From positions 1-64,000 of the forward strand of contig WRHH01000011.1 in NCBI GenBank assembly GCA_009783355.1: a stretch of 64,000 bases of DNA. Direction: 5' to 3'. The translations under genes and the position numbers were made by a program. Shown piece by piece: positions 1-64,000 of this stretch. The notes beneath the pieces are model-generated. The model ran no database searches. It had not been told where the DNA came from and worked only from the letters and a program-made list of their open reading frames with translations. Source of the stretch: Synergistaceae bacterium. GTDB lineage: Bacteria; Synergistota; Synergistia; Synergistales; Aminobacteriaceae. How positions within the stretch are numbered: the stretch's first letter is position 1; each line of letters begins with the position of its first letter.

Positions 1-2019
1 CAGAAAATGGTGTCCAGAGACCTTGACAGGGACGTCTACACGTATACAGGCGTGTCTGGCTCTGTTATCGGGTCTGTTGCGAACATTACGGAATTGACAA
101 ACACTTCATTCAATGATGCGGGGATTCCATTGGCTCATGCGCCAAAATTTAAAGACTGGCTGCGGGGATATCGTTACGAGTTGGAAAATGGAAAAATGGA
201 TGATTCTACAGGAGTTCTAGGCGATATGGTCAATTCAGGAATTACCGTTGTTGGAATGCCAAGACACTCGGAATTACTTAATCACAGCGTGATTAGCAAA
301 CGCGATGCGGTTGTCTACGTTCAGACAAACAGAGGCGTGCTTCATGCTGTTAATTACATGAACGGGAGTGAAATTTGGGGATTTATCCCGCCAAATATAT
401 TCCAACACAAACTCAAAAACATGAAATTTGACAGAGAATTCTGGATTGATGGGAACGGGCTAACGAGAGTAAGATCAAATCCAATGGTTTTACTTGACGG
501 GATGCTGATTGCAAGAGATTGTGAAAACAATAACGGCGTCAGGACACTAATGACCGGATATCTTGGACGTGGCGGCAATGGTTTTTATACGATGGACATC
601 ACCTATATGGATAGCGCCCGTAAAAAGCCGGTTTTCAAATGGGCAATAGAGAACGCCAGATATGATAATTCTAGCCCTTACAATATTGCTGACGGTGTAA
701 AACGTTGGGGTGAAGCTGCAAAAGGTGGCGATATCAGCGATCATTATGATTATAAGGATCTAGGGCTTACCATTGTTCCGGGCGTATATTTCATTCCTGC
801 TAATAGAACGAACTCCGATACGGTTGGAGTTTTGCCGGGGGGGCTCGGGCATATGCTTGGAGAAGATGATACGCAGGGCAAAGCGTTTTACTTTTTCAAC
901 CCCACAAATGGTTCAATATTAAGAAAAATAGATTCAAAATCGAATTCTGCAACTGGGTTTGATGCGCCGACAGATATAAAACTTGGAATGGGAATAACTC
1001 CAATTATTTACCAAGAAAACAGCGCGAAGAAAGCAATTGGATTCTACACAGCGGACAGCGAGGGAAATATCCTTATGTGCGATTTGGACGGAATTCCGCA
1101 ATCCGAATGGAAGTTAAAGAGCATAGTTCAACTCAGGACTCTTGGCGAGAAAACGCAGCCTTATGAAGGCGCTGTGGAAAATAAGCCGGATAAGGGTTTG
1201 AAGATGGCGCTCACAAGAAAGATGATATTAGCAAAGTCAAGGACAGGCTATAAATGGCTTTTTGGAGGAACTTCGGATTTAGACGCTCCCGGTAGCAACG
1301 CTTATGATTTTAGAAAGTTATCAAATAAAGAACAGTTCATATTCGGGTTTAATGTCAGTAATATCATAAAGTCCAAAGAAGTAGACAATGGGATAAATAC
1401 TGCCGATGCAATTGGCGGCGAAAAAATGAGATATATACCTTACTATGCTGATGAAGTCCCGGCTGAATATGGACGATATGGGCAAAGGTATGACTACGAT
1501 GATAATATTGGGATCACTCATGGTATGGATGACTTTGGATGGGTTATTAGGCTTCGCCCAAAGTTCGGTGTGACTGATTCTGAATATTTATCAGCAGATC
1601 CTTATCTAATGAATAATATTCTTTATTTTGCTACTTTCATCCCAAATATCAATAAGAATTCTGAAGAGGCGTGCAGCGAGATTGGAGTTGCAAAGCTATA
1701 TGCGATTGACCCGTCAACAGGCCGTTCAGTCTTAGAGAATAAGTCCGCCATAACCTTGGACAATATAAAAATTTCGGGAATATCCGGTAATCCATCAAGA
1801 AATCGTTTGGTGTTGTCAGTAAAGGAGCTTAACTCTGGCGCAGCGCAAAAAGGAATAGCTAGCGGTAATAATTTCGAAAACCCTTTAGATATTGCTAAAG
1901 GCAGCCTTTATGAAGTTGACGCGCCTGGAGGGAAAGTTCCTGATCCAGCCGGAGAGCCTAAGCTGAATTTTGAAGAGCTTGTTCCTCATGTTCAGTATTG
2001 GAGCGAAACGTTTAGATAA
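1..2019 (+). CDS. PilY1-like type IV pilus adhesin, C-terminal part (5' end outside window)
   Basis: The reading frame is open to the left edge (no stop in bases 1-6), so the gene begins upstream and about 670 residues of its C-terminal part are seen. The segment RDAVVYVQTNRGVLHAVN followed shortly by GSEIWGFIPP is the signature of the PilY1 beta-propeller, which in type IV pilus systems sits at the pilus tip or outer surface and acts in adhesion and control of retraction. Further blades are visible (GYLGRGGNGFYTMDI; FYTADSEGNILMCDLDG; YFATFIPN). A clear calcium-binding DxDxDxxxD loop was not found in the visible part. The tail past about residue 620 is low in recognisable motifs. A small secreted protein follows 87 bases downstream on the same strand. 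Family assignment is confident; the substrate and whether the organism makes pili cannot be seen here. Confidence 0.82.
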   Translation, partial: QKMVSRDLDRDVYTYTGVSGSVIGSVANITELTNTSFNDAGIPLAHAPKFKDWLRGYRYELENGKMDDSTGVLGDMVNSGITVVGMPRHSELLNHSVISKRDAVVYVQTNRGVLHAVNYMNGSEIWGFIPPNIFQHKLKNMKFDREFWIDGNGLTRVRSNPMVLLDGMLIARDCENNNGVRTLMTGYLGRGGNGFYTMDITYMDSARKKPVFKWAIENARYDNSSPYNIADGVKRWGEAAKGGDISDHYDYKDLGLTIVPGVYFIPANRTNSDTVGVLPGGLGHMLGEDDTQGKAFYFFNPTNGSILRKIDSKSNSATGFDAPTDIKLGMGITPIIYQENSAKKAIGFYTADSEGNILMCDLDGIPQSEWKLKSIVQLRTLGEKTQPYEGAVENKPDKGLKMALTRKMILAKSRTGYKWLFGGTSDLDAPGSNAYDFRKLSNKEQFIFGFNVSNIIKSKEVDNGINTADAIGGEKMRYIPYYADEVPAEYGRYGQRYDYDDNIGITHGMDDFGWVIRLRPKFGVTDSEYLSADPYLMNNILYFATFIPNINKNSEEACSEIGVAKLYAIDPSTGRSVLENKSAITLDNIKISGISGNPSRNRLVLSVKELNSGAAQKGIASGNNFENPLDIAKGSLYEVDAPGGKVPDPAGEPKLNFEELVPHVQYWSETFR

Positions 2020-2106
2020 TTACTATTTTTAAATAGAAGAATAGTATTGAGCGCGAAATATTAACGCGTAAATTTTGTAAACTTTGTGAAAAAAGGATGT
2101 GTAAAT

Positions 2107-2532
2107 ATGAGAGTTAAATCACAGGCAAGGAACATGAAATATCTAATTGCGACGGTTTCAGCGGTTCTGTTTTTGGCTTGTTTGATGCAGCCTGCGCATG
2201 CTGATGCTCACATTAGAGGCGTCGTCGGAGCTTTTCATGCAAGTATGGCGGCGCCTGAATGGATTCAGTTGGCGAGACCCGGTAGTAATTCGATTTTTGA
2301 TAAATATACCGTAACATATCACCCCAACGGCGGGAGAGGGCGGACAAATGAAGAATCCGTTGAAGCCAATAAAGACTATGCTGTAAAGGATCAAGGATAC
2401 GCCAGAGAGTATTACGTATTCGACGGCTGGAATACAAGGCCGGACGGATTAGGAACTAATTATTTAAATGATCAAGTTATCAAAGTGGTAAAAAACATCA
2501 CGCTTTATGCAAAGTGGAGTCCCAGAATATGA
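2107..2532 (+). CDS. Small secreted protein with one InlB B-repeat (Listeria-Bacteroides repeat)
   Basis: A 141-residue protein. The ATG at 2107 is chosen because AAAAGGA at 2090-2096 lies at good distance; an upstream GTG at 2086 in the same frame would put that ribosome site inside the gene. The N-terminus is a signal peptide (basic start, hydrophobic core, cleavage likely after AHADA). Residues about 65-140 form one InlB B-repeat: YTVTYHPNGG at the start, then YVFDGWNTRPDG and ITLYAKWSP at the end, the pattern of the Flg_new/List-Bact family, a small beta-grasp-like fold found on surface proteins. A single repeat with no membrane anchor suggests it is released or attached through a partner. 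It follows the PilY1-like gene and could be part of the same surface apparatus, which is inference from position only. Confidence 0.75.
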   Translation: MRVKSQARNMKYLIATVSAVLFLACLMQPAHADAHIRGVVGAFHASMAAPEWIQLARPGSNSIFDKYTVTYHPNGGRGRTNEESVEANKDYAVKDQGYAREYYVFDGWNTRPDGLGTNYLNDQVIKVVKNITLYAKWSPRI

Positions 2533-2682
2533 AATACAGGGATTAGGGACTAAGGACTGTGGATATTTTGAAGCAGAGGATATAGCGGCATATGTGTATG
2601 CAATAGCGCGCAATATGAGGGTAATGACAGCAGCGATGGGTAAGAAAAAGCTCATATTACGACAAACTCCCTTATAAAATTA

Positions 2683-2718
2683 AAATCTCATTTCCAATAT
2701 AGCGGAAATGAGATTTTT
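2683..2718 (+). terminator. Intrinsic terminator
   Basis: A 13-bp perfect stem (AAATCTCATTTCC at 2683-2695 with GGAAATGAGATTT at 2704-2716) with an 8-base loop and a run of T on the plus strand. The A-rich left flank makes it usable from the minus strand as well. It separates the InlB-repeat gene from the convergent tRNA-Pro and rpsT. Confidence 0.8.
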
Positions 2719-2776
2719 ACTTGCTTTCTTTGGGCTGTCAAATTTTGTACTTTTACAGCCCCTTACTTTTTTGTAT

Positions 2777-2855
2777 TGGTCGGGACGAGAGGATTCGAAC
2801 CTCCGACCCCCTGCACCCCATGCAGATGCGCTAAGCCAGACTGCGCTACGTCCCG
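2777..2855 (-). tRNA. tRNA-Pro (anticodon GGG)
   Basis: Read on the minus strand, the 7-bp acceptor stem CGGGACG/CGTCCCG, D arm, anticodon loop ATGGGGT, and T arm with GGTTCGAATCC are all present. The anticodon at loop positions 3-5 is GGG. CCA is encoded (bases 2777-2779). It lies just downstream of rpsT on the same strand. Confidence 0.93.
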
Positions 2856-2868
2856 ATAAAATAATTTT

Positions 2869-3135
2869 CTAATTCATGATTTCCTTAACGCGGCGTGACA
2901 TCATAGCCTTACGGCGCCCCGCAGTGTTCTTGTGCATTACGCCCTTGACGACAGCTTTATCTATTACACTTTGAGCGTCGTCAAAAAGCTTCGCTAAAGA
3001 ATCTTTTTTATTTTGATCAACAGCTTCAAGGACTTTTTTCACGGCATTTTTGCACCTCGTAGTCCAGAAACGATTATAAATACGGTTTCGTTCACTGCTT
3101 CTAACTCTTCTGACAGCAGATTTCTTATTGGGCAT
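2869..3135 (-). CDS. rpsT: 30S ribosomal protein S20
   Basis: An 88-residue, highly basic protein with the S20 pattern: MPNKKSAVRRVRSSERNR at the start, RFWTTRCKNAVKKVLEA in the middle and KGVMHKNTAGRRKAMMSRRV at the end. S20 binds 16S rRNA and helps assemble the small subunit; length matches the family. A strong ribosome site (GGGGAGGTG on the minus strand) precedes the ATG. tRNA-Pro follows 13 bases beyond the stop and may be cotranscribed. Confidence 0.96.
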   Translation of the reverse strand: MPNKKSAVRRVRSSERNRIYNRFWTTRCKNAVKKVLEAVDQNKKDSLAKLFDDAQSVIDKAVVKGVMHKNTAGRRKAMMSRRVKEIMN

Positions 3136-3230
3136 TCTTCGTTCACCTCCCCATTAAAGATTTATCCAAATATACTAACACAGAAAGTTATTTTAACATA
3201 TAATTCTGTTTGTGAAAGGGGGGAGTTTCC

Positions 3231-5186
3231 ACGAATCGTAAAATATATGATTTCTTTAAAGAAAATGGAATAATTGCAAACAGATTTCGTAATTATGAGT
3301 ATCGTTCCCAACAGCTTGAGCTTGCAAATGAAGCTTGGGGAGTTTTACATTCTGATAATGAATCGGTGTTTGCGGCGGAGGCGCCTCCCGGAATAGGAAA
3401 AACTTTTGCTTTGCTTGTTCCCGCTATGCTGTACTTAAGTGAAACAGAAAATGATGAATCAAAGCGAATTCTTGTACTCACTGCTGGCATAACGCTTCAA
3501 GAACAGCTAATAGCCAAAGATATACCAAATTTAAATTCATTGCTGGAGCTTGACATGCCATACGGTTTGCTGAAAGGGAGAAGGAATTACGTTTGCCTCA
3601 GAAAAGCAGCAAACCTTGATAATTCCGGATATCTTGATTTCAACCAGGATGGAGGTCACGCTTCGCTTGTAATATCTGAATGGCTCCGGGTAACAGAGCG
3701 CGGGGACCTGTCGGAACTCTCAATGGCGCCGGATTCTCCCGCCATATTGCATGTGGCGTCAAGCAGTAAAAGTTGTCTCGGTAATAATTGCCCGTTTATG
3801 CGCGGTAGTTGTTTCGTGCATAAAAATTTCAGAATTGCCCAGGATTGGAAAATAGTTGTTGCAAATTACCATTTATATTTTTCTCATGCTGTTATAGGAG
3901 GATTCCCCGTATCTTATGACATCTTGATTTGCGATGAAGCGCACAGGATATCGGACTGCGCGCGTTCAGTAATTGCTGTTGAAGCTTCTGGAGATGATGC
4001 AAAGCGCTTGTTTCGCCCTCGTCAAATTCAACCCTATGAGCAGTTTTTGAGTAAATTCTCGATTAATCTACAGGAAGTATTGGAAAAAATGGATTTGTGC
4101 CGGGTTCACGCCGAATCTTTGTATGACCTTCTTCAATTATTTCGCGATGGCGAAAGCATGACCCGACAGGATGAAGGATTTATAAAAAAGGTTAAGGAGC
4201 TTTCGGCATCAATCGACGCAATGCTAAGGCCGATGCAGCTATTGGACGATGCGGCGGCGGACGGCGCGTTTAATGAGAATTATAATTCTAAAGAGGCGGC
4301 GGAAGTGCTTAACTGGAAAAGGGAAGTAAAAGAGTTTGAGCAAGCTCTCTTGTGGTGCGCGTCTGTCGGAAAATTCCCTGAATGGGCTTACTGGCGTACT
4401 GGAAACGCTGTCTGCAGCGCTCCCGTTAAATGCCCCGAAATTGTCTCGGAGGCAATTAGTATTGGAAAACCTGAAAAGAGTTTTTTCATCTCGGCCACTC
4501 TTACGATTGAAAATGATTTTGACTTCTGGATAAGGGAGACTGGTATTGAGCCGGATAAGACTTTGGTAGTGGATTCCCCTTTTGATTTTCTTTCCCAGAT
4601 GAATGGTGTGATAATCCCGGTTGAAGAGAGAGTTGGGAGTCCGTCATATGATGACCTTGCCGCCCGAGCCGTCGAAAAATTATGCGAAGTGAACGGAGGA
4701 AGGACGCTTGTGCTTCTTTCTTCTATTCGCCTGATGCGTGTTGTTGCATCCCGGATGAAGAGAAGAGCGCGGGAATATAACGTATTGGTTCAAGGAGAAC
4801 ATTCACAGGCTTCACTCTTGAAAAGATTCCGTGAGGATGAAACATCCGTTCTTATCGGTTGCGTATCGTTTAGGGAGGGGGTCGACATTCCGGGCGACGG
4901 TCTTACACAGGTTATTATTGACCGTATCCCCTTTCCTCATCCGCGCGATCCTTTGACTCAGGCGCGCGGGGAGCTTGAAGGGAGAGATTCCTTCATGCGC
5001 GTTACTTTACCCATGGCTAAAATGTTTTTACGTCAAGCGGTAGGGCGCCTGATTCGCAATAAAACGGATAAAGGGCAAGTGGTCATACTTGACGGAAGAG
5101 TGCTTGACCGAAAGGATTGGAAAGTTCTCGAATGCCTGCCGAAATCAAAGTTCACTAGGATGATAATTAAAAACAATGCACAATGA
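3231..5186 (+). CDS. DinG/Rad3-type ATP-dependent DNA helicase (start codon uncertain)
   Basis: Superfamily 2 helicase with Walker A (EAPPGIGKTF), the DEAH box (ICDEAHRISDC) and the C-terminal motif RQAVGRLIRN. Four cysteines between them (one in NYVCLRK, three in CLGNNCPFMRGSC) have the arrangement of the Fe-S cluster of XPD/DinG helicases. Such enzymes unwind DNA 5' to 3' and act in repair or resolution of R-loops. The first canonical start in frame (GTG 3366) lies immediately before Walker A and would delete conserved N-terminal sequence (YEYRSQQLELANEAW, codons 3294-3338), so the protein must begin upstream. The frame is open back to 3216, where AAGGGGGGAG resembles a ribosome site and only ACG at 3231 sits at suitable spacing. 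Either a rare non-AUG start is used or the G run at 3219-3224 carries a one-base error that would connect GTG 3212. About 650 residues. Confidence 0.85.
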   Translation, partial: TNRKIYDFFKENGIIANRFRNYEYRSQQLELANEAWGVLHSDNESVFAAEAPPGIGKTFALLVPAMLYLSETENDESKRILVLTAGITLQEQLIAKDIPNLNSLLELDMPYGLLKGRRNYVCLRKAANLDNSGYLDFNQDGGHASLVISEWLRVTERGDLSELSMAPDSPAILHVASSSKSCLGNNCPFMRGSCFVHKNFRIAQDWKIVVANYHLYFSHAVIGGFPVSYDILICDEAHRISDCARSVIAVEASGDDAKRLFRPRQIQPYEQFLSKFSINLQEVLEKMDLCRVHAESLYDLLQLFRDGESMTRQDEGFIKKVKELSASIDAMLRPMQLLDDAAADGAFNENYNSKEAAEVLNWKREVKEFEQALLWCASVGKFPEWAYWRTGNAVCSAPVKCPEIVSEAISIGKPEKSFFISATLTIENDFDFWIRETGIEPDKTLVVDSPFDFLSQMNGVIIPVEERVGSPSYDDLAARAVEKLCEVNGGRTLVLLSSIRLMRVVASRMKRRAREYNVLVQGEHSQASLLKRFREDETSVLIGCVSFREGVDIPGDGLTQVIIDRIPFPHPRDPLTQARGELEGRDSFMRVTLPMAKMFLRQAVGRLIRNKTDKGQVVILDGRVLDRKDWKVLECLPKSKFTRMIIKNNAQ

Positions 5187-5216
5187 TCAATGCACAATGC
5201 ACAATTGAACATTGCT
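5183..5216. repeat. Low-complexity CAATG-word repeat at gene end
   Basis: The helicase stop codon lies within a run of the words CAATGATCAATG, CACAATGCACAAT and GAACATTG. The same opening (CAATGATCAATG) overlaps the tex stop codon at 28989-29000, where the words build a terminator hairpin. Confidence 0.5.
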
Positions 5217-5228
5217 TTATTCGCTATG

Positions 5229-5287
5229 TTGACAAATTTGATTTTAGGAGGTAATATTCAAATATACTTGCAAGTATATTTGAATAT
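5229..5287 (+). promoter_or_regulatory. vapBC promoter with overlapping 34-bp palindromic operator
   Basis: A sigma-70 promoter is visible: TTGACA at 5229-5234, a 17-base spacer and TAATAT at 5252-5257. A perfect 34-bp palindrome at 5254-5287, centred on the GC at 5270/5271, overlaps the -10 box. This is the expected layout for autorepression by a VapB or VapBC complex binding as a symmetric oligomer. The vapB start codon follows 26 bases later. Confidence 0.8.
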
Positions 5288-5313
5288 AGAATTAGCTAAA
5301 GGGGGAGTTAATT

Positions 5314-5568
5314 ATGGCGCAAATGTCTCTGTATGTGGAGGATGCTTTGGTGGAAAAGCTCAGCGCGGCTGCAAGGGCGCGTAATTGTTCCATTTCAAAA
5401 TATGTTAAATCCATAATTAATGAGCGACTTTTTGAAGAGGAATCTGATGAAATGAGAAAAAAGCAAATTTTGCGTGAACTTAGGGGCGCGCTTGATGACG
5501 CAACATTTAACGAACCGCCGGAAATTCCATCGGAAGCGGAAATACCAAGAAGATTTGATCTCATATGA
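5314..5568 (+). CDS. vapB: VapB-like antitoxin (ribbon-helix-helix type)
   Basis: An 84-residue protein. Residues 4-45 (SLYVEDALVEKLSAAARARN, then SISKYVKSIINERL) fit a ribbon-helix-helix DNA-binding unit: a short beta strand and two helices, the second basic. The acidic C-terminal half (FNEPPEIPSEAEIPRRFDLI) is the usual toxin-wrapping tail. GGGGGAG at 5300-5306 precedes the ATG. Its stop overlaps the next start (ATGA at 5565-5568), so toxin translation is coupled to it. It probably represses its own promoter through the palindrome upstream. The exact antitoxin subfamily is inferred from the partner. Confidence 0.8.
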   Translation: MAQMSLYVEDALVEKLSAAARARNCSISKYVKSIINERLFEEESDEMRKKQILRELRGALDDATFNEPPEIPSEAEIPRRFDLI

Positions 5569-5966
5569 TATATTTTCTAGATACCAACATTTGTATTTAT
5601 CATCTAAATAATTCCGCGCCGAGTTTAAGCAGGATACTTGACCAAACACCCATAAGGAACATTAAAATTCCTTCAATGGTCGTTGCTGAGCTTTTGTATG
5701 GCGCTTTAAAAAGCGCAAAACGCCAGCATAACTTAACAATTTTCACGAGTTTTCTATCTCTCTTTGAGATAGTTGATTTTGACGAAAAAGCAGCTGAACT
5801 CTATGCCGCTATTCGTGTTGAACTTGAGCGCAAAGGGCAAATGATAGGCGGTAACGATTTAGTAATAGCTGCCACAGTGTTGGCGCGCGAAGGAACTCTC
5901 GTTACGCACAACATGAGTGAATTTTCCCGCATAGAGGGTCTTGTTTTAAATGATTGGACACTCTAA
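5565..5966 (+). CDS. vapC: VapC-like PIN-domain ribonuclease toxin
   Basis: A 133-residue PIN-domain protein with all acidic positions: D6 in YFLDTNICIYH, the Glu of VVAELLYGALKSA, Asp in GGNDLVIAATVLA, and the C-terminal THNMSEFSRIEGL. PIN toxins of the VapC family cleave tRNA or rRNA when freed from VapB. The length is typical (130-140). It overlaps vapB by four bases and is followed at 5959 by a terminator, so the pair is a self-contained unit. The target RNA cannot be read from the sequence. Confidence 0.9.
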   Translation: MIYFLDTNICIYHLNNSAPSLSRILDQTPIRNIKIPSMVVAELLYGALKSAKRQHNLTIFTSFLSLFEIVDFDEKAAELYAAIRVELERKGQMIGGNDLVIAATVLAREGTLVTHNMSEFSRIEGLVLNDWTL

Positions 5967-6006
5967 CTTCAATACTTTTTGGATTGAAAAGTAAAGAGTG
6001 ATTTTT
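5959..6006 (+). terminator. Terminator of vapBC
   Basis: CACTCT at 5959-5964 pairs with AGAGTG at 5995-6000, and TTCAAT with ATTGAA inside it; ATTTTT follows. It begins inside the last codons of vapC, giving the module its own transcription stop. Confidence 0.65.
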
Positions 6007-6195
6007 AAGATAAAAAAATATAAATGGTATGAAAAGAAGCAGTATGAAGTTAAAAATAGATGCTTTTGCATTTTTCTTTTGTTTTACTCGCCACTCGCAA
6101 CTCGTCACTATTAAGTTAAAGTAAAAAATATTATAATTTAGATAATGTAATTCAAAGTGTTTTCAAGACAGAAGAAGACAGAGGAGTGTTCTGAA

Positions 6196-8838
6196 ATGAA
6201 ATACCGCAGCGGTAAAGAAATTCGTAAAATGTTTATGGAGTTTTGGGCGCAAAAAGGGAGTTGCCCAACGCCAAGCTTTTCCCTTATCCCTGATGACCCG
6301 TCGCTTCTTTTTACTATTGCCGGTATGGTGCCGCTCAAGGAGTACTATTTGGGGCTGCGCGTTCCCGAACATCCTTCCGTTCACACGAGTCAAAAATGCG
6401 TACGTACTAACGATATTGAAAATGTCGGGCGTACAGCAAGGCACCACACCTTCTTTGAGATGTTGGGGAACTTTGCATGGGGCAACTATTTTAAGAAGGA
6501 ATCCATAACATGGGGAATGGAATTCCTGACGAGCGACGACTGGATGGGGCTTGACGGTTCCCGTATGTCCGCGTCCATATATAAGGATGACGAGGAAGCT
6601 TACGATGTTTGGCACAATATTGTGGGGCTCCCGGACGACCGCATTTTCCGGTTTGGAGAGGACGGTAACTTTTGGTTCATGGCGGAAACCGGGCCTTGCG
6701 GCCCGTGTTCCGAGATTTATTATGACAGGGGACCAACGTACGAATGCGATAACCCAAATTGTAACGTCGGATGTGACTGCGATCGTTATCTTGAGATTTG
6801 GAACCACGTATTTACTCAGTTTGACCGTCAAAAAGACGGAAGCCTAAAACCTCTTCCTGAAAAAAACATTGACACCGGAATGGGGCTTGAGCGTTTGGCG
6901 GCGCTTATTCAAGAAGTCAGAACCGATTATGAGACAGACTTGTTTATGCCTCTTGTAGAGGAAACCTGCAGGAGAGCAGGGATAATATATGGCGCCAACA
7001 GTAAAAGCGATATGGCGGCGAGGGTAATAGCTGATCATTCCCGTTCAGTTGCTTTCATGCTCGCAGATGGAGTCTTGCCGACGAACGACGGTCCGGGCTA
7101 CGTGTTGAGAAGGCTGCTAAGAAGAGCCGCCCGCTTCGGCAAGCTGCTTGGATTTGAAGAGCCTTTCCTTTGCGATACTATTCCAATAATCATTGAAATA
7201 ATGGGGGATCCTTATCAGGAGCTCATTGTCAACCGCAAAATGATAGAGCAAGTAATAAGCGTGGAGGAAGAGCGTTTTGACAGGACGTTGATTCAAGGTA
7301 CAAACCTGCTTGATGAGGAAATTCGTTCATTGAAGTCAAGGAACGAGTCTGAACTGCCCGGCGGGCTTGCATTTAAGCTTTATGACACCTACGGATTCCC
7401 GGTAGAGTTGACGGCGGAAATGTCGGAAGAACAGGGAATTTCCGTAAATATGAGTGATTTTTCGAAGGAGATGGACGCGGCGCGCGAGCTGGCAAGAAGT
7501 TCAAGCAAACAAAAGAAAAGCGCGCTTACGGGCAACGTATATAATGAAATCGAACGCAATGTAAAATCTGCAAGTTTTACCGGATATACAGATGACTCCG
7601 GCAGCGCAGTTGTAAAGGCCATAGTCAAGGATGACGAGCTTGTTGACTCCCTTAAAGTTGGAGAGGAAGGCGAAATAATATTTGATACGACTCCTTTTTA
7701 CGCTGAAAGGGGCGGAGAGGTTGGAGATACGGGCGTTGGCAGCAATACCGAATCAGAAATAAAGGTAGACGATGTCGTAATAAGAGGAAAATCATTATTT
7801 TCTCATAGAGTCAAAGTGATGAGCGGAACAGTTGTCACAGGGATGAACTTAGATCTCAAAGTTGATACTGAACGCCGAAACGCCATTCGCCGCAACCACA
7901 CTGCTACGCACTTGTTGCATGAAGCTTTGGGAAGAGTGCTTGGAGGACATGTCCGTCAGGCCGGCTCGTACGTAACAGAAAGCAGCCTGAGATTTGATTT
8001 TACGCACTTTGAAGCTCTAACAGACGAGCAAAAACTCACAGTTGAAAATATTGTGAATTATGAGATATTGGAAAATAAGGAACTCTTAGTAACTGAATGC
8101 TCAATAGAAAAAGCTCGAGAGGTAGGCGCAAAAGCACTCTTTGATGAAAAATACGGCGCCGTGGTGAGGGTTGTTAATGTTCCTGATTTTTCAATAGAGC
8201 TTTGCGGCGGGCTTCATGTCGAAGCGACAGGCAATATCGGTTTGTTTAAAATTATATCTGACGAAAGTATAGGGTCAGGAACTAGAAGAATATTTGCCAT
8301 TACGGGAGCGACGGCTCTGAGGGGGTATCAGGCGGCTACAGACTTACTGAGAAAACTTTTCGGGATAATCGGATCAGACGAAAAATCCGCTTTGGCGAAA
8401 ATTGAAGGAATGATGAACGAAGTTAAAACTCTTCAGAAAAAGATTGAAGCTATAACTCGTCAAGATCTGCTCAACAATGCTGAAATTGTATTGAATAAAA
8501 AAGAGATAGGAGAGTTGACTTTCCAGTATGGGAAATTTGTAAACCAGCCGGACGAACTGCTCAGGGACATTGGAGACAAAGCTAAGGATGAGTATTCTAA
8601 GACCGTGATAGTTATGGCTTCGATTTCTGGAGATAAATGTAAGCTGACAGTCATGGCGGACGATAAAGCTGTTTCATTGGGCGCCAATGCGGGAGCGCTT
8701 GTGCAGGCAGCATGCGCTTTACTTGGAGGCAAAGGAGGAGGAAGGGGCGCCATGGCTTCCGGTGGTGGAAATTCCAAGAATATTGACGCTGCATTTGTCG
8801 AAGTTGAGAAACTCCTGAACTCACAGCTCTCAAAGTAA
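6196..8838 (+). CDS. alaS: Alanyl-tRNA synthetase
   Basis: An 880-residue class II synthetase that charges tRNA-Ala. The start at ATG 6196 (MKYRSGKEIRKMFMEFWAQK) follows GAGGAG at 6181-6186; the longer frame from 6157 adds residues not found in the family. Visible domains: the catalytic core (HTFFEMLGNFAWGNYFKKE; ETGPCGPCSEIYYD; GMGLERLAALIQ), the editing domain with HTATHLLHEAL and CGGLHVEATG, and the C-terminal DHHA1 domain ending in GGKGGGRGAMASGGG. Length and order match bacterial AlaS. No T-box leader (no conserved T-box sequence) is visible in the 190 bases upstream. ruvX follows six bases after the stop, as in many bacteria. Confidence 0.97.
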   Translation: MKYRSGKEIRKMFMEFWAQKGSCPTPSFSLIPDDPSLLFTIAGMVPLKEYYLGLRVPEHPSVHTSQKCVRTNDIENVGRTARHHTFFEMLGNFAWGNYFKKESITWGMEFLTSDDWMGLDGSRMSASIYKDDEEAYDVWHNIVGLPDDRIFRFGEDGNFWFMAETGPCGPCSEIYYDRGPTYECDNPNCNVGCDCDRYLEIWNHVFTQFDRQKDGSLKPLPEKNIDTGMGLERLAALIQEVRTDYETDLFMPLVEETCRRAGIIYGANSKSDMAARVIADHSRSVAFMLADGVLPTNDGPGYVLRRLLRRAARFGKLLGFEEPFLCDTIPIIIEIMGDPYQELIVNRKMIEQVISVEEERFDRTLIQGTNLLDEEIRSLKSRNESELPGGLAFKLYDTYGFPVELTAEMSEEQGISVNMSDFSKEMDAARELARSSSKQKKSALTGNVYNEIERNVKSASFTGYTDDSGSAVVKAIVKDDELVDSLKVGEEGEIIFDTTPFYAERGGEVGDTGVGSNTESEIKVDDVVIRGKSLFSHRVKVMSGTVVTGMNLDLKVDTERRNAIRRNHTATHLLHEALGRVLGGHVRQAGSYVTESSLRFDFTHFEALTDEQKLTVENIVNYEILENKELLVTECSIEKAREVGAKALFDEKYGAVVRVVNVPDFSIELCGGLHVEATGNIGLFKIISDESIGSGTRRIFAITGATALRGYQAATDLLRKLFGIIGSDEKSALAKIEGMMNEVKTLQKKIEAITRQDLLNNAEIVLNKKEIGELTFQYGKFVNQPDELLRDIGDKAKDEYSKTVIVMASISGDKCKLTVMADDKAVSLGANAGALVQAACALLGGKGGGRGAMASGGGNSKNIDAAFVEVEKLLNSQLSK

Positions 8839-8844
8839 TTCATT

Positions 8845-9249
8845 ATGAGGACTCTAGCGCTTGATATAGGAAGTGTCAGAATTGGCGTTGCAGTAAGCGA
8901 CCCGCTTGGGATAATTGCTCAGGGAATTGGAGTTTGGAGCACGGAAAGCAATTGGAAACTATCACTTGATGAATGTGTGAATAAATACGAGCCAAACACT
9001 ATTCTAATAGGGTTGCCAGTCAGAACTACAGGCGAGAAAGGAGTTGAAGCGGAGAAGGTTCTCAGTGTAGCAGAGGAAATCCAGAAATCTTATCCTGATA
9101 TAAAAGTTGAAACGTGGGATGAAAGATACACAACCGCGATTGCTGAGCGAGTTTTGCTTCTTGCTGATGTATCAAGGCGCAAGCGCAGACAGAAAATAGA
9201 CAAACTTGCGGCTGTTGTTATATTACAGAGTTGGCTGGAAAGAAAATAA
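8845..9249 (+). CDS. ruvX: Putative pre-16S rRNA nuclease / Holliday junction resolvase YqgF
   Basis: A 134-residue RNase H-fold protein of the YqgF/RuvX family. Motifs: LALDIGSVRIGVAVSDPLG (first Asp and the glycine-rich strand), ILIGLPVRTTGEKGVEAEKV and WDERYTTAIAE. The last residues KRRQKIDKLAAVVILQSWL carry the closing Asp. Bacterial members mature the 16S rRNA 5' end and have been proposed as Holliday junction resolvases. It starts six bases after alaS and is almost surely cotranscribed with it. Confidence 0.93.
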   Translation: MRTLALDIGSVRIGVAVSDPLGIIAQGIGVWSTESNWKLSLDECVNKYEPNTILIGLPVRTTGEKGVEAEKVLSVAEEIQKSYPDIKVETWDERYTTAIAERVLLLADVSRRKRRQKIDKLAAVVILQSWLERK

Positions 9250-9343
9250 ATTTAAATTATTTTAGCAAAACTAATCATAGAGCTTGACCAAATTAGCTTT
9301 TATGGTGTAGAGTTAAATAAATATTTTTGGGAGGGGTATAGGA

Positions 9344-9964
9344 ATGAGTAAATTTGATTTAAAAAAAATTAATATCGATGGTATAAAGCAAAAAGTAAAA
9401 GATATTGATATTCAGAGCGTAAAACAAAACGTAAAGAGTATCAAGAACCATAAATGGTGCCTCATTGTATGCGGTATAGTTATGATTTTACTTGGTTTAT
9501 TTTCAATGTTTCACTCAGACGAAACAATACTTTCTCTTGTTATGCTTTTTGGTTTTGGTTTTGTTGTTTCCGGTATTGCCCATGTTTTTTCATGGTATTT
9601 ATATATGAATTCTCCTGTAGACCACCCTCGCTGGTTTTTGGCTCAAGGCGTTTATGAGATTATACTAGGATTTATTTTTATTGCAAACCTTGGAGTGACA
9701 TACCTTTCCATCCCCTTAATGATTGCTTTCTGGGCTATTTTTGATGGTGTTGTCAGAACGACCGCTTCATATCAATGGAAAAAAGACGGCATAGAAAAAT
9801 GGTGTATACTACTTGCTTCCGGAATAATTTCAATCATTTTTGCCTTGCTATTACTGGCGCGACCTGGGGCAACAGTATTTGCTGCAACATTTATGATTGG
9901 TATTACGCTTCTTGCATGGGGAGTAACAGCTGCATTTGAAGCGTATAAACTTTATAATAATTGA
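9344..9964 (+). CDS. HdeD/DUF308-family membrane protein
   Basis: A 206-residue protein with a polar, lysine-rich N-terminus (about 40 residues) and then six hydrophobic segments arranged as three similar helix pairs, for example WCLIVCGIVMILLGLFSMF, SLVMLFGFGFVVSGIAHV, GVYEIILGFIFIANLGV, WCILLASGIISIIFALLLL and AATFMIGITLLAWGVTAAF. This is the DUF308 repeat pattern of HdeD, an inner-membrane protein linked to acid resistance in enterobacteria. GGGAGGGG precedes the ATG. The gene stands alone between ruvX and the tRNA cluster. Its function here is unknown. Confidence 0.75.
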   Translation: MSKFDLKKINIDGIKQKVKDIDIQSVKQNVKSIKNHKWCLIVCGIVMILLGLFSMFHSDETILSLVMLFGFGFVVSGIAHVFSWYLYMNSPVDHPRWFLAQGVYEIILGFIFIANLGVTYLSIPLMIAFWAIFDGVVRTTASYQWKKDGIEKWCILLASGIISIIFALLLLARPGATVFAATFMIGITLLAWGVTAAFEAYKLYNN

Positions 9965-10009
9965 TAATAGATTTTATTTAATAATATTTTAACTTCTGTT
10001 TATAGGGTC

Positions 10010-10037
10010 TTGTAAAATATTAAAATCTATGTATAAT
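10010..10037 (+). promoter_or_regulatory. Promoter of the tRNA cluster
   Basis: TTGTAA at 10010-10015, a 16-base spacer and a perfect TATAAT at 10032-10037, 13 bases before the first tRNA. Confidence 0.65.
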
Positions 10038-10050
10038 GGCTATTTGTTGA

Positions 10051-10126
10051 GCCGGTGTAGCTCAGTCGGTAGAGCAGCTGACTTGTAATCAGCAGGTCGT
10101 CCGTTCAAATCGGATCGCCGGCTCCA
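10051..10126 (+). tRNA. tRNA-Thr (anticodon TGT)
   Basis: Acceptor GCCGGTG with CGCCGGC, D arm, anticodon loop CTTGTAA, T arm and encoded CCA are all readable. First member of a tRNA cluster leading into the secE-nusG-ribosomal protein operon. Confidence 0.95.
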
Positions 10127-10159
10127 TTTGTCGAGCTAAACGGTAAAATACAATAACGT

Positions 10160-10245
10160 GGTAGGGTGGCCGAGTGGTCAAAGGCAACAGACTGTAAATC
10201 TGTCAGCGGGAGCTTACGTTGGTTCAAATCCAACCCCTACCACCA
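10160..10245 (+). tRNA. tRNA-Tyr (anticodon GTA)
   Basis: Class II tRNA of 86 bases with a long variable arm, acceptor GGTAGGG/CCCTACC, anticodon loop CTGTAAA and encoded CCA. The long extra arm with a GTA anticodon identifies bacterial tRNA-Tyr. Confidence 0.95.
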
Positions 10246-10254
10246 AGATTTTGA

Positions 10255-10330
10255 GCCGACTTAGCTCAGTAGGTAGAGCACATCCATGGTAAGGATGGGG
10301 TCTCCGGTTCAAATCCGGAAGTCGGCTCCA
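10255..10330 (+). tRNA. tRNA-Thr (anticodon GGT)
   Basis: Acceptor GCCGACT with AGTCGGC, anticodon loop ATGGTAA (anticodon GGT), T arm GGTTCAAATCC and encoded CCA. Second threonine isoacceptor of the cluster. Confidence 0.95.
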
Positions 10331-10340
10331 CTTTTATAGA

Positions 10341-10378
10341 GCCGGGAGGGGGATATTAGTACCCTTGCCGGGTTTTTT
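10341..10378 (+). terminator. Terminator after the first three tRNAs
   Basis: CCGG (10342-10345) pairs with CCGG (10368-10371) and GGG with CCC inside it, followed by TTTTTT. It would end the Thr/Tyr/Thr transcript ahead of rpmG, or attenuate read-through. Confidence 0.65.
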
Positions 10379-10412
10379 ATGCAGTGTAGTATTTAAAATT
10401 GGAGGATTAAAA

Positions 10413-10562
10413 ATGGCGGATATAGTCGGTTTGACCTGCACGAAGTGCAAAAATAGAAATTACGTCACTACTGTTAATAAGAAGAAGCAGAGTAAGAAAA
10501 TGGAAATAAAAAAGTTTTGTAAATTCTGCCGCGCGTCCGTATTGCATAAGGAGTCAAAATAG
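10413..10562 (+). CDS. rpmG: 50S ribosomal protein L33
   Basis: A 49-residue protein, MADIVGLTCTKCKNRNYVT to FCKFCRASVLHKESK. Two CxxC pairs (CTKC, CKFC) form a zinc ribbon, so this is the zinc-binding type of L33. The ATG at 10413 follows GGAGG at 10401-10405; an upstream in-frame start at 10365 lies inside the terminator and was rejected. It sits between tRNA-Thr and tRNA-Trp, the common position near secE, although the tuf gene often found before it is absent. Confidence 0.95.
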   Translation: MADIVGLTCTKCKNRNYVTTVNKKKQSKKMEIKKFCKFCRASVLHKESK

Positions 10563-10584
10563 TATAAAATAAGCTTTCGTTTGC

Positions 10585-10660
10585 AGGTCCATGGCTCAAT
10601 TGGTAGAGCACTGGTCTCCAAAACCGGGGGTTGCAGGTTCGAGTCCTGCTGGGCCTGCCA
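10585..10660 (+). tRNA. tRNA-Trp (anticodon CCA)
   Basis: Acceptor AGGTCCA pairs with TGGGCCT (one G-T pair), the anticodon loop is CTCCAAA with anticodon CCA, and the 3' CCA is encoded. Its place just before secE is conserved in many bacteria. Confidence 0.94.
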
Positions 10661-10741
10661 TTTAAAATTGAAAATTAGTTGCTGAGATTAGGGGTCTACT
10701 GTAACTAATAACTATAAGAACGAGATGAGGTGCAGCAAAAA

Positions 10742-10924
10742 GTGAATCGCCTATTTGTCTTCATGAGGGAAGCAAAAGCAGAATTAAAGAAAGTTACTTG
10801 GCCGGGTAAACAACAAATCTGGCACTCGACCCTAATTGTAATAATCTTTACGCTTTTGGTCTCTCTCTATCTTGGTATTCTTGATTTAGCTCTGACGGGT
10901 ATTTTTTCCCACGTTTTCAGTTAA
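10742..10924 (+). CDS. secE: Preprotein translocase subunit SecE
   Basis: A short single-span SecE. The signature AELKKVTWPGKQQIW is followed by one membrane helix (TLIVIIFTLLVSLYLGILDL). SecE clamps SecY in the Sec translocon. Two GTG starts are possible, 10730 and 10742; the second is preferred because GATGAGG (10724-10730) then serves as ribosome site. The gene is about 60 residues, the usual size for Gram-negative and Firmicute single-helix SecE, and nusG follows directly. Confidence 0.93.
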   Translation: MNRLFVFMREAKAELKKVTWPGKQQIWHSTLIVIIFTLLVSLYLGILDLALTGIFSHVFS

Positions 10925-10930
10925 CTTTAC

Positions 10931-11479
10931 ATGAGCGTTCATGGAGTGCGCCGTTGGTACGTTGTTCAAACTTACTCAGGATACGAAAACAGGGTTAAAG
11001 CAAATTTAGAACAACGTATAGCAACAATGGGAATGGAAAACAGTATTTTTAACGTTCTCATTCCTATTGAAGAAAGACTTTCGGTGAAAGAAGGCAAAAC
11101 CCGGAAGATAACAAGAAAGCTTTATCCGAGTTATGTGCTCGTTGAAATGTGCCTTGACGAGCAGTCTTGGTATGTTGTTAGGCATACTCCTGGCATCACC
11201 GGCTTTGTTGGAGCTGGAACTCACCCTCTCCCTTTATCTGAGAAGGAAGTCAAGGAGATTCTTGGCAAATTAGATAAAGATCAGGAGCAGATAAAAATTA
11301 AAATTGAAATGAATATTGAACGGGGCGACACTGTCAAAGTAAAGGAAGGTCCGTTTGAAGGTCAGGTTGGACCTGTTGTAGAAGTGAACCCTGAAAAAGG
11401 AAAAGTTAAATTTACAGTTAGTGTTTTTGGCCGTGAAACGGTCGTTGAAGCAGATTTTATGAGTTTAGAAAAGTTGTGA
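10931..11479 (+). CDS. nusG: Transcription termination/antitermination factor NusG
   Basis: A 182-residue protein with the NusG N-terminal domain ([20 protein letters not shown], then [11 protein letters not shown] and [12 protein letters not shown]) and the C-terminal KOW domain ([19 protein letters not shown]). NusG binds RNA polymerase and couples it to Rho or the ribosome. It starts six bases after secE and precedes rplK by 16 bases, forming one operon. Confidence 0.97.
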
Positions 11480-11495
11480 GAGGAGATTTTCGGTT

Positions 11496-11921
11496 ATGGC
11501 AAAAAAAATCGTAGGACAAGTTAAATTGCAGTTGCCTGCAGGTAAGGCGACTCCTGCTCCACCTGTAGGTCCCGCTTTGGGGCAGCATGGCGTTAATATT
11601 ATGGAGTTTGTAAAGCAGTTTAACGCCCGTACAGCAGATCAAGCAGGGCTTATTATTCCTGCAGTGATAACAATTTACGCTGATCGCAGCTTTACTTTTG
11701 AACTTAAAACGCCGCCTGCAAGCGTTTTGCTTAAAAAAGCAGTAGGTATTGAGACTGCTTCCGGCACGCCAAATAAGAAGAAAGTTGCTACTGTTCCCAT
11801 TTCAAAGATAAGGGAAATAGCAGAGCTTAAAAGAGTCGACTTAAATGCAAATGATGTCGATGCAGCAATGAGGATGATAGAGGGCACTGCCCGCTCAATG
11901 GGAATTGATATTCAACAATAA
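11496..11921 (+). CDS. rplK: 50S ribosomal protein L11
   Basis: A 141-residue protein with the L11 hallmarks: the proline-rich [20 protein letters not shown] at the N-terminus and the rRNA-binding C-terminal domain ([22 protein letters not shown]). It forms the GTPase-associated centre with 23S rRNA. The length is exactly typical. GAGGAG precedes the ATG. Confidence 0.98.
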
Positions 11922-11991
11922 TTGAATTGTAATTAAATTTTGTGGGAGGAAATATTATGAGTTTCCGTCATAACCACTGGAGGTAAAAAAC

Positions 11992-12696
11992 ATGAAGAGA
12001 AGTAAACGCTACAACGCGGCTATGGGCATGGTCGAAAAAAATCGCCTTTATGGATTAAAAGAGGCCATTCTGCTTTTTAAACAAGTTTCTACGGCAAAAT
12101 TTGACGAAAGCATGGAAGTTCATGTTCGTCTTGGAGTCGACCCGAGACATGCTGACCAGCAGGTCAGAAGTACGGTAACTCTGCCTCACGGAACCGGTGT
12201 AACAAAGAGAGTTCTCGTTCTTGCAACGGGCGAGAAGGTTAGAGAAGCGGAAGATGCAGGAGCGGACATTGCAGGCGGGGATGATCTCGTTGCAAAAATT
12301 CAAGGCGGTTGGATGGAATTTGACGCGGTCATAGCGACCCCGGAAATGATGAAATCGGTTGGACGCCTTGGAAAAATTTTAGGTCCGCGTGGACTTATGC
12401 CAAGCGCAAAAACCGGAACGGTGACTGATGATATATCTCATGCCGTCAAAGAAGTTAAGGCGGGACGCATAGAGTTTCGCGTTGATAAGACCGGGATTAT
12501 CCATAATTTTGTGGGAAAGAAAAGATTTGAAGATCAACAGCTTTTTGAAAATGCACGTACTCTTTTACAGGCGATAGTAAAGGCCAGGCCATCTTCGGTG
12601 AAGGGAACATACGTAAAGAGCATTTCTGTAGCGCCGTCAATGGGCCCCGGAATAAAACTTGATACTGCGGCGGTGCTGAAGGAAATAGCTGAGTAA
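11992..12696 (+). CDS. rplA: 50S ribosomal protein L1
   Basis: A 234-residue L1 of the ribosomal stalk. The signature [20 protein letters not shown] is present, along with [20 protein letters not shown] and the C-terminal [20 protein letters not shown]. In many bacteria L1 also represses its own operon by binding the rplK leader. CACTGGAGGT precedes the ATG. The L10 leader and rplJ follow. Confidence 0.98.
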
Positions 12697-12707
12697 AGAC
12701 AATAAAA

Positions 12708-12855
12708 CTTAAGACAGCAGGTTTTCGCGGATTTTTAATTGCGAAAATAAATCCCGCCGAGGTTTGATTTGAATGAGCTAAATTGTGTTTTGTTTTAATT
12801 GACACATTTAAGTTTTGTTTATTATCCCCGGCTGCATGGCCGGGTTTATTTTTTA
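12708..12855 (+). ncRNA. Ribosomal protein L10 leader with attenuator hairpin
   Basis: The 182-base gap between rplA and rplJ carries the L10 leader pattern: GACAGCAGG near 12711, a hairpin around GTTTTCGCGG..., and CCCGCCGAGG near 12753-12762, which together form the kink-turn region bound by L10 (L7/L12)4. It is followed by a GC-rich hairpin (CCCGGC at 12827-12832 with GCCGGG at 12839-12844) and a T-rich tract, apparently an attenuator. Feedback by L10 on rplJL is the established role of this leader. Exact pairing was judged by eye. Confidence 0.7.
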
Positions 12856-12878
12856 TTACGAAAGGAGGATGGTAAAAA

Positions 12879-13409
12879 ATGCCAGCAAAGATTAAATATG
12901 AGCAGGTCGAGGCTTTACGAGAAAAATTGAGCAAGACCAAGGCTGTCTTTATTGCCGAGTATCGCGGAATGACGGTCGCTCAGAGCACAAAACTACGCGC
13001 TCTTGTTCGCGCGGTCGGAGGAGAGATGAAAGTCGCAAAGAACACTCTTCTTGAAGTCGCAATGAAGGAAGAGAATATGGTAGCGTTGCCGGAGACTCTT
13101 ATCACAGGCCCGAACGTGTATACTTTGGCGTATGACGACCCTTCGGCAGTTGCGAAAGTAATTCGTGATTTCAGCAAAGAGAAGACTAATAAAGCTTTCG
13201 TGCTCAAGGGCGGAGTGCTTGGAAAAAGCATTCTTGACGTCCCTGCGCTTGAAGCTCTTGCTGATATGCCGCCGAAGGAAATTGTTCTCGGACAGGTTGT
13301 GCGTACTATTGCAGCGCCGATTTCAGGATTCCTTAACGTGCTTAACGGGCCTGTCCGTGGGCTTTTGAATGTACTGAACGCAATAAAAGAAAAAAATGAA
13401 GCAGCATAA
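12879..13409 (+). CDS. rplJ: 50S ribosomal protein L10
   Basis: A 176-residue L10, the stalk base that holds L7/L12 dimers. Motifs: VFIAEYRGMTVAQSTKLRAL, KVAKNTLLEVA, ITGPNVYTLAYDDPSAVAKV. The C-terminal helix (LLNVLNAIKEKNEAA) binds L7/L12. AAAGGAGG precedes the ATG. rplL follows 55 bases later. Confidence 0.97.
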   Translation: MPAKIKYEQVEALREKLSKTKAVFIAEYRGMTVAQSTKLRALVRAVGGEMKVAKNTLLEVAMKEENMVALPETLITGPNVYTLAYDDPSAVAKVIRDFSKEKTNKAFVLKGGVLGKSILDVPALEALADMPPKEIVLGQVVRTIAAPISGFLNVLNGPVRGLLNVLNAIKEKNEAA

Positions 13410-13464
13410 AGCTTGATATCGATATTTATTAGAATTAAAATTAAAAATTCAGGAGGAAAATAAA

Positions 13465-13842
13465 ATGACGCATGAAGATATTATTAAGGCTATTGAAACT
13501 ATGACAGTTCTTGAACTTTCCGAGCTTGTTAAGGCTCTTGAGGATAAGTTTGGAGTTTCCGCTTCCGCCCCCGCGATGGCAATGCCGATGATGATGGCGG
13601 CCGCCGCTGCAGCGCCGGTTGAAGAGGAGAAGACGGAGTTCGATGTAATCTATAAAGGACCGGGCAGCAACAAGATAAACGTTATCAAAGTCGTTCGCGA
13701 GATAACCAGCCTTGGACTCAAAGAGGCCAAGGAACTTGTAGATAACCCGCCAAGGCCGGTCAAAGAGGGCATACCAAAAGAAGAAGCCCAGGAAATAAAG
13801 AAGAAGCTCGAGGATGCAGGAGCAGACGTTGAAGTGAAGTAG
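13465..13842 (+). CDS. rplL: 50S ribosomal protein L7/L12
   Basis: A 125-residue L7/L12 with its N-terminal dimerisation domain ([20 protein letters not shown]), an Ala/Met/Pro-rich hinge, and the factor-binding C-terminal domain ([30 protein letters not shown]). It recruits translational GTPases. In most bacteria rpoB and rpoC follow; here the next gene is rarA on the other strand. Confidence 0.98.
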
Positions 13843-13911
13843 CACAAATTAGTGAGGAATGAGGAGTTAGTAGCTGAAGAATAAAAAATGCCTTTTGTCT
13901 ATAGCTCCTCA

Positions 13912-13960
13912 CTTCTAACTTCTAACTTCTAACTTCTAACTCCTAACTCCTAACTCCTAA
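13912..13960. repeat. Heptamer tandem array (7 copies)
   Basis: Four copies of CTTCTAA (13912-13939) followed by three of CTCCTAA (13940-13960). Upstream, 13852-13871 (GTGAGGAATGAGGAGTTAG) is loosely complementary to it, so the pair could fold as a long imperfect hairpin between the convergent rplL and rarA genes, possibly serving as terminator. Confidence 0.85.
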
Positions 13961-15258
13961 CTCTTTTTACGTAGTGCCGCCCAGTATTCGAGGCGTTTTT
14001 TTATTTCGCGTTCGAACCCGCGCTCTATTGGTTTGTAAAACTCCTGGCGTTTCATCCCATCCGGAAAATAATTCTGCCCCGAGAATCCCAACGCGGTATC
14101 GTGGTCGTACTGGTAGCCTTCCGAGTACCCCAACTCTTTCATGAGCTTCGTCGGAGCGTTTAGGATATGTTTTGGCGGCATTAGCGTTCCATACTGCCTT
14201 GCCGCGCGGCATGCGGCGCCCCACGCGATGTACGCGGAGTTGGTCTTTGGCGCCGTTCCCAGATATATTACCAGTTGAGCGATGGCCAGGTCGCCTTCCG
14301 GAGAGCCGAGGCGTTCGTAAACTTCCCACGCAGCCAAAGCCTGATGTACGGCTTGCGGGTCGGCTAAAGACACGTCCTCAATAGAAAATCGCGTCAGGCG
14401 GCGCAGAATGTATTTCGGATCCTCTCCCCCTCCAAGCATTCGGGCGAGCCAGTAGAGCGCCGCGTCGGTGTCCGAGCCGCGCAAAGATTTGTGCAGAGCC
14501 GATATCAGGTTATAATGCTCATCCCTGTCCTTGTCGTATATAGGCAGGCGTTTATGTACAAAATCCACTAATTCTTGCCCGTTAAGATCGTGGTCGGCGT
14601 TGTCGAACAGGATTTCCAACAGGTTTATATAATACCTGCCATCACCGTCCGCCATTGCTATGAGCGCTTCTTTCGCGTCGTCAGTAGCGGGCAAAGGGCG
14701 GCCTTTTAAAGCTTCAGCGCGGGCGAGAATAGCGGCAAATGCGTCTTTGCAGAGGCGGTTGAGCACAAAGACCTGACAACGCGACAGCAACGCGCCGTTC
14801 AGCTCAAAACTGGGGTTTTCGGTAGTCGCTCCGACCAGAATGACTGTGCCGTTTTCGACGTATGGAAGAAATCCGTCCTGCTGCGAGCGATTGAAGCGGT
14901 GTATTTCGTCGACGAACAGCAATGTCTGCCTGCCGGTTTTCAGCAAGAAAGCGGCTTGTTCAAATACCTTGCGCAAATCGGCCACGCCGGAGAATACGGC
15001 GGACATCTGCACAAAATGCACGTCCGCCATAGAGGCGAGTATACGCGCGATAGTAGTTTTCCCAACTCCCGGAGGCCCCCAAAGGATAAATGACGACAGT
15101 TTACCGGTCTTGAGCATACGAAAAATAGCGCCGCTTTCCCCGAGCAAATGATTCTGTCCTACTACCTGATCAAGGGTAGTCGGGCGCAGTTCGTCTGCAA
15201 GCGGGCGAGAGCTTAACGTGCTTTCTTTCGTATTATTATGTATTTCATCAAAGCTCAT
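13957..15258 (-). CDS. rarA: Replication-associated recombination protein A (AAA+ ATPase)
   Basis: A 433-residue RarA/MgsA, a clamp-loader-like ATPase acting at stalled replication forks. Visible: RPTTLDQVVGQNHLLG, Walker A ILWGPPGVGKTTIARI, Walker B LLFVDEIHRFNRSQQDGFL, sensor 1 VGATTENPSFELNGALLSRC, and the C-terminal tetramerisation part (DALYWLARMLGGGEDPKYI; WGAACRAAR). ATG at 15258 is preferred over an in-frame TTG at 15273. It overlaps the end of the cysteine hydrolase gene upstream, so the two are cotranscribed. The array at 13912-13960 marks its 3' end. Confidence 0.95.
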   Translation of the reverse strand: MSFDEIHNNTKESTLSSRPLADELRPTTLDQVVGQNHLLGESGAIFRMLKTGKLSSFILWGPPGVGKTTIARILASMADVHFVQMSAVFSGVADLRKVFEQAAFLLKTGRQTLLFVDEIHRFNRSQQDGFLPYVENGTVILVGATTENPSFELNGALLSRCQVFVLNRLCKDAFAAILARAEALKGRPLPATDDAKEALIAMADGDGRYYINLLEILFDNADHDLNGQELVDFVHKRLPIYDKDRDEHYNLISALHKSLRGSDTDAALYWLARMLGGGEDPKYILRRLTRFSIEDVSLADPQAVHQALAAWEVYERLGSPEGDLAIAQLVIYLGTAPKTNSAYIAWGAACRAARQYGTLMPPKHILNAPTKLMKELGYSEGYQYDHDTALGFSGQNYFPDGMKRQEFYKPIERGFEREIKKRLEYWAALRKKS

Positions 15259-16147
15259 CTGTTGATTTGACAAGCTTTATTCCATACCTTTCAGCTAAAG
15301 CGCTAAATTCGTTCTCCGTGGCGGACTCGAACCCCGGAATTGGGGACATGCAATCGGTCAAAATATGCACTCTGGATGTTATCTCTTTATCCTCGCTATA
15401 GTATTCAGCGATTTGTTTTACTGATTCCAAAACACAATGGCTTGAAGCTTCCCCAGCTATGTAAATTCTTTGATATTTTGCTATTGATTTCAATAGCTCA
15501 ATATTTATATAAGCTGTTTTTGAATATTCCGGCTTGAAAATCCCATACATCTCGGAAAGCGGGTCGTCTCCTTTCAATACGCTCGTTGTTGAAAACTTTT
15601 TCGCAGTTGAAAGGAAATAAATCAGGTTTGATAAAATGCTCTCAAGCGCGTGCCCTATAGTCCCTTTTAAACAATGGTAAGGCCAAATCATAAGCTGCTT
15701 TTTCCCGAGGCGTTCAAGGTTGCGAACGTAGTTAAGGCTATCTTCCGGGTACAAGGCAGCGCTCCATTTTCTCCTTAATATGTCCGCTTCAGTGATAACC
15801 GTAAACGGCTCTGGAGTGTTTCCGCAATCATCTTTCCACCACACGGGATGGAATATCTGCAACGGGTCGTGCGAATCAAGGGATATAGTTATATCTGAGA
15901 TGAGTTCGGCATGTGAATATATGAACTTGCAGAGTCTTTCAACATCGCTATGGGAGCCCGGAACTCCAAGAGAGCCATTCTCCATAAAAGAGTTTTGAAT
16001 GTCTATTGCTAATAAAAGAGTTCTTTCACCTTTCTGCGTTATATTTTCAGATTCCGCCATCCTGAAAAGCTCGCCTGACGCGACCGGAACATCCGTTCTT
16101 CCTATTGCCGATACGTTTACGATATCCTCAAATTTAGTCTTCAGCAT
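15248..16147 (-). CDS. Isochorismatase/nicotinamidase-like cysteine hydrolase
   Basis: A 299-residue protein. Its core has the three positions of the cysteine hydrolase triad: Asp in LLLAIDIQNSFMENG, Lys in TSVLKGDDPLSE, and Cys in IAGEASSHCVLESVKQIA. Metal-binding Asp and His lie in TISLDSHDP as in nicotinamidases. The core is longer than standard (about 180-210) because of an N-terminal extension of about 30 residues and an insertion around the Trp-rich segment (VWWKDDCGNTPEPF). Substrate cannot be named; an NAD-salvage amidase is possible. AAAGGAG precedes the ATG. rarA overlaps its 3' end. Confidence 0.78.
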   Translation of the reverse strand: MLKTKFEDIVNVSAIGRTDVPVASGELFRMAESENITQKGERTLLLAIDIQNSFMENGSLGVPGSHSDVERLCKFIYSHAELISDITISLDSHDPLQIFHPVWWKDDCGNTPEPFTVITEADILRRKWSAALYPEDSLNYVRNLERLGKKQLMIWPYHCLKGTIGHALESILSNLIYFLSTAKKFSTTSVLKGDDPLSEMYGIFKPEYSKTAYINIELLKSIAKYQRIYIAGEASSHCVLESVKQIAEYYSEDKEITSRVHILTDCMSPIPGFESATENEFSALAERYGIKLVKSTDEL

Positions 16148-16270
16148 TTTGCCGCTCCTTTTATTGTATTAACTGTTTATTTCCACTATTATATATCCAG
16201 AAAAAAGTTTTCAGTCAATTGTGACACTGTTTTTTTAACGTGATATAACACAAATGAAGAGGTGATTAGG

Positions 16271-17248
16271 ATGTCATTGCCAAAGGTTTATGTTGGTCTG
16301 CCAATACAGGAGGCGGGACTTGAACTGTTGCGGGGGAAAGTAGAATTTAAAATCTGGAAGGAAGATGGCCCTCCTTCAAGAGAAGTGTTGTTTAAAGAGC
16401 TTGAGGGCGCCGATGGTTTAATATCGGGGCTGCCGTTCCGTGTTGATGGCGAGCTCATGGATGTTTCTCCTAAACTTAAGGTCGTGAGCAACTACGCTGT
16501 GGGTTATGACAATATCGATGTGCCTGCAGCGACGAAACGCGGAATTTTAATCACGAACACTCCGGACGTGTTGACGGCCGCAACGGCGGACCTTGCTTTA
16601 TTGCTGATACTGGCGACCGCGCGCAGGGCGTTTGAAGCAAACGAGTTCATGCGTTCCGGGAAATGGAAAACCTGGGGCCCCGATCTTCTGGTCGGCATGG
16701 AGGTATCAGGAAGCACCATAGGCATTATAGGCATGGGGAAAATAGGCGGCGCTGTGGCGAGACGCGCATTCGGGTTTGGGATGAAGATAATATACTACAG
16801 CGAGGAGCGCCGGTTGGATATAGAGGAGTCATGCGGCGCAAAATTCGTGAGCATGGAGGAACTTTTGAAAGAAAGCGACATAGTTACTCTGCATTGCCTC
16901 CTGAACGAACAAACGAGAAATATGTTCGGCGAGGCGCAATTCCAAATGATGAAGAAGACGGCAATTTTCATAAACACCGCCCGCGGCGCCATCGTCGATC
17001 AAAAAGCTCTTTACAAAGCATGTTCCGAAAAGTGGATATGGGCAGCGGGGTTGGACGTCTACGAAGCAGAACCCGTTCCGCTTGACGACCCGATACTAAA
17101 ACTAACCAACGTAACGACATTGCCCCACATAGCAAGCGCAAGCAACGTCTCAAGAAACGGAATGGCGCGCAAAGCGGCAATCAACCTGCTTGAAGCTCTA
17201 CAGGGAAACAGGCCGCCCGACCTCGTAAACCCGGAAGCGTGGAAGTAG
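16271..17248 (+). CDS. D-isomer-specific 2-hydroxyacid dehydrogenase (glyoxylate/hydroxypyruvate reductase type)
   Basis: A 325-residue NAD(P)-dependent dehydrogenase. The catalytic domain contains VSNYAVGYDNIDVPAATKRG; the nucleotide-binding site is GSTIGIIGMGKIGGAVARRA; catalytic Arg is in INTARGAIVDQKAL, Glu in LDVYEAEPV and His in LPHIASAS. These enzymes reduce glyoxylate, hydroxypyruvate or related 2-oxoacids. ATG at 16271 follows AAGAGGTGA; the GTG at 16262 would lie in that ribosome site. It stands alone upstream of the YhcG-like gene. The precise substrate is not visible. Confidence 0.9.
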   Translation: MSLPKVYVGLPIQEAGLELLRGKVEFKIWKEDGPPSREVLFKELEGADGLISGLPFRVDGELMDVSPKLKVVSNYAVGYDNIDVPAATKRGILITNTPDVLTAATADLALLLILATARRAFEANEFMRSGKWKTWGPDLLVGMEVSGSTIGIIGMGKIGGAVARRAFGFGMKIIYYSEERRLDIEESCGAKFVSMEELLKESDIVTLHCLLNEQTRNMFGEAQFQMMKKTAIFINTARGAIVDQKALYKACSEKWIWAAGLDVYEAEPVPLDDPILKLTNVTTLPHIASASNVSRNGMARKAAINLLEALQGNRPPDLVNPEAWK

Positions 17249-17272
17249 AAAAAGTGATTAGGAGGTTTTATA

Positions 17273-18346
17273 GTGGTGAATGATCCTGACAAAAGTGTAA
17301 CGCCCTCAACGTCTATTGAATCAGATGCCGACATTTATAATAGTATCCGCAATACACTTGCACAAGCACGTATCAGAGCATATTCTGCAATTAATTTTGC
17401 GATGGTTGAAGCATATTGGGATATCGGTCGGCAAATAACAAAAGCACAGAATAATAACCCGCGTGCCGAGTACGGCAAGCAGTTGTTGAAATATTTAGCG
17501 GATAATTTAACGATAGAATTTGGCAAAGGCTTTGATGAGAGTAGTTTACGACGCATGCGTCAGTTTTATCGTATATTCCCAAATCGTGCCGCACTGTGGC
17601 ACGATTTGAGCTGGTCGCATTATCGATTGCTCATGAAGATTGAGAACGACACTAGGCGCGAGTTTTACGGTAGAGAGTGCGTTGAAGCAGCTTGGAGCGT
17701 TAGGCAACTCGAGCGGCAAATTAACTCGTTCTTTTACGAGCGATTACTTGCGACACAAAAAAGCGGACGTGATAGCGTCAAAAAGGAAATTCAAACACTT
17801 GAGCCGAAAACTGACCCGGATTATATTCTCAAAGACCCGTATATTTTGGAGTTTCTCGACCTTAAAGAGAAGCGTGAATACCACGAAAGCGAATTAGAAC
17901 AGGCGCTTATTGATAAATTACAGGAATTCCTTCTTGAACTCGGAAAAGGTTTTTCATTCGTTGCGAGACAAAAGCGTATAACAATAGATGGAGACCATTA
18001 CTATATCGACATTGTATTTTACAACTACATTCTGAAGTGCTTCGTGGTTATAGACCTTAAAACAGGTAAACTAACTTATCAGGATATCGGGCAAATCGAC
18101 TTCTATGTACGATATTTCGAGGATAAAATAAAACTGCCGGAAGATAATCCAACAATCGGTATTATTCTCTGTGCCGACAAAAATGATGCAATGGCAAAAT
18201 ACTCGGTATTATCCGATAAGGATAACCTGTTCGCCTCAAAGTACATGTTATATTTGCCCACAGAAGAAGACTTAAAACGTGAAATAGAACGCGAGTGTGA
18301 AGCTATTGAGCGGAAACGCAAGTTAAAGAATGAAGATAACGAATGA
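17273..18346 (+). CDS. YhcG/DUF1016-family PDDEXK nuclease-domain protein
   Basis: A 357-residue protein. The N-terminal DUF1016 helical domain is visible (ARIRAYSAINFAMVEAYWDI, GRQI, YGKQLLKYLADNL, FGKGFDESSLRRMRQFYRIF, LSWSHYRLLMKIEN). The C-terminal half is the PD-(D/E)xK core: ALIDKLQEFLLELGKGFSFV, the Asp in YYIDIVFYNYIL, and IDLKTGKL carrying the D-x-K pair, then IGIILCADKND. Members are predicted nucleases often carried next to restriction, toxin or integron genes. The start (GTG 17273 or nearby) follows AGGAGG at 17261-17266. It sits ahead of the NTPase/TPR pair, which suggests a small accessory island, but there is no overlap to prove a shared operon. Confidence 0.85.
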   Translation: MVNDPDKSVTPSTSIESDADIYNSIRNTLAQARIRAYSAINFAMVEAYWDIGRQITKAQNNNPRAEYGKQLLKYLADNLTIEFGKGFDESSLRRMRQFYRIFPNRAALWHDLSWSHYRLLMKIENDTRREFYGRECVEAAWSVRQLERQINSFFYERLLATQKSGRDSVKKEIQTLEPKTDPDYILKDPYILEFLDLKEKREYHESELEQALIDKLQEFLLELGKGFSFVARQKRITIDGDHYYIDIVFYNYILKCFVVIDLKTGKLTYQDIGQIDFYVRYFEDKIKLPEDNPTIGIILCADKNDAMAKYSVLSDKDNLFASKYMLYLPTEEDLKREIERECEAIERKRKLKNEDNE

Positions 18347-18460
18347 ACGATACAACTGATCGGATTTCGATAAATTATTAATTGAGTGTAAACGTAACTA
18401 TAGGCTATAATGAAATAGTTATTGAAAGATAGGACCTTTCACATGGGGGGAGCAATTTGT

Positions 18461-19780
18461 ATGATGTATGCAAATAATATTAAGGACATAGCAAACGCAT
18501 TCAATCCTAGTCCTTTAAAGGGAGAACAACTAAAAGAGTTTTATTGCGATGAAACAATGAAATATAGAACAGGCGATGAATTCTCTTCCCCCACTGATAA
18601 TATTCTTGAGGCATGTAAGATGCCCTCAGATAAAAATGTCTTTTTATTAATGGGACATGAAGGATGCGGAAAAAGCACTGAACTTAATGAAATGTCAAGT
18701 AAACTCGTCAAAGAAGGTTATAAGGTTTCCACAGTGCTCTGTAAAGAAAACTTGGACTTAATTAATATTGTCTACACCGATCTCTTGATTTTAATGGGCG
18801 AGGCATTGGTTAGAATCGCAAACGAAGTTGGGTGTAAATTGGATGGAAAGACAATAGAAGAGCTTCTGTCTTTCTGGCCAATTGAAAAAGAGAGGGTTAC
18901 CACCTCTGAAAAATCTTCAGAACTCTCAGCAGGCGCCGAAGCGCAAATTGGCGCCCCGTCCTTTTTTACAAGAATACTGAATTTATCGTGGAGTTCAAAA
19001 GCTGAACTACGATACAACACTATAAGGAGAGATGAAAGCAGGGAGAAAATGAAGCAGAGCGCAAGCGACTGGTTGTCAATGCTAAATACGATAGCGGATA
19101 GTGTTACTGAGAAGATGGAGGGAAAACAGCCTATTCTTATTTTTGAGGATTTGGATAAAATTACCAACCTTGACGTAATATATGAGATATTCTGTAATTA
19201 TGCAACTACAATGTCCGGAGTTTCCTTCCCCGTTATCTACACTTTTCCAATTGAGTTCTCCTATTCTCCTCGATTTGCCTCTTTATACGGATATTATGTT
19301 CCAAACACGTTGCCCATGATTAAACTTAAGAGCATTGATGATAAACTTTTTAAAGCAGGGGTTGATGTTGTTATGAAAATCATAAGTAAACGAGTTGAAT
19401 TAAGCCTATTTGACAAAAATGTTTTAAAAAAATTGATAGTTAAGACCGGAGGTTCCTTGCGGGACTTATTTTCGAGCATCATCACTTCAGCTAAAAGGGC
19501 AAATCGCAGAAAATCGCCTACTATATCTATGGAAGATGCAAATCAGGCGTTGATGGAACTCAAATCTTCCCTCACACGCCGCATTGAAGAAAAGCACTAT
19601 AATTTCCTAAAGAAAATATGTAAAGGAGAACGGCAGAGAATTGAAAACAAGGAGATGCTTTTGGAGTTGCTACAAGCACATGCCGTTTTAGAGTATAATT
19701 CAAAGCGTTGGCATGACGTGCATCCGTTAGTCAGGGATTTTTTGGATGAGCAGGGGTTATTAAACAGTGAGCAACAGTAA
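18461..19780 (+). CDS. P-loop NTPase (AAA/KAP-like), predicted conflict-system component
   Basis: A 439-residue protein. Walker A is FLLMGHEGCGKSTELNEMS and Walker B is QPILIFEDLDKITN, placed as in KAP/NACHT-like ATPases. The region about 130-210 is polar and variable; the rest is helical, with a likely winged-helix end (KEMLLELLQAHAVLEYNSKRWHDVHPLVRDFL). ATG 18461 is chosen because GGGGGGAGC at 18445-18453 is well placed. The downstream TPR gene begins 14 bases before this stop, so the products are translationally coupled and probably work together. Such ATPase plus repeat-protein pairs are typical of bacterial sensing or defence modules, but no characterised system is recognised here; function is inference. 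Confidence 0.72.
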   Translation: MMYANNIKDIANAFNPSPLKGEQLKEFYCDETMKYRTGDEFSSPTDNILEACKMPSDKNVFLLMGHEGCGKSTELNEMSSKLVKEGYKVSTVLCKENLDLINIVYTDLLILMGEALVRIANEVGCKLDGKTIEELLSFWPIEKERVTTSEKSSELSAGAEAQIGAPSFFTRILNLSWSSKAELRYNTIRRDESREKMKQSASDWLSMLNTIADSVTEKMEGKQPILIFEDLDKITNLDVIYEIFCNYATTMSGVSFPVIYTFPIEFSYSPRFASLYGYYVPNTLPMIKLKSIDDKLFKAGVDVVMKIISKRVELSLFDKNVLKKLIVKTGGSLRDLFSSIITSAKRANRRKSPTISMEDANQALMELKSSLTRRIEEKHYNFLKKICKGERQRIENKEMLLELLQAHAVLEYNSKRWHDVHPLVRDFLDEQGLLNSEQQ

Positions 19781-21908
19781 TGCGGATTCGTACCATACTT
19801 TAGGCTGGGTGTTGAATCATTCAGAAGAAGGATTCTATTTTCTGATTGCGCCTGATAACGTTCAGCTGGAAGTGGCGGAACTATACTCTGGATCCAATAT
19901 TGCAATATACGATTACAAAAAAGAACAGAATTACCAATATTATTTTCAAGCAATAGAAAGTTTTGTGAACGCTAACTCGAAAGCTGGCGCCTATTTCTTA
20001 TTAAATCTCCAACTTGCGTTGCAGAGCGACACCGATATTCAAAGATTGAATTTCAGCCGGGATATGCTGGATAGACTCAAAAAAAATATTTTCTTCTGCG
20101 TGACGCAGCGTATGGATGATACCCTGTCGAGACACGCGACTGATTTTTATTCTTATATAAAACTGAGGATTTTTTTCCAGGAAGAAAGCGCGAGGGAAAC
20201 CGAAAAACGCCATATTAATCCAAGTGGATTTGATCTAAGTTCTGGCGTAGATAAAGCTGACGAAGTCGACTTTACGCGCTCCCCTGCATATCTCCTGTCG
20301 CAAGCAATCTCATTCAGTAATCAGGCAAAAGAATTATCTGCTGAATTCCGCTATAGTGACGCTCTGCACCTGTTACAGCGCGCTTTAACCATCCGGGAAA
20401 AAATTAGGGGCGTGGATCACACTGATACCGCAAACACTTACAGCAACATCGCGTTGGCCTACACAAACCTTGGCGATTACACTAAAGCTCTGGAGTGGAA
20501 TCAGAAAGCTCTGAGTATCCGCGAGAAAGTACTGGGCGTGGAACACCCCGATACAGCAACCACTTACAATAATATTGCGTTGGTCTATAAAGACCAAGGT
20601 GATTATGCGAAGGCTCTGGAGTGGAATCAGAAGGCTCTGGATATCTACGAGAAAATTCTGGGCAATGACCATATCGATACCGCGATCGCTTATAACAACA
20701 TCGCGGGAGTCTATAATAACCTCGGTGAATACGCTATGGCTCTTGAATGGTATCAAAATGCATTGGGAATCCATGAGAAAGTTCTGGGTAAAGAGCACCC
20801 CTCTACCGCAACCATTTATAATAATATCGCGTTGGTCTACTCAAACCAAGGCGAATACGCAAAAGCTTTGGAGTGGAATCAGAAAGCGCTGGAAATCAGT
20901 GAAAGAGTTCTGGGTAAAGAACACCCATTAACCGCAACCGCTTATAATAACATAGCGTTGGTCTTCTCAAACCTCGGAGAATACACGAAGGCGCTTGAGT
21001 GGTATCAGAAGGCTCTGGAAATCCACGAAAAAGTTCTGGGCAAGGAGCACCCCTCTACCGCAACCACTTATAACAACATCGCGTTCATTTACTATAACCA
21101 AGGCGAATACGCGAAGGCTCTTGATTGGTATCAGAAGGATTTGGATATCAGCGAAAAAGTTCTGGGCAAGGAGCACATATCTACCGCAACCACTTATAAC
21201 AACATCGCGTTGGTCTACTTAACCCAAGGCGAATACGCGAAAGCTCTCGAGTGGTTTCAGAAGGCGCTGGATATCAGAGAGAAAGTTCTGGGCGTGGAAC
21301 ACCCATCTACTGCATCCACTTATAACAACATCGCAGGAGTCTATTATAAACAAGGCGAATATGCGAAGGCTCTTAAGTGGAATAAGAAAGCTTTGAAAAT
21401 CAGAGAGAAGGTTCTGGGCGTGGAACACCCCACAACTGCAACCACTTATAACAACATCGCAGGAGTCTATTATAAACTAGGCGAATATGCGAAGGCTCTT
21501 AAGTGGAATAAGAGGGCTTTGAAAATCAGCAGGAAAGTTCTGGGCGCGGGACACCCCACAACTGCAACCATTTATAACAACATCGCAGGAGTCTACACAA
21601 ACCTCTGTGAATACACGAAGGCTCTTGATTGGTATAAGAAGGATTTGGATATCAGCGAAAGAGTTCTGGGCAAGGAGCATCTCGATATCGCAACCACTTA
21701 CAACAACATAGCGGTGGTCTATATAAAACAAGGCGATTACGCCAAGTCTTTGGAGTGGTACGGCAAGAGTTACAGAATACGCTTGCGCAGATTAGGAGAA
21801 TTGCACCCTTATACAATAGAAACTATAAACGGCCTGAAAACAGCCTATCAAAACACTGAACTGCCGGAGCCGTTTGATCAATGGCTCCAAAGAAATTTTG
21901 TTATTTGA
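19767..21908 (+). CDS. TPR (kinesin-light-chain type) protein with N-terminal conflict-associated domain
   Basis: A 713-residue protein starting at GTG 19767, inside the end of the NTPase gene. Residues 1-150 form a separate domain; its segment DIQRLNFSRDMLDRLKKNIF followed by RHATDFYSYIKLR resembles the LNxxRD ... FW ... APDFWS segment found beside ATPase and effector modules in many cyanobacterial and Bacteroidota sensor proteins. From about residue 190 to 690 there are about twelve 42-residue repeats of the form YAKALEWNQKALEIREKVLG, then (V/K)EHPSTATTYNNIALVY. Near identity at DNA level (126-bp unit) points to recent repeat expansion. No membrane segment or signal peptide. Probably the recognition or scaffold partner of the NTPase. 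Confidence 0.8.
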   Translation: MSNSNADSYHTLGWVLNHSEEGFYFLIAPDNVQLEVAELYSGSNIAIYDYKKEQNYQYYFQAIESFVNANSKAGAYFLLNLQLALQSDTDIQRLNFSRDMLDRLKKNIFFCVTQRMDDTLSRHATDFYSYIKLRIFFQEESARETEKRHINPSGFDLSSGVDKADEVDFTRSPAYLLSQAISFSNQAKELSAEFRYSDALHLLQRALTIREKIRGVDHTDTANTYSNIALAYTNLGDYTKALEWNQKALSIREKVLGVEHPDTATTYNNIALVYKDQGDYAKALEWNQKALDIYEKILGNDHIDTAIAYNNIAGVYNNLGEYAMALEWYQNALGIHEKVLGKEHPSTATIYNNIALVYSNQGEYAKALEWNQKALEISERVLGKEHPLTATAYNNIALVFSNLGEYTKALEWYQKALEIHEKVLGKEHPSTATTYNNIAFIYYNQGEYAKALDWYQKDLDISEKVLGKEHISTATTYNNIALVYLTQGEYAKALEWFQKALDIREKVLGVEHPSTASTYNNIAGVYYKQGEYAKALKWNKKALKIREKVLGVEHPTTATTYNNIAGVYYKLGEYAKALKWNKRALKISRKVLGAGHPTTATIYNNIAGVYTNLCEYTKALDWYKKDLDISERVLGKEHLDIATTYNNIAVVYIKQGDYAKSLEWYGKSYRIRLRRLGELHPYTIETINGLKTAYQNTELPEPFDQWLQRNFVI
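20350..21850 (+). repeat. 126-bp tandem repeat array encoding the TPRs
   Basis: About twelve imperfect 126-bp units inside the TPR gene, each containing a version of ACTTATAACAACATCGC. The central units are the most alike. This array is a recombination hotspot and copy number may differ between strains or assemblies. Confidence 0.85.
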
Positions 21909-21965
21909 TACTGACATTGATTGGATACGATGATGTCTTCTCAAGACACGAGGTTCACTCTAGTC

Positions 21966-22046
21966 CTTGAGCCGCCGTATACGGAACCGCACGTACGGCG
22001 ACTTTGGAGGTCGGTAGCGATTTCTCTCCCCTTCCTACTTGGTTGC
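21966..22046 (+). mobile_element. 3' end of a group II intron (domains V-VI), relic
   Basis: CGCCGTA (21973-21979) pairs with TACGGCG (21994-22000) around a short inner helix closed by a GAAC-containing loop, with an ACG bulge-like element, as in domain V. Downstream, GGAGGTCGGTAG and CTCCCCTTCCTACTTGGTT match the layout of domain VI and the 3' splice end of bacterial class C-like introns. No maturase or domains I-IV precede it, since the TPR gene ends at 21908; only the tail remains. Judged by eye, not by covariance model. Confidence 0.5.
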
Positions 22047-22052
22047 TTATGT

Positions 22053-22086
22053 GGGGGCTGTTCCTTGCTGAGCTGTTATAGCCCCC
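22053..22086. terminator. GC-rich inverted repeat between convergent genes
   Basis: GGGGGCT at 22053-22059 pairs with AGCCCCC at 22080-22086. It lies between the convergent TPR and Ig-domain genes and may stop transcription, although no T run follows on either strand. The ends GGGGCTGTT and GTTATAGCCCC also resemble the termini of the MITE-like family seen at 29 and 57 kb. Confidence 0.4.
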
Positions 22087-22116
22087 AACACGATATGTTT
22101 TTATTCTTGTCTATCT

Positions 22117-23202
22117 TTATTCCGAATTTGCGAATTTTAAATTCCGAAATATATAAAGTCCGGTTAGCAACAGAGAAATGACTGTAAATATCGTGTTACA
22201 GCCGCTGCCGCCGCTCTTGTCCGATTCTACCCGGTCTTTTAGTTCTGTCAGATCTTTCGGTTTTATCGGTTCTGTTGCGTCTTTTTTGAGTTTTCCTTTT
22301 CCAACTAAAGCTATCTGCCCGGTTACTGATCCATTTTGTAAATGGTCAAGGTCATATCTTCCTCCATCCTTAATAAAAGCCGTCAGGTAAACAACATTTG
22401 GCGGCGGCATAGACGGGAATAAATATGGATCCGGTCTCATCATTATAAGCCAAAATGCATACATACCATCATCGTAGTCCATCCATTCCACATGTTTCAG
22501 GAACTCTCCGTCATTTGAGGAAGTAATATTCAGTATCAATACTTCTTCCACTTCTTCTAATTTTTTAAATTCTTCATCGAACGAGGATGCGGTTAACAAC
22601 AAGTTACATACCGCCGCTATTTTTCCGTTTTGCCCACTCCTCTGAAATTCTGCTTCAAAATAGGGAAGGGGAACAGCTTCAATATCATCAGTGTTAAGCA
22701 GTTTTTTTGCAATTGTTTCGGCTATCGATTTTTTGATAACAACATTTCCATCAACAATTTCAAAATTGTCCTCGCTAAATCCGGATAGTTTTGCCGAAAC
22801 CTCATTTTTATCTGAGAAAAATCGAGGATTCGCTCTTTGTATATCTGATTCTACAACTTCCACCACACATTCAGATGTGAAATTGCCGTCTACCGTTGTT
22901 ACAGTGATAATCGCTGTCCCGGGGGTTTTCCCTGTAACCCATCCATAGCCCGGTACTCTAATATCGTAACCTGATGTTATTGTCGCTATCGCCTCATTGC
23001 TGCTGCTCCATACAACATTCTTATTCGTTGCGTTCGCAGGCGTAACTGTTGCATTAAGTTCTACCCACTCATATATTGATGTTCCTCCAATCGATATTGT
23101 CATACTACGCTTGTCCAGCGACACTCCGGTTACTGGCTCTCCTGCAAAAGCAGGGCACGTGAATAGAATTGCCAACAACATGAAAAACAACATTCTTTTC
23201 AT
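22117..23202 (-). CDS. Secreted Ig-like (BIG2) protein with Synerg-CTERM-like tail
   Basis: A 361-residue protein. Signal peptide MKRMLFFMLLAILFTCPAFA, then a BIG2 Ig-like domain at about 23-125 (VTGVSLDKRSMTISIGGTS; LNATVTPANATNKNVVWSSS; GTAIITVTTVDGNFTSECVV). The middle (about 130-320) is unrecognised. The C-terminus has SGGSGCN, a hydrophobic helix (TIFTVISLLLTGLYIF) and a short basic tail, the form of the Synerg-CTERM sorting signal known from Synergistetes exported proteins, with the conserved Cys after Gly/Ser. This predicts processing and anchoring at the cell surface. It is the clearest taxonomic clue in the window. Confidence 0.78.
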   Translation of the reverse strand: MKRMLFFMLLAILFTCPAFAGEPVTGVSLDKRSMTISIGGTSIYEWVELNATVTPANATNKNVVWSSSNEAIATITSGYDIRVPGYGWVTGKTPGTAIITVTTVDGNFTSECVVEVVESDIQRANPRFFSDKNEVSAKLSGFSEDNFEIVDGNVVIKKSIAETIAKKLLNTDDIEAVPLPYFEAEFQRSGQNGKIAAVCNLLLTASSFDEEFKKLEEVEEVLILNITSSNDGEFLKHVEWMDYDDGMYAFWLIMMRPDPYLFPSMPPPNVVYLTAFIKDGGRYDLDHLQNGSVTGQIALVGKGKLKKDATEPIKPKDLTELKDRVESDKSGGSGCNTIFTVISLLLTGLYIFRNLKFANSE

Positions 23203-23477
23203 TTATACTATTCTCCTTTCGATAATCTATACTGTAACTACTCCGTCAGCTGGCTGTAGTTCTACGGAACTTCTATTTTGAGCGCCTAATAAACAAAGAT
23301 AAGTGTATGGAGGAATAAAGTAGAAAAAACTATTGTACGCATTTCTTGAAAAGTAAAAATATAGTACCACAAAAAGCAATCTTTTATCATTTAACGGAAG
23401 TGAAATCACAACAACAGTGCGATCATTTAGTTATCGTGTCCGCACTGCTTTTGTCACTTTAACGTTTTCAGCGCTTA
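23203..23477. other. Intergenic stretch with no recognised feature
   Basis: About 275 AT-rich bases between two minus-strand genes. The promoter of the Ig-domain gene should lie at the left end (ribosome site AAAGGAGAA just before its ATG). No RNA gene or repeat was seen. Confidence 0.5.
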
Positions 23478-23798
23478 TTATTTAAGCTTGTCCCATTTTA
23501 ATAATTTACCGCCCGTGTCATACATCATTTCATCGGTTCTCACAGATTCCGAATTTGCATCGTATTCTTCGGATTTGGTTATCTCACCGGCGCTGTTATA
23601 GTAAGTGCACCATGACGATTCGATTTTTCCTAATTCGTCATACTGGGCGCCCTTGATTTTTGTAATGCCTTTTACTGTACGGGCTTCGGCGCTGTCGATT
23701 ATCTCTACGCCCTCTTCATACCAAGTGTATAAGTCCACTTCCATGGTTTCAATAAGTCCGTCTTTGCCGTAGATCTTAAGACACATCACATCTTTCAT
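23478..23798 (-). CDS. Small hypothetical protein with YD-like repeats
   Basis: A 106-residue cytoplasmic-looking protein. It has MORN/RHS-like wording with alternating aromatic and Gly/Asp turns (IYGKDGLIETMEV; QYDELGKIESSWCTYYNSAG; MMYDTGGKLLKWDKL), suggesting three short beta-hairpin repeats. No signal peptide. It lies immediately downstream of ileS on the same strand with a 56-base gap. Function unknown; it may be a remnant of a longer repeat protein. Confidence 0.55.
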   Translation of the reverse strand: MKDVMCLKIYGKDGLIETMEVDLYTWYEEGVEIIDSAEARTVKGITKIKGAQYDELGKIESSWCTYYNSAGEITKSEEYDANSESVRTDEMMYDTGGKLLKWDKLK

Positions 23799-23854
23799 AT
23801 TGCCTGCCGTCCCTTTACTTTCAAAATTTAGTATTCCATTAAAAATTGCTGCTT

Positions 23855-26653
23855 TTACCCTTTCATAACCTCAGTGCAGCGCGGGCACAGTTCTGAATCT
23901 TTGTTCTCCGAATTAAAATACCTCCAGCAGCGAGGGCATTTATTCATCGTGTCCGCCGCTTTTGTAACTTTTACGACGTATTCCGTATCGTTGTCAACTG
24001 TCCCGCCGCTTAAGCCGTCCGCCCATGAAAACTTGGAAACAATGCCAATCTCCTCAAGTTCTTCATTAGTGAAAGCGTTCATTACTTCGTCAAGTTCCTC
24101 GCATTTTTGAACCTGCACGCAAGCTTCAAGCGGCTGCCCTATGAGGCCAGCGGCGCGCGCCTGCTCAAGCACGCGGCTCTGCGCTCCCCGGAGTTTCATT
24201 ACTTTATCCCAAAGGTCATCAAGCTCTTTATTTATTAGCTTTTCCTCAACTTCCGGCCAGTCGGACATAAAAATCGTTTCAGGAAGGGAGACGTCTATTT
24301 TTCTCATCTCCTGCCACACTTCCTCGCAAGTGAAGCTCAATATAGGAGCAAGCATCCTTGTAATAGCGGATAGAATTACCCACATCGCGCTTTGTGCGCT
24401 ACGGCGCGGCAGGGAATCAGTTGGTTCCGCGTAAAGCCTGTCTTTGCTAACGTCTAAGTAAAACGCGCTGAGCTCGTTCACGCAGAATTGATGAATGGCG
24501 TTTGCCGCAATATGGAATTCCGCTTCCTCGAACGCTCTCGTTACTTTCTGCGTTATACGGTTCAACTGAGACAGTATCCATTTATCCATCCTCAGCAGTT
24601 CATCGTGCTGCAGCATGTCTACGCGCGGGTCAAACCCCTTAAGGTTTCCTAAGAGGAAACGGGCGGTATTCCTTATTCTGCGGTAAGTCTCAGAATGCGA
24701 TTTTAGTATATCTTTTGAACAACGCACGTCATTCCTGTAATCCGTCGAAGCTACCCAAAGCCTCATCACGTCGGCGCCGAATTCGTCTATTACTTCCTGC
24801 GGGGCTACGACGTTTCCGACGGATTTTGACATTTTGCGCCCTTCCCCATCCATCGTGAACCCGTGTGTCAAGATTTCATTGTACGGAGCTCTCCCTCTCA
24901 CCGCAACTGAGATCAAGAGTGAAGACTGGAACCAACCGCGGTGCTGATCGGCGCCTTCAAGGTAAAGAGTACACGGCCATTCTAGTTCAGGCCATTCCTT
25001 CGACTCCAGCACTGAAAAATGGGAACAGCCCGAATCAAACCAAACGTCAATTATATTGTTGTCCTTGCGCATGTTCTTTGAACCGCATTTATCGCATGTG
25101 GCAATGGCGCCGAACAGTTCCTGCGGCGTGTTCTTCCACCATAAGGTGCAACCATCAGGCGAATTTCTGACCTTCTCTGCGAACGCGCGGACAGATTCAC
25201 CGGTAAGCTTGAATTCTCCGCAGTCCTCACAAACCATAGCCGGAATGGGAACTCCCCATATGCGCTGCCTGCTTATGCACCAGTCCAATCTGTCGCGCAC
25301 CATGTTGTAAATTCTGTCGTGCCCCCATGCGGGTATGAATTTTATTTCGTTATCTATACATTCGAGCGCTCGTGCTTTGAAGTCTGACACTGAGATGAAC
25401 CATTGTTCGGTAGCGCGGAATATTATGGGCTTTTTGCATCTCCAGCAGTGTGGATATGAATGCGTCATTTTCACTTGTTTCAGAAGGCGCCCGCGTTCAT
25501 CTATTAGCGACAACGCTTTTTTGCCGCCGTTTTCAAGGTCAAGCCCGCCGACGTGAGGAGTATCCTTCACGAAAATTCCGCTTTCATTTACGGGATTATA
25601 AATTTCGAGTCCGTAGCGTATTCCCGTCTCATAGTCCTCAACTCCGTGACCGGGCGCGGTGTGGACACAGCCTGTTCCTGAGTCAAGCAGTATATAATCG
25701 GCGAAGAGCAACGGTATTTTACGCTCATCTAAATACGGATGGATTGCGTATTCCCCTTCAAGCTCCGATCCTTTGCAAACCTTAATGGCTTCCCCGAAGT
25801 TTATCTTCGTCGCCTGCTCAATTGAATCCTTTAGTTCAGTCGCAATTAAGCAAACTTTATCCTCCACTTCATAAAACCCGTATGAGTAATCCTGATGAAT
25901 GGCAACTGCAAGGCTCGCGGGAAGAGTCCATGGAGTCGTTGTCCATATAACAACATGAACGTTTTTATCCATTTTCTTTGACAATTCCGGCATGGGATAC
26001 GCCACGTAAACCGAGGGTGAAGGCTCGTCCCAATACTCGATTTCTCCAGCGGCAAGAGCCGTTTGGCAATCGATGCACCAGTGGACGGATTTGAGCCCTC
26101 TGCTTACGTATCCCTTATCTACCATCGTAGCGAAAGCAAGAAGTTCAGTCGCTTCATAGTCCGGTTTCAGGGTTACATACGGGTTGCTCCATTCTCCAAG
26201 CACTCCAAGCCGTTTAAATTCTTCTCTTTGTATTTCAAGGAATTTGTAAGCGTAAGCGGTGCATTTTTCGCGCAATTCAACAGCGTTGAGCTTATTTTTG
26301 TCCTGTCCCTCTCCTTTTAGGAAGTTGAGTTCAATAGGAAGCCCGTGAGTGTCCCAACCGGGAACGTAAGGAGCGTACCATCCGGTCATTGACTTATATT
26401 TTGGGAAAAAGTCCTTAAGTATTTTATTGAAAGCTGTCCCTATGTGAAGGTGTCCGTTAGCGTAGGGAGGTCCGTCGTGCAGGATAAATTTCTTATCCTT
26501 TTCGGCGCCCTTTCGCGCATTAATCATCTTGTGATATGCGTCAATTTCCTCCCAGAACTTCAAAAACTCCGGTTCTCGTTTTGACAGGTTCGCGCGCATT
26601 GGAAAATCTGTTTGCGGCAAATTTAAAGTTGCCTTATAATCTTGAACGCTCAT
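23855..26653 (-). CDS. ileS: Isoleucyl-tRNA synthetase
   Basis: A 932-residue class I synthetase that charges tRNA-Ile. HIGH motif is in PPYANGHLHIGTAFNKILKD and KMSKS in GRKMSKSVGNVV. The CP1 editing domain (TTPWTLPASLAVAIH; GTGCVHTAPGHGVEDYE) and the C-terminal zinc finger (CPRCWRYF ... CPRC) are present, so this is the bacterial IleS1 type. CGGAGG lies ahead of the ATG. No T-box leader is visible in the 150 bases upstream. Confidence 0.97.
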   Translation of the reverse strand: MSVQDYKATLNLPQTDFPMRANLSKREPEFLKFWEEIDAYHKMINARKGAEKDKKFILHDGPPYANGHLHIGTAFNKILKDFFPKYKSMTGWYAPYVPGWDTHGLPIELNFLKGEGQDKNKLNAVELREKCTAYAYKFLEIQREEFKRLGVLGEWSNPYVTLKPDYEATELLAFATMVDKGYVSRGLKSVHWCIDCQTALAAGEIEYWDEPSPSVYVAYPMPELSKKMDKNVHVVIWTTTPWTLPASLAVAIHQDYSYGFYEVEDKVCLIATELKDSIEQATKINFGEAIKVCKGSELEGEYAIHPYLDERKIPLLFADYILLDSGTGCVHTAPGHGVEDYETGIRYGLEIYNPVNESGIFVKDTPHVGGLDLENGGKKALSLIDERGRLLKQVKMTHSYPHCWRCKKPIIFRATEQWFISVSDFKARALECIDNEIKFIPAWGHDRIYNMVRDRLDWCISRQRIWGVPIPAMVCEDCGEFKLTGESVRAFAEKVRNSPDGCTLWWKNTPQELFGAIATCDKCGSKNMRKDNNIIDVWFDSGCSHFSVLESKEWPELEWPCTLYLEGADQHRGWFQSSLLISVAVRGRAPYNEILTHGFTMDGEGRKMSKSVGNVVAPQEVIDEFGADVMRLWVASTDYRNDVRCSKDILKSHSETYRRIRNTARFLLGNLKGFDPRVDMLQHDELLRMDKWILSQLNRITQKVTRAFEEAEFHIAANAIHQFCVNELSAFYLDVSKDRLYAEPTDSLPRRSAQSAMWVILSAITRMLAPILSFTCEEVWQEMRKIDVSLPETIFMSDWPEVEEKLINKELDDLWDKVMKLRGAQSRVLEQARAAGLIGQPLEACVQVQKCEELDEVMNAFTNEELEEIGIVSKFSWADGLSGGTVDNDTEYVVKVTKAADTMNKCPRCWRYFNSENKDSELCPRCTEVMKG

Positions 26654-26840
26654 AAAATACCTCCGAATTGTTTAAAGGTTACTTAAAAAATACAACAAAA
26701 TCTTTGCCCGCGAAAACTAATCTTTACGGGCGCATTACCAATTTTGTAATTTTAACATTTATAATTAAAAATTGAACATAAATATATCGTAAAAATATTT
26801 TTGCATTATAATGTTCCTAATGTTTAAAGGAGTGATTAAA

Positions 26841-28994
26841 TTGAATTATTTCGAGACCATATCAAGCGAGCAAAATATACGCCCTGAGCAAGTGGAGGCA
26901 GTTCTCAAACTTTTTGACGAGGGCAGCACTGTTCCTTTTATTGCACGATATAGGAAAGAAGCGACGGGGGAGCTTGATGAGGTCGCAATAACTGCAATCC
27001 GCGACAGGCATGAAAAACTGGTTGAGCTTGAAAAACGCAGGGAGGCCATAATCGCTTCGCTACAAGAGCGCGAACTCCTGACAGATGAGCTACGGGGCAA
27101 GATAGAAAAGGCCGGAACCATGACGACGCTTGAGGATATCTATCTTCCATTCCGCCCAAAACGTAAGACCCGCGCTTCAATCGCTGCAGAGAAGGGGCTT
27201 AGCCCTCTTGCGGATGAGATTTTGGCTCAGACGGAGCTGCAAGTTTCGGAATTAGCAGCTAAGTATTTATCTGAAAACGTCCCGAATGTGGAGGAAGCCT
27301 TAAAAGGAGCATCCGACATAATAGCCGAACGGGTCAGCGAGGATATGGACACTCGCTCTCATGTGAGGCGAATATTTGCGAGGAGCGGAGTTTTGCGAAG
27401 CGCGCGCGCTAAAATCAAGGAGGATGAGCTTGAAAAATCCGAGGCGGCAGAAAAGTACCGCGACTGGTTTGAGTGGTCGGAACCCGTCGCAAAAGCGCCG
27501 TCGCACAGGGTATTAGCTCTCCTGCGAGGCGAGAGGGAAGGCTGCTTGTCGATAGACGTCGCCCCTCTTGATGACGAGCCGATTGTGATAATGAAAAGGA
27601 ATTTTATAAAAGGTTCCGGCGAATCATCAAGGCTTGTTGGTAAAGCTATTGAAGACGGATATAAGAGATTGCTCAAGCCTTCAATGGAGACGGAACTTCG
27701 TAACGCCCTCAAGAAAAAAGCTGATGGCGAGGCGATAAGGGTCTTCGCTCAGAATGTAAAGGAAGTGCTGATGTCCCCTCCGATGGGAGCAAAGCGCGTA
27801 ATAGCAATTGATCCAGGGCTTCGCACCGGATGCAAACTTGTCTGTCTTGGGGGCGGAGGGGAGCTGCTTCACCATGAAGTCATACAGCCTCATCAGTCGA
27901 CAGGCGCAAGAATGGCTGCTGCAAACAGAATGCGCGAGCTTACTGATAAATTCAACCCGGAAGCTATTGCTATAGGGAACGGAACTGCGGGCAGGGAAAC
28001 GGAGCAATTTGTAAAGGAACTCAAGTTGCCCGAAATGATTCATATTGTTTCCGTGAACGAGAGCGGCGCTTCAGTCTATTCAGCTTCGGAAGCCGCGAGG
28101 CGGGAGTTCCCGGAGGAGGATGTCACGGTTCGGGGAGCAGTCTCCATAGGGCGCAGGTTAATGGATCCCCTTGCGGAACTTATAAAAATCGACCCGAAGT
28201 CGATTGGCGTAGGCCAATATCAGCATGACGTCGATCAAAAAGAATTGAAACGCTCGCTTGACGATGTTGTGGCGCAGTGCGTGAATGCGGTGGGAGTTGA
28301 GGTTAATACCGCGTCTCCCGAACTGCTTTCGTATGTCTCAGGGCTCAACTCAAAGGTAGCTCTATCCATAATAAAGACAAGAGAAGAATTGGGAGGGTTC
28401 AAGTCTCGCGTACAATTGAAGAAAGTGCCCCATCTAGGAGCGAAAACTTTCGAGCAGGCAGCCGGTTTCTTGCGGATTCGAGGCGGGGACGACCCGCTTG
28501 ACGCAAGCGCTGTCCACCCTGAGCGTTATAATCTTGTCGGAAAAATGGCAAGCGATATAAAATGCAGTATAGCTGATCTCATTAACGACGAGGGGCTTCG
28601 CTCCAGAATAGAAATTTCAAAATTTGTCACAGACGACGTTGGAATTCCGACGTTGAGGGATATAATGAGCGAACTTGCCAAGCCCGGTCGCGACCCTCGC
28701 GCGGTTTTTGAGGCCGCCGCCTTTGACGAGTCCATAAAAGATATAACCGACCTGAAGGTCGGGGTCGTGCTGCAGGGAATTGTGACGAATGTCACAGCTT
28801 TCGGCGCCTTTGTAGACTTGGGAGTTCATCAGGACGGGCTCGTCCATGTCAGCAAAATCTCGGACAAGTATATTACGGAGCCGGGCAGCGTGCTTCATGC
28901 AGGACAGCAGGTTAAAGTCGCGGTCATAGATATAGATATTAAGAGGCGCAGAATTTCGCTCTCGATGAAATCGGGAGACCTTAATATACAATGA
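26841..28994 (+). CDS. tex: Tex-family RNA-binding transcription accessory protein
   Basis: A 717-residue Tex protein. Order: N-terminal helical region (FIARYRKEATGELDEVAI; TLEDIYLPFRPKRKTRA), YqgF/RNase H-like domain (VIAIDPGLRTGCKLVCL), helix-hairpin-helix part (GVEVNTASPELLSYVSGL; VPHLGAKTFEQAAGFLRI) and a C-terminal S1 RNA-binding domain (GVVLQGIVTNVTAFGAFVDL, HQDGLVHVSKISDKYI). The start is TTG 26841, well placed after AAAGGAGTG at 26826-26834; ATG 26811 precedes that site. Divergent from ileS. It ends in a repeat-built terminator. Confidence 0.95.
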   Translation: MNYFETISSEQNIRPEQVEAVLKLFDEGSTVPFIARYRKEATGELDEVAITAIRDRHEKLVELEKRREAIIASLQERELLTDELRGKIEKAGTMTTLEDIYLPFRPKRKTRASIAAEKGLSPLADEILAQTELQVSELAAKYLSENVPNVEEALKGASDIIAERVSEDMDTRSHVRRIFARSGVLRSARAKIKEDELEKSEAAEKYRDWFEWSEPVAKAPSHRVLALLRGEREGCLSIDVAPLDDEPIVIMKRNFIKGSGESSRLVGKAIEDGYKRLLKPSMETELRNALKKKADGEAIRVFAQNVKEVLMSPPMGAKRVIAIDPGLRTGCKLVCLGGGGELLHHEVIQPHQSTGARMAAANRMRELTDKFNPEAIAIGNGTAGRETEQFVKELKLPEMIHIVSVNESGASVYSASEAARREFPEEDVTVRGAVSIGRRLMDPLAELIKIDPKSIGVGQYQHDVDQKELKRSLDDVVAQCVNAVGVEVNTASPELLSYVSGLNSKVALSIIKTREELGGFKSRVQLKKVPHLGAKTFEQAAGFLRIRGGDDPLDASAVHPERYNLVGKMASDIKCSIADLINDEGLRSRIEISKFVTDDVGIPTLRDIMSELAKPGRDPRAVFEAAAFDESIKDITDLKVGVVLQGIVTNVTAFGAFVDLGVHQDGLVHVSKISDKYITEPGSVLHAGQQVKVAVIDIDIKRRRISLSMKSGDLNIQ

Positions 28995-29100
28995 TCAATG
29001 TTCAATGCGCAATGTTCAATGAAAAGCAAAAGCAAAAACAAAAGCAAAGACAAAAGCAATCCATTGAACATTGAACATTGGACATTGTAATTTATTTTTT
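28989..29100 (+). terminator. Repeat-built hairpin terminator after tex
   Basis: Left arm (about 28990-29021) is made of CAATGTTCAATG words and the right arm (about 29061-29088) of CATTGAACATTGAACATTGG, its complement. The loop is an AAAGCA-rich run (29022-29060), and the T-rich TTTATTTTTT follows at 29091-29100. The stop codon of tex lies within the left arm. Confidence 0.7.
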
Positions 29101-29107
29101 TGGTATC

Positions 29108-29136
29108 TTGACAGTTGGGCTTTTAATTCATATAAT
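29108..29136 (+). promoter_or_regulatory. Consensus promoter of tRNA-Ala
   Basis: TTGACA at 29108-29113, exactly 17 bases, and TATAAT at 29131-29136: a perfect sigma-70 consensus, 18 bases before the tRNA. Confidence 0.88.
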
Positions 29137-29154
29137 CCCTGTTGTTTCGTTATT

Positions 29155-29230
<76 letters not shown>

Positions 29231-29260
29231 GTCTATAAAACAATGAAAAACAAATAAATC

Positions 29261-29381
29261 GGTGCTGTAACAAAAGCGGGCGGCAAAATGCCGCCCCTAC
29301 AATATATTGTGTTCATTATGCCGCTTGATCACAATATATTGTGGTCTGGGACGGCCAATATACTACTTTTGTTACAGCCCC
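29261..29381 (-). mobile_element. MITE-like element, copy 1 (121 bp)
   Basis: Bounded by 16-bp terminal inverted repeats with one mismatch (GGTGCTGTAACAAAAG at 29261-29276 and CTTTTGTTACAGCCCC at 29366-29381). Inside are two ACAATATATTGT palindromes (29299-29310 and 29331-29342) and a GGGCGGCA/TGCCGCCC hairpin (29278-29296). Read as its reverse complement it aligns with 56583-56670 and 57584-57675. No coding capacity, so it would need a transposase in trans. Confidence 0.7.
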
Positions 29382-29469
29382 TTGTACTTCCGTTGTTATT
29401 GATGATAACGAAATAATTCTGCGTAGTATTGATACAAAACACCTTAATAAGAAGGATGGTGTGTAATAT

Positions 29470-29697
29470 ATGCAGGCTTATGAATTTTACGCTATGCCGG
29501 AAAATGGCGCTATTAAAATACCGGAACAGTACAGAAACAGAATTACATCTGGAGTAAAGGTAATAGTATTGGAGCAAAAACCAATCAGTGAGCGCAAAGG
29601 AGAAATAATATATCACCAAAAAAGTGATTTACTACTCTCGCCAACTATGAATACCAATGGTTGGAGATTTAGCAGGGATGAAGCCAATGAACGATAG
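29470..29697 (+). CDS. Putative VapB-type antitoxin
   Basis: A 75-residue protein. The N-terminal half (YEFYAMPENGAIKIPEQYRN then GVKVIVLEQ) has the beta-strand pattern of an AbrB/SpoVT- or MazE-like antitoxin: an aliphatic strand, PENGAIKIPE turn, then a second strand. The C-terminal tail is polar. Its stop overlaps the start of the PIN-domain gene, the usual antitoxin-toxin arrangement. The exact family was not recognised; identity as antitoxin rests mainly on context. Confidence 0.68.
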   Translation: MQAYEFYAMPENGAIKIPEQYRNRITSGVKVIVLEQKPISERKGEIIYHQKSDLLLSPTMNTNGWRFSRDEANER

Positions 29698-30112
29698 GGT
29701 TTTTTTGGATACAAACGTACTAATCTATTTCTATTCAGATGATGACGAGATCAAACGGAATATTGCTTATCACACGTTGAACAACCATGATTGCGTGACT
29801 AATATACAAGCATTGAGCGAGTCATGTAATGTTTGGTTAAAAAAATATAGCTGGAATACTGAGAAAATCAAGGCACATTTAGACAATATTGAGTTGGTCT
29901 GTAACGAGATTCTCTCAATCCACAGAAGTACGATAACCAAGGCGCTCGCTCTAAAAGGTCGTTACGGTTATTCGTATTACGATTGCTTAATGCTTGCTTC
30001 GGCATTAGACGGCGATTGCCGGATTATTTTCACAGAAGACATGAGTGACGGTCAGATAATTAACGACACACTTAAAATCGTAAATCCATTTGGAAAAACT
30101 CAATTTTATTGA
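29687..30112 (+). CDS. vapC: PIN-domain toxin, VapC-like
   Basis: A 141-residue PIN-domain protein starting at ATG 29687 (after AGCAGGG at 29671-29677), overlapping the antitoxin by 11 bases. Acidic residues: Asp in VFLDTNVLIYFYSDDD, Glu in QALSESCNVWLKK, Asp in YSYYDCLMLASALDGDC and the C-terminal TEDMSDGQ. This is the predicted nuclease of a toxin-antitoxin pair. A partial second copy of its first codons is at 31588-31618. Confidence 0.83.
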   Translation: MNDRVFLDTNVLIYFYSDDDEIKRNIAYHTLNNHDCVTNIQALSESCNVWLKKYSWNTEKIKAHLDNIELVCNEILSIHRSTITKALALKGRYGYSYYDCLMLASALDGDCRIIFTEDMSDGQIINDTLKIVNPFGKTQFY

Positions 30113-30192
30113 TTTGTTGTTTTATCATCGTGTGCTATCCTGTCTGGTTGCTTTTAAATTGAGCAAAGCATCGAAGTACAGCTTCAAACGTG

Positions 30193-31356
30193 TTACACGG
30201 CTTCATTTGTACCAGTTATATTTTTTCCTTTTAAAAGGCATAGATGCTTTATTCGGTTCATTACTGATTTCGCAATTGATGCTGATCGTTTTTGGTCAAC
30301 AGTTTTAGATAATGAAAATATATCCATTATTTCATCTTCGAAACCTCTAAATAATTCAGGCTCAAACCATGACATGTCTTTTACAAGTTTGATTTGCTCA
30401 TCATGATTTTTCTTAAATGGTTTACTTTCCATATTTTCCCCGACAAATTGAGTGTTATACCATAAGGATGTCCCGCTATCATAAATCGGCGCCAACCCTT
30501 TCCATTCCAAAGTAACTGGATTTCTTACAAATCCGAAATTATTATAGTGCCTGTCCTCATTTAAAATAATATAATCCACTACAATCATTTTATTTAGTGA
30601 TTCAACACAGTTTTCTATTTTATTTTTTTTGCAGCAATTAATAAGATGCCCATAATCCCCGACATTATTTTCCTTTTTATATTCTGTTATTATTCTGTAC
30701 GCTGGAATAAGCTCCGAATCTGGAGTAATAAAGTTTTCGCATAAACTGTATGGCTTTTCCTTATCATACAATAATGTATATTCAACATGTGGTACATTCA
30801 TCCTTCTCATTGCTGCCGAAGCAACAACCTCATTAAATGGTTCCTGTTCGTAAACTCCGCTTCCCCCTTTCATTAATATACGTTTTTCATCTGCTATTAT
30901 CCATTTTTTACGCAGCCAACCATCTGATGTATTATCCGGTGATATAAAGTTTATTTCTGCATTTTTTATATTTTTTGAGCCAAATAGCAATTCGCCCATA
31001 TCTTTTGAAAAATCATTTTGAAAAAAATTTATTTTTTCCCATTCTAAACCATGTTCTTCGGGGCTTATCCAATAATGGTCAGACAAACTTAATCCATAGC
31101 ACTTAACTATAAGCGATGATGTGTCATTTAAATTTATATTTTCCAATACTCTGCCTATACCATCACGGCTTGCCGGTATCGAGCGTCCTCTTAACCAATC
31201 GTTCATTTTCGCGCGATTCACATCATCTTTTACTTTTGTTCCTACCGGCAAATGTTCAGGATTTTTTAGGCTGTACATTTTGATAATATTTGCATCTTCA
31301 GGATCAATCTCCATATCAACTACTGGAATATTTTTATGCATTAAGGTACATCGCAT
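30193..31356 (-). CDS. HipA/CtkA-like protein kinase
   Basis: A 387-residue protein with the HipA-like kinase core: catalytic loop VVDYIILNEDRHYNNFGFVR (Asp and Asn of the NxDRHxxN motif) and the metal-binding Asp in LAPIYDSGTSLWY. A phosphate-binding segment RILMKGGSGVYEQEPFNEVV precedes it. The N-terminal about 110 residues include WLRGRSIPASRDGI, frequent in kinases of this type annotated as excisionase-like in Firmicutes. HipA kinases phosphorylate proteins such as GltX and cause growth arrest; no HipB partner is seen beside this gene. AAGGAGGAA precedes the ATG. It lies between the intact vapC and a fragment copy of it. Confidence 0.75.
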   Translation of the reverse strand: MRCTLMHKNIPVVDMEIDPEDANIIKMYSLKNPEHLPVGTKVKDDVNRAKMNDWLRGRSIPASRDGIGRVLENINLNDTSSLIVKCYGLSLSDHYWISPEEHGLEWEKINFFQNDFSKDMGELLFGSKNIKNAEINFISPDNTSDGWLRKKWIIADEKRILMKGGSGVYEQEPFNEVVASAAMRRMNVPHVEYTLLYDKEKPYSLCENFITPDSELIPAYRIITEYKKENNVGDYGHLINCCKKNKIENCVESLNKMIVVDYIILNEDRHYNNFGFVRNPVTLEWKGLAPIYDSGTSLWYNTQFVGENMESKPFKKNHDEQIKLVKDMSWFEPELFRGFEDEIMDIFSLSKTVDQKRSASIAKSVMNRIKHLCLLKGKNITGTNEAV

Positions 31357-31389
31357 GGCGGTATTCCTCCTTGAGAATCTAAGTATTTA

Positions 31390-31590
31390 TCAGTTCAGTT
31401 TCAACCGGTCTGACCTCTTTATGGCTTGCCCCGTACTATCGACTTCATAGTCGATGCCGCATTGTTTGTAGTATACCATTTTGCCCAGCCTCGCAGCCCG
31501 AAGCTTCAGAAGGTTCATGCGGCGCTTTTTTGAGATGGACTGGGCGAGCAAGGTGATGGCTTTCAGCGTCAGTTCTCTTGAAGAGGGCTT
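31390..31590 (-). pseudogene. Unrecognised minus-strand ORF fragment upstream of the HipA-like gene
   Basis: An open frame ending at TGA 31390 encodes a basic peptide with KAITLLAQSISKKRRMNLLK and YYKQCGIDYEVDSTGQAIKR. It has no convincing start before the stop near 31618, except an internal ATG near 31514. It ends 33 bases before the HipA-like gene on the same strand, so it could be the remains of a partner or of a mobile-element gene. No family recognised. Confidence 0.35.
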
Positions 31591-31618
31591 TTTGAATACA
31601 AACGTATTAATCTATTTA
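31588..31618 (+). pseudogene. vapC 5' fragment (duplicate of 29700-29729)
   Basis: About 30 bases match the beginning of the intact vapC at 29700-29729 with a few substitutions, and encode FLNTNVLIYL against FLDTNVLIYF. The first catalytic Asp has become Asn. The similarity stops after about ten codons. It forms a direct repeat flanking the HipA-like gene. Confidence 0.55.
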
Positions 31619-31731
31619 ATATTCTTTCTTACTCAATACTACTACTATTTCCTACGGGGTTTAAGCTATACTATATTACAGAGTTAAGAGTTTAGTATGG
31701 TAATATCGGGAAGGGATACTATGTAACAAAG

Positions 31732-31900
31732 GGCGCCTACCAAGCTTGCTAAATATTTCTTGGCGTTAGGGCAGCCTGCTTCAGGGCAAGCTTGAAAACG
31801 GAGAACCCCAACTCCAAAATAAAAGAGGCCGTTTGACCACGCTGCGCGTTAGCAGTGAGGCTGAAAAAGGAGAACCGCAACTCCAGAGTAAAAGAGGCAT
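31732..31900 (+). promoter_or_regulatory. Tandem-repeat leader of the M14 carboxypeptidase gene
   Basis: Two imperfect copies of a 40-base unit (about 31790-31829 and 31858-31898), each with a short hairpin GGAG-AACC(C/G)CAA-CTCC followed by a purine-rich tract ending AAAAGAGGC. Each is preceded by another small hairpin (CCTG-CTT-CAGG; CTGC...GCAG). A longer pairing CCAAG/CTTGG lies at 31740-31762. The two copies can also be read in one frame as related peptides (LKTENPNSKIKEAV and LKKENRNSRVKEAYF), so a decayed coding duplication is an alternative to a regulatory RNA. Confidence 0.4.
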
Positions 31901-31923
31901 ACTTTTAATAGGAGGTTTTTTTA

Positions 31924-34611
31924 GTGTTTAAGAAAAGATATTTACTAATGGCAATGTTGATTTTGTTTTTTGCTTCTTCCGCGTTTGCCGGCGGCGGAGC
32001 TCCTGCAAATCCATATAGGGGAACAAATAACGTTTCAGAGACAACTTTGCCTTCTGCAATTGAGCAGTATTATTGGGATAACTTGCCTCAGGCGGCAAAA
32101 GATTATGACATGCCAACCTTTACGAGGCCGGGATGGAGTTCTTCCGTAAGAGGCTCATCAGTTTACGGCAGGATGACCGCTCACGAGGACATGATTGAGT
32201 ACCTTGAGGCTCTTCCGAAGGAAAACATGCAAATGCGCTTTGTTGCCGAGATACTTACGTACAACACCAGCGCCTCTACCCCCGAAAACCTGGGAATGCC
32301 AGTGAGATCCTTCCCATACCCGCTTTGTGTCTTCACAAGAGAGGGCGTTTTTGGTCCGGAAGAAGTGAAAGCCCTCGGCAAACCAGTGCTTCTCTTTGAA
32401 GGTTCCATACACGGGAACGAGTCTGCCGCAATGGAAGGTATGATGCACCTTGCCAAAAGGCTTGCCGATCCCACCCATGTTGAGACCCTCAATCCGCTTT
32501 TGGACAAGGTTTCCGTGGTGATAATTCCGCGCTACAACGTTGACGGCAACTGGAAGAACATTCGCGAGTCCGACACGCTCCAGGCGTGGCACTATACGTC
32601 AACCGCTGCTGCCGATGCAAAAAGTAACTCATTCTCAAGGATTAACGGGCTTGATCTGAACCGCGACCAGACCGGTTTCGAGTCCCCGATAACTCGTTTA
32701 GTGAACCAAATCTGGAACGCTTACGAGCCGTATTTAATCGGCGACGGACATCAGCAGGGGATTTCAACCGGCACTTCCGCCTGGAATAACGGCATTGCGA
32801 TTCTGTTCACTAGCAACCCGAACACACCGGAAGAGCTTGACGTTCTCGCTTACGATGGAATCACCGCAAAGTCCGACTACAACGACTCTTCCACGTGGGC
32901 AAACGTGGACTCTCTGGAATGGATTGCAAAGAGAGCGGCAAGAGCGGAAGGAAGGGATACGATGCCCTACGTCGGGACAGGATCTAACGTTTCGAGAGCC
33001 ACAACCCAACCTAATCCTTACGAATTCTATACAGGTTCAACCTGGTCAAACCCCGCCAATTATACTTTAGTTAGGAACTCCTTCCAGGAAGGGAACCCCG
33101 AAGAGGGTATAACCGACACTGCGGGGCGCCTCATGGGAGGTTTCGGAGTTCTTTGTGAAATATCGTCGCCGGGACAGGGACAAATCGGAGTTGCCTATCA
33201 TAACCGTATTCGGTCGTACGAGACGTTTTGCGCGTCGATGATCGAAGCGTTCGCCGATCCGGTACGCGGACCTATCCTTAAGGCCGGGGTCGACAACGCG
33301 AGAAAGGCAATGGCCGAGGGAACGTCCGTCAGGCCGGGCTTAACCACTCATGAGGGAGACTTCGTTATCTCTATTAAGAACACGAATCCTCAGCATTTGT
33401 CACACGAATACGGAGTCCCGGGAGAAGGTATTCCGACCCTTCGTTTGGTGAGAAACCCGGAACTTACAGCGGGCGATCCTGGTTGGAATACTCCCGTGGT
33501 ACGCAAAGACTTTATTGAGTCATGGATACACCGTTCGCGCTACGTTTCCGCTCAGGATTACAGAAATTCCGCTCATACCGCGCTGGATTATTCCGTCGTA
33601 AAACGCCCAACGGCATACATTCTTCACGGCCCGGACGCCGAGGCGATAGTCAAAGCGGCGGAGAGGGTTGCGTACACAGGCGTAAAGATTGAGCGCCTTG
33701 CAGAAGCCGTTACCATCCCCGTTGAATTCTACACAGTCACAGGATTTGGTCAGTCATTCCAGTACTTCAGAGGCTCTGAATTCCCCACGGGCGTTCCTCA
33801 GCTTTCCGTCGGAATCACCGGCGCGAGTAAGGGAGAGAAGGTCGTGGAGTTCCCGAAGGACTCCGTTGTTATCTACACGAACCAGTACAAGAGCCCTCAC
33901 GCCGCCTTGACCCTTGAGCCTGCGGGCGCGCGAAACTTTGGAAACTACTGGTACAGCAGGGCGTTCTCCAAGAAGGATGGGTTCCTTCCCGTAGCGCTAA
34001 ATCAGGATTTCCCGGTGTACCGCTTCATGGGGGACGCTTCAGAGCTAAACACATACTTTGCCGGCGACGTCAAAATGCTTCCCTTTGTCAGCGGCACGCA
34101 TATAGAGTTCCCGCTCCTTCTCACTCAGGAGGAAAAGGCGGAATTTACTGATTCAATAGCCAGAGGTCCGTTGCTTGCCTTCAGCAGCTTCAAAGTAAAT
34201 ATGCTGGCGGAAGACTTCGAGGCGTACCTCAAGAAAACCCAAAGACCGGGCGCCTGGTATGCATGGAATTGGGCCGAAGGAAGAGCCGAAGTGATAACTG
34301 CGGGAGAGAACGAATATGCAAAGCTTACCGTGGATAATATCGGGCCAGACAATAAAGTTATACTGTTCAAGGCGCAGGCGTTCGAGGTTGTCGCCGATGC
34401 GAAAGTCGAAAAACTGAACGGCAATCAAAACAAACTAACTATTTTCGTTACTGAGCTTTATAACGACCACGAAGTAGAATATGTACCGGTTACATTCATG
34501 ATCAACAACAACGCTGCCGGTACTTACAAAGTTGGACCCTACAATGTCTATGTTGACACCAAGGGCAACACCCAGATCCGCGAGTGTAAAGTATTAGGTT
34601 TTGTTGAATAA
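31924..34611 (+). CDS. Exported M14-family zinc carboxypeptidase
   Basis: An 895-residue protein starting at GTG 31924, after GGAGG at 31911-31915. Signal peptide MFKKRYLLMAMLILFFASSAFA. The M14 metal site is readable: HxxE in FEGSIHGNESAAMEGMMHLA and the third ligand His in YLIGDGHQQG; substrate-binding residues in INGLDLNRDQTG. Glutamate expected as general base is likely in GVLCEISSPGQGQ. The catalytic domain spans about 70-480; the C-terminal 400 residues are unassigned and beta-rich. Such large exported enzymes in Synergistota-like organisms would serve amino-acid fermentation by trimming peptides. The unusual tandem-repeat leader precedes it. Confidence 0.85.
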   Translation: MFKKRYLLMAMLILFFASSAFAGGGAPANPYRGTNNVSETTLPSAIEQYYWDNLPQAAKDYDMPTFTRPGWSSSVRGSSVYGRMTAHEDMIEYLEALPKENMQMRFVAEILTYNTSASTPENLGMPVRSFPYPLCVFTREGVFGPEEVKALGKPVLLFEGSIHGNESAAMEGMMHLAKRLADPTHVETLNPLLDKVSVVIIPRYNVDGNWKNIRESDTLQAWHYTSTAAADAKSNSFSRINGLDLNRDQTGFESPITRLVNQIWNAYEPYLIGDGHQQGISTGTSAWNNGIAILFTSNPNTPEELDVLAYDGITAKSDYNDSSTWANVDSLEWIAKRAARAEGRDTMPYVGTGSNVSRATTQPNPYEFYTGSTWSNPANYTLVRNSFQEGNPEEGITDTAGRLMGGFGVLCEISSPGQGQIGVAYHNRIRSYETFCASMIEAFADPVRGPILKAGVDNARKAMAEGTSVRPGLTTHEGDFVISIKNTNPQHLSHEYGVPGEGIPTLRLVRNPELTAGDPGWNTPVVRKDFIESWIHRSRYVSAQDYRNSAHTALDYSVVKRPTAYILHGPDAEAIVKAAERVAYTGVKIERLAEAVTIPVEFYTVTGFGQSFQYFRGSEFPTGVPQLSVGITGASKGEKVVEFPKDSVVIYTNQYKSPHAALTLEPAGARNFGNYWYSRAFSKKDGFLPVALNQDFPVYRFMGDASELNTYFAGDVKMLPFVSGTHIEFPLLLTQEEKAEFTDSIARGPLLAFSSFKVNMLAEDFEAYLKKTQRPGAWYAWNWAEGRAEVITAGENEYAKLTVDNIGPDNKVILFKAQAFEVVADAKVEKLNGNQNKLTIFVTELYNDHEVEYVPVTFMINNNAAGTYKVGPYNVYVDTKGNTQIRECKVLGFVE

Positions 34612-34741
34612 AGTAACGGCAATACCGACAAGCAGCTTTAATTTATCAGGCTCTCGGATTTTCCGGGGGCCTGTTTTTAATTAACGCTCAATAAGGTGAT
34701 ATATTATATGCAGTTCATTAATAATGGGGGTCGCTATAGCT

Positions 34742-36058
34742 ATGAAAAAATTTAGTTCAAAGTTGATATTGGCTGTATGTATGGTGATATTACCCATTGC
34801 CTTCATATCGACGGGGTTTGCGAAAGAGGCGAGGTATTACGTAACTCAGGATGGCGCCGGGAAAATGGACGGCTCGTCATGGGAAAACTCAGCGAGGGAT
34901 TTAAAAGGATTAATGGATTGTTTAGAAGAAGAAGCCAGCGTTTGGGTAGCAGCAGGCACATACAGCCCGGGCGCGGAATCAGACGACTCTTTCATCTTAA
35001 AAAAGGGGCTAAAGCTTTATGGTGGATTTGCAGGAACGGAAACGAAAATTGACGAACGCGACGCAGAAGTAAATGCAACCGTTCTCAGCGGAGGCAAAAT
35101 CTCGCGCAGGGTTGCGGTTGTTACGGCAGTGGGCAAATCTTTGAGCGATGATACATGTCTTGACGGGTTCACGATAACCGGGGGGATGAATGTTCAAAAC
35201 GGCGGTGGAATTTACGTCGATATATTCGGCGCCCCGCTGATAAGTCAATGCATAGTTACGGACAACGTGGTTTATGAATATGGAGGAGGGATGTATAACT
35301 ACTACTCTTCGCCCTTGATTCTCAGCTGTACTTTTTCAGGAAATCAATCCCTTAACGAGGGCGGAGGCGGGGTATACAACCATTGTTCCTCCCCTGTCAT
35401 CAAAAATTGCTCTTTTTTATCAAATAAATCTTACAGCCATGGCGGCGGAATGCTAAGTTACACCGGTATATTAAAAGTTTTAGACAGCACTTTTTCCGGC
35501 AACAAATCATCTTTCCGCGGCGGCGGCATGAGCAGTTACAGCTCTACCCTGGAGATAAAGAACTGTGTTTTTGACGAAAACAAAGGGGAAGAATACGGCG
35601 GCGGTATGCATAACGAAGATTCATTTTCAAATATAAGTAATTGCGTTTTCTCAAATAACGAAACTACTCCCGGCAACGGAGGAGGCGTGGCAAACGTTGA
35701 TTCTTCGGTTAAAATTTCGGGGTGCAAATTTTTATCAAATACAGCGAATTATTATGGAGGCGGGATATCCAATTTCAATTCTTCACTTGAAATATCGGGT
35801 AGCGTTTTGGTTGAAAATAGAGCGATGAGGTTTGGCGGCGGAGGAATAGTCAACTGGCTGTCAACTATGACCATGAATAACTGTCAAATATCAGAAAACG
35901 TCTCTAATGCCGGAGGAGGAATATATAACAACAACTCGTCTTCAGTCATAGAAAACAGTGCGTTTTCGAATAATAAGGCCAAAAAAAACAACGATATAGA
36001 GAATGAGAATAGCAAATCGACGCTAAAAAATTGTGTAATGAGCGAAGATCTGTCATAG
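34742..36058 (+). CDS. Secreted right-handed beta-helix protein
   Basis: A 438-residue protein. Signal peptide MKKFSSKLILAVCMVILPIA... ending in FISTGFA. After a start typical of Pmp/Chlamydia-like passenger proteins (YYVTQDGAGKMDGSSWENSA; VWVAAGTYSP; LYGGFAGTE), it has about eleven turns of roughly 24 residues with GGGGxYN and CxFxxN words (GGGMYNYYSSPLILSCTFSG; GGGVYNHCSSPVIKNCSFLS). This folds as a parallel beta-helix. There is no autotransporter barrel or C-terminal sorting motif. ATG 34742 follows GGGGGTC. Likely surface or secreted; ligand unknown. Confidence 0.75.
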   Translation: MKKFSSKLILAVCMVILPIAFISTGFAKEARYYVTQDGAGKMDGSSWENSARDLKGLMDCLEEEASVWVAAGTYSPGAESDDSFILKKGLKLYGGFAGTETKIDERDAEVNATVLSGGKISRRVAVVTAVGKSLSDDTCLDGFTITGGMNVQNGGGIYVDIFGAPLISQCIVTDNVVYEYGGGMYNYYSSPLILSCTFSGNQSLNEGGGGVYNHCSSPVIKNCSFLSNKSYSHGGGMLSYTGILKVLDSTFSGNKSSFRGGGMSSYSSTLEIKNCVFDENKGEEYGGGMHNEDSFSNISNCVFSNNETTPGNGGGVANVDSSVKISGCKFLSNTANYYGGGISNFNSSLEISGSVLVENRAMRFGGGGIVNWLSTMTMNNCQISENVSNAGGGIYNNNSSSVIENSAFSNNKAKKNNDIENENSKSTLKNCVMSEDLS

Positions 36059-36084
36059 CAATTGAACTCAGTATGTTATGAAAT

Positions 36085-37341
36085 TCAGAACAGCGTCCGG
36101 ATCATGTCCATTGCCCTAAGAATCCATTCTGCCGCGCCGTACAAACGGTATCCGCTGAATCCGGCCCCGATGAGGACATTTTTTAAGTCCGTTTCACTCA
36201 ACTCTATATTGATTAGCCCTTCAAGACCTTCCCGTTCCTCTGCGATTTCCTGAACATAGTCCCAGTATGTCCCCGAATAGCCGAAGCTGGTGGCATACTT
36301 GGCGGGGTCGCTGACCGCGTTATGTACCATTTCCTCGGTGTCTTCGTAAAACAAGCTGCGACCGTTGTCGTATAGCGCGTAAAATGATTCGGCGCTTCCA
36401 ATCTTTATGGCCATATTGGACAAATGCCGGTCGTCCTGCCGTGTAATAAAGTCGAGCAGGATCATACGGGCAATATCATCCCGGTACTGCGGCCGCGCGC
36501 TAACGAGGTTACTGTATTCGTTATCCGAGCGCGCGCCGTCGAACAGGCGCCGGAAATGGACAATATATTCCTTGGAAAAATCATATAGAAAAGTGGAAAA
36601 CACCGTGTCTTTGTCAACCCGAACCGCAGGGCATACCGGCACGCCCAACTTATCTCCCAACAGGCTGACAGCAACCTCTGATTCCACATCCGTTGTCAGC
36701 GGGCTGATACGTTGCTTGTAGACGCCGTATTTTCCGTTATAAACGCCATATCTTTTTATATTGTAGCCTTCCGGCGTATCTATGCTATCGCCGACTAAGT
36801 CCAAGCGATTCAGGAACACCGACGAGAACACATCCGTCATGGCATCGTCAAGCCGTTCGCTTTTTGTCCGGGCTATCCATAACAAATCCTTTGGATGAAT
36901 TCCTCTCGTTACCCCGGCGATACGCGGTACGTCGTACTGGGATAAGCCCATACGGAACAGGATGCGTTCGATGTCCCGCCGCTCCCGGCTGACCATGCGC
37001 TCGGCAAGAAAGTCATTGAACTGCTCCGGCGACCAGCTAGCCCGCCCCTTTGTGTATAGCGCGACGACTTCATTGTATAGAGGCGCAGTAAAAGATACAG
37101 CATTATCCTTTGCGACAACGCCAACGATCTCATTATCCCATTTCAGGTAACGGATACGGTCATTTTTTATTTTTTCTGGCCGTCCAGCGACGCCGGAAGG
37201 TTTTTTCGCGTCTTCCGGCAATCGATATGATTTTCCAAGTTTAACAGCTCCCGTTATCTTCCCAAGTGCGCACAGTACACGAACGCGCCGATCAGATATT
37301 CCCCACTTTTCAGCAGCCTGCTGCGCAGTGATATAGTTCAT
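36085..37341 (-). CDS. HipA-like kinase fused to an N-terminal HTH domain
   Basis: A 418-residue protein. ATG 37341 follows GAGGTGACTAAA; upstream starts lie in that site. Residues 1-50 form a MerR/excisionase-type helix-turn-helix (YITAQQAAEKWGISDRRVRV; GAVKLGKSYRLPEDAKKP). The rest is HipA-like: ILLDFITRQDDRHLSNMAIK has the DDRHxxN catalytic loop, and FYALYDNGRSLFYEDT the metal-binding Asp. In classical HipBA the DNA-binding HipB is a separate protein, so here the regulator may be built into the kinase. It overlaps no other gene but follows the hydrolase gene by 18 bases on the same strand. Confidence 0.75.
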   Translation of the reverse strand: MNYITAQQAAEKWGISDRRVRVLCALGKITGAVKLGKSYRLPEDAKKPSGVAGRPEKIKNDRIRYLKWDNEIVGVVAKDNAVSFTAPLYNEVVALYTKGRASWSPEQFNDFLAERMVSRERRDIERILFRMGLSQYDVPRIAGVTRGIHPKDLLWIARTKSERLDDAMTDVFSSVFLNRLDLVGDSIDTPEGYNIKRYGVYNGKYGVYKQRISPLTTDVESEVAVSLLGDKLGVPVCPAVRVDKDTVFSTFLYDFSKEYIVHFRRLFDGARSDNEYSNLVSARPQYRDDIARMILLDFITRQDDRHLSNMAIKIGSAESFYALYDNGRSLFYEDTEEMVHNAVSDPAKYATSFGYSGTYWDYVQEIAEEREGLEGLINIELSETDLKNVLIGAGFSGYRLYGAAEWILRAMDMIRTLF

Positions 37342-37358
37342 TTTAGTCACCTCGTTTA

Positions 37359-38060
37359 TCAAGATTTGACATGCCTATCAATCCACCCGTCAAGAAAAGC
37401 AAGTTGTCGTTCTGTATTAAACCAATGCCCGCTGCCTTCTAAGACAGTTAAGCCGCAATTGAAGCGTTCAGAAAATCTCTCAACAACCCACCGTTCGGTC
37501 AAGTTATCATCCGAACCGTAAAGGATCTCCGTTGGCACATTCCACTTGTCAATCGGATTTTCTCTCACATAGCAATAATAATCCCAATAGAGCGTTTCGC
37601 CTATTGAAGCGGCAATTTCCCGTTTTTCTTTCAGCTCCTGCTCGCTGACGCGAGACCATTCCATCATGTTACGTATAAGGCGTTCCATATCAAGAACGGG
37701 TGAAAGAAAAAGGCATTTTCCAAGCGGAAAGTCCTTGTATGCAAGCAAACTGAAATACGCGCCCAGACTGTTGCCAAATAGGCAAATATCGCTCCAATTC
37801 TGCTCCGCGTATTTTCCGACGATATTAAGGTCGTGAACTCCGTTCCAGACCATACAAGGATAGTCTTCATTTGCGCGGTCGCCATGTTCCGGAAGGTCGA
37901 AGCTGAGAACCTGATAACCTTTTTGGACAGCTTTTTCTGCAAAGTCCTGCGCTTCCTCTTTGCTCGACAGTTTTCCGTGAACGTATATATAAACGCTGTT
38001 CGATTTCTCTCCCCACAAAACTGCGGGTATGTTTTTGATTTTTAATGTTTCTTTTTTCAT
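37359..38060 (-). CDS. Alpha/beta hydrolase
   Basis: A 233-residue serine hydrolase. Nucleophile elbow: ICLFGNSLGAYFSLL (GxSxG variant GNSLG); Asp in TEILYGSDDNLTE; His in LEGSGHWFNTE. ATG 38060 follows GTGGAGCT; a GTG at 38072 is alternative. No signal peptide. The gene is just upstream of the HTH-HipA kinase on the same strand and could be cotranscribed. A decayed fragment of a related hydrolase lies at 44286-44360. Substrate unknown. Confidence 0.82.
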   Translation of the reverse strand: MKKETLKIKNIPAVLWGEKSNSVYIYVHGKLSSKEEAQDFAEKAVQKGYQVLSFDLPEHGDRANEDYPCMVWNGVHDLNIVGKYAEQNWSDICLFGNSLGAYFSLLAYKDFPLGKCLFLSPVLDMERLIRNMMEWSRVSEQELKEKREIAASIGETLYWDYYCYVRENPIDKWNVPTEILYGSDDNLTERWVVERFSERFNCGLTVLEGSGHWFNTERQLAFLDGWIDRHVKS

Positions 38061-38072
38061 TGATAGCTCCAC

Positions 38073-38473
38073 ATGTTCAGATAAGTCATAGCTATTTATA
38101 TCTTTTTATGTTGATGACGTTGAATGCAGTCCGTCCAGCATCATCCTACAACATTTCTTTGACTTTATCACAGTTCAGAATGATTTTCTTTTTAAATTTC
38201 GACAGTAAAAAAAGATATGTTAAAATGTTTTAGAGTAGACAATGAAATTAGAATATCATTTATCTTGAGAAAGCTATAAGAAAAAACCGCTCCAGAAATG
38301 TTTTCAAACTCTGGGTGGAGGTCAGGTATTAAAGTTTTGCAGAATTATTTAAGTTTCGTTCTTTAGGTTCGAAAAAGGAAGCTATCTGATAACTTTATTA
38401 TTCGACGACTTCGATATTATTAACAACCTGCTCCAATCTCACACAGCAAGCAAATGAGGAGGATATTGGAAAA
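38073..38473. other. Intergenic stretch between divergent hydrolase and TerY-like genes
   Basis: About 400 AT-rich bases. They must carry divergent promoters. A hairpin-like CTCCA...TGGAG pair is at about 38290-38321. GAGGAGGA at 38455-38462 serves the vWA gene. Nothing else was recognised. Confidence 0.4.
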
Positions 38474-39151
38474 ATGAGCGAATTTGAACAAGTGCCTTTT
38501 GATGTGACCGAGTTTGCAGATAATCCCGAGCCACGATGCCCATGTCTGTTACTGCTCGACACTTCGGGTTCAATGCAAGGCAGTCCCATCCATGAACTTA
38601 ATGCAGGATTAGAAACGTTCAAAGACGAGTTAATGGCAGATTCTCTCGCTGCAAAACGTGTAGAGGTGGCTATCGTTACCTTTGGCCCGGTTAACGTAGT
38701 TTCCGACTTCACAACTGTCGATGCCTTTATGCCACCGACTCTCTCTGCGTCCGGCGGTACCCCGATGGGCGCCGCCATTACGCAAGGCATAGGTATGGTG
38801 CGACAACGGAAAGACATATATCATGCCAATGGTATCCCTTTCTTTCGACCTTGGATATTTCTTATCACAGACGGCTCGCCAACAGATTATTGGCAACAGG
38901 CAGCGTCTCTTGTCCATGAAGGTGAACAGACCAAAGGTTTCCAATTTTTTGCAGTTGGTATAGAGGAAGCAGATTTCGGAAAGTTGTCTCAAATTTCAGT
39001 ACGCGAGCCGCTGAAATTGAAAGGGCTCCGTTTTCGAGACCTCTTTTCTTGGCTGTCCAACTCGCTTTGTTCTGTTTCGAGATCCCAACCTGGCGAAACC
39101 GTTCCTATGAAAAACCCGACTGCTCCTGATGGTTGGGGCGAAGTTGGATGA
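38474..39151 (+). CDS. TerY-like von Willebrand factor A protein
   Basis: A 225-residue vWA-domain protein with the MIDAS motif [15 protein letters not shown], the Thr in [13 protein letters not shown] and Asp in [13 protein letters not shown]. No signal peptide or membrane helix, so cytoplasmic. Its stop overlaps the start of the PP2C gene (ATGA at 39148), and that in turn overlaps the kinase gene, giving the vWA-PP2C-kinase triad described as TerY-P. In that literature the triad is proposed to act in a phosphorylation-controlled stress or DNA-related response. The TerY link is by domain and context. Confidence 0.85.
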
Positions 39152-39987
39152 ACGACGAAACACAATGGAGAATAGCAACCGCTTTCGTTACCGGGACCTC
39201 GCACAAACGGCTAAGTATTCCTTGCCAAGATTATGCTATCGCAAAGATATTTCAGGATGTAGATGGATATGATGTGCTTCTCGTTGTTGTTTCTGATGGG
39301 GCTGGAAGCGCACTCAAGGCTGAGATTGGCTCTTCCATTGCCTGTTGCACTGTGGCGGAAGCAGTCGAAGTCTACTTGGCAAAGAGAGGTCAAGTTGAGG
39401 ACATCAATATTGATGTGGCGCGGTCTTGGTTGCGATCGGTTCAAACGGCAATAAAGACTCAGGCCAAAGAAGACGGCGGCGTGGTTCGTGACTACGCTTG
39501 CACATTGCTGATTGCAGTTATCGGACAGAACACCGCAGCAACGATGCAGGTAGGAGATGGGGCGATTGTAGTCTCGTACGGCGAAAACTGGAGTTTGGCT
39601 CACTGGCCACAGCGTGGCGAATTTGCAAATACAACGTTTTTTACGATAGATGATTGCGCTGAGAGCCAGTTGGAATTTAAATCACACAAGAGGCGAATCA
39701 TAGAATTAGCAGCGTTCAGTGACGGCATTGAATCGCTAGTTATCCAATATGCGACGCAAGCTGTTTTCGAGCCATTCTTTGATAAGATGTTTCCACCCGT
39801 GCGTTCGGTCAAAGGCGAAGGAGTGAATGACAAGCTCTCCGACGCGCTGGCGGCTTATTTAAGCTCGCCATCAATCTGCGAACGCAACGACGACGACAAG
39901 ACGTTGGTATTGGCGACGCGCCGCAAAGAAATAACAGTCGAGAAGTATAATGAATCAACACCACGTTCCGGGAGCATAAATGAATGA
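39148..39987 (+). CDS. PP2C-like serine/threonine phosphatase of the TerY-P triad
   Basis: A 279-residue protein. PP2C motifs: [10 protein letters not shown] (first metal Asp), [16 protein letters not shown] (DGxGS), [16 protein letters not shown] and the closing [10 protein letters not shown]. It probably removes phosphates placed by the neighbouring kinase. ATG 39148 overlaps the vWA stop by four bases; it ends inside the kinase start (ATGAATGA around 39980). Such tight overlap argues for fixed stoichiometry. Confidence 0.87.
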
Positions 39988-41926
39988 ATTTTGTGGTTCA
40001 CTATTTCGGGCAAAATCTGGATTCCTAAAGCTTGGCGCTGAGTTAGCTTGTGGCGGTGAAGGTGCGATTTATGAAGTCGCAAACAGATCCGATGTAGTCG
40101 CCAAGTTATATCTCAAAGCGATTGATCGGGAAAAGCAAGAAAAACTTGCCGCTCTGATTTCATTGGGAAACGAGAATCTCCGAGCATTTGCCGCATGGCC
40201 CACTGAAGGACTCTGGGAAACCTCTGGGAAAAACCTTCGTGGATTTATCATGCCCCGCATTGTCGATCACAAAGATATTCATAATCTCTACAATCCACGT
40301 AGCAGGAAAGTAGAATTTCCCAAAGCCGACTGGCGATTTTTACTTCATGCGTCAACGAATGTTGCTAGAGTATTCGCGAACATACATGATTCAGGCGTAG
40401 TGTTGGGTGATGTCAATGAGCGCGGATTCATGGTTTCGAGTGATGCGAAGGTGCGGGTGATTGATTGTGATTCATTCCAGATTTCTGTAGACAATCACAA
40501 CTTTTTGTGTGCCGTTGGAGTTCCGACCTTCACTCCGCCAGAATTGCAAAATCAAAAAAACTTCAGGAGTATTATCCGTACTGTCAATCACGACAATTTT
40601 GGCCTTGCCGTGTTAATATTTCATCTGCTCTTCATGGGCAAACATCCGTTTGCTGGACGCTTTCTTGGACAAGGAGAAATGTCTTTGGAAAAATCTATCG
40701 CGGAATTCCGGTTTGTCTACGGAAAGGAGAGCAAATTTCAACAAATGGAACCGCCTCCCGGCGCTCCCCCTCTTGCTATTGTCCCATTGTCTATCGCTAC
40801 GTTGTTTGAAAAAGCATTTTCACGTAGCGGCTTTAATCAAGGGCGTCCTATGGCGAAAGAATGGGTTGAGGCGTTAAAAACGCTGGAGTCACACATCAAG
40901 AAATGCAATGTAAATGCTTCCCATTATTATTTCTCAATATTAACAGAATGCCCATGGTGCAAAATGGAAGCCACAACCGGGGTTATTCTATTCAATGTTT
41001 ATGTATTGTCTGGAAACAGCGGTGTAGAATTCAATATGGATTTGGTCTGGAATCAGATCAAATCCATTCCATCTCCTGGAATGGCGCCAAACATCACAAG
41101 CATTTGCTCATCGGATTCGATCAAACCTTCTGAAGAAGCGATTTCTATAAATCACACAAAGCTGGTGCAAACCACTCTCAGACGGGTTATTCTCACACTT
41201 ACCGTCATCCTTTGCTTTGCAATTCCGCTACTGACTATCCTTTGGATTATCAACGGAATTGTCCTTATAGGTATCGTGGGTGGAGACAGAATGAAGAGAG
41301 GGGAAATTCAAGAATTCTTCCGTAAGCATAAAGATGCCGAAGCGCGTTTTCTGTCCCTCGAAAAATACTGGGATCGAGAAGCCGGTGACTGGAAATTTCT
41401 GGAAAAGATGCGTGAATTGGATAATCTCAGAGATCAATGGAAAGATATCCCTGCTGTTCGACAGCGACATTTACAGCGCCTTAAAGACGAGTGTGAAAGG
41501 TTGCAACTAGATCGCTTTCTTGATCGTTATACAATTGCGAATGCTTCCATACCTGGTATAGGCGCTAGTCGGAAAGCTGTGCTCGAATCTTACAATATAG
41601 AAAGTGCGAAAGATATTAAGTACTCAATGCTCGTTCCAGGATTCGGGCCGGTGTTAAAAGGAGAATTACTGGCTTGGCGGAGCAGTATCGAACAACAATT
41701 TCGTTTTGATACGAGCTGCGGAGTCGATTCACAGGATATTGCAAATCTTGATAGGAAAATCTCAGAACAACGCCGAAAACTTGAACAATCGCTCTCATCT
41801 GGCGCAAGTACATTGTTGCAAATCAAAAACCAGATTCTCGCTCAGAGAAAGGTTCTTGAGGAGCAAATCACCAAAAGTTACAGAGCAATGCTTCAGGCTA
41901 AAGCGGATATGGATATTGTACGTTAA
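39980..41926 (+). CDS. Serine/threonine kinase of the TerY-P triad, with HhH and coiled coil
   Basis: A 648-residue protein. Kinase domain about 15-310: glycine loop ELACGGEGAIYEVA, Lys in VVAKLYLKA, catalytic loop SGVVLGDVNERGFMV and metal Asp in RVIDCDSFQIS. Then one CxxC (TECPWCKME), a probable half zinc ribbon, and two adjoining hydrophobic segments at about 390-435 (VILTLTVILCFAIPLLTILW). After that is a charged helical stretch and a helix-hairpin-helix-like unit (NASIPGIGASRKAVLESYNI; LVPGFGPVLKGELLAW), and the protein ends in a coiled coil. This domain order is that of TerY-P kinases. The membrane segments would place it at the inner membrane. Confidence 0.85.
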   Translation: MNEFCGSLFRAKSGFLKLGAELACGGEGAIYEVANRSDVVAKLYLKAIDREKQEKLAALISLGNENLRAFAAWPTEGLWETSGKNLRGFIMPRIVDHKDIHNLYNPRSRKVEFPKADWRFLLHASTNVARVFANIHDSGVVLGDVNERGFMVSSDAKVRVIDCDSFQISVDNHNFLCAVGVPTFTPPELQNQKNFRSIIRTVNHDNFGLAVLIFHLLFMGKHPFAGRFLGQGEMSLEKSIAEFRFVYGKESKFQQMEPPPGAPPLAIVPLSIATLFEKAFSRSGFNQGRPMAKEWVEALKTLESHIKKCNVNASHYYFSILTECPWCKMEATTGVILFNVYVLSGNSGVEFNMDLVWNQIKSIPSPGMAPNITSICSSDSIKPSEEAISINHTKLVQTTLRRVILTLTVILCFAIPLLTILWIINGIVLIGIVGGDRMKRGEIQEFFRKHKDAEARFLSLEKYWDREAGDWKFLEKMRELDNLRDQWKDIPAVRQRHLQRLKDECERLQLDRFLDRYTIANASIPGIGASRKAVLESYNIESAKDIKYSMLVPGFGPVLKGELLAWRSSIEQQFRFDTSCGVDSQDIANLDRKISEQRRKLEQSLSSGASTLLQIKNQILAQRKVLEEQITKSYRAMLQAKADMDIVR

Positions 41927-41958
41927 TATCTGATTTATCTTGGTCATATTATACTTGT

Positions 41959-42006
41959 AATAGTGTGATGTGATTGATATAATTTCGTGAAATAGTGTGA
42001 GGTGAT
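41959..42006 (+). repeat. 32-bp-spaced direct repeat before the DUF4143 ATPase
   Basis: AATAGTGTGATGTGAT (41959-41974) and AATAGTGTGAGGTGAT (41991-42006), one mismatch, three helical turns apart. The second copy includes the ribosome site of the next gene, so it could be an operator or simply a small duplication. Confidence 0.55.
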
Positions 42007-42007
42007 G

Positions 42008-43351
42008 GTGTTGGAGCGCATAATTTTTGATAAGCTTATCGCATGGAAAGACTCAAAATATCGAAAACCGTTAATTCTAAAAGGCGTTCGGCAGGTGGGG
42101 AAGACGTGGATACTTAAGGAATTCGGAAAGCTGCATTACGGAGGAATCGCGTATTTTAACTTTGACGAAAACGTGGAATATAAGCAATTCTTTGAAACGA
42201 CAAAAGATGTGAACCGGATACTGCAAAACCTGACTATGGCAAGCGGTCAAAATATTAAGCCGCATGAAACATTAATAATCTTTGACGAGATACAGGAATG
42301 CGACAAAGCGCTAAACACGTTAAAATACTTTTGTGAAAATGCGCCTCAATATCATGTCGCGTGCGCCGGTTCACTTCTTGGCATCGCACTGTCCAAACCT
42401 TCTTATTTTCCTGTGGGAAAAGTGGACTTTATTGATATTGCGCCCATGACGTTCACTGAGTTCCTTATGGCGAACGGCGACGGCAACCTTGCGGAATATC
42501 TTGGCTCGGTAAGCAGCCTTGAGCTTATACCGGAAGCCTTCTTTAATCCGCTTTATGAAAAACTGAAAATGTATTTCATAACCGGTGGAATGCCTGAATC
42601 TGTACGCTCGTGGACAGAAGACAGGGATGTTGAATTAGTGCAGCAGACTCTCTCTAATATCCTTGGCGCTTACGAACGGGATTTTGCAAAGCACTCCGAG
42701 AAGAAAGACTTCCCAAAGCTGTCGCTTATATGGAAATCCATCCCGTCGCAACTGTCGCGCGAAAACAAAAAATTCATATATAAGGCCGTCATAGATGGCG
42801 CGCGCGCGCGCGAGTACGAAGACGCGCTTCAATGGTTGTGCGGCGCCGCGCTAGTCAGCAAAATTTACAGGTGCACAGAGCCCGGACTGCCAATTTCGGC
42901 ATATGACGATCTGACTACGTTCAAAATATATCTTGTGGATGTGGGACTGCTGCGCCGTCTGGCACTGTTGTCTCCAACAGCGTTTGGCGAGGGGAACCGA
43001 TTGTTTACCGAATTTAAGGGCGCGCTAAGCGAAAACTATGTTCTGCAGGCGCTCACCGGGCAGGTTGAGGCGGTTCCACGTTATTGGTCAACCGACCATC
43101 CCCGTTATGAAATTGACTACATAATCCAGCGGGACAACGATATTATCCCCATAGAAGTTAAATCCGAGGGAAATGTTGGAAGTACAAGTTTGAAAAAATA
43201 TAGTGAAAAGTATGGGGACAAGGTTAAGTTGCGCGTACGCTTTTCCATGCAAAACCTGAAATTGGACAACGATTTGCTCAATATCCCCTTGTTTATGGCT
43301 GATTATGCGGACCGGTTGATAGGATTGGCGTTGGAAAAGAAAAATAGTTAA
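42008..43351 (+). CDS. AAA ATPase with C-terminal DUF4143 (AAA_14 family)
   Basis: A 447-residue ATPase. Walker A KGVRQVGKTWILKEFG, Walker B LIIFDEIQECDKALNTLKYF, sensor region VACAGSLLGIAL, then the DUF4143 half with a PD-(D/E)xK-like core (EIDYIIQRDNDIIPIEVKSE). This family is widespread and often mobile; its function is unsettled, a nuclease- or toxin-related role has been suggested. Several starts crowd here: GAGGTG (41998-42003) fits GTG 42008 or TTG 42011 better than ATG 42005. A short GCGCGCGCGC tract occurs at about 42797-42810. Confidence 0.85.
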   Translation: MLERIIFDKLIAWKDSKYRKPLILKGVRQVGKTWILKEFGKLHYGGIAYFNFDENVEYKQFFETTKDVNRILQNLTMASGQNIKPHETLIIFDEIQECDKALNTLKYFCENAPQYHVACAGSLLGIALSKPSYFPVGKVDFIDIAPMTFTEFLMANGDGNLAEYLGSVSSLELIPEAFFNPLYEKLKMYFITGGMPESVRSWTEDRDVELVQQTLSNILGAYERDFAKHSEKKDFPKLSLIWKSIPSQLSRENKKFIYKAVIDGARAREYEDALQWLCGAALVSKIYRCTEPGLPISAYDDLTTFKIYLVDVGLLRRLALLSPTAFGEGNRLFTEFKGALSENYVLQALTGQVEAVPRYWSTDHPRYEIDYIIQRDNDIIPIEVKSEGNVGSTSLKKYSEKYGDKVKLRVRFSMQNLKLDNDLLNIPLFMADYADRLIGLALEKKNS

Positions 43352-43533
43352 TGAAGGCTTTCATTCGTAATAAGTTATGCAAGAAGAAATGACAAACTTA
43401 TAAATACAGAAGCTTTCAGGTTACTTGAAAAAGCGAGCCGACGCCTGTCTGTGGCCATTGAAAATAAATGCTGTTCACTCCTTTATCAGGCGTCTTTCCC
43501 GTCATCGTAGCGAGCTACTTTAATAGGGTGCAA

Positions 43534-44217
43534 TCATTTTACAGCTACCCAGTCAATTTTTGCTCTTGTGTTATTTCCGCCTATCTTATAACCGTGCTCG
43601 TTAAGATGTCGAACGTAAGCATCATAATCAACCTGTTTATTATTTGCGTAGTATCTCCATTCAGCCTCATCCAAGCTAGCCTCGTCGGGATAATCATACG
43701 GTTCGCTCGAAGCGAACTTTATTACGCTGTAACCGTCGTCAGCTATTCTATATACTGCATAATCCCCATCTGTACTATCTATTAAGCCGCTGCTTAGAAT
43801 AACGCTTGACCCGGCCCTGCTCCACGGAACTTCACGCGGTTTGCCTTCCATGTAGCTGAAATCTTTACCGTAGTAACCAAAGATATTTACTGCTTTTCCA
43901 TTCTTAATTGTGAATATATAGGCAATAATGTCTTCATAACTGCTAGTTTTTCTTAAAATGAGCTCCGGTATTCCGTTGCCGTCAATGTCATATAACGCAT
44001 AATATGCCTTTGCAGAGCCAAGATCGCTCATATCATAGAACTCAAAAGATAAACCTCCGCTGTCCGCGTCTCTTTCGTTTACAGCTTTAGTATAAGACGA
44101 TTCCCATTCAGCCAGTACGCCTTTATACTCTTCATTCACCTCTGCGCTAAGCGAATATGCCGGAACGATCAGGAAAATAACAAATAGAATTGACATAGTC
44201 TTACCAAAATAACTCAT
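43534..44217 (-). CDS. Exported hypothetical protein with an EF-hand/FG-GAP-like loop
   Basis: A 227-residue protein. ATG 44217 follows TTGGAGGG; the signal peptide is MSYFGKTMSILFVIFLIVPAYSLSA. The loop YALYDIDGNGIPELILRK (DxDGNGxxELI) is the calcium-loop-like pattern common in exported bacterial proteins of unknown role. It continues as a beta-rich domain ending RHLNEHGYKIGG. No other family recognised. It stands between the DUF4143 ATPase and the Fic gene. Confidence 0.65.
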   Translation of the reverse strand: MSYFGKTMSILFVIFLIVPAYSLSAEVNEEYKGVLAEWESSYTKAVNERDADSGGLSFEFYDMSDLGSAKAYYALYDIDGNGIPELILRKTSSYEDIIAYIFTIKNGKAVNIFGYYGKDFSYMEGKPREVPWSRAGSSVILSSGLIDSTDGDYAVYRIADDGYSVIKFASSEPYDYPDEASLDEAEWRYYANNKQVDYDAYVRHLNEHGYKIGGNNTRAKIDWVAVK

Positions 44218-44285
44218 TTTTTTCCCTCCAAGTGATATAGTTTTATACCTCATGCAAGTGATTTTGTCACGACGGTAATTCCTTG

Positions 44286-44360
44286 TCAATCCATCCACTC
44301 GTCAAGGAAGGCAAGATGCTGTTCTGTATGAAATGTCATAAAATCCAGACGCGTGAGCCA
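44286..44360 (-). pseudogene. Alpha/beta hydrolase C-terminal fragment
   Basis: On the minus strand 25 codons end in FHTEQHLAFLDEWMD and a stop, very like FNTERQLAFLDGWID at the end of the hydrolase at 37359-38060. Nothing upstream of it in the same frame continues the similarity. It is a relic of a second hydrolase. Confidence 0.55.
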
Positions 44361-44520
44361 ACGGAGTAATGAAAAGAACAGGAATAGGATATCATTTTTA
44401 AACCCCGCTAACTATACAGCAAGAAACCGCAGAATGGAGTGATGCTCTATCCGCCTGATAAACGTTACTAGGACAATCAAATTCAGTGATTCACGATTCT
44501 GCATGATGGTCGTTTATATC

Positions 44521-44606
44521 TGCATATAAAAATACAATATATATGCATAATAGTTCCATTACCACCTTGATATTCTGCATATAATGCTCTATAATATATG
44601 CAGAAT
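44521..44606 (+). promoter_or_regulatory. fic promoter with two inverted-repeat operators
   Basis: TTGATA (44567-44572), 17 bases, TATAAT (44590-44595). A perfect 11-bp inverted repeat ATTCTGCATAT/ATATGCAGAAT (44572-44582 and 44596-44606) encloses the promoter core. A second one TGCATATA/TATATGCA (44521-44528, 44540-44547) lies 50 bases upstream. The shared TCTGCATAT half-site suggests one dimeric repressor binding both, possibly the Fic protein's own winged helix. Confidence 0.7.
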
Positions 44607-44624
44607 AGTTGGGGAGGGGTCGCT

Positions 44625-45671
44625 TTGAGAAAATTTGATTATTCATTTTTAGATAGTGGTATGCTTCCTGCAGGGCTTGTAAATGTAGTGAGCGCTATTA
44701 CCGAGCTGCGTGTGCGTGAAGATCGGCTTAAAGAAAATTACCCTGATGTTTTTCCCCGTCTTGAAAGCATTGCAAAGGTACAATCTGTCAAAGGATCGAA
44801 CGCCATTGAGGGAATAATAACCAGCGATCAACGTATCAATGAAATCGTCAATCGGAACAGCGCGCCGCAGAATCACAACGAGGCGGAAATTGCAGGATAT
44901 CGCGACGCTCTTAGTTTAATTCACGAAAACTTTCATAGCCTTGATATTCGTGAGCGGGATATCCTACGTTTGCATGAAATCATGCTGTCCTTTACTCCCG
45001 TGAGCGGCGGCGCATACAAGCGGAACGATAATTTCATCATGGAAGTGGACGCAGCCGGTTTCCGGAAGATACGATTTTCACCGATCACTGCTGACGAAAC
45101 TGTCGCCGCGATGGAGCAGCTTGTCCTCGCATTTATGGACGCGAGAAACAACAATAACATCAACCAGCTTTTACTGATTCCGTGTTTCGTTCTTGATTTC
45201 CTTTGTATCCATCCATTCGCGGACGGCAATGGAAGAATGAGCCGTTTGCTTTCTATTCTCCTGCTTTTCAAAAGTGGATTTGATGCGGGGAAATATATCT
45301 CCTTTGAGGAACAGTTAAACAAGGGCAAATGGGATTACTATGAAGCCCTGCGCTTGTCCTCTGAAGGTTGGCACGAAAACGCCAATAGTTTCCTCCCGTT
45401 TATTATGAATTTTGTTGCCACCTTGCTTTACTGCTATAAAGAGCTTGATAAACGGTTTGCCATGGTTCATGTAAAAAAGGCGAACAAACGCAAACGGGTG
45501 GAATTGACTGTGCTAAACAGTCTTTTGCCTGTCTCCAAACAAGAAATATGCTATGTACTGCCAGACGTGAGCCCCACAACCGTAGAAGCTGCGCTCGCCA
45601 TAATGGTCAAGAGCGGGGCAGTGGAAAAGGTCGGGACAGGAAAGAACACAAAGTATATAAAGCGGTTATAG
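44625..45671 (+). CDS. Fic-domain AMP transferase with C-terminal winged helix
   Basis: A 348-residue protein beginning at TTG 44625 after GGGGAGGGG. The Fic catalytic motif HPFADGNGRMSR is complete, with IHPF His as base. The N-terminal SNAIEG matches the inhibitory helix motif (S/T)xxxE(G/N), so it is a class II, self-inhibited Fic protein. The end (LTVLNSLLPVSKQEICYVLP; SPTTVEAALAIMVKSGAVEK) is a winged helix-turn-helix. Fic proteins transfer AMP or other nucleotides to target proteins; target unknown. The DNA-binding end and the palindromic promoter suggest autorepression. Confidence 0.9.
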   Translation: MRKFDYSFLDSGMLPAGLVNVVSAITELRVREDRLKENYPDVFPRLESIAKVQSVKGSNAIEGIITSDQRINEIVNRNSAPQNHNEAEIAGYRDALSLIHENFHSLDIRERDILRLHEIMLSFTPVSGGAYKRNDNFIMEVDAAGFRKIRFSPITADETVAAMEQLVLAFMDARNNNNINQLLLIPCFVLDFLCIHPFADGNGRMSRLLSILLLFKSGFDAGKYISFEEQLNKGKWDYYEALRLSSEGWHENANSFLPFIMNFVATLLYCYKELDKRFAMVHVKKANKRKRVELTVLNSLLPVSKQEICYVLPDVSPTTVEAALAIMVKSGAVEKVGTGKNTKYIKRL

Positions 45672-45828
45672 CAACTAAACAAAAGCGACAAGTCAGAAGC
45701 ATTGGACGTGAAAGCTATACTGCTCTATAATACTTAAAAGAGCTATTTTAGAGGTTCTTTCTCGTATGGAGAAAAAGCGAATTACAAAAATATCTGATTT
45801 GCGCTACATTATAAAGGAGATGTTTATC

Positions 45829-46725
45829 ATGAAACGTATTTTTTCAGTTACGGTTATTTTGTTAGTGCTTTGTGGCGCGGCGTTTTCGGCGAGCGCGGAG
45901 GACGGTTATGTGCGGCTCGCGATAAAGGGGACGAACGTCAACCTGCGGCCTCAGCCCCGAGCGGGCGGGAGCGTCGTTGCGCAGATGAACACGGGGGACG
46001 TTTTTTTCGCGGAAAAATGGCCGATAACCTGCGACGACGATAATTCGCAGTGGTATAAAATCGTGCTGCCCGCGACTGATAGAGGTGCAATAAAATCACT
46101 GCGCGATTGGGACAAACGTTTTAAGGCGAACGTTGCTTTTGTCAGCGCAAGTTTCGTGACAATTTCCGAGTTGGAAGCGGAAGACATGGAGCGCATTCTG
46201 AAGACGCCGACGGGCGTAAGAAAAGCTTCCAGCAAATCGAACCGGAAATCCGGTTATGCGGGGGAATATTTCGACTGGATGGCCCTGCATGAAGCTTGCA
46301 TACAGAGCATCGGCGCCAACCTGCCGGAGATTGTCAGCAATTGGGGCGAAGCTGAAATCAAGCGCGAGGCCTTTGAGTTTGTAGGTGAGTATGTCATATA
46401 CACTTCCGTCGATCAGCCTGATTTTCGGGTCACATTTTACGAAAACCTGCCGAATAGCGACGGAACACCGAACGGTTTTCCAGCGACAATTACTTATTTA
46501 CAGACATTCTACACCGAACGGAATGGCGCGTTAATAGGCGGCATAACCATAGGGAGCGACGATAGAAATTCGATAAAGAAGCTATGCGGCGAGCCGGACG
46601 AAAAAGATAATGACGAAGGCGTCGAACGTTGGAACTGGCATTCCGAATTCAACGACCTGTGGATTCGCTTCGACGGGAACGGGCGTGTGTTGTCAATATA
46701 CATCCAAGCCCGCGCAGCAGATTGA
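45829..46725 (+). CDS. Exported SH3-like protein
   Basis: A 298-residue protein. ATG 45829 follows AAAGGAGA. Signal peptide MKRIFSVTVILLVLCGAAFS then ASA. A bacterial SH3 domain is at about 28-115 (TNVNLRPQPRAGGSVVAQMN; WYKIVLP; FVSASFV). The C-terminal about 150 residues (IGANLPEIVSNWGEAEIKRE; GGITIGSDDRNSIKKLCGEP) look like a pair of SmpA/OmlA-like or beta-sandwich units but are not identified. It may bind cell wall. A related SH3-like protein is at 55783-56517. Confidence 0.7.
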   Translation: MKRIFSVTVILLVLCGAAFSASAEDGYVRLAIKGTNVNLRPQPRAGGSVVAQMNTGDVFFAEKWPITCDDDNSQWYKIVLPATDRGAIKSLRDWDKRFKANVAFVSASFVTISELEAEDMERILKTPTGVRKASSKSNRKSGYAGEYFDWMALHEACIQSIGANLPEIVSNWGEAEIKREAFEFVGEYVIYTSVDQPDFRVTFYENLPNSDGTPNGFPATITYLQTFYTERNGALIGGITIGSDDRNSIKKLCGEPDEKDNDEGVERWNWHSEFNDLWIRFDGNGRVLSIYIQARAAD

Positions 46726-46852
46726 TAAGACTTTACGGATGAGGAAAAAATGAAAAAGACAATGTTATTCACGAAACTAATTCGATGACGCGTGTATAAC
46801 GGTCATTGTGTTCAACGTTTTCGTTCAGGCATATTTAAAGGAGGGGATAGCA

Positions 46853-47278
46853 ATGAATTCAGGGGCATGGGGAGCTTTCAGAGCGTGTTTTTTCATTGGA
46901 TTGGCTGTGGCGTTACCCGCTATTTACATGATGTGGAGGCAAATGAAACTGAAAAAGGACTGCACGGCAAAGACGGACGCCATTGTCGCCGGCTGCGTTG
47001 AAAAGGTCTCGCGCGACAGAGTTGAGGGCAAAAGGAATACTTATGAAACGACATATACATATGAAACGAAATACAAGTATTCGGTGGAAGGCGTCGAGTA
47101 TGCCGGTTCCAACGACAGGCAATCCAAAGAGGGCGAGAGCTTTAAAGTATTTTACAATCCGGCCGATCCGAAGCGGCACTATTCTGGAAAAATAAGCGTG
47201 TTCTGGGGTTGGTGGACGTGGTTTACTTTTCTTGGCGGCTTTTTAATGATATCTGCGGTTTTGATATTGATCATGTGA
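46853..47278 (+). CDS. DUF3592 membrane protein
   Basis: A 141-residue protein. ATG 46853 follows GGAGGGGA. Two hydrophobic helices flank a beta-rich middle: ACFFIGLAVALPAIYMMW at the start and WWTWFTFLGGFLMISAVLIL at the end. The middle (YKYSVEGVEYAGSNDRQ; FKVFYNPADPKRHYSG) is the DUF3592 pattern. Function unknown. It begins a same-strand group with the M48 protease, DUF2207 and LemA genes. Confidence 0.8.
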   Translation: MNSGAWGAFRACFFIGLAVALPAIYMMWRQMKLKKDCTAKTDAIVAGCVEKVSRDRVEGKRNTYETTYTYETKYKYSVEGVEYAGSNDRQSKEGESFKVFYNPADPKRHYSGKISVFWGWWTWFTFLGGFLMISAVLILIM

Positions 47279-47299
47279 TATATTTCCAGCGGTAAATAA

Positions 47300-48577
47300 A
47301 TGACGAACGCCACTAATATTTACGACCACATAGCCGCCAATAATCGCAGGACGGTTTTTATCCTGTGCGCTTTTCCGGTCGCCCTGTTTTTGACGGTATA
47401 TTTGTTCGCCCTCCTGTACGCGGCGGTCGATGACGCTGCGGATGTTCTGGAGTATGCGTTGCAGGCCACGCTTAAGTACTATCCGTATTTGATTGCGGTT
47501 GTTGCCGTATGGATAGTTATCTCTTACTACTCGGGAGACGGGATGATGCTCGATATGACGCGCGCTCGTCGAGTCACTTTCGAGGAAAACCGCGAACTGT
47601 TCCGGCTCGTCGAAAACACTGCCATCATGGCGGGGCTTCCGACGCCGAAGATATACATCATAGAGGATGATTCGCTGAACGCTTACGCAACCGGACGCAA
47701 TCCGAGTAAAGCCTCGATAGCTCTGACCAAGGGCATAGTCGAAAAATTGGAAAAAGCCGAACTTGAGGCGGTGATTGCCCATGAACTTGCCCATATAGGC
47801 AACCGCGACTCGCTCTTGATGCTTATTGTCGTAGCGGGGATAGGCTGCTTTCTTTTTCTCGGCGCGATGTGTTTCCGGGGGGCGGGCGAGGGTTTGTCGC
47901 GCGGCAAAAAAGGAAGCGCCAAAAATGCTTTGATCCTGTGCTTTATAGGCGTCATGTTTTATGTATTCGGTTACGTGGTCGCGCCTGTACTGCGCTTTGC
48001 GCTTTCGCGCCGCCGCGAATATCAGGCGGACGCAACAGCTGTGAAAATTACACGCAACCCGAATGCCCTCGCGCGGGCGCTGGCGAAAATCGCGCGCGAC
48101 CCGAGATCGAAGATCCTCGCCAAGAGCTCCCTTGTCGGTAACATGTGTATCGCCGACCCCGTCAGCTATAGCAGGTTGTATTGTACCCATCCGCCGATAA
48201 AAGACCGGATAACCGCGCTTGGAATAGACGTGTCCGCGTTTGATATGCCTGAATATGTGCCGATAAGCCGTTTTTCAAAGAGTGCTGTCATACGCCCCTG
48301 GTGGTGGGGCGCTTTTGGTACACTTGGATTTCACTATTTCAACGTATACAGAATATCTGCGGGGTTAGGCAGGCTTTTTTACGGGTTGTTTATGTGGTGG
48401 ATGGTAATACAACTATTGGTGTTTGCTTGCGGCAAATACGTGCGGATAGGGCTTTTAGATTTGATTTTCACGGAACTTTTCTATTTAGCGCTGCTTTTCG
48501 CGCCTTCGGCTTACGACATGGTCAAAATCAGGCGCGGCGTTTTCAGGGATGAGGAAGGTTCTTATATAAGAAATTAA
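47300..48577 (+). CDS. M48-family membrane metalloprotease (HtpX-like)
   Basis: A 425-residue protein with at least four membrane segments. Zinc site HELAHIGNRDSLL (HExxH) and the distal Glu in LSRRREYQADATAVKIT. The preceding GLPTPKIYIIEDDSLNAYAT is typical of HtpX and related proteases. HtpX takes part in quality control of membrane proteins. The C-terminal 120 residues add two or three membrane helices not found in standard HtpX (about 290 residues), making this a longer variant. It begins 21 bases after the DUF3592 gene. Confidence 0.87.
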   Translation: MTNATNIYDHIAANNRRTVFILCAFPVALFLTVYLFALLYAAVDDAADVLEYALQATLKYYPYLIAVVAVWIVISYYSGDGMMLDMTRARRVTFEENRELFRLVENTAIMAGLPTPKIYIIEDDSLNAYATGRNPSKASIALTKGIVEKLEKAELEAVIAHELAHIGNRDSLLMLIVVAGIGCFLFLGAMCFRGAGEGLSRGKKGSAKNALILCFIGVMFYVFGYVVAPVLRFALSRRREYQADATAVKITRNPNALARALAKIARDPRSKILAKSSLVGNMCIADPVSYSRLYCTHPPIKDRITALGIDVSAFDMPEYVPISRFSKSAVIRPWWWGAFGTLGFHYFNVYRISAGLGRLFYGLFMWWMVIQLLVFACGKYVRIGLLDLIFTELFYLALLFAPSAYDMVKIRRGVFRDEEGSYIRN

Positions 48578-48587
48578 GGAGGAAAAT

Positions 48588-50972
48588 ATGAGAAGGTTCG
48601 GAGTGGTTGTTTCACTTGCGATATTGGTTTTGGCGCTTTTGTCCTTTTCGGTAGCCGCGTTCTCTATTGGCACGGCAGCCGGGACGGCAAATCGAATAAT
48701 AAATGTGACGAACGCGCGGGAATTTTTGGAGGCCATTGGCTCCGACAGAATAATCGAGATGGCGCCGGGAAAATATAACCTGTCCGAGTGGGACCCGATT
48801 CTTAATAACCAATCGGAGCAGGCGCCGCGTTGCCCGAACCTGAAAAACGATGGCAGCCCAAAACTTGACAAAGGCGTTTTGTGGTCGGACGACCCCTTCG
48901 ACGGAGGTGAGCTCGTTCTCAGCGGAATTAATAACCTCACGATCCGTAGCACGGGTAAAGCGTCCGAAACATTGATAATCGTCGATCCGAGATACGCTTT
49001 CGTGATGACATTCTGGGACTGCAGCGATATCACAATGGAAAACCTGACGGCGGGACACTCGGAAGGAGGCGCTTGCGAAGGCGGCGTGTTCCGTTTCGGG
49101 AACTGTTCGCAAATTGCCATAAATAACGCCGGTATGTACGGCTGCGGCACGGTGGGCCTTGAGCTCAGCGGCGTCTGCGATATGAAGGTCACGAACTCGC
49201 GAATTTATGAATGTACCTACTCCATTATGAAAGTCGCGGGAGGCGAAACCGTAGCGTTCGAGAATTGCGTGTTCAGCGATAATGAGCAGTTTGAACTGAT
49301 CGAAATTGACTCGACCCCCAACGTGTCGTTCACAAACTGCGAGTTCACCGGCAACCATGGATACATAATGTTTTCAGTCGGCGCCACTGATATTTCCGTC
49401 TCGAACTCGAACTTCAGCGGCAACTCTATGGATTCACCCATCACGGAGAGCCAGGGCGTGGATTTTGTCAACTGCGTTATAAGCGATGACGACGTGATGA
49501 CTGTTTCCAGGTTTTTGAGATATTGCCAGCAAGGTTCTTTGCAGCAAGTCCTTGACGCCATCGAAGGCGGGGCAAACGTCAACGCAAGAGATGAACACGG
49601 CTGGACGCCGTTGTTGACTTCTGTTGCAAATAACAGAGACCCCCTTGTTTCAAACGCCCTTATCCAAGCGGGCGCGAACGTCAACGCGAGCAATCAGGGT
49701 TGGACGGCATTGATGCGCGCTGTCGCATTCGGCCATAGCCCTGAAATCACGGACATGCTTATTAAGGCGGGGGCGGACGTCCACGCGAAAAATGAATACG
49801 GGAAAACGGCATTGGACTATGCGGGTGGAAATGAAAAGATCATAGGACTCCTGACAAACGCGGCAGCCGGAAAAATTATTAATGCTATGACCGATTCTGA
49901 TTTCGTTGATCTTTGCGCGGAAGGTTCTTTGGAAAAAATCGTTGAAGCCGTCAAAAAAGGTGCAAACGTGAACGCGAGAAATGAATATGGACTATCAGCG
50001 CTTATGTCCGCAATGGTTAGGGAAGAGAACGCCGATCCGGAAGTGATAAAAGCCCTTATCGAAGGAGGCGCGGATATCAACGTGAGGCATAATGATGGAA
50101 GTACACCGATTATGACAGCGGCGGCGTTATGCAGGCCGGAAGTGATAGCAGCCTTTATTAAAGGGGGCGTGACCGCCAATGCGAATGACAACAATGGAAG
50201 AAATGCGCTGATGTCGGCGGCGCAGAGCAATCCCGATCCGGAAGCGATAACGGTTCTTATCAAAGCTGGCGTGCGTGTCAATACTAAGGATGACAACGGA
50301 CAGACAGCGCTTATGTCGGCGGCGAGATGGAACATCAACCCGGAAGTGATAAAAGCCCTTCTCGATAACGGGGCGGATGCGTTAGACAAAGATAACGGGG
50401 GCAAAACGGCATTGGACTACGCGAGTGAAAACGAGAATAAGAAAATAGCTGAACTCCTGAACCACCCCGGCGCTTCTCTCATACCCTCCCCGGAGGGGAA
50501 TGGCGATGAGAAAACAGAAGGGGAAATAAGGCTCAAAGACAATAACACCGGAAAGACAAACACTCTTTACCCGCCATTTTCGGAAGAGGACAAAGGACTG
50601 CTTTTTTATAACAACGACCGTTTTGGGTATTCCGTGATGATCCCCGATATTTTCACAGTGGCCGTCCTTTTGCCGGAGGACGGGGACGGTATAATTCTGG
50701 GCTCGGCGGACGGAAAAGCGACTTTCCGCGTGTCCGGCGGCTTTGTGATGGACAAAGACCAGCTTCAAACGTCCATGGAAGCGGCGAAAAAATACGCGGA
50801 GGAGAATACGGTTTACGCGAATCATGGCTAAACCTTTAAAACCAAACAATGGAGCGAGGAGTTTGCCCGCTGCGATTGGTACAGCCCCAATCACAATTTT
50901 TCGGAGGCGTTGTTCAACAGTTATGAAAAAGAGAATTTGAAAAACATAATGGCTGAGGAGAAAAGAAAATAA
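48588..50972 (+). pseudogene. Exported beta-helix/ankyrin protein interrupted by an in-frame stop (TAA 50829-50831)
   Basis: ATG 48588 after AAGGAGGA opens a 747-residue frame. Signal peptide (MRRFGVVVSLAILVLALLSF); a right-handed beta-helix at about 30-300 (NLTIRSTGKASETLIIVDPR; NASNFSGNS-type turns); about eight ankyrin repeats at 320-630 (ANVNARDEHGWTPLLTS; ANVNASNQGWTALMRAV); and a C-terminal domain (NDRFGYSVMIPDIFTVAVLL). After TAA 50829 the same frame continues for 46 codons (TFKTKQWSEEFARCDWYSPN ... NIMAEEKRK) to TAA 50970. That segment reads as the natural end of the last domain, so a single nonsense change is likely. The 747-residue product may still be exported. Confidence 0.7.
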
Positions 50973-51012
50973 AATGTTTTCCCCAAATACGTTAAGCTGA
51001 GGAGGAGATATT

Positions 51013-52854
51013 ATGAAAAAAATAGCGCTTTTGTTTTTCGCGGCGTTTGCCTTCGTGCTTTTAGTTGCGCCCTGCCCGGCACGAGCCGCGTATCCCTGGG
51101 TTATCGAAACGCTGGACGTTCGCCTTGTGGCGCGCGACGACAACAGCTATCTGATTACCGAGACATACGGGGTGAGTTTCAATGAGCAGCGGCACGGCAT
51201 CCAGAGAAAGCTACCGCTCTACTCGTACAGAGGCAACCCTGTGGAGATACGCGATATCTCCGCCGCCGGACGCCCGCTCTCCGCCCGAAAGGACGGCGGG
51301 GAACTGGTCGTGCGGGTCGGCGATCCGGACAAGTGGGCGAACTCAAAAGAACGGTACACGCTCTCCTACGTTTACGACATAGGCGACGACGGCTTAAAGG
51401 ACATGGATGAACTTTACTACAACATCCTCCCCGACTACGATACTACAATAGGCAAAATGACGTTTACTATTGAAATGCCGCGCGCCCTCGACGCGAGCCG
51501 CCTCAACTTCACCCACGGGTTTAAAGGAAGCAGGGACAACACATACGTGGAGCGGGAAGTGAACGGAACTGTCATCACCGGGCGGCTCACTCGAACGAAC
51601 CGGCCGCATGAACAGCTCACCGTCGCCCTGCCGTTGCCGAAAGGATATTTCACATCCGCCGCCGGAAGGACGCACCGCGAGGGATTTTCGTTATTAAATC
51701 TGGCGATCGCGCTGGCCGCAGCAGGAGCGAGTTTTCTGTTTTGGTATTTTTGGGGCAAGGAACGGAAAATCTTCCCGACCGTCGAATTTTATCCGCCCCC
51801 GGGGCTCAACCCCGCCGACGCCGGATATATCATGTACGGAGAGGTTGGCAGTATGGACGTTATATCGTTCATTATCTACTGGGCGGACAAAGGCTATCTC
51901 CGCATCTCCGATATCGCGAACGGGTTTTCGCTCCGCAAAATGTGCGACCCCGGCCCTAATGCCAAACCTTACGAAAAGAAACTGTTCGGAGCGATGTTCA
52001 GCCGGGCGAAAGACGATCAGGTGACCACGTCCGACCTCGCGGAAAAAGAATTTTACTCGGACCTGGACAGCGCCCGCAAAGATGTAGTACGCTTCCACAA
52101 AGAAAGCCCCGGGACGCGGATATTCAAAAAAGGCACGTTTAAGCTTCTCATAGGCGCCCCATCGCTGATTTGCATGTTGATCATCATGTACGCGTGGTTA
52201 GGCGACTCCACGGAAATGGAGAATGTGTTGCTTGTTCTGATCTCAAGCGGCGTTTGCTGGCTTGTTCTGACGGTAATAGGCGTCATGCACGGGTCGTCCA
52301 TAAAATATATCCTAAAGACTAAATCTAAAATCGGACCCTTTGTTTTAGCGGCGTTGTTCTTGACTGTATTTGGCACAATAGCCTATTTCTTGGGCCCGCT
52401 CGTCGCAATAGAGGCGATGGCCTTGAGCGTTCCGGGCGCCCTTGTGGCCTTAAGCCATCGCCGGACGGATTTGGGGCTTAAATATCTGGAGCGCCTGACG
52501 GGGTTCAAAACTTTTATTGAAACCGCCGAACGGGATCGGATCGACATGCTGGCGAACAAAAATCCCCAGTATTTTTATAACGTCCTGCCCTACGCCTTAA
52601 CTCTCGGCGTCACGGATACGTGGGCTAAAAAATTCGAGCACGTGGGGTTCCGCCCGCCGGAGTGGTACGAAAGCGGCGATTCGGAAAAGTATTTCAGTTC
52701 TTCCTCGTTTGCCTCGGGCATTTCCTCCGGTTTATCGGGATTCGCAAAGGCCGTGGACGCCTCGCGCCCGTCCAGTGACAGTTCGGACGGCGGAAGCTCG
52801 GACGGCGGAAGCTCGGGTGGCGGCAGCGGGGGCGGCAGCGGCAGCAGCTGGTAA
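51013..52854 (+). CDS. DUF2207 membrane protein
   Basis: A 613-residue protein. Signal peptide, then the DUF2207 extracellular domain (YLITETYGVSFNEQRHGIQR; RYTLSYVYDIGDDGL; YYNILPDYDTTIGKMTFTIE), a membrane helix near 225 (LLNLAIALAAAGASFLFWYF), a cytoplasmic region (PPPGLNPADAGYIMYGEV), two or three helices at 380-475, and a Gly/Ser tail (GGSGGGSGSSW). This domain order is standard for DUF2207, which is very often next to lemA, as here. Function unknown; a signalling or envelope role has been inferred from the neighbourhood. Confidence 0.88.
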   Translation: MKKIALLFFAAFAFVLLVAPCPARAAYPWVIETLDVRLVARDDNSYLITETYGVSFNEQRHGIQRKLPLYSYRGNPVEIRDISAAGRPLSARKDGGELVVRVGDPDKWANSKERYTLSYVYDIGDDGLKDMDELYYNILPDYDTTIGKMTFTIEMPRALDASRLNFTHGFKGSRDNTYVEREVNGTVITGRLTRTNRPHEQLTVALPLPKGYFTSAAGRTHREGFSLLNLAIALAAAGASFLFWYFWGKERKIFPTVEFYPPPGLNPADAGYIMYGEVGSMDVISFIIYWADKGYLRISDIANGFSLRKMCDPGPNAKPYEKKLFGAMFSRAKDDQVTTSDLAEKEFYSDLDSARKDVVRFHKESPGTRIFKKGTFKLLIGAPSLICMLIIMYAWLGDSTEMENVLLVLISSGVCWLVLTVIGVMHGSSIKYILKTKSKIGPFVLAALFLTVFGTIAYFLGPLVAIEAMALSVPGALVALSHRRTDLGLKYLERLTGFKTFIETAERDRIDMLANKNPQYFYNVLPYALTLGVTDTWAKKFEHVGFRPPEWYESGDSEKYFSSSSFASGISSGLSGFAKAVDASRPSSDSSDGGSSDGGSSGGGSGGGSGSSW

Positions 52855-52879
52855 AATCGTAAACTAAGGAGGGCTATAA

Positions 52880-53434
52880 ATGGATACATATTTCTACATC
52901 GCCGGAGGAATACTTCTGGCGTTATTTCTCGTTGCCGCGGGAATCTACAACGGGTTCGTGAGGCTTCGTAATCAGGTCAGAGAGGCGTACTCCACGATGG
53001 ACGTTTATCTCAAAAGGCGCTACGACGTGATACCGAACCTTGTGGAGATAGTCAAAGGCTACGCCGCCCATGAACGCGACACTCTGGAGCGGGTAGTTAA
53101 GGCGCGCAACATGGCGGCGAACGCGGGAAATCTCGAAGAACGCTCAAAGGGGGATACAATGCTCTCCGGTACGCTGAAATCGCTTTTTGCCCTCTCGGAA
53201 AATTACCCGACACTTAAAGCGGACGGCGCGTTCATCAATTTGCAAAAACAGCTCGCCGAAGTGGAAAACGACATTTTGCAATCGCGTAAATACTACAACG
53301 GCGTCGTCAGGGCGATGAACACCCGTGTCGAAACTTTCCCCGCCAACATGCTCGCGAAAGCGATGGGTTTCGGGCGCGTCCCCTTCTTCATGGCGGACGA
53401 GAACGAACGCGAAAACGTGAGCATAAGCCTTTGA
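52880..53434 (+). CDS. lemA: LemA family protein
   Basis: A 184-residue protein with one N-terminal membrane helix (GGILLALFLVAAGIYNGFV) and the LemA helical domain: RLRNQVREAYSTMDVYLKRR, YDVIPNLVEIVKGYAAHERD, ENYPTLKADGAFINLQKQLA, ILQSRKYYNGVVRAMNTRVE and TFPANMLAKAMGF. The length is typical. TAAGGAGGG precedes the ATG. It forms a unit with the DUF2207 gene just upstream. Confidence 0.95.
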   Translation: MDTYFYIAGGILLALFLVAAGIYNGFVRLRNQVREAYSTMDVYLKRRYDVIPNLVEIVKGYAAHERDTLERVVKARNMAANAGNLEERSKGDTMLSGTLKSLFALSENYPTLKADGAFINLQKQLAEVENDILQSRKYYNGVVRAMNTRVETFPANMLAKAMGFGRVPFFMADENERENVSISL

Positions 53435-53446
53435 AGGAGGTATATC

Positions 53447-53853
53447 ATGACGTATAAATTCAAAAATGAATTCGCATCGGTCATTTTGGCGATGGCCGAT
53501 TTGATTTTCGCACACGGTAGTGCGGCCGCGTATACTCCGGGATTTATCCGCGCTGCGGACGTCATTCCCGATGCTGTATTGGATATCCGGTACGCGGGAG
53601 AGGACAATTTCGTCGGGTCGAAAATAGACGGGTACGAGCCCCCGAGGCGATCTTGTCAGTGGAGGCAGCAGTCGCTTTGAAACGTGCGGCGGATTCTTTG
53701 AGGGAATGGGGATACGCGCTCATAGTTTTCGACGCCTATCACCCAGCTCAAGCTGTTGAGCGCTGCAAAATGAGCATTATCACAATATTTTCCGGAGTTA
53801 CACCGCCGACGGAGTATTGTTTGCTGTCTGCGGACTCAGGCTGTTCCGCTTGA
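53447..53853 (+). pseudogene. D-Ala-D-Ala dipeptidase (VanX-like, M15D), frameshifted and truncated
   Basis: ATG 53447 after AAGGAGG opens a frame encoding VIPDAVLDIRYAGEDNFVG, KIDGYEPP, the start of VanX-type dipeptidases. Similarity then jumps to the next frame near 53640 (ILSVEAAVALKRAADSLREW, GYALIVFDAYHPAQAVE); one base is apparently missing near the CCCCC at 53639-53643. After about 53760 the VanX sequence is lost, including the GSxHxxGxAxD zinc site. The gene is dead. VanX-like peptidases recycle or remove D-Ala-D-Ala. Confidence 0.75.
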
Positions 53854-53959
53854 TATCCGACGCAGGAAAAGCAAATGCCAAGAAAGAGTTTTAGACATAC
53901 AATATTAATCGCTAAAATAAGCAATCATGCTCCGCGCTTGGGGCAGTCCGGAGGACGCT

Positions 53960-55597
53960 ATGAAAATATTAGGCAAAAAAAAAGAATCACGGGACAAAGT
54001 CATCAATTTTATGGGTGGGATTTCTTACAAACTGAACCCCATCGACACCCTGAAATTGATAACAGCCTCATCAATTTTCGGCGAGCCGGCGTACTACAGG
54101 GACGGCGAGTTCGCCAAAAAATGGCTTAAAGACGCGGTATTCGCCGTCAACGATCTGTTCGCGCCATATGTCGTCATCTGCGACTCGTCCGGCGGCAAAA
54201 AAACGTCGGAGATAATGGAGGAAGCTATTGACGAAGCCCTGTCGTTCGATTTCGGGACGACCGTTAGTTGGGCGGAAACGCTGAGGCACGAGTACGGCAT
54301 GAGGCTGAACCCCCAGGTGATCATGGTCAGGGCGGCGAGGCACCCCGGCAGGCGCGCTTTCACGGACGCCAACAGGGGCGGATTCGGCGAAGCGAACCAG
54401 CGAATAATGAGCCGCGCCGACGAGCCCGCGTCACAGCTTGCGTATTGGCTTTTCAAATACGGCTCAAAGAAGGGCGTCCCGTCCGTTCTCAAAAGAAGCT
54501 GGGCGAAAAAACTGTCGCAGCTGTCACGCTACGAGCTTTACAAGTACAAAAACTCCGGGATAGGTCTCATCGATGCGGTGAGAATAAGCCACGCAAAGGG
54601 CCCCGGCATCGACGAGCTTATGAAAACAGGCACTGTGGAAGTGAAGGACGACTCAGCGACATGGGAGGCGCTGCGCTCTTCCGGGCGTTCGTGGGCTGAG
54701 ATCACGGAGCGAATAGACATGCCGCACATGGCTTTGCTCCGAAACCTGCGGGGCATATTCGAGGAAATAAACGATGGGGAGTTTTGCCAACGCTTGCTGG
54801 AAAAACTGAAAAATGGAGTGAAAGGAGGCAAACAATTTCCGTTCAGATATTGGTCCGCGATGAAGGCCGTATCGGCGTCCGAAGCGAATCACAAAACAGC
54901 GCTCCTGGACGCGCTCGAAGAATGCGTTGACATTGCTGCGGAGGAACTGCCGAAGCTCAAGGGAAAAACCATGTGCCTGTCAGACAATTCCGGGTCGGCG
55001 TGGGGTGCGTTCAACTCCGAGTACGGCAGGGTGACCGTGGCGGAAATCGACAACCTCAGCAGCGTCATAACCGCTATAAACTCCGAGGAAGGTTACGTCG
55101 GAAAATTCGGAGATAGGCTTATCGTCACGCCGATTTTGAAAAGGCGCGGCATTTTGGGGCAGAGCCAGTCGATTTCAAACGGCAGGGACCACGATGTCGG
55201 AGGGAACACCGAAAACGGCGTCTGGATATTCTTTAACGATGCAATAGAAAAAAGCGAACACTGGGACAACATCTTCATTTATTCCGACCAGCAGGCCGGA
55301 CACGGGGGGCTTTACGGCACGGACAAGGGGATACGCGCCTATACCCAAAAAGGTTACGCGGCGGACGGGCGCTATGTCGACGTGGCGAAACTCGCGGCGC
55401 GGTACAGGGAGAGCGTCAATCCGAAGGTGAACGTGTTCAGCGTCCAGACTGCCGGATACAACAACGTCTGCCTGCCCGAGTACGGTTATCGGACGAACAT
55501 CATGTACGGATGGACAGGCAAAGAGCTGCAATTTGCTAAAACGGTCATCGACTTCTGGGATGAACTTGACGGCAGAAACGCAAATGTAAAAAGTTAA
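53960..55597 (+). CDS. Ro60/TROVE-domain RNA-binding protein (Rsr-like)
   Basis: A 545-residue TROVE-vWA protein, the bacterial counterpart of the Ro60 ring that binds misfolded RNA and Y RNA. ATG 53960 (MKILGKKKESRDKVINFMGG) follows GGAGGA; an upstream start at 53927 adds 11 non-conserved residues. HEAT-like TROVE part about 40-330: ITASSIFGEPAYYRDGE; VIMVRAARHPGRRAFTDANR; ASQLAYWLFKYG; LSRYELYKYKNSGIGLIDAV; PHMALLRNLRGIF. The vWA part has the MIDAS CLSDNSGSAWG and ends FSVQTAGYNNVCLPEYGYR. In other bacteria Ro works with a Y RNA encoded nearby and exoribonucleases; a candidate follows at 55617. No rtcB/rtcA genes are in view. Confidence 0.9.
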   Translation: MKILGKKKESRDKVINFMGGISYKLNPIDTLKLITASSIFGEPAYYRDGEFAKKWLKDAVFAVNDLFAPYVVICDSSGGKKTSEIMEEAIDEALSFDFGTTVSWAETLRHEYGMRLNPQVIMVRAARHPGRRAFTDANRGGFGEANQRIMSRADEPASQLAYWLFKYGSKKGVPSVLKRSWAKKLSQLSRYELYKYKNSGIGLIDAVRISHAKGPGIDELMKTGTVEVKDDSATWEALRSSGRSWAEITERIDMPHMALLRNLRGIFEEINDGEFCQRLLEKLKNGVKGGKQFPFRYWSAMKAVSASEANHKTALLDALEECVDIAAEELPKLKGKTMCLSDNSGSAWGAFNSEYGRVTVAEIDNLSSVITAINSEEGYVGKFGDRLIVTPILKRRGILGQSQSISNGRDHDVGGNTENGVWIFFNDAIEKSEHWDNIFIYSDQQAGHGGLYGTDKGIRAYTQKGYAADGRYVDVAKLAARYRESVNPKVNVFSVQTAGYNNVCLPEYGYRTNIMYGWTGKELQFAKTVIDFWDELDGRNANVKS

Positions 55598-55616
55598 AAA
55601 TGCAAAAAGTAAAAAA

Positions 55617-55720
55617 GATCCCCGTGAATTACGAAAGCGATATTTTTTATTGGACTTGAACCAATTTATTGGAGCTGACCCCAATATCACCGATGTAATC
55701 GCTTTCCCGCTACGAGGATC
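55617..55720 (+). ncRNA. Candidate Y RNA beside the Ro gene
   Basis: A 104-base region starting 20 bases after the Ro stop. Its ends pair: GATCCCCGT (55617-55625) with ACGAGGATC (55712-55720), one C-A mismatch; then an asymmetric internal loop (8 and 6 bases) and a perfect inner helix AAAGCGAT (55634-55641) with ATCGCTTT (55698-55705). Enclosed are two 5-bp hairpins with ATTGG/CCAAT arms (about 55649-55665 and 55668-55685). A long end-pairing helix with an internal loop, capped by small hairpins, directly beside a Ro gene, is how known bacterial Y RNAs look. Conserved Ro-contact bases were not verified. Confidence 0.6.
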
Positions 55721-55782
55721 AAAAAAAGTATAACGCTTTTTGAGTGAAAAAACAAATATCTAGTAAAGAGAGGGAACAGTTT

Positions 55783-56517
55783 ATGAAAGCAATGAAGAAA
55801 TTAGCGTGTTACACTCTGGCTGTGTTGGTATTTTCGGCTCTTTACGCTGCCGCATCGTCGGCGGATAGCTTTCCGGACGCGCTTGGGATAAGGGCGAAAA
55901 GTGAAAACATAATATTCTATTCGGCGCCTGACGAGACAAAAGCCGCTGCTTTGAATGACTTTCTGTGGGAATATGACCTCTATGCCGACACCGTTGTGGT
56001 CGAAAACAGCAAAGACGGCTCGCGCTGGTATAAGATAATTTACTACTGGCCTTACGGGGACTCATTGCTGAGGCAGACCAATAAAATGACCGAATTTAAT
56101 AGAAGTTTCGCCTATGTCAGGGCGGATGACGTTGTGACGCGCCCGGCGGAAGAGCATGTGAAAATTCATATTAACCGGCTGAGGGAGGGGAGACCGCCGC
56201 AATTTAAAGTCGGCGATACATTTGAGTACGACGAATGGAGAAATCCGGATAGAAGCGTAATAATAGAACTGACAGCCCCTGCCGCCCTGCTTGCCGCCCC
56301 TGACGAAGGCGCGCCGAAGGCGGGCGAAGCGCCTAAAGGGTTCAAGTGTCTGGGGCCGGTTTACGCAACCGAAGACTCTTTCCCAAATATTCACGCGAAC
56401 ATGGAGGAAGTAAACTGGGCGCTCGTCGTTGACGTCGGGACAGCTAAAATCCTTGGCTGGATAAAATCCGATGAACTGGGCGAAATTTCCAAATGGATAG
56501 AGCCTGATATTAAGTAG
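55783..56517 (+). CDS. Exported SH3-like hypothetical protein
   Basis: A 244-residue protein. ATG 55783 follows AGAGGGAAC. Signal peptide MKAMKKLACYTLAVLVFSAL ... SSA. Two regions look like SH3-type barrels: about 30-115 (NIIFYSAPDETKAAALNDF; SRWYKIIYYWPYG; FAYVRADDV) and 145-240 (APAALLAAPDEGAPKAGEA; WALVVDVGTAKILGWIKSDE). Its build resembles the protein at 45829-46725. Role unknown; probably periplasmic and peptide- or wall-binding. Confidence 0.6.
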   Translation: MKAMKKLACYTLAVLVFSALYAAASSADSFPDALGIRAKSENIIFYSAPDETKAAALNDFLWEYDLYADTVVVENSKDGSRWYKIIYYWPYGDSLLRQTNKMTEFNRSFAYVRADDVVTRPAEEHVKIHINRLREGRPPQFKVGDTFEYDEWRNPDRSVIIELTAPAALLAAPDEGAPKAGEAPKGFKCLGPVYATEDSFPNIHANMEEVNWALVVDVGTAKILGWIKSDELGEISKWIEPDIK

Positions 56518-56582
56518 TTATTGCTTGAGGCCGATGAATTAGTAGGACTTTGAAAAAAACGACCCGCCCTATTAGCAATGTA

Positions 56583-56670
56583 GGGGCTGTAACAGAAGTA
56601 ATGAAATTGCGAATCAAACCACAATATATAGTGACCGCATAGCGTTTTGAACACAATATATTGTAGTTTT
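56583..56670 (+). mobile_element. MITE-like element, copy 2 (right end lost)
   Basis: Left terminus GGGGCTGTAACAGAAG (56583-56598) matches the right terminus of copy 1 read in reverse. CCACAATATATAGTGA and GAACACAATATATTGTAG follow at matching spacing. The right terminal repeat is not found in the next 60 bases, so the copy is truncated or decayed. It lies just upstream of kduI. Confidence 0.6.
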
Positions 56671-56732
56671 ATCAACAACGTATGACTTGGAACGTTAATA
56701 CAAAAGTGTAAGACAAGTTGGAGGCGATCGAT

Positions 56733-57551
56733 ATGGACGTACGTTATGCTGCGAACGCAAGGGACGCAAAGCTTTATGACACACAACAACTCAGGGTGGA
56801 GTTTCTTGTCGAATCGCTTTTTAAGGCTGATGAAGTTGTTTTAGTTTACTCTCACGTGGATCGTATGATAGCCGGTTCCGTTTGTCCGGTTTCGAGAGGT
56901 CTTTCCCTGACTGCGGGAAAGGAGCTGGGCGTCGATTATTTTCTGGAACGCCGCGAGATGGTCGCCTTGAATCTGGGCGGTGACGGAACAGTCGAAGCGG
57001 ACGGCAAGGAGTATAAACTAAAACGATATGACGCGCTATACATTGGGATGGGGACAAAAAGCGTCTCGTTCAATGGCAGCGGCGCTGAATTCTACCTGTT
57101 GAGCTGCCCCGCGCACGCGGCGTACCCAACTGCGCTTATAACGCTGGAAATGGCAGTGAAGGCTCGTCTGGGCTCCAAAAAGGAAGCCAACGAGCGCACT
57201 ATTAACAAATACTTAGACCCGTCTGTGGTTAAAACATGTCAGTTAGCGATGGGCATGACGACTCTCGAAGAGGGCTGCGTATGGAACACCATGCCCAGCC
57301 ACACGCACGACCGCCGCATGGAGGTGTACTTATATCTGGATCTGCCAGAGGACGCGTTCGTGGTACACCTGATGGGAGAGCCGGACGAAACGCGGCATAT
57401 CATAGTCCGTGACAAACAGGCGGTAATTTCCCCGAGCTGGTCCATTCATAGCGGCGTTGGCGCCTGCGCGTATCGGTTTGTCTGGGGAATGTGCGGTGAA
57501 AATCAAACCTATTCCGACATGGATGTCATCAGCATGAAAGATTTGTATTGA
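56733..57551 (+). CDS. kduI: 5-dehydro-4-deoxy-D-glucuronate isomerase
   Basis: A 272-residue cupin enzyme interconverting 4-deoxy-L-threo-5-hexosulose uronate and 3-deoxy-D-glycero-2,5-hexodiulosonate in breakdown of pectin or glycosaminoglycan uronates. Signatures: MDVRYAANARDAKLYDTQQL; YFLERREMVALNLGGDG; and the zinc site TMPSHTHDRRMEVYLYLDL (two His and Glu) plus SIHSGVGACAYRFVWGM. ATG 56733 follows GGAGG. The TRAP transporter next to it is a likely uronate importer. Its usual partner kduD survives only as a relic at 60841-60972. Confidence 0.94.
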   Translation: MDVRYAANARDAKLYDTQQLRVEFLVESLFKADEVVLVYSHVDRMIAGSVCPVSRGLSLTAGKELGVDYFLERREMVALNLGGDGTVEADGKEYKLKRYDALYIGMGTKSVSFNGSGAEFYLLSCPAHAAYPTALITLEMAVKARLGSKKEANERTINKYLDPSVVKTCQLAMGMTTLEEGCVWNTMPSHTHDRRMEVYLYLDLPEDAFVVHLMGEPDETRHIIVRDKQAVISPSWSIHSGVGACAYRFVWGMCGENQTYSDMDVISMKDLY

Positions 57552-57583
57552 AATTTATCCAGAAAACGGATAAAGTAGTTAGA

Positions 57584-57836
57584 GGGACTGTAATAAAAGT
57601 AATAAAATGGTCAATAAACCCACAATATATTGAGGTCAGGCTGCGTCTTGTATGCAGTATATTGTAGGGCGGCATTGATGGGGAAACTAAGCGACTCGCA
57701 CAACTGATGAGGAAACTTGGCGCTCAGCGCAGCTGCTGTTTCTTTTCACACGGTTCGCTTCGCTAACGAGCTTCTCTGCCGATCATAAGCTCGTTGGCTC
57801 CCTGCTTATATGACGCCAGCTTTTGTTACATCCTCT
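57584..57836 (+). mobile_element. MITE-like element, copy 3 (about 250 bp)
   Basis: Left end GGGACTGTAATAAAAG (57584-57599) and right end CTTTTGTTACATCC (57820-57833) are imperfect inverted repeats. Bases 57610-57675 align with copy 1 in reverse: CCCACAATATATTG, then GCAGTATATTGTAGGGCGGCAT. An extra about 150 bases follow inside, with no recognised content. The right end lies 27 bases before the dctP start, so the element may supply or separate its promoter. Confidence 0.55.
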
Positions 57837-57863
57837 ACACATAATATAAAGGAGGGCTTTGAT

Positions 57864-58862
57864 TTGAGCAGGAAATTTTTCAGCAAAAAAATCGTAGTTG
57901 CTTTACTTGTTATTGTGTTTTGTGCGTGGGCGTCCGCTGCCTTTGCAGCTCTTGAGCTGAAGCTGGGGCATTTCGGATCCGAAAGTCATCCATCTCACAC
58001 AGCGGCCAAACAGTTCGCTGAAAACGTGGAGAATAGGACTAACGGCGCTATCAAGATCGTTATCTACCCAAATAATGCCCTTGGCAGCCCCCCTGAAGTG
58101 TTGGAACAGGTTCTCCTTGGCGCGGTCGACATGAGCCTTTCAGGACAGGATCAGCTCGCGAAACACGCTCCTCTCTTTGATGCGGTCAGCATTCCGTTCT
58201 CGATTGGCGGCTACGACCACATGGACCGCATTCTTGACGGCCCCTTCAAAGCGTTGGCGACTCCCGTGGTCGAGAAAATCGGGCTTGTTTATCTTTCCAG
58301 CTGGGAGTGGGGATTCCGCCAGATAACCAACTCAAAGCACCCGATAATGACCCCCGATGACGTGCAGGGACTAAAGATCAGAACTCCGCCGGCTATGTCA
58401 TATCAAGCCGCGATTGAAGCGTTGGGCGGCAATGTTCAGACCATCGCCTTTGGAGAACTGGTCATGGCCATGAGACAGGGTGTAGTTGACGGTCAGGAGA
58501 ACCCCATCAGCGTCATATACGACCTTAAGCTCTATGAGTCCCAGAAATTCATCACCATCGTAAACTATCTCTACAGCTCCATGACGCATGTCGTATCGAA
58601 AGCAGTATGGGATAATCTCACGCCCGAACAACAGACGATAATCCGTGAGGAGTCCGACAGTTCCCGCCTTCTGATGCGTAAGCTCGTCCGCGATGAAGAG
58701 CAGAAGCAAATAGAAGAAATGCGCTCAAACGGGATCCGGATAGACACGCCCGACCTTGCGCCCTTTAAAGCTAAGATGGGGCCTGCCTACGATAAAATCA
58801 AGAAGAATATTGGCGAGGAGAACTTCGACAAGTGGATGGAAATGGCCGAGGCCACGAAATAA
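57864..58862 (+). CDS. dctP: TRAP transporter solute-binding protein (DctP family)
   Basis: A 332-residue periplasmic binding protein. TTG 57864 is chosen because GGAGGG (57851-57856) is well placed; the frame open from 57810 starts within the MITE-like end. Signal peptide (KKIVVALLVIVFCAWASAAF). DctP motifs: LGHFGSESHPSHTAAKQFAE; GAIKIVIYPNNALGSPPEVL; VQGLKIRTPPAMSYQAAIEA; Arg in that KIRT segment binds the carboxylate. GELVMAMRQGVVDGQENP is typical. Together with DctM and DctQ it imports an organic acid by ion gradient, probably a uronate given kduI, but this is inference. Confidence 0.93.
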   Translation: MSRKFFSKKIVVALLVIVFCAWASAAFAALELKLGHFGSESHPSHTAAKQFAENVENRTNGAIKIVIYPNNALGSPPEVLEQVLLGAVDMSLSGQDQLAKHAPLFDAVSIPFSIGGYDHMDRILDGPFKALATPVVEKIGLVYLSSWEWGFRQITNSKHPIMTPDDVQGLKIRTPPAMSYQAAIEALGGNVQTIAFGELVMAMRQGVVDGQENPISVIYDLKLYESQKFITIVNYLYSSMTHVVSKAVWDNLTPEQQTIIREESDSSRLLMRKLVRDEEQKQIEEMRSNGIRIDTPDLAPFKAKMGPAYDKIKKNIGEENFDKWMEMAEATK

Positions 58863-58942
58863 CGAAATAAGCGAGCCTTTAAAAGTCTTAACAAGGGGAG
58901 AGCGTGACAGCGCTGCTCCCCTAAAATTTCGGAGGTGCTGAA

Positions 58943-60232
58943 ATGCTCACTCTTTATATATTCATGGTATTGATAGGTTTGCTTATTATAAACGTGCCCG
59001 TCGTGGTCGCGATAGGGATGACGCCGGTGCTCTTTTTCGCCGCTCTTGGAGAAACCCGTCTCCTGTCCATGCTCCCACACAGGATGTATTTCGGTACTAC
59101 GGGGTTTACTCTGCTTGCCATACCCTTTTTCATTCTGGCAGGAAACCTCATGAACGTGGGAGGAATTACGGAGCGCATTTTTTCGTTCGCCAGAGCGATG
59201 GTGGGACACATACCGGGCGGCTTGGGACAGGTCAACATCTTGGCAAGCGTCATCTTCTCCGGCATGTCAGGTTCTGCTGTAGCTGACGCCGCCGGGCTGG
59301 GGCAAATTGAGCATAAGGCCATGGTGGACGACGGGTACGACCCGGCAGTCTCCGCAACGCTGGTAGCCGCATCGTCGGTCATTGGGCCAGTTATTCCTCC
59401 GAGCATTCCTTTCGTTTTGTACGGCGCCATCACCAGTGTCTCCGTGGCGCGGCTTTTCATGGCGGGATTCATTCCCGGCATTTTGATGAGCATCGCGATG
59501 ATGATAGCCTTAGCCATTCTAGCGAACAGGCGCGGATTTCCCCGCGCTCCTCACAAAGCGTCATGGAAGCTGAGATGGAAGGAGTTCAAGCGCTCATTTT
59601 GGCCTTTGATGGCGCCGGTCATCATAATAGGCGGTATAATGTCAGGTTTCTTTACGCCTACGGAGGCGTCCGTGGTAGTGTGCCTGTACGCACTGATTCT
59701 GGGATTTTTTTATCGTGACCTTAAGTTCAGAGAGCTGCCGAAAATCGTCTACAACTCCATTTGTCAGTCGGTAAGCCTGCTTTTCATAATCGCGGCGGCC
59801 AATTTTTTCGGCTGGTTTGTAATCCACCAAAAGCTGCCGGACGATATCATCGCGACGCTGGTCGGCTTTGGAGCGACTCAGAGCGCTGTTATATGGATAG
59901 TTATTGGCATCATTCTAACAATGGGGTGTTTCCTTGAGGGGAATTCCATATTCCTCATCACGTTGCCGCTTTTCATACCGATAGCAAAAACGTTTGCCAT
60001 TGATCTGGTCAACTTTGGCGTGGTCATGACGCTTCTCATAATGATTGGCAACTTGACGCCGCCAGTGGGCATGTGCCTATTCGCGGTGGACAGTTTCGCT
60101 AAAGTGGGCATATTGGCGTTAAGCAGGGAGATATGGCCGTACCTGATAGTAATCTTCCTTGTCACAGTACTCATCGCCTTTGTTCCTGGCATTGCGCTCT
60201 TTCTGCCGAACCTCATGATGGGAGTGATGTGA
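58943..60232 (+). CDS. dctM: TRAP transporter large permease (DctM family)
   Basis: A 429-residue membrane protein with about 12 hydrophobic segments. DctM landmarks: LLAIPFFILAGNLMNVGGIT, ASVIFSGMSGSAVADAAGLG, SATLVAASSVIGPVIPPSIP and TPPVGMCLFAV. It is the ion-coupled channel part of the transporter. GGAGGTG precedes the ATG. It lies before dctQ rather than after it, an uncommon order. Confidence 0.95.
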   Translation: MLTLYIFMVLIGLLIINVPVVVAIGMTPVLFFAALGETRLLSMLPHRMYFGTTGFTLLAIPFFILAGNLMNVGGITERIFSFARAMVGHIPGGLGQVNILASVIFSGMSGSAVADAAGLGQIEHKAMVDDGYDPAVSATLVAASSVIGPVIPPSIPFVLYGAITSVSVARLFMAGFIPGILMSIAMMIALAILANRRGFPRAPHKASWKLRWKEFKRSFWPLMAPVIIIGGIMSGFFTPTEASVVVCLYALILGFFYRDLKFRELPKIVYNSICQSVSLLFIIAAANFFGWFVIHQKLPDDIIATLVGFGATQSAVIWIVIGIILTMGCFLEGNSIFLITLPLFIPIAKTFAIDLVNFGVVMTLLIMIGNLTPPVGMCLFAVDSFAKVGILALSREIWPYLIVIFLVTVLIAFVPGIALFLPNLMMGVM

Positions 60233-60233
60233 G

Positions 60234-60836
60234 ATGACGCAAAATAGAATAGTCGGCATAGCGACCGCTTTTTTGAAAGTAATAGGCAAATGGGTACGAA
60301 AAATACTGCGCGTCCTTGCCATCACGCTTTTTGCAGTGTTAGCGCTTCTGTTGCTGCTTAATGTTGGATTGAGACTATCGAGCGATCTCTCGAACTGGTT
60401 GATCCGTATGGGCTTCCCAGCGGCTGCTGCGGCAGTCAAAGCGGTCATCCCCATCACTTCCTTCCATTGGTTTGACGAGATAGTGGAGCTATGCTTCGCT
60501 TCACTGGTGTTCTACGGATCCGCATCGTTGTGGACGTCAGGGGGGCATTTCAGCGTGGGCGACTGGATATCGCCGCATCTACCGGGTGAAAAAACCCGCA
60601 CTCTTTACAGGCTTTTTACGTCCTGTATCAGCGTTGCTTTTTTAGCAGTCTTTTTCTGGTTTTCGTTAAAGCTTGTAATGCGCTCCACCGAGCTTACCAC
60701 AGTGTTTCAGATGCCTAAGTCGCTCCTATATTCATGTATGCCAGTTTCTTCCTTCATTATGCTATGTTACTCGGCAGCGGATGTATGCTTGCACGCGAAG
60801 CGCTTCTTTAAACCGACACTTATCAGGGAGCAGTAA
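60234..60836 (+). CDS. dctQ: TRAP transporter small permease (DctQ family)
   Basis: A 200-residue protein with four membrane helices. Family features: ALLLLLNVGLRL, SFHWFDEIVELCFASLVFYG (the conserved W..E segment), GGHFSVGDWI and the closing helix SLLYSCMPVSSFIMLCYSAA. It begins two bases after the dctM stop, with its ribosome site inside dctM. The P-M-Q order differs from the common P-Q-M. Confidence 0.88.
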   Translation: MTQNRIVGIATAFLKVIGKWVRKILRVLAITLFAVLALLLLLNVGLRLSSDLSNWLIRMGFPAAAAAVKAVIPITSFHWFDEIVELCFASLVFYGSASLWTSGGHFSVGDWISPHLPGEKTRTLYRLFTSCISVAFLAVFFWFSLKLVMRSTELTTVFQMPKSLLYSCMPVSSFIMLCYSAADVCLHAKRFFKPTLIREQ

Positions 60837-60840
60837 AAAT

Positions 60841-60972
60841 GAACTATTCGATCTAAATGGTAAAAATGCCATTGTCACTGGCGTTCGCAAGGCAGCGGCC
60901 TTCCTGTGTACATAGGCGCCGGTCAACGTCACGGCTTACAAGCTGGCAGTAGACGGCGGCTGGTTCTCATGA
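60841..60972 (+). pseudogene. kduD relic (short-chain dehydrogenase ends only)
   Basis: Four bases after dctQ, codons give LFDLNGKNAIVTGVRK, the N-terminus of a KduD-type dehydrogenase (first strand and start of the Rossmann loop). After TAG 60913 the same frame gives VNVTAYKLAVDGGWFS and a stop, the typical C-terminus of such enzymes. About 200 codons between are missing: an internal deletion. KduD would act directly after KduI. Confidence 0.75.
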
Positions 60973-61121
60973 TAAACGACGAATCTTCGATATCGTGTGG
61001 GAAACACGGGATTAGAAACGCTTATTCATCTGTCTCTACTTTACTTGACAAATAGCAAGCCCCGCCCTTTCACGAGAAATAGACGGGGCTTGTAATACTT
61101 CAAGACGCGTTTGCCAGCGTT
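60973..61121. terminator. Intergenic hairpin downstream of the M20 gene
   Basis: CAAGCCCCG (61056-61064) pairs perfectly with CGGGGCTTG (61084-61092) around a 19-base loop. Convergent kduD relic and M20 gene meet here. No long T run follows on either strand, so termination may be weak or Rho-assisted. Confidence 0.5.
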
Positions 61122-62384
61122 CTATTGCCAGGTCAGAGCGAATTGGGCTAATGTTGCGGCGCCGATCCAAAGGACATCTTCGTTGGAGTCAAACTTCGGA
61201 TGATGGTGCGGGAAATCGCGCTCGGTACCAAATGTCGTTGGAAGGAAGAAAAACGTCCCGGGAACCTTCTCCAGATAATAGGAATAATCCTCACCGGTCA
61301 TTGATGGTTCTGGAATTTCATGAACATGGTCAGCTCCAAGTAATTCGGTTGCCGCAGCCTGTAACTTGTCCGTTATTGTTCGTTCGTTGATGACAGGCGG
61401 TGCGCCTTGTTCGATTTCAACCGTTGCGCTTCCCCTCATCGCATGGGCGACCTCCTGGCAGATCTGTGTGAATCTATCCACAACGAGTTTTCGTCCTTCC
61501 GGGCTAAATGTGCGAATAGTGCCTCTGATGGAGCAATTCAGGGGAATGACGTTGGGCGCCGTCCCGCCATTAATCATACAGACGGAAAGAACAGCCGGAT
61601 CCAGCGGATTCAACTCGCGGCTGATTATCGACTGTATCATCGTTATTGCCTGGCACGCCATAACAATGGGGTCTATAGAGAGATGCGGCGTGGCGCCGTG
61701 AGCTCCCTGCCCGTGGAAGGTAACGTTTATCCATTCAACGGCCGCCATCAACGCGCCGGGGCGATAGCCGATTTCTCCGGCAACTGCGCCTTTCCAGAGG
61801 TTTCCCGAGTGCAGTCCGATAATGGCGTCGACCTTGGGGTTTTCAAGTACGCCTTCTTCAATCATGGCCTGCGCGCCGCCTATACCGTCAACTCCGCCTT
61901 CCTCGGAAGGCTGGAAGATAAGCTTCACTGTGCCTTGAAGGTCATCCCGATAGTGCATCAGCAACTCCGCAGCGCCAAGAAGCCCGGACATATGCACGTC
62001 ATGCCCGCACGCATGCATCAGTCCGTTTGTCGAGGCAAACGGGAGCCCCGTATCTTCAACTATTTTCAAAGCATCCATATCGGCGCGTATCGCCAGCACC
62101 TTGCCTGGCTTTTTCCCCTCTATAATAGCGACGACGCCATGCTTGGCGACGCCTTGCTGGATTTTTTCGACTCCTATTTCCTTGAGCTTCTGCACGATGA
62201 AGGCCTCGGTTTGCGGCAAGTCAAACAACAACTCCGGGTTGGCGTGGAGATGCCTTCGCCACTCAATGAGCTTGCCGTTCATTGCTTGCGCGCGTTCTTT
62301 AACATCAAATGCATACGAAATCGAAGTGAAGCAAAAACATAAAACCACCAGTAATAAAATAATTCTTGTAAACTTTGTCCGCAT
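61122..62384 (-). CDS. Exported M20-family amidohydrolase/metallopeptidase
   Basis: A 420-residue enzyme. The start (MRTKFTRIILLLVVLCFCFT) follows GGAGGAAGTTTAGCT; the earlier GTG at 62432 has no such site. Signal peptide ends around SISYAF. M20D features: WRRHLHANPELLFDLPQTE; GLMHACGHDVHMSGLLGAAE (metal ligands); FQPSEEGGVDGIGGAQAMIE (Glu base and ligand); GLHSGNLWKG; GEDYSYYLEKVPGTFFFLPT with the final His in FPHHHPKFD. Relatives cleave N-acyl amino acids or indole-acetyl conjugates. Periplasmic location suits amino-acid scavenging. Confidence 0.9.
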   Translation of the reverse strand: MRTKFTRIILLLVVLCFCFTSISYAFDVKERAQAMNGKLIEWRRHLHANPELLFDLPQTEAFIVQKLKEIGVEKIQQGVAKHGVVAIIEGKKPGKVLAIRADMDALKIVEDTGLPFASTNGLMHACGHDVHMSGLLGAAELLMHYRDDLQGTVKLIFQPSEEGGVDGIGGAQAMIEEGVLENPKVDAIIGLHSGNLWKGAVAGEIGYRPGALMAAVEWINVTFHGQGAHGATPHLSIDPIVMACQAITMIQSIISRELNPLDPAVLSVCMINGGTAPNVIPLNCSIRGTIRTFSPEGRKLVVDRFTQICQEVAHAMRGSATVEIEQGAPPVINERTITDKLQAAATELLGADHVHEIPEPSMTGEDYSYYLEKVPGTFFFLPTTFGTERDFPHHHPKFDSNEDVLWIGAATLAQFALTWQ

Positions 62385-62723
62385 AGCTAAACTTCCTCCT
62401 TCATAAAATATGTTGTTCGCCGGTAAACACACTTGGTTTCTTCAAAATGACACATCCTAAAACATTAATTACTTTATACTTCATGCTTCGTAAACCACCT
62501 CCTGATTTCCCATAACCTAAAAGCAACAAGATCTCGAAAAATTGAGAGCCAATTCAAAACCGCTTGAATATAGAAAAATTATAGCATGTTCGAAGAGTGA
62601 TTCAAACGTTCGTATTTGTCTGTTTCCATAATTCGTCGCTATTAGCCGTATCTTCACATAGATAGATTCTTTTTGTTATTCTCGTGTATAATTCAATTAA
62701 AATGTCAAAAGGAGCAGGTATTT
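62385..62723. other. Divergent promoter region
   Basis: About 340 AT-rich bases between the divergent M20 and AlbA_2 genes. TATAAT near 62685-62690 is a likely -10 for the plus-strand gene; AAGGAG at 62709-62714 is its ribosome site. No RNA gene or repeat seen. Confidence 0.4.
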
Positions 62724-63830
62724 GTGACCGAATCAAATAGAATTGAATATAAATTAACTCTGACCGATAAATTTGAACGTGAAGTTGTTGCCTTTCTCAA
62801 TTACAGTGAAGGCGGAATTATCTATATCGGCGTTGATAATGAAGGTAATATCATAGGCGTTAATGACATTGACGATACGCAACTCAAAATAGTGGACAGG
62901 ATACGCAATAATATAAGCCCGTCGACTTTGGGGCTATTTGATGTTGTCCTTGAAAAACTGGAAGATAAACCGGTAGTCAAGATAATTATTTCAAGTGGAA
63001 CGGAAAAACCATACTACATTAAAAGCAAAGGACGTTCCGAGTCCGGTTGTTTTATTCGAGTTGGAAACTCTGCTCAGCCGATGACGTCGCAGATGATAGA
63101 CGTACTCTACCAGCGCTACAATCGTATAACTCTCGGCAGGATGCCTTCTCCGCGAGGAGGGCTGACATTTAGGCAACTCAGAATCTATTACGATGGAAAA
63201 GGTCTGGAACTGAATGAACGCTTCAAGAGCAGCCTTGAAATGCTGACTCTTGACGGCAGTGATAATTATGTCGGTTATCTTCTTGCCGACGAAAACGGAG
63301 TCTCAATGAAGGTTGCTAAATATGCCGGAACGGACAAAGTGGATCTTATTGAGAATGAGGAATATGGTTACTGTTGCCTTGTCAAAGCGACAGAGCGCAT
63401 TCTCGATAAGCTGACTGTGGAAAACAAGACTTTCGCAAAGATAACGCCAACTGTCCGGTTGGAAAAAAACATGGTTAATAAAGTTGCTCTCCGGGAAGCT
63501 GTTATAAACGCCATTGTTCATAACGACTATAGTAGCGGTGTGACGCCGTTGATTGAGTTGTACTCAGACAAAATAAACATCACATCCTACGGCGGCTTGG
63601 TTGATGGCATGACTCAGGAGGATTTTTTCTCGTGCTATTCCAAACCTCGTAACCGTGAACTGATGCGAATTTTTAGAGATATGGAACTTGTGGAACAAAT
63701 CGGTTCCGGTATGAGCCGAATATTAAAAGTATATGATCGTTCTATTTTCAAATTCACACCAAACTTTTTAACAGTTTCATTCCCAACGGAAGAAAGTTTT
63801 GTGGAAAATAATTTATTCAATTCCGCTTAA
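62724..63830 (+). CDS. AlbA_2/Schlafen-domain ATP-binding regulator
   Basis: A 368-residue protein beginning at GTG 62724 after AAGGAG. The N-terminal AlbA_2 (Schlafen-like) domain shows ESNRIEYKLTLTDKFEREVV, AFLNYSEGGIIYIGVDNEGN and SGCFIRVGNSAQPM. The C-terminal half contains a GHKL-like ATPase part (ALREAVINAIVHNDYSS; YSDKINITSYGGL; NRELMRIFRDMELVEQIGSG). Such proteins are widespread putative transcriptional regulators or defence-linked factors with no settled function. It stands alone. Confidence 0.85.
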   Translation: MTESNRIEYKLTLTDKFEREVVAFLNYSEGGIIYIGVDNEGNIIGVNDIDDTQLKIVDRIRNNISPSTLGLFDVVLEKLEDKPVVKIIISSGTEKPYYIKSKGRSESGCFIRVGNSAQPMTSQMIDVLYQRYNRITLGRMPSPRGGLTFRQLRIYYDGKGLELNERFKSSLEMLTLDGSDNYVGYLLADENGVSMKVAKYAGTDKVDLIENEEYGYCCLVKATERILDKLTVENKTFAKITPTVRLEKNMVNKVALREAVINAIVHNDYSSGVTPLIELYSDKINITSYGGLVDGMTQEDFFSCYSKPRNRELMRIFRDMELVEQIGSGMSRILKVYDRSIFKFTPNFLTVSFPTEESFVENNLFNSA

Positions 63831-63935
63831 TATCTAATTTCTCAAAAGAACCGCTTAATTATACAGAGTGGTAGTACGGGCATTTTGTTGGCATTTCTTT
63901 GTAAGCGTACAAATAGAATACGGGGAGGTAAAGAT

Positions 63936-64000
63936 ATGTTCGTAAAATATTCAAAAAAGACTTTGAGGACGCTTAAACTTATTCTGGCAATTACACTCAT
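63936..64000 (+). CDS. Start of an exported or membrane protein (cut by window edge)
   Basis: ATG 63936 follows GGGGAGGT at 63922-63929. The 21 visible codons read MFVKYSKKTLRTLKLILAIT, a basic start then a hydrophobic stretch, as in a signal peptide or first membrane helix. Nothing more can be said. Confidence 0.55.
   Translation, partial: MFVKYSKKTLRTLKLILAITL

What the first reader, a model, noticed from the sequence alone, without database searches (positions are those of the whole stretch)
53960..55720. Ro60 (TROVE) gene followed by a candidate Y RNA
Seen: a full-length TROVE-vWA gene and, 20 bases after its stop, a 104-base region whose ends pair in two helices (9 bp with one mismatch, and 8 bp perfect) separated by an asymmetric loop, enclosing two 5-bp hairpins. 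Known: bacterial Ro proteins bind Y RNAs often encoded beside them. Inference: this is a lineage-specific Y RNA. The twin ATTGG/CCAAT hairpins differ from the tRNA-like YrlA domain, so it may be a new subtype.
Basis: partly seen in the sequence, partly recalled or inferred. Interest (0 to 1): 0.75.

Follow-up and report, generated by a model that had tools for sequence, protein, structure and literature searches.

The report
Ro60 gene with opposite-strand Y RNA
This gut bacterium carries a gene for the RNA-binding protein Ro60 and, just after it but on the opposite DNA strand, a gene for its partner Y RNA; the RNA belongs to a large, mostly uncatalogued family of tRNA-imitating Y RNAs that also occurs in tandem arrays in big phages.

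Summary
The gene is a genuine Ro60 (TROVE plus vWA). The RNA runs on the minus strand, about 55720 to 55611, convergent with Ro, with a -10 box (TATACT) at one end and six T at the other. The "mismatch" seen on the plus strand is a G-U pair on the minus strand. A covariance model built without the window or its two nearest kin finds it at 66.7 bits (E 8e-16), minus strand only. Homologs lie beside nearly every Ro gene of this clade: all 20 bacterial genomes checked and 53 of 58 viral loci. Both Y stems and the T-arm show several hundred compensatory changes. Rfam does not recognise the window copy; a sister copy matches YrlA weakly. On the correct strand one of the "twin hairpins" is a canonical tRNA T-arm, so this is a reduced tRNA mimic, not something unrelated to YrlA. 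The family varies: circularly permuted tRNAs (YrlA-like), natural-order tRNAs inside the Y stem, T-arm only, none, and in phage arrays bare anticodon stem-loops, even two in tandem. Verdict: new variant of a known kind. The phage arrays suggest an anticodon-nuclease decoy role (inference).

The parts
53960..55597 (+). Ro60/Rsr homolog (TROVE + vWA), 545 aa
   Evidence: Pfam TROVE 3.6e-7; AlphaFold/Foldseek best matches are all Ro proteins; DxSGS invariant in 14 homologs
55611..55720 (-). Y RNA gene (whole); 5' end near 55720, 3' end in the T-run at 55616-55611
   Evidence: covariance model without window or nearest kin: 66.7 bits, E 8e-16, minus strand only; single copy in own genome
55727..55732 (-). 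-10 promoter box TATACT, 6 nt before the first stem base; a weak -35 candidate TTGTTT at 55750-55755
   Evidence: a -10 box with at least 5 of 6 matches lies at this place in 17 of 52 Y RNAs on the Y strand and 0 of 52 on the other
55712..55720 (-). outer Y stem, 5' strand GATCCTCGT
   Evidence: pairs with 55617-55625; compensatory changes across the family
55617..55625 (-). outer Y stem, 3' strand ACGGGGATC
55707..55711 (-). conserved internal loop, 5' side, AGCGG: inferred Ro-binding core
   Evidence: AGC-G invariant in 35 homologs
55626..55632 (-). conserved internal loop, 3' side, GTAATTC (TTC invariant)
55698..55706 (-). inner Y stem, 5' strand GAAAGCGAT
   Evidence: pairs with 55633-55641; 7 of 7 pairs with two-sided changes in A2
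55633..55641 (-). inner Y stem, 3' strand ATCGCTTTC
55692..55698 (-). conserved motif TTACATC at the top of the inner stem (family: TTRC[AT]TC)
   Evidence: its first T is also the last base of the inner stem
55668..55685 (-). hairpin ATTGG-GGTCAGCT-CCAAT, at the position of an anticodon arm but with an 8-nt loop
   Evidence: not a match to any real anticodon loop
55649..55665 (-). tRNA T-arm mimic ATTGG-TTCAAGT-CCAAT (5-bp stem, TTCRANY loop, G53-C61)
   Evidence: 3 of 20,000 insert shuffles; T-arm helix conserved with compensation
55611..55616 (-). T6 run directly after the Y stem: intrinsic-terminator-like 3' end
   Evidence: the simple terminator scan does not list it, whose rule allows only a short stem with a loop of 3-8

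Best explanation
A Ro60-Y RNA pair. Shown by sequence: the Ro gene on + and, convergent to it on -, a Y RNA gene with its own -10 box, an outer stem, a conserved asymmetric internal loop (AGCGG / GTAATTC), an inner stem, and a head that holds a canonical tRNA T-arm plus one more hairpin, ending in T6. Inferred: the two stems and the conserved loop are the module that binds the rim of the Ro ring and so blocks or gates its RNA-binding surface, as in other Ro-Y complexes; the tRNA-like head presents the complex to a partner (PNPase, which this genome encodes, or tRNA-acting enzymes). The window copy is a reduced tRNA mimic of a family whose other members carry whole tRNA-like domains. Convergent transcription would make read-through from Ro antisense to the Y RNA, a possible second level of control (speculative).
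For: Independent model R2 (no window, L002 or L003) finds it at 66.7 bits, E 8e-16, only on -. 58 hits across 46 loci that mostly encode this Ro; 20 of 20 genomes that carry this Ro clade have the RNA, mostly at the Ro locus; 161 hits in 58 viral Ro loci, all on one strand. Covariation: 330 two-sided changes in bacterial loci vs 111 in shuffles and at most 99 in slid controls; 697 vs 239 in viral loci; 123 vs 49 on the MAFFT alignment A3, which excludes the window and was not refitted to the model. Strand: -10 boxes 17/52 vs 0/52, G-U cells 70 vs A-C 21, MFE -36.1 on - vs -29.9 on +. T-arm: 20/53 vs 0.004 expected. Sister copy in L002 matches Rfam YrlA, E 4e-6. PNPase present.
Against: No transcript or binding data. 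The window copy itself has no match in Rfam. Its second hairpin is not a canonical anticodon arm. One Y RNA (G025/L059) was found in a genome where no Ro was detected, though its contig ends 549 bases further on. A2 and A5 were fitted to the model's structure, which inflates pair counts; A3 was not.
Confidence: 0.88

Rival explanations
1. The RNA is made from the plus strand as the first reader proposed (a Y RNA or 3'UTR structure of the Ro mRNA).
For: The plus strand also folds better than shuffles (z -4.96) and lies 19 bases after the Ro stop.
Against: No promoter- or terminator-like site on +; the outer-stem mismatch is a G-U pair only on -; the T-arm exists only on -; in all viral loci and most bacterial loci the homologous strand is unambiguous.
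Confidence: 0.04
2. Only a terminator or other cis-element at the end of the Ro gene, not a stable RNA.
For: The minus-strand stem ends in T6.
Against: The T-run serves the minus strand, not the Ro mRNA; the head with T-arm, the internal-loop sequence and the -10 box are conserved features that a terminator does not need; homologs also sit upstream of Ro and in arrays.
Confidence: 0.03
3. A degenerate, non-functional remnant of a YrlA-type Y RNA.
For: D-arm and acceptor arm are missing while relatives (L002, L026, L059) have them; the genome is a draft MAG.
Against: Y stems, internal loop, T-arm, -10 box and T-run are all intact and it is among the best-scoring members of the family (the window is part of the model). 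T-arm-only and headless members are common beside intact Ro genes.
Confidence: 0.05

Closest known systems
YrlA bacterial Y RNAs (Rfam RF02553; Salmonella YrlA, PDB 6CU1)
   Same: Encoded beside a Ro/Rsr gene; two stems around an asymmetric internal loop; tRNA-mimicking head. Relatives of the window RNA have T-arm, closed acceptor and D-arm in the same circularly permuted order (permutation of 6CU1: PMC11472068).
   Different: Window copy keeps only the T-arm and has no RF02553 match; best relatives score 30-37 bits, far below the 69-bit cut-off. Extra outer stem and core AGCGG/AUUC; many members have a natural-order tRNA body, bare anticodon arms or no tRNA part.
Deinococcus radiodurans Y RNA / Rsr (RYPER with PNPase)
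   Same: Ro homolog with a neighbouring Y RNA; this genome has PNPase.
   Different: Ro only about 13% identical to Rsr 2NVO in the fold comparison; PNPase tethering untested here.
Ro/TROVE genes of large phages (e.g. Bacillus phage G gp540, Thermus phage phiLo Ro60)
   Same: Bacillus phage G Ro is 54.6% identical over 97% and its locus carries the same Y RNA family; the phiLo Ro60 structures are among the best fold matches.
   Different: The window copy is chromosomal by its neighbours, single, and convergent with Ro; phage copies are often arrays on the Ro strand.

Membership tests
Y RNA (general) | gene beside or with a Ro60 gene | tested here: met
   19 bases from the Ro stop; RNA present in 20/20 genomes with this Ro, mostly at the Ro locus
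Y RNA (general) | 5' and 3' ends pair in a conserved, interrupted stem | tested here: met
   two stems with covariation
Y RNA (general) | physical binding to Ro | not testable with these tools
   needs pull-down or gel shift
YrlA (Rfam RF02553) | score above the family cut-off (69 bits) | tested here: not met
   window: no match up to E 10; sister L002 35.1 bits
YrlA (Rfam RF02553) | tRNA-like head with T-arm, acceptor and D-arm | tested here: not met
   window has the T-arm only; its insert is too short for the test of circularised inserts; relatives do have all three arms
Ro60/Rsr protein | TROVE toroid plus vWA with MIDAS | tested here: met
RYPER (Rsr-Y RNA-PNPase) | Y RNA tethers PNPase | not testable with these tools
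   PNPase gene present; interaction untested

The most novel reading that the evidence does not exclude
The window RNA is a host-resident, reduced member of a Ro-bound family of tRNA decoys. In large phages the same family forms tandem arrays in which different members imitate different tRNAs (Lys-UUU, Asn-GUU, Ser-UGA, Tyr-GUA, Leu, Thr and others), as whole tRNA bodies inside the Y stem, as permuted tRNAs, or as bare anticodon stem-loops, sometimes two in one RNA (Lys-UUU + Leu-UAA; Arg-UCU + Gly-UCC). With Ro as stabiliser or delivery platform they would bait host tRNA-cutting defences.
Probability: 0.3. Interest if true: 0.85.

Novelty: new variant of a known kind. Interest (0 to 1): 0.58.

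Why it matters
It shows that bacterial Y RNAs extend well beyond what Rfam's YrlA model catches, that the putative Ro-binding stems are constant while the tRNA-like head is exchanged, reduced or replaced by anticodon arms, and that bacteria and large phages share this Ro-Y clade. This makes an open question testable: why bacterial Y RNAs imitate tRNA at all. Phage tRNAs are already known to rescue phages from tRNA-cutting defences (PMC11555353), and a competitive-inhibitor role for YrlA against an anticodon nuclease has been suggested (PMC7790460).

Tried and rejected
Plus-strand Y RNA (rejected, see rivals). Rfam scan of the window at gathering score and of the region at E up to 10: nothing. 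The simple promoter/terminator scan found nothing on either strand; the -10 box and T-run became convincing only by comparison across loci; the T-run itself is common but not universal (13 of 52 with at least 6 T in 10). Window hairpin 55668-55685 as an anticodon arm: 8-nt loop, no match to real loops, not claimed. A loose motif scan gave many false candidates and was replaced by a stem-aware scan and the covariance models. Key Y RNA papers (Chen 2014, Wang 2018, Sim 2018, Sim 2020) are not in the library (the Sim 2020 DOI tried may not have been the right one), so whether anticodon-arm-bearing Y RNAs have been described could not be checked there; searches of the held library showed no mention.

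Full report
Observation. The protein is a true Ro60: Pfam TROVE E 3.6e-7, PDB profile hit to TROVE structures 9l5y/9kop, AlphaFold model pTM 0.80 whose 13 best fold matches are all Ro proteins. The RNA folds far better than shuffles on both strands.

Strand. Five lines put the RNA on the minus strand. (a) The outer-stem mismatch on + is a G-U pair on - and the MFE is lower there. (b) A TATACT box ends 6 nt before the first stem base and T6 follows the last; across 52 homologs such a -10 box (at least 5 of 6) is present 17 times on the Y strand and never on the other. (c) In paired columns G-U cells outnumber A-C cells 70 to 21, and 16 to 2 in the T-arm. (d) A model built from 26 homologs without the window, L002 and L003 finds only the minus strand of the window, 66.7 bits, E 8e-16. 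(e) All 161 viral hits lie on the Ro strand in one consistent orientation, which fixes the strand of the family independently of the window.

Homologs. The same clade of Ro (about 42-72% identity) occurs in Synergistaceae, Clostridia and one termite-gut bin labelled Spirochaetes, and in 58 viral contigs and Bacillus phage G; two of the 58 are distant (23-26%). A tree interleaves bacterial and viral Ro; the window groups with Synergistaceae L002, L003 and with L025, L026. The Y RNA family was found in 20 of 20 such genomes, in 53 of 58 viral loci (52 in the alignment plus L180 at 21.7 bits), and once in the window's own draft genome. Arrangements differ: upstream on the same strand (Clostridia), upstream and divergent (one Synergistaceae genus), downstream and convergent (window, L002, L003), and same-strand copies or arrays in phages.

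Structure. Conserved: outer stem, internal loop CCG[UA]AGCGG / AUUC[AU]CGG, inner stem, and UURC[AU]UC at its top. Compensatory changes are abundant: 330 cells vs 111 expected in shuffles in bacterial loci, 697 vs 239 in viral loci, 123 vs 49 on the MAFFT alignment that excludes the window. Slid controls collapse in every case. The shuffle control ignores relatedness; the slid control keeps it.

tRNA mimicry. On the minus strand the hairpin 55649-55665 is a canonical T-arm (3 of 20,000 shuffles; 20 of 53 family members vs 0.004 expected). Circularising the inserts of the longer members gives ARAGORN tRNA calls in 17 of 28, against 0 of 560 shuffled controls: circularly permuted tRNA domains as in YrlA, several with an anticodon arm as well. 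The L002 copy matches Rfam YrlA at 35 bits. Phage members also carry tRNA bodies in natural order inside the Y stem, called by Rfam's tRNA model above cut-off (58.9 bits at L124:5668-5740, 56.4 bits at L175:6139-6212). Anticodon loops identical to real tRNA loops on stems of at least 4 bp occur in 12 of 101 viral members against 0.45 expected; in 27 of 57 members with a T-arm an anticodon-like arm lies upstream of it, against 3.7 expected. Three RNAs carry two anticodon stem-loops in tandem, and these form in the predicted folds. The window's own second hairpin does not qualify.

Mechanism. Shown: a Ro gene, and a Y RNA gene with promoter-like and terminator-like ends and conserved stems. Inferred: Ro binds the stem and internal-loop module; the RNA gates Ro's surface; the T-arm-bearing head contacts a partner, PNPase (encoded here) being the precedent from Deinococcus (as summarised in PMC8394870 and PMC7790460). 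For the phage arrays the content of anticodons fits a decoy for tRNA-cutting defences: phage tRNA-Lys counters PrrC and phage tRNA-Tyr counters retron-Eco7 (PMC11555353). This is a hypothesis and nothing here tests it.

Comparison and novelty. The window RNA is a Y RNA by position and structure; binding to Ro is not tested. It is not a member of Rfam's YrlA as defined: no match, no acceptor arm or D-arm. It works like one in outline. It is a new variant of a known kind, and the wider family, with natural-order tRNA bodies and tandem anticodon arms, deserves a catalogue of its own. That several phages carry YrlA is already reported (PMC7765460 citing Sim and Wolin 2018). Whether the natural-order and tandem-anticodon forms have been described in the Y RNA papers not held here could not be checked.

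Noticed in passing
L132:5778-5883, L128:5794-5904, L125:5728-5834 (viral contigs): Y RNAs whose head is two tandem anticodon stem-loops with real anticodon loops (Lys-UUU + Leu-UAA, twice; Arg-UCU + Gly-UCC).
   Followed up: partly
L124:5668-5740, L175:6139-6212, L124:5938-6008 and others: tRNA-model hits above the Rfam cut-off lie inside Y RNA stems; annotation pipelines may list them as ordinary phage tRNAs.
   Followed up: partly
L183:1745-1904, 3222-3728, 9327-9395 (Bacillus phage G): Five confident hits of this Y RNA family around gp540 in phage G, not among the features annotated there.
   Followed up: partly
L025:514-3703 (bin labelled Spirochaetes): Eight Y RNAs upstream of one Ro gene, two more on another contig of the bin; the Ro groups with Synergistaceae, so mis-binning or transfer.
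   Followed up: partly
L059:8514-8660 (G025): Full YrlA-like Y RNA in a 98% complete Synergistaceae genome without a detected Ro gene; the contig ends 549 bases later.
   Followed up: partly
L034:5526-5954, L038:1632-2273, L039:195-791: A small gene that reads like an HD/MESH1-type (p)ppGpp hydrolase sits between Y RNA and Ro in several rumen Clostridia (by eye, not scanned).
   Followed up: no
G059:C65:47330-54383, G046:C1:587190-591441, G073:C86:2895-7746: Two or three Ro paralogs in tandem in one Synergistaceae genus, with divergent upstream Y RNAs.
   Followed up: partly
L027:1517-3917: Array of 17 tRNA genes upstream of Ro and Y RNA in a Mogibacterium contig, some with odd anticodon positions.
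   Followed up: no
window 53560-53870: Upstream of Ro, a broken reading frame that looks like a D-Ala-D-Ala dipeptidase remnant (by eye only).
   Followed up: no
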